38,216 bases of DNA from Sphingobacteriia bacterium (GCA_008080835.1 VMDK01000030.1:1-38216), one strand, 5' to 3'. Positions 1 through 38,216 are shown, counted from the first letter of the stretch. Made by a program: numbers and translations. Notes: generated by a model from the sequence alone, not told the origin.

Positions 1-1365
1 AACGGTAAGGAGATCACATTTGTAGATACACCGGGTCACGAAGCCTTTACGGCGATGCGTGCTCGTGGAGCGAAAGTGACCGACGTTGTTATCATCGTAA
101 TTGCTGCGGACGATAGCGTGATGCCTCAAACGAAAGAGGCGATCAGCCACGCTCAGGCAGCCGGTGTGCCGATCATCTTCGCATTCAACAAGATTGATAA
201 GGAAGGAGCCAATACGGACAGGATCCGTGAAGAACTTTCTCAAATGAACATTCTCGTTGAAGAATGGGGTGGTAAATATCAGGCTCAGGAGATCTCTGCC
301 AAGAAAGGTCTTCACATAGACGAGCTGCTCGACAAAGTACTTCTCGAAGCGGAAATGCTTGAACTGAAAGCCAATCCGGATAAGAGAGCAAAAGGTACGG
401 TCATGGAGGCGAAACTCGACAAGGGTCGAGGTATCACAGCTTCATTGCTCGTTCAGGAAGGAACCTTGGAAATTGGAGATGCACTGGTTGCAGGGCACCA
501 TTTCTGTCGTGTGAAAGCGATGTTCAATGAGCGTAACAAACCGGTTAAATCTGCCGATCCTTCAACGCCTGTCAATGTGCTCGGTTTCACAACCGCACCA
601 ACTGCGGGTGACGTGTTCCAGGTCATGAGCACAGAAGGTGACGCCAAGGATATTGCAAATAAGAGAACACAACTTCAGCGTGAACAAGGTATACGTGCCA
701 CCAAGCATATCACTCTTGATGAGATCGGTCGTCGATTGGCGGTTGGAAACTTCAAAGAATTGAACATCATCGTGAAAGCAGATGTGGACGGTTCTGCGGA
801 AGCACTTTCTGATGCCTTGCTCAAACTCAGCACCGAGCAGATCCAGGTGAATGTGATCCACAAGTCAGTTGGACAGATCACGGAATCGGATGTGCTACTT
901 GCAAGCGCCTCTGATGCGATCATCGTTGGATTCCAGGTTCGCCCTGCTCCATCCGCAAGAAAGCTTGCCGACAACGAGCAGATCGATATCCGCCATTACA
1001 GTGTGATCTACAAAGCGATCGACGAAGTCAAAGCGGCGATGGAAGGAATGCTTGCCCCGGAATTCGAGGAAAAAGTGACCGGAAACGTCGAAATACGCGA
1101 GACTTTCAAGATCTCCAAAGTGGGAACAATTGCGGGTTGTTATGTCCTTGACGGCAAGATCCAACGCGATAACAAAGTTCGTGTGGTTCGCGAAGGAGTG
1201 GTCGTTTATGAAGGTGAATTCGCTTCACTCAAGCGTTTCAAAGACGACGTCAAAGAAGTCGGGAAAGGCTACGAATGTGGTATCCAGATCAAGAACTACA
1301 ACGATGTGAAAGTTGGAGACATTCTGGAATGCTTCACGGAGGTTGAGGTCAAGGCCAAACTCTGA
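1..1365 (+). CDS. infB: Translation initiation factor IF-2, C-terminal part (5' truncated by window)
   Basis: This is the GTPase that brings initiator fMet-tRNA to the 30S subunit and promotes 50S joining in the cytoplasm. The frame is open from base 1, so the ORF-track start at 55 is only an internal Met. The first visible residues contain the G3 motif DTPGH. The G4 motif NKID and a G5-like SAKKG follow. Downstream come the domain II beta-barrel, the helical linker region and the C-terminal fMet-tRNA-binding domain, ending at TGA. The N-terminal region and the G1/P-loop lie outside the window. It reads in the same direction as fabH, with a gap of about 120 bases. The identification is very secure. 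Confidence 0.97.
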
Positions 1366-1485
1366 TAAGTATCCTCACCACTTAATTCAATATACCTTTT
1401 TTACCTGCAGGTGATCCGCCTCAAAGTATGCTCAGTGGAAAGGTTCCGTGTGAACTCCATTTCATTTAGTATTTTGCACTGATCA

Positions 1486-2502
1486 ATGAATCACTCTATG
1501 AAGAGAGCAATCATTTCCGGTATGGGTTTCTATGTTCCCGATCATGTGGTCAAGAACGAGGACCTCGAAAAGCTTATGGATACCAACGACGAGTGGATCC
1601 GCGAGCGAACCGGTATACAAGAGCGAAGATGGGTGGAGCCGGGTAGGGATACCACCTCGGGAATGGGTGTCAAAGCTGCCCGCAAAGCAATCGAGAATGC
1701 GGGTAAGGATGTTTCTGATATCGACTTTATCATATTCGCTACGCTAAGTCCGGACTATTATTTCCCCGGACCGGGTGTGCAGGTACAAGAAGCACTTGGA
1801 CTGGATACGATCGGAGCACTTGACGTTCGAAACCAATGTTCAGGATTCGTTTACGGCTTGAGTGTAGCCGACCAATACATCAAAACCGGCATGTATGAGA
1901 ATATACTCGTGATCGGCTCTGAATATCACAGCGGTGGACTTGATAAGACCACCAGAGGACGAGGAGTGAGTGTGATCTTCGGAGATGGTGCAGGAGCTGC
2001 AGTGGTTTCAGCAACAGACGATCCAAACAGGGGAATTCTATCGACGCACTTGCACAGTCAGGGTGTTCACGCAAAAGAATTGGCGCTGATCGGACCTGCC
2101 ACATCGAAGTGGGTGGATCAGATCCTCGAGGAGAATGATCCGGACGATCTTTCCTACTATCCCTACATGAACGGAAATTTCGTGTTCAAACATGCAGTAA
2201 CCAGATTCCCGGAAGTGATCATGGAAGCATTGGAGAAGAACGGCAATACACCACAAGACATCGATCTTCTGGTTCCGCACCAGGCAAATCTTCGTATATC
2301 ACAGTTCGTTCAGCGTACGATGAAGCTCCGCGATGATCAGGTGTATTCCAACATCATGAGATACGGGAATACCACGGCTGCATCGATACCGATAGCACTT
2401 TCTGAAGCTCTCGAAGAGGGTAAAGTGAAAGAAGGAGATCTCGTTTGTATGGCTGCATTCGGTAGCGGATTTACCTGGGCAAGTGCTTTGATCAGATGGT
2501 AA
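1486..2502 (+). CDS. fabH: 3-oxoacyl-ACP synthase III (KASIII, FabH family)
   Basis: The family condenses an acyl-CoA primer with malonyl-ACP to start fatty acid synthesis. The catalytic triad is visible: Cys118 in NQCSGF, His265 in VPHQAN and Asn295 in YGNTTAAS. The 338-residue length is normal. The N-terminal TNDEWIRERTGI segment and the C-terminal AFGSGFTWAS are typical. An alternative ATG four codons downstream (MKRAII) is equally possible. The end overlaps the next gene by 7 bases, which suggests translational coupling to the RimB-like protein. No plsX or rpmF, the usual fabH neighbours, is present here. Specialised KASIII homologues exist, so the exact acyl substrate is not shown by the sequence. 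Confidence 0.92.
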   Translation: MNHSMKRAIISGMGFYVPDHVVKNEDLEKLMDTNDEWIRERTGIQERRWVEPGRDTTSGMGVKAARKAIENAGKDVSDIDFIIFATLSPDYYFPGPGVQVQEALGLDTIGALDVRNQCSGFVYGLSVADQYIKTGMYENILVIGSEYHSGGLDKTTRGRGVSVIFGDGAGAAVVSATDDPNRGILSTHLHSQGVHAKELALIGPATSKWVDQILEENDPDDLSYYPYMNGNFVFKHAVTRFPEVIMEALEKNGNTPQDIDLLVPHQANLRISQFVQRTMKLRDDQVYSNIMRYGNTTAASIPIALSEALEEGKVKEGDLVCMAAFGSGFTWASALIRW

Positions 2503-2957
2503 GAAAGAAGAAGAGGGAAAAGATCGTGATCGGTACCACCGATTTCATTGACATCCCGGATGCCGGTTTGTACGATCTGCCATGCAAGATCGATACCGGA
2601 GCAGAGACGTCATCTATCCATTGTGCGAGGATCCGCATGCGTGAGATCAACGGTGAGGATGTATTGTGCTTTTGGCTTCTCGACAAGAAACACCCTCATT
2701 ATAACCGGAAGGAAATGAGGACCGGAGAGTTCGTTGAAAAGAAGATACGAAGCTCCTTCGGTGACTACGAATTCAGATACCAGGTTAAACTGGACATCCT
2801 TGTGATGGGAAAGAAATTTAAAGCTTCCTTTACATTGTCTCATAGGGAACACATGAAATTCCCGGTATTATTGGGCAAAAGATTTTTAAAGAACAAATTC
2901 ATCGTCGACGTAAGCCGAAAAGATATATCCAAGGAGATCGTCGACTTCTCGAACTAA
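2496..2957 (+). CDS. RimB-like retropepsin-type protease (ATP-dependent zinc protease family, PF05618)
   Basis: This 153-residue protein resembles the family often called ATP-dependent zinc protease or RimB. Members carry an aspartic-protease-like DTGA core, seen here as [12 protein letters not shown] near residues 28-39, followed by a beta-rich body and a hydrophobic PVLLGKRFL segment. Family members commonly sit beside RimK and are thought to act on the glutamate tails that RimK adds to ribosomal protein S6. The start overlaps the end of fabH by 7 bases, and rimK begins 8 bases after the stop, so the three genes look co-translated. The protease versus binding role in this organism is inferred from gene context. 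Confidence 0.8.
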
Positions 2958-2965
2958 TACAAGAA

Positions 2966-3877
2966 ATGAGAATAGCTGTACTTTCAAGAAAAGCATCACT
3001 GTATTCAACACGTCGCCTCATCGAAGCCGCTCGCGAACGCGGACACGAAGCCGAAGTGATCAACCACGCCAAGTGCTACATGGCTCTGAAGGGTAAGAAC
3101 CCGCATATTTACGTAGGAGATCATATGATCGAAGGCATAGACGCCATCATCCCTCGCATTGGTGCCAGCGTAACATTCTATGGATCATCGATCATACGTC
3201 AGTTTGAAATGCAGAAGATATTCACTACGCTGAGTTCTCTCGCGCTGGTTCGCTCCAGAGATAAACTGCGCAGTCTTCAGATACTCACTCGAGCAGGAGT
3301 GGAGACCCCACGCACGGCTTTCGCGAAATATCCGGGAGACATCAAGAATCTGCTGAAACTGGTCGGTGGAGCACCGTTGGTGATCAAACTGTTGGAGAGT
3401 ACTCAGGGGAAAGGTGTGGTGCTCGCGGAAACACAAAAGGCCGCCCAGTCTGTTATCGAGGCTTTTTACGGCTTGGAAGCGAACATCATCGTCCAGGAAT
3501 TCATCAAAGAGGCCAAGGCGGAAGATATCAGAGCCTTTGTGGTGGATGGTAAAGTTGTAGGAGCGATGAAGCGAGTCGGGCAACCGGGTGAATTCCGAAG
3601 TAACCTGCATAAAGGCGGTAAAGCCGAGGCAGTGAAACTCACGAGAAAGGAGCAGTCCAGAGCGATCAAAGCTGCCAAGAGTCTCAACCTGGCAGTTGCC
3701 GGTGTGGACTTGTTGCGTTCAGCGCGCGGACCACTCGTGATCGAGGTGAACTCTTCTCCCGGGTTGGAAGGTATAGAGATGGCCACCGGAAAAAATATCG
3801 CCGGCGATATCATTCAATACATCGAACGTGGCATTAGCCAGTCGGATCGCAAGAAAAAGGATAAGATTGGTGTTTAA
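2966..3877 (+). CDS. rimK: RimK-type alpha-L-glutamate ligase (ATP-grasp)
   Basis: The family adds glutamate residues to the C-terminus of ribosomal protein S6, or makes related gamma/alpha-glutamyl or poly-glutamate products, using ATP. The 303-residue length and the pre-ATP-grasp N-terminal domain (MRIAVLSRK) fit. Lysine-containing nucleotide-binding strands ([15 protein letters not shown]), the VQEFI hinge, [10 protein letters not shown] and the metal-binding [12 protein letters not shown] near the C-terminus are all visible. It follows the RimB-like gene with an 8-base gap. The stop lies 2 bases from the convergent M49-like gene, so no separate terminator fits between them. S6 itself is not in the window, so its role as substrate is inferred. 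Confidence 0.9.
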
Positions 3878-3879
3878 GC

Positions 3880-5532
3880 CTATTCGAGTCCCAAGGTGCT
3901 GATACCTTGATCGAAGACGATATCTACCGGGATACCCTGCTCGTTCAGGCGATCTAGATCAGCCTGAAGATCATCGGGAACCAAGCCCATTTCATCCATC
4001 AGCTTTTGAACGCCCTCGGCGTCTCCATCACCTTGTAAAGTGATGATGAGTGCACTCAGATCATTCATAGCCTTTTGCATGTTCTCCATGTTCACACGAT
4101 AGGTGCCGTTCTCATATTCGAAAGCTCCTTTTTCGCGGAAATAGTTGAACCGGACCATATTGGCTTTCCCGTGCGCACTGCTCGCACCAAATCGCACGGA
4201 GCGGAAAATACTGGCCAGGAAGGTGACATAATTGTCCATCAGTTCGCCTTCAGCAATATGCCCGTTCTCGCGTAAATAAGTGACCATATACAAACCCAGA
4301 ATGTCTGCTTTCCCTTCTTCCAGAGGAGAATGCAGTGCTTGGAGTGCCTGCTTCACTTTACGGCCGTCCAGGGTGTACTTGATACCGAGACCGTGAGCAA
4401 CCTCATGAAACATGGTATTGGCAAAGAATGCATCGAAAGTGATATGCTCACGTTGCGACGAATCGATCAAGACATCCGCAATAGGCACCAGAATGTGGTC
4501 GAACTTGGCTTTCATCGCGTTCTTGAGCTGTGAGCGACGAGTGCCATATGTAGTTTGAAGCTCTTCGTCGTTCGGAAGGTTCACTGCAATGGTTTTGGAA
4601 CCGGCATTACAGTCTCCTGCATAATACACGACATCGTAGGCATTTAGCTGAGATTCGCTACCCGGCGACTCCTTTTTGTACTCAGCGGGAACCGGAAGGG
4701 AATTCTGCAGTTCCGGCAGGAAATCGGCATATCTTGCCAAACGCTCACTCCATGCTTTGTCTTTTATAAGGACATAGGACTCATATGAAGTTCGTGCGTT
4801 GTAGATCTTGTCTTCGTAGTTCTCGATCGGACCGATGATGATATCAATTCCGTTGTCCTCCATCTTCAACCAGGCGATGTCGCTCGCTGTGAAGTCGTCC
4901 GTTAAGAGAGCATCTGCGCGAAGAGTGAGATAATTCTTGAGTGCTTCATTTGCACAGATCTCAGCCGCTGCTTTAAGGTGATCTGAAGCTTCCTGCAATT
5001 GATCTGAAAAGAACTCGTGGTAAGGAATGGTATACAAGGCACCTGCGCTGTCTCGTCGCACCATGCTATACTGTCCAAAACTATCGATACCGGCAGCTGC
5101 GATCTCTGAGCGAGTAACGTCAGACGGGTACATATTTGCACCCAGTGGCTTCTCTCCGACGCCATCTACAAATGACGCATCCCCGTTCAATCGATCCCAG
5201 GGACCGTAGTTTATCGTTGCGAATGCTCCGATCTTTTCATCCAACTCGGAGAGTAATGCACTCTTGTCGCCATAGGCTTGAACCCAAAACAAGTCGTCCA
5301 TAATGGCAGCTGCTTTGATCAAATGTGGTAGCATTTGTCGCTCATAATCTGCCAAATTCGAAAGGTCCGAAGTGAGCTTCACTTCTACGTATTTATCGAG
5401 TGACCGTTGTATCGGGTTCACTTCCTCAGAGCTTATGTCATCGGAATCGTCCTGATGATCGGTCTTCTTTTCACAAGCGCTGAACATCAGCGTAAGTGAG
5501 ACTGCAGATGCAAGTAGGTATCTCATTTTCAT
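3880..5532 (-). CDS. M49-like (dipeptidyl-peptidase III family) zinc metallopeptidase lipoprotein
   Basis: The ORF track begins at 5598, but I chose the ATG at 5532. From there the protein starts MKMRYLLASAVSLTLMFSAC, a lipoprotein signal peptide with a lipobox Cys. This start also removes the overlap with the upstream gene and follows a TAAATTTG -7 box. The zinc site is HEVAH (His376-His380) with a downstream EEGKAD segment supplying the third ligand, the layout of family M49. Most dipeptidyl-peptidases III carry a hexapeptide HExxGH. The pentapeptide form is less common but known in bacterial and plant members. Length is 550 residues. It probably acts in the periplasm on short peptides. The stop is TAG, followed one codon later by TAA. 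Confidence 0.78.
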   Translation of the reverse strand: MKMRYLLASAVSLTLMFSACEKKTDHQDDSDDISSEEVNPIQRSLDKYVEVKLTSDLSNLADYERQMLPHLIKAAAIMDDLFWVQAYGDKSALLSELDEKIGAFATINYGPWDRLNGDASFVDGVGEKPLGANMYPSDVTRSEIAAAGIDSFGQYSMVRRDSAGALYTIPYHEFFSDQLQEASDHLKAAAEICANEALKNYLTLRADALLTDDFTASDIAWLKMEDNGIDIIIGPIENYEDKIYNARTSYESYVLIKDKAWSERLARYADFLPELQNSLPVPAEYKKESPGSESQLNAYDVVYYAGDCNAGSKTIAVNLPNDEELQTTYGTRRSQLKNAMKAKFDHILVPIADVLIDSSQREHITFDAFFANTMFHEVAHGLGIKYTLDGRKVKQALQALHSPLEEGKADILGLYMVTYLRENGHIAEGELMDNYVTFLASIFRSVRFGASSAHGKANMVRFNYFREKGAFEYENGTYRVNMENMQKAMNDLSALIITLQGDGDAEGVQKLMDEMGLVPDDLQADLDRLNEQGIPVDIVFDQGISTLGLE

Positions 5533-5541
5533 AACAGTTGC

Positions 5542-5549
5542 CAAATTTA
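5542..5549 (-). promoter_or_regulatory. -7 promoter box (TAAATTTG) for the M49-like gene
   Basis: Read on the minus strand this is a perfect match to the Bacteroidota TAnnTTTG -7 element. It ends only 9 bases before the chosen ATG, so the transcript would have a very short leader. I see no convincing -33 TTG at the usual spacing. Confidence 0.4.
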
Positions 5550-5560
5550 ATGAACTCGGC

Positions 5561-5929
5561 TCATCCGTTCTCGTCATTTGAAACTTCGTTTCGTTCAATG
5601 GCCCGTTCTGTTCGAATGAATAGCCGAATGACCAACAGGATGAGCATACCTATGGAAGTCATAGCTTCCACAAATTCGCTCTCAATGGATAGATAGGCCA
5701 TGACCACTCCGACCGGAATCAGGATGAAGCCTAATTGCAGCATTTCATTCGCGGCGTAGAGCTGTGAAAATGCCCAGTTGGTTTCGTTTTTCATGGATTT
5801 TGGAGTTCGATAACCGTACAAGTGATTGACCGATTTTGGTGGACGCTTTTTCAGGATGAACCCGAATACGATGAATATCACCCCGACCATTACGGGAAGT
5901 CCAGTGAGAATTTCCTTGACCATATTCAT
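5561..5929 (-). CDS. SdpI-family integral membrane protein
   Basis: The protein has hydrophobic segments around LPVMVGVIFIVFGFIL, LGFILIPVGVVMAYL and IGMLILLVIRLFI. Between the first two lies the characteristic YGYRTPKSMKNETNWAFSQ stretch of the SdpI family, whose founding Bacillus member gives immunity to the SdpC toxin. In most bacteria the function is unknown, and no toxin gene is nearby. I chose the ATG at 5929 (MNMVKEI) over the track start at 5959, because the added residues are polar and unlike the family; 5923 is also possible. It lies upstream of the M49-like gene on the same strand with a 28-base gap that holds that gene's own -7 box. Confidence 0.72.
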   Translation of the reverse strand: MNMVKEILTGLPVMVGVIFIVFGFILKKRPPKSVNHLYGYRTPKSMKNETNWAFSQLYAANEMLQLGFILIPVGVVMAYLSIESEFVEAMTSIGMLILLVIRLFIRTERAIERNEVSNDENG

Positions 5930-6090
5930 GAATAATTGAGCTTGCGAAGCTAAGACCATTTGCAGGAGTCTCTTGCAACATTCTCAATGAGCAAGCGCAA
6001 CAATTGCCAGAGATCCATGCGTTAAAATTGCAGAACCGCTTCGTTTGAAGACAGAACTGCTGTTCCTTTGAATACAAGAAAATTCCGGAT

Positions 6091-7473
6091 ATGAAGATCC
6101 TGCGCAGAATCCTTTTGATATTGCTGATCGTTGTGATCGCTGCATTTTTCTGGCTGAATGCAAATATATTTCCGCCAATCAGCGGTTATGGTTCGAAGAA
6201 CTTATGCTCGGCGATCTATCTGCAGCACAGAGAGGCTTCAAGGGTCATTCAGGAGGAGTTCAGCACATTTCCACTTTCGCTGGGAAAGTTCACACATGAT
6301 CCGGAGGATTCATCTACATATGGCTCGGTCTTGGGCTTTGCAGGTCGAAAGACCATTTACCGAAAGGGATGCGGATGTACTATTGTCAATGATATCACCG
6401 AAGAGGAGCTAAGGGCTCAAAAATTCGACATTCCAAAGCCCGAACACGGCGATATGGAACAGCTCCCCTGGCCGGTTGGAGAACTCATCGCTGACAGCAT
6501 TCCTTCACATATTGATACCGGAGCCTTGAGTGAAGTCATGGACAAGGTAATGAGCATCACCAAGGAAGATGGGGTCACTAAATACACCCTTGCGTCATTG
6601 GTCATATACGACGGTCAGATCGTTGCCGAGCGATACACCGAAGGATTTGACAAGAATACCGTAATGTTGGGTTGGTCCATCTCCAAATCACTCATCGCAG
6701 CAATGATCGGAGCCCTTGAATATCAACAGCTTATAGATATTTACGAACCTGCTCCTGTCCCCGAATGGAAAGGAACGGAGAAGGAGCGTATCACCATTCG
6801 TCACTTGTTGCAGCAAACCTCCGGATTGGACTATACGGAGATCTACGACAAACCCAGCAGTGTGGTACAGATGCTTTTTAGCGAAGGGGATATGGCGGCA
6901 TATACTGCAGGCTTGGATCTCATCTATGAACCGGGCGCGGTTTACAATTATTCCGGGGGGAACACCAATATCCTGAGCCGGATCATTCGACACACCGTTG
7001 GCGAGGATGAGTATCAGGCTTTTCCTTTCGAGCAGTTCTTTCACCGCATCAATGCCTACAGTTTCATTCTGGAACCTGATGCCTCTGGAACCTATGTGGG
7101 CTCTTCGTACAGTTATGCTACCGCGCGGGATTTTGCTCGTTTTGGACTGTTGTTGTACAACAATGGCGTTTGGGAGGGGGAGCGCATCCTTCCAGAAAAC
7201 TGGGTAGAGGAAGCAACTACCCCGGTTCCGGCCGATCCCAGGGAACATTACGGGTACCAGCTTTGGTTGAACGGTTACTCGGATTCTACGAAAAGCTCTC
7301 GATGGTATCCCGACGTTTCGGAGGATATGTTCTTCGCCGATGGATATAATGGGCAGGATATCTTCGTAATACCCTCCAAAAAGCTGGTTGTTGTGCGCCT
7401 TGGACTTCAGGTGATGGACGAAAATGCCTTCCTCAGGGGTGTGATCCAAACCGTTCAAGATGGCGTGGATTAG
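6091..7473 (+). CDS. Membrane-anchored serine hydrolase (class C beta-lactamase / penicillin-binding-like fold)
   Basis: The 460-residue protein has an N-terminal membrane anchor (ILLILLIVVIAAFFWL) and a roughly 100-residue linker with several Cys (CGC). A beta-lactamase-family domain follows. The nucleophile motif SxxK is SISK at Ser196-Lys199, with a later YNYSGGN segment as the YxN-like element and a C-terminal FADGYNGQDIFVIP strand. Members include esterases, D-amino-acid peptidases and carboxypeptidases, so the name does not imply antibiotic resistance. It is transcribed divergently from the SdpI gene. The stop is TAG with another in-frame TAG two codons later. The substrate cannot be told from the sequence. 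Confidence 0.85.
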   Translation: MKILRRILLILLIVVIAAFFWLNANIFPPISGYGSKNLCSAIYLQHREASRVIQEEFSTFPLSLGKFTHDPEDSSTYGSVLGFAGRKTIYRKGCGCTIVNDITEEELRAQKFDIPKPEHGDMEQLPWPVGELIADSIPSHIDTGALSEVMDKVMSITKEDGVTKYTLASLVIYDGQIVAERYTEGFDKNTVMLGWSISKSLIAAMIGALEYQQLIDIYEPAPVPEWKGTEKERITIRHLLQQTSGLDYTEIYDKPSSVVQMLFSEGDMAAYTAGLDLIYEPGAVYNYSGGNTNILSRIIRHTVGEDEYQAFPFEQFFHRINAYSFILEPDASGTYVGSSYSYATARDFARFGLLLYNNGVWEGERILPENWVEEATTPVPADPREHYGYQLWLNGYSDSTKSSRWYPDVSEDMFFADGYNGQDIFVIPSKKLVVVRLGLQVMDENAFLRGVIQTVQDGVD

Positions 7474-7617
7474 TCGAAATAGCGCTTGATATTCTGTCGC
7501 GAATGTCAGAATATTTTACAGCTAGTACATGGAATGTGCGAAAACTAAGGGCTTGTGAGTCCTTGATCCAGCATCATTCAGGCTAATTTTCGAAACCAAT
7601 AATAAAACATATCTGCA

Positions 7618-8511
7618 ATGAGATATCTATTCATTCTTGTCGCGCTTTCACTTTCTATTTACTCAAATGCTCAAAGTTGGTCTCAGCTTGGTGCTGATAT
7701 CGATGGAGATGCAACTGGTCACGAGAGTGGTCACTCTGTAGCAATTAGTGAAGATGGATTTACAGTGGCTGTGGGTGCTCCATACGACAACCCAAACAAA
7801 GGACAAGTAAAGATCTTCAGGTTTAAATCCGGGTCTTGGACACAAATTGGAAGCACAATTGGTAGTACCGGAGGGGCCAACTCCGGCTGGTCCATATCAT
7901 TGAGCGATAATGGAAACATTGTTGCCATCGGTGCACGCGGCAACGATGGTGGAGGTAGCCTTTCTGGACATGTACGTGTCTATCAATATAGCGGTGGCAG
8001 TTGGACTCTGCTAGGCTCAGGTATAGACGGAGCGGCTTCCGGTGATTTGAATGGTACTTCTGTTTCATTAAGTAGCGATGGAATGAAACTGGCAACAGGA
8101 GCACCGGGCGTCGGCACAGACAGGGGCCATGCAAGGGTTTATGAATATAGTGGTGGCAGCTGGTCACTCATCGGTTCCGATATTGATGGTGAGGCAAACA
8201 ACGATGACAGTGGTACTTCTGTTGCATTAAGCGGAGATGGAAACACGGTGATCGTAGGCGCTCCTTCCAATACAAGTGCAGCTGGCCACGCACGTGTCTA
8301 CAGTACTTGTGGTGAAGCTCCAAGTATCATAGTCTATTTCCGTCCTTCCGGAAACGGCGAGACCAATATTTCTACGGAAGGTGGATCTGACGGATCTATT
8401 CGTACCTTACTGATCGGTGGAACTGCTCCATATACCTACACTTGGACCGGTCCGACAAGCGTCAGTGGAGACAGCGGTACAGGTCTTACGGAAGGTTCGT
8501 ACTACCTGTAG
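7618..8511 (+). CDS. Secreted FG-GAP-like/SprB-like repeat protein, cut by in-frame TAG
   Basis: A signal peptide (MRYLFILVALSLSIYSNAQ) leads into four similar beta-propeller-like repeats. Each has the pattern SGxSVALSxDGxxVAVGAP followed by GHARVYxYSGGSWxxIGS. After a Cys-containing linker comes a half SprB-type repeat (GGTAPYTYTWTGP). The ORF stops at TAG in the middle of the expected strand ...GSYYL, but the same frame continues after the stop with VTGVHGCEG, as in other SprB repeats, until TGA at 8584-8586. So the natural product is probably 24-25 residues longer, or the gene is broken. No type IX C-terminal sorting domain is visible, so the protein may be a truncated remnant of a larger adhesin. 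Role: cell-surface or secreted, otherwise unknown. Confidence 0.7.
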   Translation: MRYLFILVALSLSIYSNAQSWSQLGADIDGDATGHESGHSVAISEDGFTVAVGAPYDNPNKGQVKIFRFKSGSWTQIGSTIGSTGGANSGWSISLSDNGNIVAIGARGNDGGGSLSGHVRVYQYSGGSWTLLGSGIDGAASGDLNGTSVSLSSDGMKLATGAPGVGTDRGHARVYEYSGGSWSLIGSDIDGEANNDDSGTSVALSGDGNTVIVGAPSNTSAAGHARVYSTCGEAPSIIVYFRPSGNGETNISTEGGSDGSIRTLLIGGTAPYTYTWTGPTSVSGDSGTGLTEGSYYL

Positions 8512-8617
8512 GTAACAGGGGTGCATGGATGTGAGGGATCAGGAGGTCCTTGGTACCTGAGTGAGCCATTACCAATTCCGGATTGATAACAGATTATCTG
8601 GATCTGTTTAGGTCCAA

Positions 8618-8634
8618 CCTCACTCACGGTGAGG
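8618..8634 (+). other. Small stem-loop before the terminator
   Basis: CCTCAC and GTGAGG form a 6-bp stem with a 5-base loop immediately before the strong terminator. It has no T tract of its own. Confidence 0.35.
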
Positions 8635-8639
8635 AATAA

Positions 8640-8671
8640 AAAAAAGAGGTGCTGACAAGCACCTCTTTTTT
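8640..8671 (+). terminator. Bidirectional intrinsic terminator
   Basis: GAGGTGCT and AGCACCTC form a perfect 8-bp stem around a GACA loop. Runs of A on the left and T on the right extend the pairing, so it can terminate transcription in both directions. It lies between the repeat-protein gene (+) and the convergent di-iron protein gene (-). Confidence 0.9.
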
Positions 8672-8739
8672 GTTAGATCAGTTTTGCTGACCTAGTCAGT
8701 TTAGGTGATTCCATTCAAATGGGTAATTCATCCAAGCCA

Positions 8740-9243
8740 TTATCTCTTCCCCAACTTTCTTTCCAACTCCACAGCTGAAGGAAACAGGAAATTATTCTCG
8801 ATATAGGTGTGCAGATGCAACTTGTTGTCGAACTCTTTCAGGCGTTTAAACAAGCCTTGCACCAGTTTATGAGCACTCTCGGGAGCCTGGTACTTATTGG
8901 TCAAATTGTACAATAGTCTGAAATCTCGGCTCGAGCGGATATGCTCCGATTCCATCATAGAAATGGTCTTGGTGATACTCCCAAATGCCGGTGCAACCAT
9001 ATCGATCTCATTCCGGTCGAGATTTCGGATATACGGGAATAGCGCCAATTCCTCCTTCATCATATGGTCGAGCTGTTCCACTGAAATGCTCTTCCAGAGA
9101 TATTTCAACTCTTCGATATCGCAATCACCTTCTTTGCATACCTCCTCAGCTTGGGTGCACATACCCGACAAAGTTGGAATGGCATTCTTCACGTACGTGT
9201 GATGGGTGTTCTCTACATGGTCGGTCAAGGCTGTGAGCGACAT
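8740..9243 (-). CDS. Ric/ScdA-type di-iron (hemerythrin-like) protein, C-terminal domain fragment
   Basis: This is the helical hemerythrin-like domain of the iron-sulfur cluster repair family (YtfE/ScdA/Ric). It has His-rich helices including DHVENTHH, LDHMMKEE, ESEHIRSS and KLHLHTYIENNFLFP that supply the di-iron ligands. Family proteins repair Fe-S clusters after nitrosative or oxidative stress. The ORF track splits the gene: the N-terminal ScdA_N domain lies upstream at 9298-9498 in the same reading frame, separated by one TAG at 9298-9300. The intervening frame reads through a plausible linker ending PPDFENMSLTALTDH. The Met at 9243 is therefore probably internal rather than a native start. 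Confidence 0.8.
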   Translation of the reverse strand: MSLTALTDHVENTHHTYVKNAIPTLSGMCTQAEEVCKEGDCDIEELKYLWKSISVEQLDHMMKEELALFPYIRNLDRNEIDMVAPAFGSITKTISMMESEHIRSSRDFRLLYNLTNKYQAPESAHKLVQGLFKRLKEFDNKLHLHTYIENNFLFPSAVELERKLGKR

Positions 9244-9297
9244 GTTCTCGAAATCCGGAGGACGGATAGGTGCCTCAGATAATCGGGATAGTCGGAT

Positions 9298-9498
9298 CTA
9301 AATGTCCCGTGGGTCCACTCCCTGATCTTCGCACATTTGACCTAAAGAGCGCCTACCGGGCATGCTGTAGTCTACGCCAAACTCGCGCAGGATAGCCGCT
9401 GATCGCAGGTCATTCTGAATGATGTCAACTACACTTGTGTTTTCCAATTCCAGTATTCGCACTATTCCAATATCAGCAGCCAAAATAGGAAGCTGCAT
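9298..9498 (-). CDS. ScdA_N (DUF542) domain, N-terminal fragment of the interrupted Ric/ScdA-type gene
   Basis: The 66 residues match the short N-terminal domain of ScdA/YtfE proteins: TSVVDIIQNDLRSAAILREFGVDY, then RRSLGQMCED and GVDP. The usual Cys-Cys pair of this domain (FCCGG) is replaced here by YSMPG, so one key feature is lost. The frame ends at TAG (9298-9300) but continues without frameshift into the hemerythrin domain. Together the two pieces give about 252 codons, a normal full length. Either the gene is decaying, the TAG is read through, or the base call is wrong. The ATG is 58 bases from the divergent YbaB gene. Confidence 0.72.
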   Translation of the reverse strand: MQLPILAADIGIVRILELENTSVVDIIQNDLRSAAILREFGVDYSMPGRRSLGQMCEDQGVDPRDI

Positions 9499-9534
9499 AA
9501 ACCAACAAAATGAGCGATGTCAGTTGAGAGGCTT

Positions 9535-9542
9535 TAATTTTG
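9535..9542 (+). promoter_or_regulatory. -7 promoter box (TAATTTTG) for ybaB/ebfC
   Basis: This is a perfect TAnnTTTG element 14 bases before the YbaB ATG, followed by CA as in many Bacteroidota promoters. A -33 TTG at correct spacing is not evident. Confidence 0.45.
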
Positions 9543-9556
9543 CAGAAAACAAGATC

Positions 9557-9850
9557 ATGTTCGGACTCGACAAACTCAAACAAGTTCAAAAACAAGCCAA
9601 AGAAATGAAGGAAACACTTTCTGCCATTGTGGTGGAGGGGACTTCATCAGATGGCAACGTTAAGGTGCAGGCAAATGGCAACAAAGAGGTTTTGTCCGTG
9701 GATATAGATCAGAGTATTCTTCACGTTCGTGAAAAGGCCGATATCGACCGACTTGTATTGGAGGCGATACAGGATGCCATGCGTCTAGCTCAAAACGAAT
9801 CTGAGGCACATATCAAAGGGATGATGCCGAATATTCCCGGTCTGAGATAG
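9557..9850 (+). CDS. ebfC: YbaB/EbfC family nucleoid-associated protein
   Basis: The family forms homodimers that bind DNA and organise the nucleoid, and the gene often lies near recR and dnaX. I start at the ATG at 9557 (MFGLDKLKQVQKQAKEMKE), not at 9419 as in the ORF track. The added 46 residues overlap the divergent ScdA-like gene and look non-coding, and the -7 box lies between. The 97-residue protein shows the amphipathic N-terminal helix, the VKVQANGNKEVLSVDID strands, and the C-terminal KGMMPNIPGL tail typical of the family. recR and dnaX are not adjacent here. The stop is TAG. Confidence 0.9.
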   Translation: MFGLDKLKQVQKQAKEMKETLSAIVVEGTSSDGNVKVQANGNKEVLSVDIDQSILHVREKADIDRLVLEAIQDAMRLAQNESEAHIKGMMPNIPGLR

Positions 9851-9882
9851 CACGATTTCAGTGTAGATAGCGTTACACATTC

Positions 9883-10872
9883 GTGCGTCTTCCGTTCTTC
9901 CTTTCTCTGACGATCCTTTCCATTGCAACTTTTGGACAGTTCGACTATTCCAAGGAGTCTTCCTGGTATATCAATCAAGGTGGGCAGGATACATTCCTGG
10001 ATAAACGAGTAGATGTATTCTTCGTACATCCGACCACATACTGCAGAGGGCGCCCCCATAACGAACTCAAGATAAGGCCCACGACCATGAAGCGCCTCGA
10101 AGTGGTCGAGCGCAATCAGGTAGCTGCCTTAGAACATGAAGGCAGGATATTCATGCCCCACTACCGACAAGCCAGTCTTGCCAGCCTCATGAACAACGAC
10201 ACCGCCGAATTAAAAAAGGCACTGGATCTTGCCTATTCCGATGTCCGGAGTGCCTTTTTACACTACATGAGGGAGTGGAATAACGGTCGCCCATTCATTC
10301 TGGCTTCGCATTCTCAGGGCAGTCGACATGCCTTTCAGATCCTTGAGGAGTTTGTAGATACAACAGAATTGTTCAAGCAACTAGTTGCCGCCTTTATTCC
10401 GGGCATGCCAATGAGCATACAACAACTGGCACTATTCGATTCGATAGCCATTTGCGAGAACAGTGCACAGACAGGTTGTCTCGTCAGCTGGATGAGTGTC
10501 GACAACCGAGGGCAGGAGGTGCCGGGTGAAAAAAGATATGTGGAGATCAATGGTAAGTTGGTCTCTGCCAATGATCTCGACTTCGTTTGTACCAACCCGA
10601 TATCCTGGACAAACACAGAGGATGAGAAAGTGACGGGTTACGAAAAACGAGCGCTCTATCCTCGGGTGAACGATGATATGATCCGTTACAACCGTCGACC
10701 TTTAAGGACCTACGTTCGTGGAGCATTCGTCCGCATTGAAGGCCATGACCGAGGGACGTTCAATGGCACCTTCGGGAACCTTCACATCTATGATTACAAT
10801 CTGTTCTTTGGAGACATCCAGATGAACGTCACCGAGCGCATCGATCGCTATTTGGATGCATTGGAAGACTGA
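9883..10872 (+). CDS. DUF3089 family exported alpha/beta-hydrolase-like protein
   Basis: The start is GTG. The frame is closed by a TAG five codons upstream, and the protein then begins with a signal peptide (PFFLSLTILSIATFGQ). Features match the DUF3089 family: DVFFVHPTTY near the N-terminus, a nucleophile-elbow-like ILASHSQGSRHA near residue 145, and a conserved C-terminal GNLHIYDYNLFFGDI. The family has an alpha/beta hydrolase fold, and Ser in SHSQG is the likely nucleophile. Its substrate is unknown. It follows ebfC with a 32-base gap and may be co-transcribed. The end overlaps the convergent trhO by 25 bases. Confidence 0.82.
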   Translation: MRLPFFLSLTILSIATFGQFDYSKESSWYINQGGQDTFLDKRVDVFFVHPTTYCRGRPHNELKIRPTTMKRLEVVERNQVAALEHEGRIFMPHYRQASLASLMNNDTAELKKALDLAYSDVRSAFLHYMREWNNGRPFILASHSQGSRHAFQILEEFVDTTELFKQLVAAFIPGMPMSIQQLALFDSIAICENSAQTGCLVSWMSVDNRGQEVPGEKRYVEINGKLVSANDLDFVCTNPISWTNTEDEKVTGYEKRALYPRVNDDMIRYNRRPLRTYVRGAFVRIEGHDRGTFNGTFGNLHIYDYNLFFGDIQMNVTERIDRYLDALED

Positions 10873-11891
10873 TCTTCCTTGTCGAATCGCCCTTTGCTGA
10901 AAATGCGAATACCGCTGTCCTTCGATTTGCGGATCTTCTTCTGTTCATCTTCCGGTAATGAAGCGATATCCTTGCATTCGTCAGAACAGCATCCTTGATA
11001 TTTCTCGGCGCATTCCGGGCACTGAATGAACAGCAGGTTACATGCCTTGTTGCTGCAATTGGTGTGATGATCGAAAGGACTACCGCATTGGTGGCAATGA
11101 GCGATCACGTCATCCGTGATGCGTTCTTCGAGGCGTTCATCAAACACGAAGTTCTTTCCGTGGAACTTATTCGGAAGTCCTTTTTCGCGAACCTGACGAG
11201 TGTAGTTGATGATGCCACCATTTAGTTGGTAAACGTTCTCAAACCCCTTGTATCGCATATAAGCGCTTGCTTTTTCGCAGCGAATACCGCCGGTACAGTA
11301 CATCACGATCTTGCGATCTTTTTGATCCTCCAGTTCATCAGCGACCAATGGAAGTTGCTCACGGAATGTGTCTACATCCGGACACCATGCACCTTCAAAA
11401 TGGCCAACTTCGCTTTCGTAGTGGTTGCGCATATCAATAAGCACAGTTCCTTCCTCAGAAGTGAGCTCATTGAATTTTTCAGCATCCACATGCACACCGA
11501 TATCCGTTGGGTCGAATTTCGGATCCTCGATCCCGTCAGCGACGATCTTATTGCGGACCTTGATCTTCAGTACATAGAATGACTTCCCGTCATCTTCGAT
11601 GGCCAAGTTCAGTCGGATCCCGTTCAAAAATGGAATGGACTCCAGGGTTTTCTCAAAATGCACGAATTCCCGATACGGAACGGAGATCTGGGCGTTGATC
11701 CCTTCAGCTGCCACGTAGATGCGGCCTAGCACACCACATTCGTCCATGAGTTTGTAAAAGTCATCTCTGAACTGTTGAGGATCCTCAATAGGATGGTAGG
11801 TGTAAAAGGAGATCGTGAGACGTTTCTCCGTACTGGCCATGATCTCGGCCTTGAGTTCTTCTTTGTTCTTCTTATTCGCGAGGTGCGTCAT
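10848..11891 (-). CDS. trhO: tRNA uridine(34) hydroxylase TrhO (rhodanese family, YceA)
   Basis: TrhO hydroxylates U34 of tRNAs in an oxygen-dependent way, the first step of 5-alkoxyuridine formation. The protein has an N-terminal YceA-type domain (FYTYHPIEDPQQFRDDFY), a central rhodanese domain with the catalytic loop CTGGIRCEKAS near residues 200-210, and a Cys-rich C-terminal segment (HCHQCGSP, CPECAEKYQGCCSDEC) likely to bind zinc. The 347-residue length fits. An internal Met 18 codons in is an alternative start. The gene stands alone and ends at TAG inside the 3' end of the DUF3089 gene, so the two convergent genes overlap by 25 bases. Confidence 0.92.
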   Translation of the reverse strand: MTHLANKKNKEELKAEIMASTEKRLTISFYTYHPIEDPQQFRDDFYKLMDECGVLGRIYVAAEGINAQISVPYREFVHFEKTLESIPFLNGIRLNLAIEDDGKSFYVLKIKVRNKIVADGIEDPKFDPTDIGVHVDAEKFNELTSEEGTVLIDMRNHYESEVGHFEGAWCPDVDTFREQLPLVADELEDQKDRKIVMYCTGGIRCEKASAYMRYKGFENVYQLNGGIINYTRQVREKGLPNKFHGKNFVFDERLEERITDDVIAHCHQCGSPFDHHTNCSNKACNLLFIQCPECAEKYQGCCSDECKDIASLPEDEQKKIRKSKDSGIRIFSKGRFDKEDQSSNASK

Positions 11892-12024
11892 CTTCTTACA
11901 ATTTCAAGTTATAACAAGATGCAAAATCAACCCATGAATACACATATGTCGTTCTGCGAGGGCGCAAAGGTACGGCTAATCCAAGGGATATAGCATTGAT
12001 ATCGCTCAGTCGAATGGTGTTTGA

Positions 12025-13068
12025 TCAATAACCGAAGTGCTTCATGGCATCCGCCACGTTGCGGGCTATGATCTGTCGTCCCACTTGATCGTAGTGCTCC
12101 GTGGTCCAGTTCTGATCGGTGAAATGATAACCACCCACGGCCTCCAGATTATCTACTACGATGGAGTTTTCCGTAGTGTATCGATCCACCAGATAGTCTC
12201 GATTCACCCGCATCAGCCATACCAGATTGTCACCTACGAGACTGTCGGCATATTCGACATTTTCCGCGAGGAGGTTAAATACGACCTTGATATCCTTTTC
12301 GCGACAAGTTTCCACGATGTGGTCGAAGTCAGCCACACGCGGATTTGTTTCGTCGATCCGGAATGCATAGGCCTTGATATAGTGGTCGGCCAGCGCTCGT
12401 TTCGACATATCCTCGGTGCCGTCAGGTAAGGGGAATTTGACCTGCTCGCACCAGGAGCGAATGGATGGATGTGGGAAGGAGATGCTGTCCACCTCAGAAC
12501 TCAGGACATCATGTGTCCACTCTTCCCATTTCAACTTGTCCCGATCCAAAGCGGATCGATTATCGAAGAAGTTCAATGTGAGGAATGTCCGTTTCAGAAG
12601 CGGTGGATGACCACTGAACATCACCTTCTCTTGTTGCATGGCAGATTCCAACTCCGAATATCTTACAGCCTGATCCAGCGTTCGAAGATTCATGGTCACG
12701 ATCACGGTCTTTACTGCACTATTCTCATCTATACGCTCAATGAGCGGGACATATAATCCCGCATGATAGGCTGCATGATTGACCGTGCCGAATTTCCTTT
12801 CCGGGAAATGATAGGAGATAAAATCGCTGATACGATCTTCCAGGGTATCGCGAGTAGGGTGGTAGCTAAAGTTGCTTGATTCACCGAAATAAAGCACTTC
12901 ACAACTATCCTTCATTTGCTGTACATCCAGCAACATCTGGGCGTATTTGTCGAGATCCTCCTCATAGAAATACTCGCTGTAGAGTTGGTTGAATCCAACA
13001 ACCAACAAAATCAAGAGAGGGATTCTCCAGATCAATTTACCGACGATATGTTTCCATTCATTGCTCAT
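12025..13068 (-). CDS. SGNH/AlgX-like partner of the MBOAT O-acyltransferase
   Basis: The ATG at 13068 lies 1 base after the MBOAT stop, which is why I prefer it to the track start at 13107. The 347-residue protein has an N-terminal membrane anchor (WRIPLLILLVVGFNQLY), then an extracytoplasmic domain. LYFGESSNFSY resembles an SGNH block-I nucleophile loop, and a C-terminal NWTTEHYDQVG resembles the block with the catalytic His. In polysaccharide O-acetylation systems such proteins accept the acetyl group from an MBOAT and pass it to the glycan. No alginate or peptidoglycan genes are nearby, so the substrate is unknown. Confidence 0.68.
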   Translation of the reverse strand: MSNEWKHIVGKLIWRIPLLILLVVGFNQLYSEYFYEEDLDKYAQMLLDVQQMKDSCEVLYFGESSNFSYHPTRDTLEDRISDFISYHFPERKFGTVNHAAYHAGLYVPLIERIDENSAVKTVIVTMNLRTLDQAVRYSELESAMQQEKVMFSGHPPLLKRTFLTLNFFDNRSALDRDKLKWEEWTHDVLSSEVDSISFPHPSIRSWCEQVKFPLPDGTEDMSKRALADHYIKAYAFRIDETNPRVADFDHIVETCREKDIKVVFNLLAENVEYADSLVGDNLVWLMRVNRDYLVDRYTTENSIVVDNLEAVGGYHFTDQNWTTEHYDQVGRQIIARNVADAMKHFGY

Positions 13069-13069
13069 G

Positions 13070-14485
13070 TCAGAACTGGAAATAGATGAATGGATGATTG
13101 GCAACACCGCCCCAGGCAGTCACCGCGAACAGCATAAAGGCGTACGCGGCCCATCTCACAGGCGTGCGTAATTTGGATAGTCGCATATCGATGCGCGAAT
13201 TGTACAACCAAAACTCCGTGAAGAGGAATAGCGCAATGAGCAGGTACACAAAAGGTTGTATTTCCAGAACTGCCTGACCGGTAGATTCGAATAAGTAGCC
13301 AATGTGTCTGGACGCGTCGCCGGCACTTGAACTTCTGAAAAAGATCCAGGCGAAATTGACGAGAACAAAAGTGCGTACCCCGTGCAAGATCTTGACAAGG
13401 ATAGAGCTCTCCTGCTTTGGTTTTCCCCAGACGAATCGTTCCAATAAATACAATACGCCATGAATACATCCCCAGATCATGAAGGTCCAGTTTGCCCCAT
13501 GCCAGAACCCGCTAACCGCAAAGACCAAGAGGATGTTAAATACCCAGCGATAGGTCTTGACCCTATTACCGCCCAGAGGCAAATAGAGGTAATCTCTGAA
13601 CCAGGTCGATAGGGAAATATGCCAGCGCTTCCAGAACTCCGAGATACTCGAGCTAAGGTAAGGTGTCCGGAAGTTGTCCATAAGATCGATACCCAGCATG
13701 CAGGCTGCACCTTGAGCGATCAGTGTATATCCGGCAAAATCCGTATAGATCTGGAATCCAAATGCAAGAGTTCCAAACCACCTAGACAGCAGATCGAACC
13801 GCAATGGGTCTTCATACACCTGATCCACAATGGGAGCCAGATTGTCCGCGATGCAGATCTTGAGGAAGAAACCGAAGATCAGTAGCTTGAACGCTTTACT
13901 CATGCGTTCATAGGTTATGAACTGTTTGGCCTTGAGTTGAGGCATCAGATGGCTGAATCGTTCGATCGGTCCGGCCACGAGCTGAGGGAAGAACGACACG
14001 AAGAGTGCAAAATATCCAGGATGGTTCTCGGGCTCCGTTTTCCCGTAATACACGTCGAGCGTATAGCTCATCGTTTGGAAGGTATAGAATGAGATACCGA
14101 CCGGTATGGCGAAATAAAGTCCGTGCACGATCACCCCGAGGATCGGATGATCCACCATGTAGATAGTGAGTAGCATTGGGTCCTTTTCGGGCAGGAAGAG
14201 TATAAGGTATTTGAAGAAAGCCAGTACTCCGAGATTGACCGACATGGATATGGAAAGCCACAGTCTACGGATAGGTGTACGCTGCGATCGGTGAATCTTT
14301 CGGGCCGCCCAATAGTCGACCACGGTGCTCAGTAAGATCAACGGTAAATATTCCACTCTCCACCACGCATAGAACAGGTAGGAGCATAACAACAGAAGCA
14401 GCCACCTGAATTTGTGTGGAAGCAGATAGTACAAGAGCACTACCGAGGGCAGGAATACCAGAAATGCTACCGAGTTAAATAACAA
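13070..14485 (-). CDS. MBOAT family O-acyltransferase (AlgI/DltB-like)
   Basis: This is a polytopic membrane protein of 471 residues that moves acyl groups from the cytoplasm to an extracytoplasmic acceptor. It starts MLFNSVAFLVFLPSVVLLYYLLPHKFRW, the standard N-terminus of AlgI-type proteins, with TTG as the start codon. The catalytic His is His329 in SGFWHGANWTFMIWG, and FRDYLYLPLGGNR is also typical. A TATTTTTG -7 box lies about 20 bases upstream. The downstream SGNH-like gene begins 1 base after its stop, so they form a two-gene operon for O-acetylation of an unidentified glycan or lipid. Confidence 0.92.
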   Translation of the reverse strand: MLFNSVAFLVFLPSVVLLYYLLPHKFRWLLLLLCSYLFYAWWRVEYLPLILLSTVVDYWAARKIHRSQRTPIRRLWLSISMSVNLGVLAFFKYLILFLPEKDPMLLTIYMVDHPILGVIVHGLYFAIPVGISFYTFQTMSYTLDVYYGKTEPENHPGYFALFVSFFPQLVAGPIERFSHLMPQLKAKQFITYERMSKAFKLLIFGFFLKICIADNLAPIVDQVYEDPLRFDLLSRWFGTLAFGFQIYTDFAGYTLIAQGAACMLGIDLMDNFRTPYLSSSISEFWKRWHISLSTWFRDYLYLPLGGNRVKTYRWVFNILLVFAVSGFWHGANWTFMIWGCIHGVLYLLERFVWGKPKQESSILVKILHGVRTFVLVNFAWIFFRSSSAGDASRHIGYLFESTGQAVLEIQPFVYLLIALFLFTEFWLYNSRIDMRLSKLRTPVRWAAYAFMLFAVTAWGGVANHPFIYFQF

Positions 14486-14498
14486 CGTTCAATTGTTG

Positions 14499-14512
14499 AT
14501 TTTTGCAAAAAT
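14499..14512. promoter_or_regulatory. 14-bp palindrome ATTTTTGCAAAAAT between divergent genes
   Basis: This is a perfect palindrome in the 43-base gap between the MBOAT operon (-) and the envelope protein gene (+). On the minus strand it overlaps a perfect TATTTTTG -7 box (14506-14513) for the MBOAT gene. On the plus strand it gives a TGATTTTTG near-match. It may serve as two back-to-back promoter cores or as a regulator site. Confidence 0.45.
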
Positions 14513-14528
14513 ATCCTTTTCGAAAAGC

Positions 14529-15164
14529 ATGCGACTTCGACTTCTTCCGGTTGTACTCTTTCTGACGCTGTCTGCAGTAGCTCAGCGCGACATCACGTGG
14601 AAGTCGTACGGCGATGCATATATGGGCCCGAGCAAATGGACTGTTGGGTTCACCGGGAACCGCTCAGTTGCAGACGGGGAACCGGTCAGGTTCTTTGGCA
14701 TCTATGTGGGAAAGGACTACGACGATCTGTTGCGATTGGCGTTGGGAATACAGTTTCTGAGCCCAAATCTCTACGAACAGGAGATCATTCCTCGTGGAAC
14801 GGTGACCGATACCATCTGGCGCACAACAGACATGGCTTACTGGTTCTTTCGAACAGAATTGACGTACTACCGGACTCCTAAATGGAAGATGACCGTACCG
14901 GTGTCACTTGGATTGGGAAGTATGAAGGAATCGGAGCGATTCAGTAACCGCGTCACACCACGGATCCGGGAACGCCTCACAGTGCCCCTTGATGTAGGCA
15001 CACAAGCCATTTACTTCGTGAATCCCTGGTTCGGACTCAAGGCAGGATTGGGATTGAGATTTGCTTTCGGAAAAGAGAGCTTCTCTACCTTTTCAGCACC
15101 CTATTACAAATTGGGATTCGGGCTCTACCCGATGGAACTCTACAAGTTCATGACTTCGGATTGA
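14529..15164 (+). CDS. Exported beta-strand-rich envelope protein, unknown function
   Basis: I do not recognise the family. The ATG at 14529 (MRLRLLPVVLFLTLSAVAQ) gives a clean signal peptide; the track start at 14493 adds polar residues in front. The mature part alternates hydrophobic and aromatic residues in the style of an outer membrane beta-barrel (LALGIQFLSPNLY, GLKAGLGLRFAFG, YKLGFGLYP) and ends near an aromatic-rich segment. Length is 211 residues. It is divergent from the MBOAT operon and convergent with the thioredoxin-domain gene (4 bases between stops). Confidence 0.6.
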   Translation: MRLRLLPVVLFLTLSAVAQRDITWKSYGDAYMGPSKWTVGFTGNRSVADGEPVRFFGIYVGKDYDDLLRLALGIQFLSPNLYEQEIIPRGTVTDTIWRTTDMAYWFFRTELTYYRTPKWKMTVPVSLGLGSMKESERFSNRVTPRIRERLTVPLDVGTQAIYFVNPWFGLKAGLGLRFAFGKESFSTFSAPYYKLGFGLYPMELYKFMTSD

Positions 15165-15168
15165 GATC

Positions 15169-16593
15169 CTACTTTTGGTCGGCTTCGGGGTGTCGCTCTT
15201 TGAACTCCTCGATCAACAGATCACAGATCTCGTACAAGTTCTCGGCAGGTGCGTTCTTGAAACGGATCTTTTTGAACTCATCCAGAACGATTACCTGAGG
15301 AGTACTGATGATATGGTACTTCTCACGGAAGTTACTCTTGTTGAAGGCGTCCATCACGTTGATCCATGTAAGACCTTTCTCACGGATATACTTCTTCCAA
15401 CCTTTCCAATCGCCTTGAGTGTAGACCGCATAGACCTGCACACCCTTTGAGTTCATGCTGTCGTAAAGTTCCTTAAGCTTCGGAAGCTCTTTTTTACAAT
15501 GACCACATTCAGGATCCCAGAAAACGACAATGGTCACCGGATACTCGATCTTGGACAAGGTATATTCTCGCACAAATGTGGTATCCACCAGGGTCAGGTC
15601 GGGAGCCACTTCGTGACAAAGCGTCGGGCCGATTTTCGCTGCGTGATCACACATTTTGTTCACCAATGCTGAATCCGCCCAGAAGCATCGTCCTGCGCAG
15701 TAGTAATTGCTTGCCATGTGCCAAAGCATGCGATCCATACACATGAGTTTCGATTCTTCGTAATGCTTGGTGGTCCACCAGACCGTGTATTTGAATAGTT
15801 CATCTGAACCGTACTCTTCCATCTTTCCTGCGAGCATATCAATGGCAGGAATGATCGAGTCGGCGATCTGAACGTGCAGTTTGGTGAAGTAGTACTGGAG
15901 CTTGCGATGGAACAACGGAGTACGGATCAGTCCGTCCTCTTTGAGGTTGATATTGTCCCAATAGTGCTCACGGTAGTACAGGAAGCCCTTTCCGGTCGTA
16001 TCTTTTTCAAGTTCTTCCGGAACTTTTACTTCCAATCCGGCCTGGAACACAGTGGCTACAAAGCTATTCGGATGCTTGGCAATGATATCGAGACGCTTGT
16101 CTTTAACTGCTTGATCGATCGCAGCTTTTTCTTTCTCGATCTCCTCTTTGTCCTTATCGTTCTTGGCAGCTTCCTCCTTATTCTTCAACGCTCTCATTTG
16201 CATGCTTGCTTCGTGAGCGAATTGGTCGAATTCCAAAAAGATCTGGTTCTCATTGGAACCGTACACCTTTTTGTTCATCACGCTGAGAGTTGTATCAAAA
16301 TCAATACGGAATTCCTGGTCGTCTTCCGGAATGACCAGTTCGATATACGTGCGGTTCGGGATCACAAGCAGATAGATCCCATCGAGGAGTTTGTTGTCTC
16401 CCTGGAAAACCACCTTACCCTTAGGGCTTACTTCTGCCGTATCAACGATACGGTTTTGATCGGCGTAGTAGTGCGCCAGGATGCAGTCACCGCTGCTTAC
16501 TCCTTCAATATTGAACTCGATCTTGTGTCCCTGTGATCTGGCTGAGAATGAAAAAGACAGTCCGGCCAGCAACAGAAAGATATATTTATTCAT
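15169..16593 (-). CDS. TlpA-type thioredoxin-domain protein with DUF4369/DUF5106-like N-terminal region
   Basis: The protein has a signal peptide (YIFLLLAGLSFSFSARSQG) and a beta-rich N-terminal domain of about 110 residues resembling DUF4369. A helical, highly charged middle follows (KNKEEAAKNDKDKEEIEKEK). It ends with a thioredoxin fold whose active site is ECGHC (Cys363-x-x-Cys366). Such proteins are periplasmic thiol-disulfide oxidoreductases in Bacteroidota; the partner is unknown. Length is 474 residues. The stop is TAG, six codons before an in-frame TGA. A perfect TATTTTTG -7 box lies 23 bases upstream of the ATG. Confidence 0.82.
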   Translation of the reverse strand: MNKYIFLLLAGLSFSFSARSQGHKIEFNIEGVSSGDCILAHYYADQNRIVDTAEVSPKGKVVFQGDNKLLDGIYLLVIPNRTYIELVIPEDDQEFRIDFDTTLSVMNKKVYGSNENQIFLEFDQFAHEASMQMRALKNKEEAAKNDKDKEEIEKEKAAIDQAVKDKRLDIIAKHPNSFVATVFQAGLEVKVPEELEKDTTGKGFLYYREHYWDNINLKEDGLIRTPLFHRKLQYYFTKLHVQIADSIIPAIDMLAGKMEEYGSDELFKYTVWWTTKHYEESKLMCMDRMLWHMASNYYCAGRCFWADSALVNKMCDHAAKIGPTLCHEVAPDLTLVDTTFVREYTLSKIEYPVTIVVFWDPECGHCKKELPKLKELYDSMNSKGVQVYAVYTQGDWKGWKKYIREKGLTWINVMDAFNKSNFREKYHIISTPQVIVLDEFKKIRFKNAPAENLYEICDLLIEEFKERHPEADQK

Positions 16594-16616
16594 GTGAGAT
16601 GCGATTTTCGGGTCGA

Positions 16617-16624
16617 CAAAAATA
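16617..16624 (-). promoter_or_regulatory. -7 promoter box (TATTTTTG) for the thioredoxin-domain gene
   Basis: A perfect TAnnTTTG match on the minus strand, 23 bases before the ATG. The nearest TTG is too far upstream to act as a standard -33 element. Confidence 0.45.
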
Positions 16625-16690
16625 ACTTAAGTAATGTTTCGCTTATCAGCAGCAAAGTTTGTACCACGTAATAATTATACTTGAAGCTAC

Positions 16691-17038
16691 ATGACCCAAT
16701 CTCAGAACACGGATTTCTTCCAAATGGTTTACCAGGTCGTTCGCCTTATACCCGAAGGACGTGTGACGAGTTACGGTGCTATCGCAAAATATCTGGGAGC
16801 GGCGCGTTCAGCTAGAATGGTCGGTTGGGCGATGAATGCCAGTCATGCACAAACACCTGAAGTGCCGGCGCACAGAGTCGTGAATCGACTCGGAATGTTG
16901 AGTGGCAAGGCGCATTTCCATCCCCCGGAAAGGATGGAAAAACTGCTTGCCTCAGAGGGGGTCATCGTTGTCGACGATCAGATCCAGAATTTCAAGGAGA
17001 AGTTCTGGGACCCAGAGGAGGAATTAGGCTTGGATTGA
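16691..17038 (+). CDS. Alkyltransferase-like protein (ATL; MGMT family without the acceptor Cys)
   Basis: The 115-residue protein is the DNA-binding domain of O6-methylguanine methyltransferases, with IPEGRVTSYGAIAKYLG and the arginine-finger-like SARMVGWAMN. The PCHRV active-site motif is PAHRVV (Ala60), so it cannot accept alkyl groups. Proteins of this type bind O6-alkylguanine and hand the lesion to nucleotide excision repair, which makes it notable that uvrB is in the same window, though about 19 kb away. The 3' end overlaps the convergent small membrane protein gene by 15 bases. Confidence 0.88.
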   Translation: MTQSQNTDFFQMVYQVVRLIPEGRVTSYGAIAKYLGAARSARMVGWAMNASHAQTPEVPAHRVVNRLGMLSGKAHFHPPERMEKLLASEGVIVVDDQIQNFKEKFWDPEEELGLD

Positions 17039-17413
17039 GTCCTCTTCAGAGTCTTCGTTAGTTTGCTCAGTGTGCATGGACCAACGACTTTCCATTTTTT
17101 TCTTGAATGCTGCGCGTTCGTCGGGGCTCATAGACTCCCACTTGTGCTTCATATGGGATTTCCAACGATGGTCTTTCCGTTTTCCTGAACCGTTCCCAAA
17201 TCCTCCGAATAGGATCTTGCTCATGATCAGGATACCAATGGCCTGTTTGAAAGTGATGACCGTAAGTCCAAAGATCGCCGGCATCAACCAGTTCCAAAGG
17301 TGCATGAACACCCATCCAAACAAGAGGATGGCCAGAATAATAAAGATCGCAATGGCGATACCTTTTCCCACTTTTTTCGCGAAGTAGAACGGCGTGTGTG
17401 ATGTGTTTCCCAT
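17024..17413 (-). CDS. Small membrane protein encoded just downstream of the ECF sigma gene
   Basis: I do not recognise a named family. The ATG at 17413 is chosen over the TTG at 17425 in the ORF track, because it lies 4 bases after the TAA that ends the full sigma-factor frame. The protein (129 residues) has two hydrophobic helices (IAIAIFIILAILLFGWVFMH and AIFGLTVITFKQAIGILIMS), then a Gly-rich turn. A basic, charged tail with MSPDERAAFKKKMESRW follows. Position suggests it could modulate the sigma factor, but no anti-sigma (ZAS or FecR-like) motif is visible. Confidence 0.6.
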   Translation of the reverse strand: MGNTSHTPFYFAKKVGKGIAIAIFIILAILLFGWVFMHLWNWLMPAIFGLTVITFKQAIGILIMSKILFGGFGNGSGKRKDHRWKSHMKHKWESMSPDERAAFKKKMESRWSMHTEQTNEDSEEDSIQA

Positions 17414-17417
17414 AGTG

Positions 17418-17588
17418 TTATTCAATTTCTTTATAGTATTCGATCAGTTTCTCTCGCAGATGGAGCACTGCATAGCGCTTTCTCGACAGAAGGGTATTTA
17501 CCGGGACTCCCAGTTTCTCAGATAGTTCATTGAAACTTCGTCCGTTGATCTCGTGTTCTACGAAGACTTCACGTTGTACAGCCGGGAT
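17418..17588 (-). pseudogene. Sigma-70 region 4 fragment, downstream of the in-frame TAG
   Basis: These 56 codons are in the same frame as the region-2 ORF and follow its TAG directly. They read IPAVQREVFVEHEINGRSF, then NELSEKLGVPVNTLLSRKRYAV, the standard helix-turn-helix of ECF sigma region 4 that binds the -35 element. They end at TAA. The sequence shows no sign of decay beyond the one stop codon. There is no start codon of its own that would yield a complete domain, so it is expressed only if the TAG is read through or is a sequence error. See the findings. Confidence 0.8.
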
Positions 17589-17978
17589 CTAGGCCAGAGC
17601 TTCAACGACGGCATCCATCACCGAACCTTGCCAGAATTCATCTTCGACCGTAGTTCCTGAGGTCTTCTGAAGAAGAGGGTTCAGCTCGTCGAAAATGTCG
17701 AGGTCCAGTAGTTCTTCGCTCTTCTTTCGACCACCGTCGATAATGCGATTCCTAGCCACGCGGAACATCCAGGCACTGATCTGCTCGATCGGTCGCATTG
17801 GATCGAAGTTCAAGAAGAATTGAGACACCACATCCTGATAGATGTCTTCGGCATCCTCGAGGTTTCGAACGCGCTTTCTGATGAAATTCAGCAGCTTGCT
17901 TCCGTTCTTTTCGATCGCCTTGGCGACTTCCTCGTTCTTCTTGCGATCCATTTCTAATTCGAGGCTCATGCTCTCCAT
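17589..17978 (-). CDS. ECF-type RNA polymerase sigma factor, region 2 part, cut by in-frame TAG
   Basis: Sigma-70 family region 2 is clear: NLEDAEDIYQDVVSQFFLNF and QISAWMFRVARNRIIDGGRKK, which bind core polymerase and the -10 element. The ORF starts at the ATG at 17978; the track's first codon is TTG. It stops after 129 residues at TAG (17589-17591), exactly where region 4 should begin with ALAxIPxxQREVF. Adding the following frame gives a normal 186-residue ECF sigma factor. As it stands, the product would be a region-2-only protein without the -35-binding domain. A terminator from the AAA ATPase operon lies just upstream. Confidence 0.82.
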   Translation of the reverse strand: MESMSLELEMDRKKNEEVAKAIEKNGSKLLNFIRKRVRNLEDAEDIYQDVVSQFFLNFDPMRPIEQISAWMFRVARNRIIDGGRKKSEELLDLDIFDELNPLLQKTSGTTVEDEFWQGSVMDAVVEALA

Positions 17979-18021
17979 CAATCATGCTGACGGATGAGCC
18001 GGGGTAATATTTTAAACATAC

Positions 18022-18052
18022 AAAAAAGTCCCGGGCATATTGCCGGGACTTT
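18022..18052 (-). terminator. Intrinsic terminator after the AAA ATPase/VWA operon
   Basis: On the minus strand AAAGTCCCGG and CCGGGACTTT pair around a short loop and are followed by a run of T. It separates the AAA ATPase gene from the sigma factor gene, so the latter needs its own promoter. A near-match TATGTTTA lies between them. Confidence 0.85.
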
Positions 18053-18091
18053 CCTCATAAACGCAGGAACTACCTGCCTTTTTCGATAAGA

Positions 18092-19567
18092 TCACTCCTC
18101 AAACCCTTTCAGCATCGATCCCACCAGATCGCCGAAAGTGGTGGAGTCTTTTGAACTGGTCTTGCTTAGTTTGGAATGTTCTGCCAAACCATGCAAGGCG
18201 AATTCCATCCATACGTAATGGAACATGTTCCCTTTGTCTTCCACCGAGTTCTTGACGAATTCTCCGAGTCCTTCCACCTTGTTCAGGAACTCCGCGTACT
18301 TGCGATCACTGGAGTTGAAGGCTACCGGTAAGTTATTTCCTTTCTCAAACCAATGGATCACGCGGTTGATCGCTGGGTTTTCATCTTCTTTACCATCAGT
18401 CATATCTCCGAAGTATTTGGTGAATGTTTTACGGATCGCTTTTCCGATCAGGATGCGAGCTACGTTGAACGGTCCTTCCTGCTCTCCTTCGTAGACCATT
18501 TCGATCTTCCCGGTGATACTTGGAATTATGCTGTACAGGTCCATGATCCGGGCCGGAGTCTTCTTTTCGGCGTTGATCAACGCTCGTCGCTCAGCAGCAC
18601 TGACCAGATTTTCCATGGCACTGATGCTCAACCGAGCACTCACCCCGCTTTTCGGGTCAACGAACTCATTGTCGCGGGCTTCGAACACTACTTCTTCGAT
18701 CAGTTCTCGCAGAAGGTCTGGGATCTCGACGAGCTTTTCCTGCTCAGGATGGATCTTCGCTTCCTGAGCGGTGATCGCCATGGATACGGCGAGGTCTTTT
18801 GGGTAATGTGTCAGGATCTGGCTACCGATCCGATCCTTGAGCGGAGTCACGATACTTCCGCGATTGGTGTAGTCTTCCGGGTTTGCGGTAAACACAAACT
18901 GTATGTCCAAGGGCATTCTGAATTTGAATCCTCGGATCTGAATGTCTTTTTCCTGCAGGATATTGAACAGAGCCACTTGTATCCTGGGTTGCAGATCCGG
19001 GATCTCATTTAAACAGAATATGCATCGGTTAGCTCTCGGGATCAGCCCGTAATGGATCACTCCTTCGTCGTTGTAGGAGAGCTTCTCATTTACAGCTTTG
19101 ATCGGGTCGATATCTCCGATCAGATCGGCTACAGAAACATCCGGAGTTGCGAGCTTCTCCACATATCGCTCGTCACGATGCAGCCATTCGATGGGCATCT
19201 TATTTCCTTCCTTGCGGATCTTTTCCTTGCTCGCTTCTGTGATCGGAGCCAGAGGATCTTCATTGAGCTCTGAACCGGGGATCACCGGGATATATTCGTC
19301 CAACAAGGCAACGATCGAACGTGCCATGCGTGTTTTTGCCTGACCACGAAGTCCGAGCAGGTTGATATTATGCTTGCTCAACAACGCGCGTTGTAGATCC
19401 GGAATGACCGTATCGTCATATCCGATCAGGTCGCGGAATAGCTTTTCCTCATAGCGCAAAGCCACGCTCAGGTTGTGTCGTATCTCCTCCTTGATGCTTC
19501 GCGGGGTATAATCGCTCGACTTAAGATCGCCGAGATTTTTGATCCGTTTTGTATCAGCTTTGATCAT
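18092..19567 (-). CDS. MoxR/magnesium-chelatase-like AAA+ ATPase
   Basis: This 491-residue AAA+ protein has a P-loop-like GLRGQAKTRMARS near residues 72-84. It has a Walker B region (RCIFCLNEIPDL) where Asn-Glu follows the hydrophobic strand, and a sensor-1 TANPEDYTNRG. The RIGSQI and helical lid segments follow. Close relatives are annotated as magnesium chelatase or MoxR-type ATPases and pair with a VWA protein, as here. Such pairs remodel or insert cofactors into target proteins; no pigment-synthesis genes are nearby, so chlorophyll chemistry is unlikely. It lies 14 bases after the VWA gene's stop. Confidence 0.85.
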   Translation of the reverse strand: MIKADTKRIKNLGDLKSSDYTPRSIKEEIRHNLSVALRYEEKLFRDLIGYDDTVIPDLQRALLSKHNINLLGLRGQAKTRMARSIVALLDEYIPVIPGSELNEDPLAPITEASKEKIRKEGNKMPIEWLHRDERYVEKLATPDVSVADLIGDIDPIKAVNEKLSYNDEGVIHYGLIPRANRCIFCLNEIPDLQPRIQVALFNILQEKDIQIRGFKFRMPLDIQFVFTANPEDYTNRGSIVTPLKDRIGSQILTHYPKDLAVSMAITAQEAKIHPEQEKLVEIPDLLRELIEEVVFEARDNEFVDPKSGVSARLSISAMENLVSAAERRALINAEKKTPARIMDLYSIIPSITGKIEMVYEGEQEGPFNVARILIGKAIRKTFTKYFGDMTDGKEDENPAINRVIHWFEKGNNLPVAFNSSDRKYAEFLNKVEGLGEFVKNSVEDKGNMFHYVWMEFALHGLAEHSKLSKTSSKDSTTFGDLVGSMLKGFEE

Positions 19568-19581
19568 GTATTTCGTCTATA

Positions 19582-20670
19582 CTATGTATGCTTTCGTTTA
19601 TTGTTCTTGTAGTCGTGAAGTACGAACGATCCCAGATCATCGAGACCGCTGTAAAATGCTTTTCCCTGGCACGCTTCACTGAATTCATCAATGAACTGCA
19701 TCAGGTATGGATCGCTGGCCACCATGAATGTGGTGACGTTGATCTTGCTCCTTCTGCATTTCACCGCTTCGTTCAAGGTCTTGTTCACGATCTTTCGATC
19801 CAAACCGTAACTGTTCTTGTAGTAGGAGGCTCCTTCTTTCAAACAACTTGGTTTACCATCCGTGATCATGAAGATCTGTCTGTTCGGATTCTTCCGCTTG
19901 CGCAAGATCTCCTGGGCGAGTTGAAGTCCGGCCACCGTATTGGTATGAAAAGGACCAACCTGTAGATAAGGTAGTTCCTTCAACGCAACAGGCCACGCAT
20001 CATTCCCGAACGCCACGATGTCGAGGGTGTCTTTCGGATACCTCGTCTGGATGAATTCTGCCAATGCCATGGCTACTTTCTTGGCGGGAGTGATCCGATC
20101 CTCCCCATACAGGATCATCGAATGGCTCAAGTCTATCATGAGCACTGTCGACGTATTCACCTTTTGCGAAGATTCGTGTACGACCATATCGTCCTGAGTC
20201 CAGATCGGACTGTCGACCCCTCTCCGGGTATGCACATTTCGCAGACTTTCGGTCAATGAGATCTTGTCTAAGCTGTCACCGTATTCATACTTGCGCATTT
20301 CCGGTTGTTTCTCATCGCCTTTTCCGGCAAATCCTGAACTGTGATCTCCAATGTCTGAACGTTTGAGCTTTCCGAAGATCTGTTCCAGGGCAGCCTGTCG
20401 GATGCTCTTTTCCATCTTGGAACTCATCTCCAATCCACTGGAACCCTGCGCGATGAATTCCTTGCGCTGGAGGTCTTCCAGAAAATCATCGATGGTATAA
20501 TCTGGTGTGGTCAGCCCGTGTTCCTCGTCCAGCGTGCGCATCCACTCAATGGCTTCGTCTACGTCGCCACTGGTGTAAGTCAGCAGTTCCACGAACAATT
20601 CGAGCAATCGCTCAAATGGCGCTCGGTTGTCTTGCGGTTTGCGATATCTGGTAAAAAGGAATCCCGACAT
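19582..20670 (-). CDS. VWA-domain protein paired with the AAA ATPase
   Basis: The C-terminal half is a von Willebrand factor A domain with a MIDAS metal site DLSHSM (DxSxS), a downstream Thr-containing strand (FHTNTVAG) and MITDGKPS. The N-terminal 170 residues are helical and charged. No signal peptide or membrane segment is seen, so it is cytoplasmic. It is the first gene of the operon with the AAA ATPase and probably presents substrates to it. The stop is TAG. Five codons further, the same frame reaches a TGA that overlaps the next ATG, so the end is close to a coupled ATGA junction. Confidence 0.86.
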   Translation of the reverse strand: MSGFLFTRYRKPQDNRAPFERLLELFVELLTYTSGDVDEAIEWMRTLDEEHGLTTPDYTIDDFLEDLQRKEFIAQGSSGLEMSSKMEKSIRQAALEQIFGKLKRSDIGDHSSGFAGKGDEKQPEMRKYEYGDSLDKISLTESLRNVHTRRGVDSPIWTQDDMVVHESSQKVNTSTVLMIDLSHSMILYGEDRITPAKKVAMALAEFIQTRYPKDTLDIVAFGNDAWPVALKELPYLQVGPFHTNTVAGLQLAQEILRKRKNPNRQIFMITDGKPSCLKEGASYYKNSYGLDRKIVNKTLNEAVKCRRSKINVTTFMVASDPYLMQFIDEFSEACQGKAFYSGLDDLGSFVLHDYKNNKRKHT

Positions 20671-20820
20671 AACTCTTGCCTGTAATTAACTTACCAAGGT
20701 AGGAGAAAGTTTTCAAACGATTATGATGTAAGCCGCGTGTCATAACGCATTGCGACAAAAACCAATCGCTCTTTATTTACGTATCCATTATAGGACGTAT
20801 CAATAAATAAATACTACTCT

Positions 20821-21000
20821 ATGTCAAAAAAGATCACCTGCCCCAATTGTCACCATCACGATTTTGAAGTGAAGCCCAAAAGCGGAAGCCGCACTCTCGA
20901 TATTGTCGAGAAGGTATTGCTCGCTGTGGGAGCTCCGGTGAGGTGGTTCAGCAATGTGCTGATGCGGTGCAGGACATGTAGTTACAACTGGAGAGCGTAG
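20821..21000 (+). CDS. Small zinc-ribbon protein (59 aa), not in the ORF track
   Basis: The ORF begins ATG at 20821 and ends TAG at 20998. It encodes MSKKITCPNCHHHDFEVKP, a short helical middle, then LMRCRTCSYNWRA. Two CxxC knuckles about 45 residues apart make a compact zinc ribbon. Function is unknown; zinc ribbons of this size bind nucleic acids or act as folding modules. It is divergent from the VWA gene across a 150-base gap and ends 1 base before the convergent DUF4468 gene. The clean paired CxxC motifs make it convincing despite its size. Confidence 0.72.
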   Translation: MSKKITCPNCHHHDFEVKPKSGSRTLDIVEKVLLAVGAPVRWFSNVLMRCRTCSYNWRA

Positions 21001-21001
21001 A

Positions 21002-21541
21002 TCACCACTCGTCCGACTTCTCCTCTTTCCCGACCTTCATGTATTCGGTCAAACTCTCTATGGTCTCGTCGATGTATTCGATGACCTGCTTCTTGTAGAA
21101 ATTGTAGTTCGCTTCGTTGTACCCTACTTGTGACTTATCGTTCCAGCGTGTTACATCGTAGTACGAAGGCTTCTCCCAGCGAATACGCTCAAATTCATAT
21201 TTGTATCGGCCATCCTTGAAGAATAGGTGGATCTGATAGCTGACGATTCCTCCTCCAACGACTTCATTTCCTTTTTTATCGTAGGTCATCAAGCGAAGTC
21301 TCGCCTTTCCTTCAATGACCATCTTCTCCTTATCCTTCAGCTGGATGACACCGTTGGGGTTGACGTAATACTCGTTGATCCATTCCAGTCCGCGATCGAA
21401 CAGATCCGTGTTACTGAGGCCACTCACTTCTTCGACGCTGGAGTAATATGCATGCCCTTCGTCGTTCGTTTCGAATTCGTATTCCTGAGCTTGTGTTTGG
21501 AAAGCGAAGAGCAGCGCGATGATAAAAAGATTTCGTTGCAT
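21002..21541 (-). CDS. Exported DUF4468-like protein
   Basis: A signal peptide (MQRNLFIIALLFAFQTQAQ) precedes a 160-residue domain that resembles DUF4468. It starts with a helix-bearing segment (LSNTDLFDRGLEWINEYY), then KDKEKMVIEGKARLRL, a strand with YQIHLFFKDGRYKYEF, and a C-terminal helix. DUF4468 proteins are common in Bacteroidota and of unknown function, probably periplasmic. It stands alone, between the zinc-ribbon gene and a divergent ACP phosphodiesterase-like gene. The shared 100-base upstream region holds the twin GTTCnGAAC palindromes. Confidence 0.72.
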   Translation of the reverse strand: MQRNLFIIALLFAFQTQAQEYEFETNDEGHAYYSSVEEVSGLSNTDLFDRGLEWINEYYVNPNGVIQLKDKEKMVIEGKARLRLMTYDKKGNEVVGGGIVSYQIHLFFKDGRYKYEFERIRWEKPSYYDVTRWNDKSQVGYNEANYNFYKKQVIEYIDETIESLTEYMKVGKEEKSDEW

Positions 21542-21590
21542 AGTTTGTTACTTTGGATTCAAATAAAACAATGATAGATGAGTTTACTCT

Positions 21591-21615
21591 GTTCAGAACA
21601 AGATTTGTTCCGAAC
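21591..21615. promoter_or_regulatory. Twin GTTCnGAAC palindromes (operator candidate)
   Basis: GTTCAGAAC (21591-21599) and GTTCCGAAC (21607-21615) are separated by 7 bases. The whole 25-base block is itself a palindrome with one mismatch per arm. It lies between divergent DUF4468 and ACP phosphodiesterase-like genes, 27 bases before the latter's GTG start. This is the layout of a dimer or tetramer repressor site. Confidence 0.5.
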
Positions 21616-21641
21616 TTGTTGCATCTACATATTCAAAGCAA

Positions 21642-22304
21642 GTGAATTTTCTCGCACACTACCATTTTGACCACAGGAAAGATGACCCTCATTTTAATGT
21701 AGGCTTGCTCTTTCCCGATCTGCTGAGGAACTTCATTCCCGGGGCGCGCTTCCATGATTTGGGCGCTTCTGCCCTCGGATCAGAAGCGAAGAGCTTGTAC
21801 GACGGCTGTCTTCAACATATTGCATCAGATAAGATCTTTCACAACTGGTCCGGTTTCACCGAAGGGATGTCCGTTGCCGGAGACAGTTTCAAGGAGTCAG
21901 CTGAGCCCTTCGAGCGCTTGTTCTTTCTCAACCACATCTTCGTTGAACTAGTGATAGATAAAATGTTGGTCAACGAACACCCTGATCTGCCGGAGCTTCT
22001 CTACACAGACTTTGAGAAGGCAGAACGCGGTGTTTTTAATGAGATCATGCAGGCGCTGGAGATCGCGGGACCAGAACAGTTTCATGCAGGATATGAACGT
22101 TTTATGGAAGTTCAATACCTCAGGAAGTACAAGGAATACTCTAACATTGCATACGCGCTCGGTCGCATTTGTACCAAAATGGGTCTGAAGCCGTTTACAG
22201 AATACCAAAAAAGCTACCTGCATACGGTGGCGGAAAGGATAGAAGAATTTGAATCAACCCGGCTTGATCAATTACATGAAGCTCTTCAGCAAAATAGGAT
22301 CTAG
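21642..22304 (+). CDS. ACP phosphodiesterase-like protein (AcpH family)
   Basis: The start is GTG (MNFLAHYHFDH). The 220-residue helical protein matches the AcpH family, which removes 4'-phosphopantetheine from acyl carrier protein. The metal-binding His/Asp residues are visible in NFLAHYHF, GLLFPDLLRN and LFFLNHIFVELVIDKML. Several Bacteroidota carry this family without proof of its activity. The end overlaps the porV start by 29 bases, so the two may be translated together. The stop is TAG. Confidence 0.82.
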   Translation: MNFLAHYHFDHRKDDPHFNVGLLFPDLLRNFIPGARFHDLGASALGSEAKSLYDGCLQHIASDKIFHNWSGFTEGMSVAGDSFKESAEPFERLFFLNHIFVELVIDKMLVNEHPDLPELLYTDFEKAERGVFNEIMQALEIAGPEQFHAGYERFMEVQYLRKYKEYSNIAYALGRICTKMGLKPFTEYQKSYLHTVAERIEEFESTRLDQLHEALQQNRI

Positions 22305-23376
22305 AGTTTGCCTCTTTGGTCTGGTCATGATATTTGGCCTGCACACATCTGCTCAGGTGGCACCGAAATATTCGAACGAATTTCTATCGATCGGAGTTGG
22401 TGCAAGAGCTGCCGGCATGTCGAATAGCGTCATTGCCGGAACGCGCGATGTGAATGCTGCCTACTGGAATCCATCGTCCCTTGTCCACATGGAGAACAAG
22501 ATCGAGTTGGCCTATATGCACAACAATTACTTCGGAGGTATCGGCAATTACGATTTCGGTGCATTGGGAGTGAAGTTGAAGGACGAAGCGGCTCTGGCTG
22601 TTGCATTCGTGCGACTCGGAATTGACGGAATCCCTAATACGCTTGATCTGATCAAAAATGGACAGATCGACTACGATCGGATCAAAGAGTTTTCTGCGGT
22701 CGACTATGCATTCATGGTCAGTTACGCGCGCAAGACCAACGTAGAAGGATTGACAATTGGTGCGAATGCAAAGGTCATCAATCGGATCGCCGGTGATTTT
22801 GCAAAAGCCTGGGGCTTTGGGATCGATGCTTCTGCGACCTACGAAACTGCTTCTGGGTGGCACATGGGAGTTATGGCTCGTGATGTGACCTCTACCTTCA
22901 ATGCATGGAGTTACAATTTCACAGAAGCTGAAAAAGACGTATTCGAGCAGACAGGAAACGAGATCCCTGAGAATTCACTGGAATTGACTTTGCCAAAATT
23001 CCAGCTCGGTATTGGTCGTCAGTTCGCTTTTTCCGACAAATTCGGCTTTTATCCCGAGCTCGATATGGACCTGACCACGGATGGCAAGAGAAACACCTTG
23101 CTACGGACCGGTTTTGTGTCAGTGGACCCCCGGGTCGGGATGGAATTTGACTTCAGAAGACTCATCTTCCTGCGCCTCGGAGCCGGGAACTTTCAGCAGA
23201 TCGACGATATTGACGACGGAGAGACCTGGACCTGGCAACCGAATTTCGGGGTAGGTCTGCACCTGCGTAAATTCGCTCTCGATTATGCGCTCACCGATGT
23301 AGGAGACCAAAGCGATGTGCTGTACTCACACGTTTTTTCCATTCGATTCAATCTGCAGGAAAAAGACGCAGAATGA
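22276..23376 (+). CDS. porV: PorV/PorQ family protein (type IX secretion system)
   Basis: I start at the ATG at 22276 (MKLFSKIGSRVCLFGLVMIFG), which gives the signal peptide; the track start at 22249 adds residues before it. The 366-residue protein has the family N-terminus: NEFLSIGVGARAAGMSNSVIAGTRDVNAAYWNPSSLVHM. It ends in beta-barrel strands finishing ALTDVGDQSDVLYSHVFSIRF, an FadL-like outer membrane barrel. PorV carries type IX cargo to the attachment complex and PorQ is a paralogue; I call this PorV-like without ruling out PorQ. It overlaps the AcpH-like gene by 29 bases. Confidence 0.85.
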   Translation: MKLFSKIGSRVCLFGLVMIFGLHTSAQVAPKYSNEFLSIGVGARAAGMSNSVIAGTRDVNAAYWNPSSLVHMENKIELAYMHNNYFGGIGNYDFGALGVKLKDEAALAVAFVRLGIDGIPNTLDLIKNGQIDYDRIKEFSAVDYAFMVSYARKTNVEGLTIGANAKVINRIAGDFAKAWGFGIDASATYETASGWHMGVMARDVTSTFNAWSYNFTEAEKDVFEQTGNEIPENSLELTLPKFQLGIGRQFAFSDKFGFYPELDMDLTTDGKRNTLLRTGFVSVDPRVGMEFDFRRLIFLRLGAGNFQQIDDIDDGETWTWQPNFGVGLHLRKFALDYALTDVGDQSDVLYSHVFSIRFNLQEKDAE

Positions 23377-23486
23377 GCTATGAATCAGTCGTCTATGACT
23401 GAATCTCACATGGAAACTTCCCCTGCTTTACCCTAAATTCGTTTACTAAATCATACATTGCGGTATGTATGATCAAAAGCAGGATT

Positions 23487-24950
23487 ATGAAAAACTATAT
23501 TTCTACCCTCGTAATCTGCATGATGTTCGGAAGCCTTTCAGCCTCTGCTCAATCATTGCGAATCGTGTATGATCTCACCAAGGATGAGGTTGAATTTTAT
23601 CGCACGAAACCATCAGACACAGAAGGCAAACTGATTTCTCAGGCCATTGTAGGTCGGAACAAAATGGTCAAGCTGGAAGTGATCAATTTCAACAAGTTTG
23701 TCTATGCAGCGAATGCCACATTCGTTTCCAGTGAAGTGGAGACCAGTGACGGAGTCGATTTCTTCAATACGATCACCCCGTTGGTTTTACCAGGAACTTC
23801 GCAAGCATTTTTTAGCTCTCTAGGTGGAGACCTTCCGGATGATACTCGCGGAGGAGTCATGGCAACACGTGGTGCAAACTCGGCTTTTCACGATCTCCAA
23901 GAGGCATACACTACCTTGGCTAAATTGGAAAATGACGTTTCGAACCTCGATTATGCCATCAAGAGACTGAATGAACTCAAGTACAATCCTTTCTTGCCTG
24001 GAGATACGATCAAGAAAATGAGTGAACGCCTCGTTGATATGATCATGTCAACCCCTGGTGCCCAACCCGGAGACTTTGCTAATTTGGTGGTGTTGTACAA
24101 CGACCGTTACAACAAGGGTACGCAACAGCTGAGTACAGCAAGCAACCAATTCTTGTCGGCGTACAATAGCTACGCAAAGAACAGAGGTGATCAGGAATTT
24201 GAAGGCAAGGGATTAGACCAATATGCGCGAGGTGCACAGGAGAAATTGAATGCCTACACGAATGAGACAACGGTTCAGGATCTCACTGATAAGATCAATA
24301 CGTTAGAGAACATTTACACGTCGATCCAAATGAACACATTCGTCTTCAACTCCAGTCAAATGGCGAAAGATGATGAGATCGAGATCAAGCTGTTCATCTA
24401 CGAGAATCCTAAAGAAGGAGATGTCCCTGCCAACGCTGATCTCGGAAACCTGGATGTACTGACCAAGGTTAAAGAGAAGACATTCACAGTCACTGTAAAA
24501 GGTGATATGAAGATCAATAGCAGCATTGGAATGGGATTCCCATACTTTGAGTCAAACAATTCCTTCATCAACAAGGACAGTGTGATCACTACTCAACCCG
24601 GTAATAATTACTCTCCGAATCTTGCAGGATACATCAACTTCTACCCGTACTCCGGTCGTGTGGCCAATCTCGGTGGGACTTTCGGAGTGGGTGTTCCATT
24701 GACTGACAGAAACAGAAATTTGAACATATTCCTGGGTTTGTCAGGCTTGTTTGGAACAGATAATCGAATTGCTTTACATGGGGGGTTAACCCTCGGACAA
24801 GTGAAGTCATTGGATCAGGGATATCAGGTAGGTGATAAGCTTCTTTCTCCAATTCAGGAGGTGCCGGTGGTGAACACCTGGCAGTGGGGCGCCTTTGCCG
24901 GAATATCTTTCAGTCTGGCCAATTTGCAACAGCAATCTTCCGGCGACTGA
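23487..24950 (+). CDS. Exported two-part envelope protein: helical N-terminal half, beta-rich C-terminal half
   Basis: I do not recognise a family. The ATG at 23487 (MKNYISTLVICMMFGSLSASAQ) gives a signal peptide. Residues about 20-110 are beta-rich, and about 110-270 are helical with coiled-coil character (LEDVSN-like and YNDRYNKGTQQLSTASNQF). The last 150 residues look like membrane beta-strands (NLGGTFGVGVPLTDRNRNLNIFLGLSGLFG, WQWGAFAGISFSLAN). It probably sits in the outer membrane with a periplasmic part. An intrinsic terminator follows 33 bases after the stop. Length is 487 residues. Confidence 0.62.
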   Translation: MKNYISTLVICMMFGSLSASAQSLRIVYDLTKDEVEFYRTKPSDTEGKLISQAIVGRNKMVKLEVINFNKFVYAANATFVSSEVETSDGVDFFNTITPLVLPGTSQAFFSSLGGDLPDDTRGGVMATRGANSAFHDLQEAYTTLAKLENDVSNLDYAIKRLNELKYNPFLPGDTIKKMSERLVDMIMSTPGAQPGDFANLVVLYNDRYNKGTQQLSTASNQFLSAYNSYAKNRGDQEFEGKGLDQYARGAQEKLNAYTNETTVQDLTDKINTLENIYTSIQMNTFVFNSSQMAKDDEIEIKLFIYENPKEGDVPANADLGNLDVLTKVKEKTFTVTVKGDMKINSSIGMGFPYFESNNSFINKDSVITTQPGNNYSPNLAGYINFYPYSGRVANLGGTFGVGVPLTDRNRNLNIFLGLSGLFGTDNRIALHGGLTLGQVKSLDQGYQVGDKLLSPIQEVPVVNTWQWGAFAGISFSLANLQQQSSGD

Positions 24951-24983
24951 TAAACTGAGAAACTCATATTCCTCAATAATACG

Positions 24984-25012
24984 TAGGGCTGATGCGAATC
25001 AGCCCTATTTTT
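24984..25012 (+). terminator. Intrinsic terminator
   Basis: TAGGGCTGAT and ATCAGCCCTA form a perfect 10-bp stem with a GCGA loop followed by TTTTT. It ends the transcript of the upstream envelope protein and lies 26 bases before the GlsB-like start. Confidence 0.92.
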
Positions 25013-25037
25013 GTGTAGTACGCTAAAAGGAAATATT

Positions 25038-25283
25038 ATGGGTAATCTGATCTGGTTTGTCATCGTTGGCGCCATCTCCGGATGGTTAGCAAATAGCATC
25101 ATGAAGAGGGGCGAAAAAGGTTTCTTGCGAAACATGCTTCTCGGTGTGGTAGGAGGAATTGTTGGCGGGAACGTTTTCAAACTTGTCGGATTGAGCACGG
25201 AACCCAACATTTTCGGTATGATAATCACGAGTGTTGCAGGAGCCGTTCTCGTGATCTGGATCGTAGAGAAGATCCGAAGTTGA
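25038..25283 (+). CDS. GlsB/YeaQ/YmgE family small membrane protein
   Basis: The ATG at 25038 (MGNLIWFVIVGAISGWLAN) is the natural start; the track start at 25011 lies inside the terminator. The 81-residue protein has three hydrophobic helices rich in Gly, with GVVGGIVGGNVF in the middle, and ends in a short basic tail. The family, once called transglycosylase-associated proteins, is induced by stress in several bacteria; its molecular role is unknown. It precedes the GT2-fusion gene on the same strand, with that gene's -7 box in the gap. Confidence 0.87.
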   Translation: MGNLIWFVIVGAISGWLANSIMKRGEKGFLRNMLLGVVGGIVGGNVFKLVGLSTEPNIFGMIITSVAGAVLVIWIVEKIRS

Positions 25284-25325
25284 ATCCCAAGACCATCTTG
25301 ACCATATTACCGTTGGCCATTTCTT

Positions 25326-25333
25326 TAAGTTTG
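25326..25333 (+). promoter_or_regulatory. -7 promoter box (TAAGTTTG) for the GT2-fusion gene
   Basis: A perfect TAnnTTTG match 15 bases before the GTG start. The nearest TTG candidates are 10 and 25 bases upstream, neither at ideal spacing. Confidence 0.45.
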
Positions 25334-25348
25334 TAGCTCATCGATCAA

Positions 25349-27301
25349 GTGAAGCTCAGCGTCATCATTGTAAACTATAATGTCCAGTATTTTCTGGAAC
25401 AGTGTCTCCTGACCGTGACTCGTGCAATGCGCGAGATTCCCGGAGAGGTGATCGTGGTCGACAACCATTCGGTGGATGCTTCATGCAAAATGGTCCGTGA
25501 GAATTTTCCCGACGTGATCCTGATCGAGAATGAAGACAACGTCGGTTTCTCAAAGGCTAATAACCAGGCGATCCGCATTGCTACAGGAGAATACGTCTTG
25601 CTTCTCAATCCGGATACGGTAGTGCGGGAGGATACCTTCTCCAAATGCATTGAGTTCATGGACACTCACCCTGAAGCGGGTGCCTTGGGAGTTAAGATGA
25701 TCGACGGGAAAGGGAATTACCTACCCGAATCCAAGAGAGGACTTCCAACACCTGAAGTGGCTCTGTACAAAATGCTCGGCTTGAACAAGCTGTTCCCTTC
25801 GTCTCGAAGGTTTGGGAAGTACCACATGGGATACCTCGATGAGAATGAGGTCAACGAAGTGGAAGTACTTGCCGGAGCATACATGTTCATGCGTAAGAAA
25901 GTGCTGGACGAAGTGGGTCTGCTCGATGAGACGTACTTCATGTACGGAGAGGACATCGATCTGAGTTATCGCATCACGAAAGCCGGTTACAAGAACTATT
26001 ATTTCCCGGAGTCGTCCATCATCCATTACAAAGGGGAAAGCACTAAGAAGATGACCGTGAATTACGTATTCATCTTCTATCGAGCCATGGTGATCTTCGC
26101 TCGAAAGCACTATAGCGGACAATCGGCTCGACTACTCGTCTTTCTTATCAATTCAGCCATCTACGTACGAGCGGGATTTGCTGTGCTTCAGCGATTTTTC
26201 TCTGCAAGTTGGCTGTTTTTCGTTGATACAATTTCGATAGCGGGTGGAATGTACCTGCTCAAGAATTATTGGGAAGAGCACATCAAGTTCATCGACAGTT
26301 ACCCGAAGGAATTGATGCAGATCCATGTACCGTACTACATTTTACTATGGGTCACATCGGTATATCTGAGCGGAGGATATAAAAGCCCTTACAGCACCCG
26401 ACGGGTATTGAGAGGGATAGCCTTTGGAACGGTCCTGATCGCTGCTGTTTATGGCCTGCTGCCCAACCATCTGCGATTCTCGCGAGCATTGATCATTCTT
26501 GGCGCCATTTGGGCTACTATTTCGATGTTGGGATGGCGAATTCTGGCACATTACAGAAAATATGGGAACCTGAGTTTGGGTACGCGAAATGAGGTCACAA
26601 CCGTAGTTGTTGGAAATGGAGCAGAGCGTTCGCGGGTGGCTAAAATGCTCAAGGAATATGGTTCACACATCAATCTGGTTGGATTTGTGTCGACCGATGA
26701 AGACAATAGTGATGAAGTATTGGGACAGCTCGACAGGCTCGACGAGATCTGTCAGATCTACGGAGTGGAGGAGGTCATTTTCTGCGCACAGGATGTCCCG
26801 AGCTCCAGCATCATGCTTTGGATGACGGCCATGCAGGATGAAGGGTTGAATTTTAAAATACTTCCGGAAGAGCGCTATTTTGTCATCGGAAGCAACTCCA
26901 AGAACACTTCCGGTGAATTCTATACCGAGGAGATCCACTTTAATCTCAGCGACAATTACAACTTGCGGAAGAAGCGCATGTTTGACATCTTTACATCGCT
27001 GATACTGATCGCTTTAGGTCCGGTGATAGGATGGTTTACCGGTGGGTTGCTCACACATTTCAAAAGGTGTTTTTCCGCCTTGTTCAATCGAAAGACCTGG
27101 GTTTCATACGACCCTGCTGTGAAGACCGATCATCTGCCCGCATTGAAGCCGGGGATCTTCACGGTGAGTGGTCATGTGAAGAGTCAGAAGCTCAACGATC
27201 ACATGAGGGAGAAATTGAACGTTCTATATGCCAGGAATTACACATTGGAAGCTGACCTGCAGGTCTTGGTCAGATCTTTGTTTAGACATAACAAAGACTG
27301 A
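25349..27301 (+). CDS. GT2 glycosyltransferase fused to a CapD-like and degenerate sugar-phosphotransferase-like membrane region
   Basis: The start is GTG (MKLSVIIVNYNVQYFLEQCL). Residues 1 to about 240 are a GT-A family 2 glycosyltransferase with VDNHS, LLNPDT and YGEDIDLSYR. Three or four membrane helices follow. Then a nucleotide-binding-like segment (TTVVVGNGAERSRVAKML) like the N-terminal part of polyprenyl glycosylphosphotransferases. The last part keeps that enzyme's membrane entry (KKRMFDIFTSLILIALGP) and end (KPGIFTVSG, YARNYTLEADLQVL). The catalytic middle is replaced by a short segment, with no Asp-Glu dyad visible. It probably adds sugars in envelope polysaccharide or glycolipid synthesis. 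Confidence 0.78.
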   Translation: MKLSVIIVNYNVQYFLEQCLLTVTRAMREIPGEVIVVDNHSVDASCKMVRENFPDVILIENEDNVGFSKANNQAIRIATGEYVLLLNPDTVVREDTFSKCIEFMDTHPEAGALGVKMIDGKGNYLPESKRGLPTPEVALYKMLGLNKLFPSSRRFGKYHMGYLDENEVNEVEVLAGAYMFMRKKVLDEVGLLDETYFMYGEDIDLSYRITKAGYKNYYFPESSIIHYKGESTKKMTVNYVFIFYRAMVIFARKHYSGQSARLLVFLINSAIYVRAGFAVLQRFFSASWLFFVDTISIAGGMYLLKNYWEEHIKFIDSYPKELMQIHVPYYILLWVTSVYLSGGYKSPYSTRRVLRGIAFGTVLIAAVYGLLPNHLRFSRALIILGAIWATISMLGWRILAHYRKYGNLSLGTRNEVTTVVVGNGAERSRVAKMLKEYGSHINLVGFVSTDEDNSDEVLGQLDRLDEICQIYGVEEVIFCAQDVPSSSIMLWMTAMQDEGLNFKILPEERYFVIGSNSKNTSGEFYTEEIHFNLSDNYNLRKKRMFDIFTSLILIALGPVIGWFTGGLLTHFKRCFSALFNRKTWVSYDPAVKTDHLPALKPGIFTVSGHVKSQKLNDHMREKLNVLYARNYTLEADLQVLVRSLFRHNKD

Positions 27302-27363
27302 GCATCTGAATGATTAAATTTACCCTCGGCTCGTATCCTGAATTAATAGGAAAAGCAGGTATC

Positions 27364-29370
27364 ATGAAAACACGATTACTCAACAATTCAGGAAACAAAA
27401 AGCAAGCATCTTTTCGACTTGCAATGTTCTTTCTATTGGCACTGTTCACTGCAACTTCATTTGCCCAGAACAAATACGCCTTGATCGTAGCCATAGGTGA
27501 CTATCCCGAAGAAACGGATTGGAATGATATCTCTTCAGTGAACGATATTCCGCTCATTGAGCAGGCCTTGATCAAGCAAGGGTTCAACTCGAAGAACATT
27601 CGAGTGCTCAAAGACGCAGAAGCAGACAAGAAGTCCATACTTTTCGCATTTGACGATATGACTCAGGACCTTGATTCAGGAGATGTGGTTGTTGTTCACT
27701 TCTCGAGTCATGGTCAGCAGATCATCGATTACAATAACGACGAGATCGATGGTTACGACGAAGCCATCGTAGCATACGGTGCTCCCGCCATCTACGATCC
27801 ACTGTACAAAGGAGAGAATCATCTGCTCGATGAAGAGCTGGGATCTGCCTTGGAAGGAATTCGCAGGAAGATCACTAAAAAGGGAGACCTCCTGGTTTTT
27901 GTAGATGCATGTCACTCCGGCACGGCTACTCGTGGTGAGGCAAAACGTCGAGGAGGTAAAGCTCCATTTGCTCCTGAAGGGTATACCGGTAAGGAGGGCG
28001 ATTCCGACATTGGGATGTACGAAGTCAATGCCAAAAGCCGTGGAGCAGGAGATGACCTGGCACCGATGGTGGTAGTTTCTGCCTCAAGAGCCGAAGAAGT
28101 GAACTACGAATACAACGGATTCGGGTCATTGTCGGTTGCGATCAGCCGCAGCATGAGCCGTCTTCAGTCCGACATGTCGTACCGAAGTTTCTTCGCAGAG
28201 ATACTCAAGGAAATGTCCGTGATAGCTCCAAAACAATCGCCTGCAATAGAAGGAGACATCGATCGCGCGCTTTTCGGAGGTAAAGTGATCGAGCAGGAAC
28301 CATACTACACGATTTACAGGATCAGGAATGAGCGCCTCAACCTGAATGGAGGAGAGCTGAACGGACTGTTCGAAGGAACCGAGATCGCCATCTTTCCTGC
28401 AGGAACAGCAGACACTAAAGGTAAAGCACCAATTGCGACCGGAGAGATAATCAGTGCAGAAGGAACCTGGTCGAATGCCCGTTTGAACAAAGCGCTTGAA
28501 GGCAACAAATCTCAGTACTGGGTATTTGTCACCAAGCAAACCTTTGGCGACATCAGAGTGAAACTCAACATATCTGAAGTAGATGAGGTGATGAAGCAAA
28601 ATGTTCGCGACTGGGCACAAGGGTTCGAAATGGCCGAATTAGTTGAGCAAGGTGGTGAGTACATGCTGGGCATGAATATGAATGCCCGAAGTGCCGGTGT
28701 GAACTATGATGTTCATTTGAAAGATATCGCTACACTCGACGTGATCGAATCGTACAGAGGCCGCGGAAGCTTTGAAAAACTGGAGGAGTACCTGATCCAA
28801 AAGGCTCGAGGTGAGTACATGAAAAATCTCGAACTCGAAGATCCGGCTCTTGATGTGGAGTTTGAATTCATACCGGTTCGATTGGAAAGAGGGGAAGTAG
28901 TTGACACGCTCAGCATCGAAGAGATTTCAAATAACGGAATGATGGAGATCAGCGCCCGCAACATGGGTGTCTTTATCCGAATCATCAACAAGGGTAGTGA
29001 GACAGCTTATTTCAACATCATCGACATCCAGCCGGATGGAGTGATAAACGGAATATTGCCTGACCCGGATCAGAATCACAATGCTGCCGATTACAAGATA
29101 GAAGCGGGACAAGAGAGTTTCGTGATCAAGGACCGATTGATCGAATTCTTCCCACCTTATGGAACGGAAGTGTTCAAACTGTTCGCCACTTACGAACCGA
29201 TCGATTTCGGACCGATCATTACTCAAAGAGATACCAGAAGTAAAAAAACCGATCTGGAGATACTGTTTGGAGAAGCGTTTGACGTGAAGAAGCGCGGTGG
29301 AAAGTCTACTACTGTTCGCTCCGACATGCAGGCGAGCACTCACAGTGTGACTTTCAAGATCGTACCATAA
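27364..29370 (+). CDS. Exported caspase-like (C14) protease with DUF4384-like C-terminal region
   Basis: The ATG at 27364 begins MKTRLLNNSGNKK and a signal peptide (LAMFFLLALFTATSFAQ); the track start at 27310 is too early. The caspase fold follows: NKYALIVAIGDY, catalytic His116 in HFSSHGQQ and Cys183 in VDACHSG. An acidic loop after the His (NNDEIDGYDE) fits the family's preference for basic P1 residues. The last 200 residues (YFNIIDIQPDGVINGILPD, PPYGTEVFKLFAT) resemble DUF4384. Because it carries a signal peptide, it should act in the periplasm or outside, not as a cytoplasmic death protease. It is the first of three tightly packed protease genes (11-base gap to the next). Confidence 0.88.
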   Translation: MKTRLLNNSGNKKQASFRLAMFFLLALFTATSFAQNKYALIVAIGDYPEETDWNDISSVNDIPLIEQALIKQGFNSKNIRVLKDAEADKKSILFAFDDMTQDLDSGDVVVVHFSSHGQQIIDYNNDEIDGYDEAIVAYGAPAIYDPLYKGENHLLDEELGSALEGIRRKITKKGDLLVFVDACHSGTATRGEAKRRGGKAPFAPEGYTGKEGDSDIGMYEVNAKSRGAGDDLAPMVVVSASRAEEVNYEYNGFGSLSVAISRSMSRLQSDMSYRSFFAEILKEMSVIAPKQSPAIEGDIDRALFGGKVIEQEPYYTIYRIRNERLNLNGGELNGLFEGTEIAIFPAGTADTKGKAPIATGEIISAEGTWSNARLNKALEGNKSQYWVFVTKQTFGDIRVKLNISEVDEVMKQNVRDWAQGFEMAELVEQGGEYMLGMNMNARSAGVNYDVHLKDIATLDVIESYRGRGSFEKLEEYLIQKARGEYMKNLELEDPALDVEFEFIPVRLERGEVVDTLSIEEISNNGMMEISARNMGVFIRIINKGSETAYFNIIDIQPDGVINGILPDPDQNHNAADYKIEAGQESFVIKDRLIEFFPPYGTEVFKLFATYEPIDFGPIITQRDTRSKKTDLEILFGEAFDVKKRGGKSTTVRSDMQASTHSVTFKIVP

Positions 29371-29381
29371 ACTGAACCAAC

Positions 29382-30935
29382 ATGAAACCAATCATAAAAT
29401 ACATACGGCAAGTCAGGGTAGCAGGTATGCTGACAGTGCTGGCGATGTCGACCATTTCGCAAATGGCCATCGCTCAGAACCCATACGGGCATAAGGATTC
29501 TACTGTCAAATCCCGTAACGTCTTCGGAACGGACGATCGCAAATCGGCAGTGAACTATACTTACAAGGATTATACGAATGCCACGGCTGTGGCGGTGGAG
29601 AAGAGTAGCTTCGTCGGGAACTACCTGACCGGGAAAAGCCTCGGTGACAAACTACTCAGTCAGTACAAGCGCAAAGGGGCGGAGTACGTATCAAGTGAGA
29701 TCCGTTTTCAGGATGAACCGGCATTCGGCTTTTGCTCCGGCTTTTTGATCGCACCCGATATCCTGGTAACAGCGGGTCATTGCATCGACTACGACGATTA
29801 CTACTCGATGGAGTGGATCTTTGATTTTACGAACGACATTGAGTACAAACCGGGTGACAAGATCTACATCCCGCCGAGCAAGAGATACAATGTAAAGAAG
29901 ATACTGACCCGCCGCCTGACCTATTCAGACAGAAGGGACTATGCGGTCCTACAGCTAGACCGACCGGTTGATCGGAAACCTTTCACTTTCCGTACCGGTG
30001 AAACCCCAACTAAAGGATCGAAAGTGACATTGTTAGGAGCACCAAGCGGTATTCCGTTAAAGGTCGTGGAGGATGCCAAGATCACCTCGAACAATTCCTT
30101 TCAGGCGTACTTCCGCACTAATCTGGACGCGTTCGGAGGAAACTCCGGAGGTCCTGTTTTCAGCAGCACCGGATTGATCGAAGGGATCCTGGTTCGCGGT
30201 CCGACCAAAGGATACTACGTGGACGAGTCTTGTAAGTGTTTGAAAACGTCAACCTATACGGAATCATATGCTGACTTCATCCAGGGTGTGGAAGTTCAAA
30301 AGATCAATGATATCCCATGGAATGTCCTGTCGGAAGCTTTGTACAGCAACATCAACTACGCCATCGAGAGAAAAGACGAGGATGAATTGGATCGATGGGT
30401 GGATTACAGTTGGATATACAAGGAGCCGACCATTGCAGATAAGAAACCTCTGGAGATCGTGGCATTGGAATCCGGAAACATGAAGATCTTCAAAAAGGTC
30501 ATGGAATCAGGAGGTGATATGAATGCAGCTGACGGAGATGGCAAGACACTTATGAATCACATCATTCGAAAGAGAAATGATGAAGCATTGAAGTACCTGA
30601 TCCGAGAAGGATACGATGTCAATCAAAAAGATGAAAGAGAAGAAACACCTCTGTTCTGGGCCATCAACACCTATAACATTGAGCAAATGAAGGCCTTGAT
30701 CGACTACGGAGCCAGCGTCGACCTAAAGAATACCTGGGGTTCTACGCCGATCCATGAAGTTGCCGTGTACGGCAGTGTGGATATGGCCAAACTGTTGGTG
30801 GAGAATGGTGCGAACTTGCTTGCCAAGGATGCAGATGGGTGTTTGCCCAAACAAAGAGCGCGCAAATCGAAGAATAGATCTGTCAAGAAATACTTGAAAC
30901 AGGAAACTAAGAAACAGAAGAAAGCCGGGAAATGA
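29382..30935 (+). CDS. Exported trypsin/V8-like serine protease with C-terminal ankyrin repeats
   Basis: A signal peptide (MLTVLAMSTISQMAIAQ) precedes a chymotrypsin-fold protease domain of about 250 residues. The triad is His133 (TAGHC), Asp186 (RRDYAVLQL) and Ser255 (GGNSGGPV), and the Cys pair around the His matches a chymotrypsin disulfide. From about residue 345 follow three to four ankyrin repeats (DGDGKTLMNHIIRK, ETPLFWAINTYNIEQMKALIDYGASV, STPIHEVAVYGSVDMAKLLVENGA) and a basic tail. Ankyrin repeats bind proteins and may choose substrates. The 3' end overlaps the M28 gene by ATGA, so they are translationally coupled. Confidence 0.88.
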   Translation: MKPIIKYIRQVRVAGMLTVLAMSTISQMAIAQNPYGHKDSTVKSRNVFGTDDRKSAVNYTYKDYTNATAVAVEKSSFVGNYLTGKSLGDKLLSQYKRKGAEYVSSEIRFQDEPAFGFCSGFLIAPDILVTAGHCIDYDDYYSMEWIFDFTNDIEYKPGDKIYIPPSKRYNVKKILTRRLTYSDRRDYAVLQLDRPVDRKPFTFRTGETPTKGSKVTLLGAPSGIPLKVVEDAKITSNNSFQAYFRTNLDAFGGNSGGPVFSSTGLIEGILVRGPTKGYYVDESCKCLKTSTYTESYADFIQGVEVQKINDIPWNVLSEALYSNINYAIERKDEDELDRWVDYSWIYKEPTIADKKPLEIVALESGNMKIFKKVMESGGDMNAADGDGKTLMNHIIRKRNDEALKYLIREGYDVNQKDEREETPLFWAINTYNIEQMKALIDYGASVDLKNTWGSTPIHEVAVYGSVDMAKLLVENGANLLAKDADGCLPKQRARKSKNRSVKKYLKQETKKQKKAGK

Positions 30936-32236
30936 TCCAAGGAAACTTCAGGAAGAATATTCAGCAGCACGGTATCATCACTGTGCTGCTGCTTTTTATG
31001 TCAGTTTGTGCTTCTGCACAGGACAGACAGTATGCTCAAATGTGGATCGATAGCTTGGCCGGTCCCACCTTCCACGGCCGGGGATATACACAAAATGGTG
31101 CTCTCAAAGCAGCTGGCGTCATTGCTGCAGAAATGGAAAAGGTCGGCTTGTCCATGATTTCCGAAGAAAGAGGCTGGTTTCACAATTTCACCATGCCGGT
31201 CAACACCTTTCCGAACGATCTCACAGCAGTTGTGGGTAGCCGGGAATTGGAAGTAGGGAGGGATTATGTACCCGTTCCCGGAAGTGGCTCATTCTCGGGT
31301 AGTTCTCAACCGGTATTTCTGAGTATTTCAGATATCCGAAAAAAGGGAAAGGTGAAGAGCGCATTGAAGCAGACTCAACATTCCGGCATTCTGGTCATCG
31401 ACACATTCGACAGGAAGGATGAGAAGAGCGCGGAATGCTACGATCTCATTCAACGAACATTTTCAGGTGGTGCTATTGTGCTGCTTGCAACGGATCTAAC
31501 ATGGAGTGTTTCGCGAGCGCAAATGCCCTACTGCATGGTAAAAATGCGACCACAAGCCTTCCGGCTAAATGAACAAATGGCTTTGGAAATTGAACCACTG
31601 TTCATTGAGAAATACCAGGGTGCAAATTTGATTGGTTTCCTGCGGGGAAATGAACAACCTGACTCTTTCATTCTGCTCACCGGTCATTATGACCATTTGG
31701 GTGGAATGGGTCAAACCTACATTCCCGGTGCCAATGACAATGCCAGCGGGATCGCCATGATCCTGGACATGGCGAAAGAGTTCGCGGAGCAAAAGTCCAA
31801 TCGCTACAGCATCATCTTCATTGGTTTTGGAGGAGAAGAAGCGGGCCTGGTTGGTAGCCATCACTTTGTGAATGAACTCTCCGATTGGATCCCTGCCGAT
31901 AAGATCCGATTTGTAGTGAATATGGATTTGATGGGTTCCGGACAGGAAGGTATAATGGCGGTGAATGGAAGGGTCTTCACTGACGAATTCGACATGCTCA
32001 AAGATCTGAACGACAACAAGGGTTACCTTACCGATGTTCGCGCTCGAGGGAAAGCTGCCAACAGCGATCATTACTTCTTTTCAGAACGCGGAATTCCGGC
32101 TTTCTTCTTCTATCTGATGGGCCCATATCATCATTATCACAACGTGAATGACAGTCCCGAGAATTTGAGACTGGACGAGCACTACGATAAGTCGTTCAGA
32201 TTGATCAGAGACTTCATCGGCAAACTCCAGAAATAG
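30932..32236 (+). CDS. Exported M28 family zinc aminopeptidase
   Basis: A signal peptide (TVLLLFMSVCASAQ) leads to a 434-residue peptidase. Zinc ligands of M28 are clear: His252 in TGHYDHLG, Asp269 in GANDNASG, the Glu pair in GFGGEEAGL, Asp in NMDLMG and the C-terminal His in YHNVNDSPEN. M28 enzymes release N-terminal amino acids from peptides, so it could finish digestion of fragments cut by the two upstream endopeptidases. The start overlaps the trypsin-ankyrin stop by 4 bases. The signal-peptide codons contain a terminator-like hairpin. The stop is TAG. Confidence 0.9.
   Translation: MIQGNFRKNIQQHGIITVLLLFMSVCASAQDRQYAQMWIDSLAGPTFHGRGYTQNGALKAAGVIAAEMEKVGLSMISEERGWFHNFTMPVNTFPNDLTAVVGSRELEVGRDYVPVPGSGSFSGSSQPVFLSISDIRKKGKVKSALKQTQHSGILVIDTFDRKDEKSAECYDLIQRTFSGGAIVLLATDLTWSVSRAQMPYCMVKMRPQAFRLNEQMALEIEPLFIEKYQGANLIGFLRGNEQPDSFILLTGHYDHLGGMGQTYIPGANDNASGIAMILDMAKEFAEQKSNRYSIIFIGFGGEEAGLVGSHHFVNELSDWIPADKIRFVVNMDLMGSGQEGIMAVNGRVFTDEFDMLKDLNDNKGYLTDVRARGKAANSDHYFFSERGIPAFFFYLMGPYHHYHNVNDSPENLRLDEHYDKSFRLIRDFIGKLQK
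30962..30997 (+). terminator. Terminator-like hairpin inside the M28 signal-peptide codons
   Basis: CAGCAGCACGGT and ACTGTGCTGCTG form a 12-bp stem (one G-U pair) with a 6-base loop, followed one C later by TTTTT. It lies 30 bases into the M28 gene. It could act as an attenuator that is opened by translating ribosomes, or be a by-product of Leu/Val codon use. Confidence 0.45.
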
Positions 32237-32245
32237 CAGTTTCCA

Positions 32246-32253
32246 TATCTTTG
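32246..32253 (+). promoter_or_regulatory. -7 promoter box (TATCTTTG) for the GH3-family gene
   Basis: A perfect TAnnTTTG match 31 bases before the ATG. The leader that follows contains the TTTGGG-CCTC-CCCAAA stem-loop at 32255-32270. Confidence 0.4.
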
Positions 32254-32254
32254 C

Positions 32255-32270
32255 TTTGGGCCTCCCCAAA
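32255..32270 (+). other. Leader stem-loop TTTGGG-CCTC-CCCAAA
   Basis: A perfect 6-bp stem with a 4-base loop lies in the 48-base gap between the M28 and GH3 genes. No T tract follows, so it is not a typical terminator. It may be a leader structure or mRNA-processing site. Confidence 0.35.
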
Positions 32271-32284
32271 CGTCGTAGAAAGCA

Positions 32285-33790
32285 ATGATCCTGAATTCCT
32301 TTTTTTCCTGGTTCTTCCGAAAGAGGATGTCTCAAGTCGAGCATGCGATAGAAAATCCGCTTGAAACGCAGGATCAGGTGTTCCGTTCTTTGATCGGACA
32401 GGGAGCCAATACTGAGTACGGAAAACAATTCGGCTTTGCCGACATCACAGACCGCGACTCGTATCGACGCAATGTCCCCATCAGAGACTATGACGGCTTG
32501 AAACCGTTCATCGAGCGAACCTTGAAAGGAGAGCAGATGGTGATCTGGCCCGGTGAGATCAAGTGGTTTGCAAAATCTAGCGGTACGACCTCAGACAAGA
32601 GCAAGTTCATTCCGGTCACTTTTGAGGCTCTGGATGACTGTCAGTTCAAAGGTGCTCGCGATATGCTCACCATATACTGTCAGAACAATCCCGAAACCCA
32701 GCTCTTCGATGGCAAAGGACTTCTAATCGGAGGAAGTCACGAGGTCAATAAATATGCGCGCAATTCATACTTCGGCGATCTCAGCGCCGTCCTCATGAAT
32801 AATCTTCCTTTTTGGGTCCACTTGCTGCGAACACCACGACCGGACGTCGCCCTGATGGCAGATTGGGAGGAGAAGATGGAAAAGATGATCGAAGAAACCC
32901 GCGATCAGGATGTCAGAAGCATCTCGGGTACCCCGACCTGGACCTTGCTTTTGATTCAACGCCTGATCGATGAAGCAGGTGTGAGCGACTTGCGGGAGAT
33001 CTGGCCGAACATCGAACTGTTCATGCACGGAGGTGTGAGCTTTCAACCGTATCGCGAGCAATTCGAGGCGTTGATCCCGGGACCCATGAACTACATGGAG
33101 AGCTATAATGCTTCTGAGGGCTTCTTTGGGATTCAGGATAACACGTGCAAGGACAATGAGATGCTGCTCATGATGGATTATGGCATCTACTACGAATTCC
33201 TTCCGTTTGAGTCGCTCGGCGACGAAAATGCAAAAACAGTGCTCCTGGATGAGATCGAGGTCGGCGTGACCTATGCAATGATCATAACGACCAATGCGGG
33301 TTTGTGGAGATACAGTATTGGTGACACGATCGAGTTCACGGAAAAGAAACCGTACAAATTCAAGATCAAGGGTCGGACCAAGCTATTCATCAATGCTTTT
33401 GGAGAAGAGCTTATGATCGATAATGCTGAAAAAGCGATCCGAAAGACCTCACTGGAGACCGGTACAGCTATTCGGGAATACACGGCAGCTCCGGTGTATT
33501 TTGAAGGGAAGAATGGAGGGAGGCACGAATGGCTCATCGAATTCGAACGCGAGCCAAAGAATTTGGATGAGTACACCCGGATCCTGGACCGAAACTTAAA
33601 GTCCGTAAACAGTGACTACGAGGCCAAGAGAAAAGGCGATATGGTTCTTAGTATGCCAACGATCCGTGAGTGTCCCGATGGTACATTCTATGAATGGATG
33701 AAGAAGAAGGGCAAACTCGGAGGTCAGCACAAAGTCCCTCGATTGAGCAACGACAGGAAGATCATTGAGGATATCAAATCCATGATATGA
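32285..33790 (+). CDS. GH3 family acyl-adenylate/amide-synthetase-like protein
   Basis: The 501-residue protein matches the GH3 family, named from plant enzymes that adenylate auxin or jasmonate and join it to amino acids. Motifs for ATP binding are visible: AKSSGTTSDKSKFIPVT (motif 1 loop), YNASEGFFGIQD, YAMIITTNAGLWRYSIGDTIEF and KIKGRTKLFINAFGEEL. Bacterial members are common in Bacteroidota but their substrates are unknown. It is cytoplasmic (no signal peptide) and follows the M28 gene with a 48-base gap carrying its own -7 box, so it may be a separate transcript. It is convergent with the DUF2330 gene. Confidence 0.9.
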   Translation: MILNSFFSWFFRKRMSQVEHAIENPLETQDQVFRSLIGQGANTEYGKQFGFADITDRDSYRRNVPIRDYDGLKPFIERTLKGEQMVIWPGEIKWFAKSSGTTSDKSKFIPVTFEALDDCQFKGARDMLTIYCQNNPETQLFDGKGLLIGGSHEVNKYARNSYFGDLSAVLMNNLPFWVHLLRTPRPDVALMADWEEKMEKMIEETRDQDVRSISGTPTWTLLLIQRLIDEAGVSDLREIWPNIELFMHGGVSFQPYREQFEALIPGPMNYMESYNASEGFFGIQDNTCKDNEMLLMMDYGIYYEFLPFESLGDENAKTVLLDEIEVGVTYAMIITTNAGLWRYSIGDTIEFTEKKPYKFKIKGRTKLFINAFGEELMIDNAEKAIRKTSLETGTAIREYTAAPVYFEGKNGGRHEWLIEFEREPKNLDEYTRILDRNLKSVNSDYEAKRKGDMVLSMPTIRECPDGTFYEWMKKKGKLGGQHKVPRLSNDRKIIEDIKSMI

Positions 33791-33813
33791 CCTTCCCGTG
33801 CCGCTCTGCAGGT

Positions 33814-35262
33814 TTATGAAAAGAACTCTTTGCACAGGTCGTAAATGAGATTGGAGAGAATGAATAGCAGGATGGAACCGAGCAACAATCCCATGGGCCA
33901 GGCATTACCCTTGGAACTGTCATTTTTTTTCTGATTGCCATCTTTGATCATTCTCCCCGCTTTCTCATCGATCCTTCCGGATCCGTCGCTGACGTATTTC
34001 GTGTATTTGGAGACGTTCCAATCTGTGAGTGCAGCCAGTTCGCTGAGCTCCTTGGTTCGTCTGTTCGTAAGATTCTCTTTGTATTTAACTCCTGCATCGC
34101 AACTCAGATCTCCGGTGGCAGGATGATGCATGACATATCGTCCCTGGAACCTGGAACGGTCTGAGGTTTCAAGGAAGAACAGATCCTGAGGGAAATCCTC
34201 TTCCGCGTATCGAACGTGTAAACGGGTAAAGAACACAGAGCTGTAATTATTGTCATTGACCCACCAAACACCTGCTTGCTTCAGATCTTCTACAATTGGA
34301 GGCGGCCCCACACACGGGTCACACTTCACGCCACCGAAGCCCGGACTCACGTCCCAAGCGTATTCTGTGAACACCGTATTCTTTCCGGCTTTGTGATATG
34401 ATTTGTCGAATAAGTCTACATAGAATTGCTGGAACTTATCGCCTTTCAGGAATGTAGGGATGTCTCTGTTGCTTGGGATGGGAATGGTTCTGTAATTGGC
34501 AGACTCAATGCGTCCACCTTTGGTAAATGCATAGATGATCATGTCCTGAGCACCGTTACTATTGGCCATACCCAGACGGATCGGCAGCATGAATTTTTCC
34601 GATTCGAATTCGATCTGAAGTGGTCTGAGGTTGGTGAATCCAAGAAGGTCTTTCACGTTGGTGTTTACCTTGACCACAAAGAATTTCAGGTTGTTCTTGA
34701 TGTATGGCTCCAACACACGCTCAGCTTGCGCAGGAATGGAATAACCGTTATCGGTCAGCCATCTTTTCAGACCATCCGATTCTGCAGCGCTCAAGATCAC
34801 GATGTCGTACTCTCCCACGGTATAGCTCGCTTCGATCTGAACGTGGTAATCCTCTTCCGCTTCCATGGCCATGGATTTGCGTTTCACACGCCCACGTCTG
34901 CTGGTATTGGCCACGGCAACTTCATACAAGATCCGAGGTTCACAAGGATTTTCATCATAGTACTCTACCAGTCTGGGGCCACTGTAGGAATCGAATTTGT
35001 CGAACAAAACTTGATTGGCGATCCGGATATCCTCGCGATCGATCACTTCGGGAACAGGGATCACCATGGCGAATTCGCTGGCACTTCCGTTATAGTCGTT
35101 GCTCATCGTGATGACGCTGCGATTCCCGTCGCGCACGAAGATCACCTGACTCCTGTTATTGAATAGTTCTGCTCCCGCTTTCGCGACATAGAATCCGCAA
35201 AATGCTGAGGTGTCGGCTACAAAGGAGCTAACGGCAATGAGGATGGTCAAGATCTTTTTCAT
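33814..35262 (-). CDS. DUF2330 family exported, C-terminally anchored protein
   Basis: The 482-residue protein starts with a signal peptide (ILTILIAVSSFVADTSAFCGFYV), where FCGFYV marks the start of the DUF2330 domain. Further family features are FAMVIPVP, the ESDGLKRWLTDNGYSIP segment and the KCDPCVGPPP Cys pair. A charged segment (NQKKNDSSKG) leads to a C-terminal membrane helix (MGLLLGSILLFILSNLIYDL), so most of the protein faces the periplasm. Function is unknown. The ATG overlaps the TGA of the RnfD-like gene by 4 bases (ATGA), which ties the two together. Confidence 0.88.
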   Translation of the reverse strand: MKKILTILIAVSSFVADTSAFCGFYVAKAGAELFNNRSQVIFVRDGNRSVITMSNDYNGSASEFAMVIPVPEVIDREDIRIANQVLFDKFDSYSGPRLVEYYDENPCEPRILYEVAVANTSRRGRVKRKSMAMEAEEDYHVQIEASYTVGEYDIVILSAAESDGLKRWLTDNGYSIPAQAERVLEPYIKNNLKFFVVKVNTNVKDLLGFTNLRPLQIEFESEKFMLPIRLGMANSNGAQDMIIYAFTKGGRIESANYRTIPIPSNRDIPTFLKGDKFQQFYVDLFDKSYHKAGKNTVFTEYAWDVSPGFGGVKCDPCVGPPPIVEDLKQAGVWWVNDNNYSSVFFTRLHVRYAEEDFPQDLFFLETSDRSRFQGRYVMHHPATGDLSCDAGVKYKENLTNRRTKELSELAALTDWNVSKYTKYVSDGSGRIDEKAGRMIKDGNQKKNDSSKGNAWPMGLLLGSILLFILSNLIYDLCKEFFS

Positions 35263-36128
35263 GTGTGTTGGATTTTAAGTGGTTCAAAGGATTGAGATAT
35301 TTCTTTTCTGGCTGACCGGCTACGGTCTTGGAACCATTGGTATTTTTTCGATGGGAATATTCGGTCAAGCACAGGCAAAAGTGGTGCACCTGCAAGTAGT
35401 ATCCACATGGCTGCGGTGTGGATCGCGAAGCTCTTTCCTATGGTGAATGTGAGGATGGCGATCGAAGCGGCCCAGACGATCCGGACAGATCTCCGATTGG
35501 GGATGGTCATAGGGTCGGTGATCATGAAAAATGAGAAGAGCAGGAGTGCTCCGTTTGTCATTTTGTGCAGGACAAAGTCAAAATCCCAACCGAGATACAA
35601 CAGGTCATATCCGATGGAAATGCAGAAATAGGTCAACAGGAATGTAAGTCCTGTTTCCAGTCTGCTGATTCGAAGTAGTATCATGAGTCCGGCTGCTCCA
35701 AAAAAGAATAGAAGAGCCATGTCGCTTCCCCATTGTCCCGGACTGATCCAGGTTTTGTCTGTGATGAGCAGTGGCACCATCACCCCGAAGTTGGCTGGGT
35801 TAAAAATATGTTTATTCCGGTGTCGGATCAGGAACTTGCTTCCTATTGCCAGAACACCTGCCAATATGAAATATGGGATCTCTCCGGCCTTGAATAACAG
35901 ACAAAGTCCCAAAGAAGTGATCAATGCACTCCGAAGCGAATGAAGTGGTAATTTCAGGATCAGGATCCCCAGAGACTGGACCACCAGACATGTGGTGATC
36001 AATGTCAAGTAATGACTCATATTCCCTTCCCATCCAAGAGCGAATACCCCATAGGTGAGGAATGAGCTCAGAAAAACGATCTGAAAATATCTGGGATCTT
36101 TGATGAATCCGGAAATACGCTTGATCAT
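35259..36128 (-). CDS. RnfD/NqrB-like polytopic membrane protein, without other Rnf/Nqr genes
   Basis: The 289-residue protein (start chosen at MIKRISGFIKDPRYFQ; the track begins 7 codons earlier) has about eight hydrophobic helices and resembles the NQR2/RnfD/RnfE family. It includes NKHIFNPANFGVMVPLL and the MTNGALLLFSFFMITDP segment. The TNGALLLFSFFM stretch is near where RnfD/NqrB carry a covalently bound flavin on Thr (SGAT-type), but the exact acceptor motif is altered here. No rnfA, B, C, E or G or nqr gene is in the window. It is coupled to the DUF2330 gene by an ATGA overlap. Confidence 0.75.
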   Translation of the reverse strand: MIKRISGFIKDPRYFQIVFLSSFLTYGVFALGWEGNMSHYLTLITTCLVVQSLGILILKLPLHSLRSALITSLGLCLLFKAGEIPYFILAGVLAIGSKFLIRHRNKHIFNPANFGVMVPLLITDKTWISPGQWGSDMALLFFFGAAGLMILLRISRLETGLTFLLTYFCISIGYDLLYLGWDFDFVLHKMTNGALLLFSFFMITDPMTIPNRRSVRIVWAASIAILTFTIGKSFAIHTAAMWILLAGAPLLPVLDRIFPSKKYQWFQDRSRSARKEISQSFEPLKIQHT

Positions 36129-36237
36129 ATGCGGTGTTGTGCTTGGCATACGGCTTTCTATACCTTCAGTACAGAGATGGTAAATGCCGTTCTTAATTTT
36201 TTTCTGAAGCTACTGAACTGCCCTATGGATGAGCAGT

Positions 36238-36245
36238 TAAATTTG
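36238..36245 (+). promoter_or_regulatory. -7 promoter box (TAAATTTG) for uvrB
   Basis: A perfect TAnnTTTG match that ends 6 bases before the uvrB ATG. A start of transcription at the usual distance would fall at or next to the ATG, giving a leaderless or nearly leaderless mRNA. Confidence 0.45.
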
Positions 36246-36251
36246 TGACAG

Positions 36252-38216
36252 ATGCCATTCAAATTACAATCGGAATTCGAACCTACAGGAGATCAACCCG
36301 AAGCCATCAGGAATTTGGTGGAAGGGATCAATGATGGGGTCAGAGCGCAGACACTACTCGGGGTTACCGGTTCCGGTAAGACGTTCACCATGGCCAATGT
36401 GATCGAGGAAGTTCAAAAACCTACCTTGATCATCAGTCACAACAAGACTCTTGTAGCTCAGCTCTATGGGGAGTTCAAGCAATTCTTTCCCGACAATGCG
36501 GTCGAGTATTTCGTTTCCTACTACGATTACTATCAACCCGAAGCATTCCTGCCCACATCAGGCACATATATAGAAAAGGATCTGAGCATCAATGAGGAGA
36601 TCGAGAAGTTCCGTTTGAGTGCCACATCATCCTTACTCAGCGGAAGACGAGACGTTATCGTTGTTGCCTCCGTGAGTTGTATCTACGGAGCCGGAAATCC
36701 ATCCGATTTTGAACAAAGTGTCATACGCCTTGAGCAAGGTCAGAAGGTATCACGTAACACTTTGTTGTATGCTCTGGTAGATGCCTTGTACAGCCGAACG
36801 ACGGCCGACTTTAAGCGCGGAACCTTCCGGGTTCAAGGCGACAACGTAGATGTTTTCCTGGCGTATGAGGACAAGGCCCTTCGCGTCACGTTCTTTGGTG
36901 ATGAGATCGAGGAACTGGCTTATATCGACCCGATATCAGGGCGAACGCTTGAAGAGATCGAAACGGCTGCAATATTCCCAGCCAACCTCTGGGTTACACC
37001 TCGAGAGCGGTTGAAAGATGCACTCTACGAGATCCAAGACGACCTCGTCAAGCAGGTCGACTTTTTCAAAGGCACGGAGAAATTCCTGGAAGCCAAACGG
37101 ATCGAAGATCGAACTACGCACGATCTTGAAATGATACGCGAGATCGGTTACTGCAGTGGTATTGAGAACTACTCCCGGTATATGGATCGTCGTAAACCCG
37201 GCACGAGACCGTTCTGCTTGATCGATTATTTCCCGGATGACTTCCTAGTCATCATCGATGAGAGTCACGTTACAGTGCCTCAGGTGAGAGCCATGTACGG
37301 AGGGGATAGATCCAGAAAGGTGAACCTTGTGGAATATGGTTTCCGACTTCCGGCAGCACTTGATAACCGTCCGCTGAAGTTCGACGAATTCACTTCATTG
37401 GTGAATCAGGTCGTATATGTGAGTGCCACTCCTGCCGATTACGAGATCATGGAAAGTGAGGGTGTGATCGTGGAGCAATTGATCAGACCTACGGGCTTAC
37501 TTGATCCGGAGATCGATGTCAGACCTTGCCACAACCAGGTAGATGACCTTCTTGAGGAGATCGATGAGCGAATTAAGATGGGTGATCGAATTTTGGTCAC
37601 AACGCTCACCAAGCGTATGGCGGAGGAGTTGGATAAGTACATGCGCAATTTGAATATATCATCAGCTTATATACACTCTGAGGTTGACACTTTGGAGCGG
37701 GTTGAGATACTCCGTGAACTGCGCATCGGAACCTACGATGTATTGATAGGAGTGAACCTTCTGCGAGAGGGTCTGGATCTTCCCGAAGTATCTCTCGTGG
37801 CCATTCTCGATGCTGACAAGGAAGGTTTTCTTCGTTCGGAGCGGTCCCTGACACAAACGATCGGTCGGGCAGCGCGGAACGTGCGAGGTAAAGTGATCAT
37901 GTACGCCGACAAGATCACTGATTCCATGCGCAAGACCATCGACGAAACGAATCGACGCCGGAGTTTGCAACAGGATTACAATAAGGAGCACGGGATCACT
38001 CCGCAGACCATCAATAAGAGCAAGGAAGCCATCTTGTTCCAGACCGCCGTGGCCGATCGCCAGGATGGTGGCAAAGGAAACGCCTATGAGAATGAACCAA
38101 AGGTCTCTATGGCTGCTGACCCGGTGCTCCGGGAATTGAACAGCGAACAGCGTCAGAAGCTTATTGATAAACTCAAGGGCGACATGAAGTCGGCCGCCAA
38201 GGATCTCGATTTCATC
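36252..38216 (+). CDS. uvrB: Excinuclease ABC subunit UvrB (3' end beyond the window)
   Basis: UvrB verifies DNA damage delivered by UvrA and recruits UvrC for incision in nucleotide excision repair. The reading frame from ATG 36252 (MPFKLQSEFEPTGDQPEAI) is open for 655 codons to the window end; I checked it codon by codon and found no stop. Visible are the P-loop GVTGSGKT, the beta-hairpin YYDYYQPEAFLP, Walker B DESHVT, helicase motif VSATP, and motifs V-VI (NLLREGLDLPEVSLV, QTIGRAARN). The C-terminal UVR domain begins at the end (QRQKLIDKLKGDMK). It is missing from the ORF track because its stop lies outside. About 20 residues are cut off. Confidence 0.97.
   Translation, partial: MPFKLQSEFEPTGDQPEAIRNLVEGINDGVRAQTLLGVTGSGKTFTMANVIEEVQKPTLIISHNKTLVAQLYGEFKQFFPDNAVEYFVSYYDYYQPEAFLPTSGTYIEKDLSINEEIEKFRLSATSSLLSGRRDVIVVASVSCIYGAGNPSDFEQSVIRLEQGQKVSRNTLLYALVDALYSRTTADFKRGTFRVQGDNVDVFLAYEDKALRVTFFGDEIEELAYIDPISGRTLEEIETAAIFPANLWVTPRERLKDALYEIQDDLVKQVDFFKGTEKFLEAKRIEDRTTHDLEMIREIGYCSGIENYSRYMDRRKPGTRPFCLIDYFPDDFLVIIDESHVTVPQVRAMYGGDRSRKVNLVEYGFRLPAALDNRPLKFDEFTSLVNQVVYVSATPADYEIMESEGVIVEQLIRPTGLLDPEIDVRPCHNQVDDLLEEIDERIKMGDRILVTTLTKRMAEELDKYMRNLNISSAYIHSEVDTLERVEILRELRIGTYDVLIGVNLLREGLDLPEVSLVAILDADKEGFLRSERSLTQTIGRAARNVRGKVIMYADKITDSMRKTIDETNRRRSLQQDYNKEHGITPQTINKSKEAILFQTAVADRQDGGKGNAYENEPKVSMAADPVLRELNSEQRQKLIDKLKGDMKSAAKDLDFI

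Follow-up and report, generated by a model that had tools for sequence, protein, structure and literature searches.

Bacterial relatives of caspases are abundant, and members of the group that include exported ones, as well as caspase and trypsin defence systems, have already been described (PMC3501461, PMC7159879, PMC12799240), with the substrates of the exported members not given in the literature searched. C14B orthocaspases cut after basic residues, and in Rhizobiales a trypsin, a QC pseudo-orthocaspase and DUF4384 are fused in one chain (PMC6426788). Caspases and trypsins are also carried by NTP-dependent conflict systems (PMC7159879) and by caspase-nuclease (canu) or trypsin-nuclease defence pairs (PMC12799240). 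In the literature searched, whose coverage left out most subscription journals, no description was found of an exported caspase-trypsin set of Bacteroidota, the subject of this report, or of the motif shared by its members.

The locus lies in a window of 38,216 nucleotides (the whole stretch of DNA analysed, GCA_008080835.1 VMDK01000030.1:1-38216) from a Sphingobacteriia bacterium and carries three protease genes in a row on the plus strand, the products of which are all predicted to be exported. The first gene (27364-29370) encodes a caspase-like (C14) protease of 668 amino acids with a normal signal peptide, and an alternative ATG at 27310 would add 18 amino acids. Peptidase_C14 was recognised by Pfam at 6.8e-17 (62.4 bits against a cut-off of 21.4). 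The C-terminal domain is DUF4384-like, scoring 0.019 and 15.5 bits in the window protein, below the Pfam cut-off of 27, and 9.5e-6 and 26.1 bits against the same cut-off in the relative L076. The second gene (29382-30935) encodes a Trypsin_2 protease (6.2e-16) with C-terminal ankyrin repeats (Ank_2, 1.2e-18), and the third (30932-32236) an M28 aminopeptidase (Peptidase_M28, 4.4e-38, 131.4 bits) with the zinc-ligand motifs HYDHL (252), GANDNASG (266), GGEEAG (300), NMDLMG (330) and HHYHN (400). The sequence-only reading had described three intact open reading frames, the first two separated by 11 bases (29371-29381) and the last two overlapping by four (ATGA, 30932-30935), with catalytic residues in all three, and each of these points was confirmed.

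The window caspase shares with the C14B orthocaspases and metacaspases the fold, the His-Cys dyad (His116/Cys183) and an acidic pocket expected for Arg or Lys. The closest solved folds to its AF2 model (pLDDT 83.5) were GSU0716 (3bij) and plant metacaspases (Foldseek probability 1.00), and H116, C183, D122, D129, D132 and E133 were all invariant among 61 caspase sequences. Judged from sequence, the acidic S1 pocket (D122, D129, D132, E133) predicts cutting after Arg (or Lys). The window caspase differs from this group in its predicted export, its DUF4384-like C-terminus, the conserved Arg-Gly sites in its flexible loops and the separate gene for the trypsin. The Rhizobiales fusions contain the same three domain types, which supports a functional tie among them; whereas those domains are fused and the caspase is a pseudoenzyme, the genes in Bacteroidota are separate, their products appear to be exported and the caspase dyad is intact. 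An assignment to the EACC1-associated caspases (NF047832) was rejected, as the window caspase scored 23.8 bits against a curated cut-off of 140.

In the trypsin-ankyrin protein (AF2 model pLDDT 81.2), alignments showed that the triad H133/D186/S255 is invariant in the family and that the GNSGGP motif is present. The closest solved relative of the trypsin domain by profile was a glutamyl endopeptidase (1p3c, 1.7e-7), and the best matches listed by Foldseek for the whole model were ankyrin proteins only, mostly designed. In the glutamyl endopeptidase/V8-like group, activation through removal of a pro-segment is established. The window protein differs from these enzymes by its ankyrin repeats and by the near-invariant Asp249, six residues ahead of Ser255, at the place of trypsin Asp189, which gives the preference for Arg or Lys; a different specificity is expected. 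A zymogen of the classical trypsinogen type (Ile16-Asp194) is not expected, the residue preceding Ser255 being Asn254. The segment RGVFGxDDR presumably resembles the mature N-termini of glutamyl endopeptidases, a likeness that was not counted as evidence, and a comparison of this N-terminal motif with solved glutamyl endopeptidases returned nothing useful with the 31-residue query. At four other loci (L104, L105, L106 and L086), two to three tandem trypsin-ankyrin copies were observed with variable ankyrin parts, which suggests that the targeting part is diversifying.

To define which genes belong together, genomes were searched with each protein and the loci were read, with 38 genomes in the family and 108 in the order. 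Among the 108 genomes, trypsin-ankyrin genes were found in 15, caspase genes in 22 and both in 14 (Fisher p=3e-11, a value that overstates independence because related genomes are counted in the cells). The two genes were adjacent, or had a second caspase gene between them, in all examined genomes having both except G010 and G033, in which the set is divided by contig ends. With a caspase in 14 of the 15 trypsin-ankyrin genomes, and the pair kept side by side among proteins only about 35-50% identical, the caspase and trypsin part of the three-protease unit proposed by the sequence-only reading stood. A trypsin-ankyrin gene without a caspase was found in G074, a genome that is 85% complete. 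The caspase adjoins the trypsin in G001, G017 and G024, where M28 is absent or elsewhere, and in a second family (G059, G062 and G070) it precedes a tandem array of two or three trypsin-ankyrin genes. Caspases without an ankyrin-trypsin usually adjoin a different trypsin, as in genus g3 and in G063 and G064, where the neighbour is an HtrA-like Trypsin_2 gene without ankyrins.

The M28 part of the proposed unit largely fell. M28 is present in 35 of the 38 family genomes, mostly away from the caspase and trypsin genes. Apart from the window genome, only genera g9 and g10 have it together with the pair, in the order caspase, second caspase, trypsin-ankyrin and M28. In genera g7 and g8 its neighbour is a GH3 gene, and neither protease of the pair is found in the vicinity. 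The three-protease operon as a single conserved unit was thus rejected, and since M28 is nearly universal in the family and mostly located elsewhere, the core is the caspase and the trypsin, and M28, despite its translational coupling in the window, is probably a bystander. These results also bear on the improbable explanation that the locus encodes secreted proteases for nutrient peptides, which are chance neighbours or loosely co-regulated, with M28 trimming the products as in the cascade of the sequence-only reading. The coupling of M28 to the trypsin through the ATGA overlap, and its place behind that gene in g9 and g10, would fit such housekeeping, but the caspase-trypsin linkage holds at low identity where that of M28 does not, and nutrient proteases need no conserved pro-segment motifs, pseudo-caspase or non-enzymatic partners.

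Several loci of other genomes showed variations on the pair. In all six genomes of g9 and g10, a second caspase-like gene encoding about 350 amino acids lies between the active caspase and the trypsin (L076:8890-9936, L077:8375-9445, L078:8023-9093, L079:9895-10953, L080:8702-9766 and L082:13-1083). Its catalytic Cys is replaced by Gly in 6/6 and its His by Asn in one, making it a conserved pseudo-caspase that is perhaps a regulator. In G005, neither the caspase (8 in-frame stops) nor the HtrA-like trypsin beside it is intact (L121:5395-8425), as would be expected if the two work together. Near the caspase and trypsin genes of the second family, the place of M28 in the window is taken by an M61-type aminopeptidase gene, identified by Pfam in L106 (2829-4601) and by eye in L107 (5196-6986) and L105 (13451-15307).

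The search was extended across Bacteroidota with a profile built from the caspase alignment, which found more than 500 relatives on genome contigs, the best of them mostly from Bacteroidota, including cultured genera; the analysis of loci covers the best 79 of these. A motif search found a trypsin-like gene nearby, of the ankyrin or HtrA-like type, in about 30 of the 79 loci, and many caspase-DUF4384 genes of Bacteroidota have a trypsin-like gene at most three genes away. Recurrent neighbours of the caspase were large WD40, CHAT/TPR and caspase proteins, a family of about 490 amino acids, a family of about 148 amino acids that was not detected in the window genome, and trypsins of both the HtrA-like and the ankyrin type.

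A gene of the window at 23469-24950 (plus strand) belongs to the 490-amino-acid family. Its unannotated product (493 amino acids, predicted to be exported) has no Pfam match and is homologous to neighbours of the caspase in 22 Bacteroidota loci and in genus g9 (phmmer, 1e-23 to 1e-157); in Winogradskyella and Leeuwenhoekiella, among others, the gene of a relative adjoins that of the caspase. Its C-terminal region is glycine-rich and by eye resembles a beta-barrel. In the window, the gene is located upstream of the caspase with one glycosyltransferase gene between. The family occurs in 14 of the 108 order genomes, 13 of them shared with the trypsin-ankyrin gene (Fisher p=7e-14), often at a distance from that gene despite the co-occurrence. 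The 23469 gene is a better third partner than M28 in the caspase and trypsin system.

The evidence for export is of several kinds. The N-termini of the caspase, trypsin and M28 proteins look like signal peptides, ending in ..SFAQ, ..AIAQ and ..ASAQ, as assessed by eye and with a crude script, by which the window's own trypsin scores slightly below the threshold. Among relatives, the script called signal peptides in 72 of 79 caspases and in 16 of 16 trypsins, which supports the export that had been proposed from the window, although, with a positive call for 38% of the whole protein set of the genome sample, it is weak evidence alone. In addition, an invariant pair, Cys118 and Cys134, flanks His133 of the trypsin at the position of the 42-58 disulphide of trypsin, which fits an oxidising compartment for the trypsin-ankyrin protein. 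For type IX secretion, no match to a C-terminal sorting domain was found in NCBIfam up to 1e-3.

Export also bears on whether the locus is an anti-phage or cell-death system akin to the bacterial caspase and trypsin defence modules, which we consider very improbable. Caspase, trypsin, CHAT-TPR and alpha/beta-hydrolase genes do occur together in Winogradskyella, as in the cytoplasmic conflict systems (PMC7159879), and in those systems and the nuclease pairs (PMC12799240) a protease of the caspase or trypsin family is likewise paired with genes thought or shown to be activated by it. However, those systems, described as immune, carry NTPases or nucleases, whereas the proteins here have signal peptides, and the scanned neighbouring genes contained no NTPase, sensor, gasdermin, nuclease or other effector or effector-associated domain. 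PADLOC reported no defence system, its matches being generic ankyrin, trypsin and caspase ones, so the defence or death comparison drawn in the sequence-only reading found no support.

One short motif, [ST]RG, recurs in five non-homologous families, namely the caspase, the trypsin-ankyrin protein, the 23469 family and two other families of neighbours. Based on residue shuffles, its ratio of observed to expected sites is 13.2 in the 79 caspases and 4.5 in operon neighbours, as against 1.26 in the remaining genes of these loci; the ratios of [ST]KG, [ST]RA and [DE]RG are below 2 everywhere, and that of [AV]RG in the caspases is 3.0. Among 4,000 tripeptide classes, [ST]RG ranked first over five non-homologous families (minimum log2 2.06, the next 0.58), one of which, a 301-amino-acid lipoprotein-like family, entered the ranking after its motif had been seen; with six families picked by recurrence alone, it still had both the highest median and the highest sum. 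A count restricted to a single member of each gene family gave a density of 0.51 per 1000 amino acids in operon families against 0.35, a small excess because most operon members are bystanders and the signal is concentrated in a few recurrent families. The background in the window genome is 0.31 per 1000 amino acids in a sample of 60 stretches (about half of the genome), in which only 10 of 979 proteins have at least two sites, the caspase and the 23469 protein being among those 10. The 23469 protein has two sites (TRGGVMATRGA), and Arg134-Gly135 is 96% conserved in its family. At the Winogradskyella thalassocola locus (L130), the motif is present in each of a run of six genes, from the trypsin to the TPR caspase, and absent from the displayed genes that flank the run. 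The M28 protein has no [ST]RG site.

The location of the motif is also distinctive. In the caspases, the sites align mainly at 190, 196, 226, 442, 465, 622, 625 and 644, and R190, R196, R226 and R644 of the window protein lie in or beside flexible segments, the internal segments of the AF2 model with pLDDT <50 being 185-192, 215-228, 623-627 and 640-654. In total, 79% of the caspase sites are in or next to low-pLDDT segments that make up about 6% of residues, a placement that is partly expected from the preference of S, T, R and G for flexible loops. The intersubunit loop behind the catalytic Cys, a common place of processing in caspase-fold proteases, contains R190-G191 and R196-G197. In the trypsin family, the alignment showed an invariant Arg45 between the signal peptide and the protease domain, in the context [ST]R-G in most relatives and SR-N in the window. 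[ST]RG looks like a cutting site of a protease, which suggests an extracytoplasmic protein-cutting system that has not been described.

The same observations could be read in a second way, with [ST]RG as a tag for recognition, docking or sorting by an unrelated envelope factor and its bearers held in a surface complex. Non-homologous exported proteins that include putative lipoproteins and the barrel-like family do share the motif, as a tag would require, yet its positions after the catalytic Cys of the caspase and before the trypsin domain are the usual ones for processing, and Arg is the expected P1 residue for this class of protease; we hold the tag reading to be rather unlikely. If the motif is cut, the trypsin partner might be the enzyme that cuts the sites or matures them in trans, with the caspase its substrate and not its activator. 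Asp249 at the Asp189 position would suit such an enzyme, but all 79 caspases have [ST]RG, many of them without a trypsin-like gene within six genes (for example L189). Moreover, the HtrA-like trypsin partners have [ST]RG in 6% only and carry a different motif, [LM]G[FMVY]RG, near residue 53, so that [ST]RG follows the caspase. We regard the trypsin as a doubtful candidate for the cutter, though a slightly stronger contender than the tag, and we infer that the caspase, favoured by the presence of the motif even where no trypsin is nearby, would do the cutting.

The window may accordingly carry a variant of an exported proteolytic system that would be widespread in Bacteroidota, with a core of a DUF4384-like caspase, a trypsin-like protease (with ankyrin repeats here) and exported partners including the product of the 23469 gene. 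Once exported, the caspase would cut at Ser/Thr-Arg|Gly: in itself, in the flexible loop right after the catalytic Cys and in the C-terminal tail, and in partners including the trypsin, whose pro-segment would be cut at Arg45 (Arg-Asn in this genome). The trypsin would be matured in this way, and its ankyrin repeats might then keep it on a target or partner. The system might have a role in envelope remodelling, maturation or defence. The presence of [ST]RG ahead of the trypsin domain gives a concrete form to the cascade of exported proteases suggested in the sequence-only reading. We consider it about as likely as not that an exported caspase specific for Arg performs its own maturation and that of its partners, the trypsin among them, at [ST]R|G. 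The fuller scheme, in which an extracytoplasmic initiator caspase matures a co-exported trypsin zymogen and surface proteins through an [ST]R|G code, with a dead-caspase regulator in some lineages, is put forward only tentatively. If true, it would be a bacterial extracytoplasmic counterpart of protease cascades built on the activation of one enzyme by the next. A motif common to the caspase and to unrelated neighbours points to substrates and to the exact bond, and the function of an exported caspase is thus directly testable in cultured Winogradskyella, Leeuwenhoekiella and Spirosoma.

Three further observations were made at the loci read. In Winogradskyella thalassocola (L130:3513-16995), one operon encodes an exported trypsin, an alpha/beta hydrolase (DUF900), a 490-amino-acid protein, a caspase, a CHAT-TPR protein and a TPR-caspase. 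Elsewhere, these types of domain are known from conflict systems of the cytoplasm. In Leeuwenhoekiella blandensis, an RHS-repeat/DUF6531 protein with two [ST]RG sites is encoded downstream of the caspase set (L137:15447-17129). In the window itself, a DUF2330 gene overlaps by 4 bases the gene of an NQR2/RnfD-like membrane protein (33814-36149), and this pair, followed by uvrB, is kept in G037.
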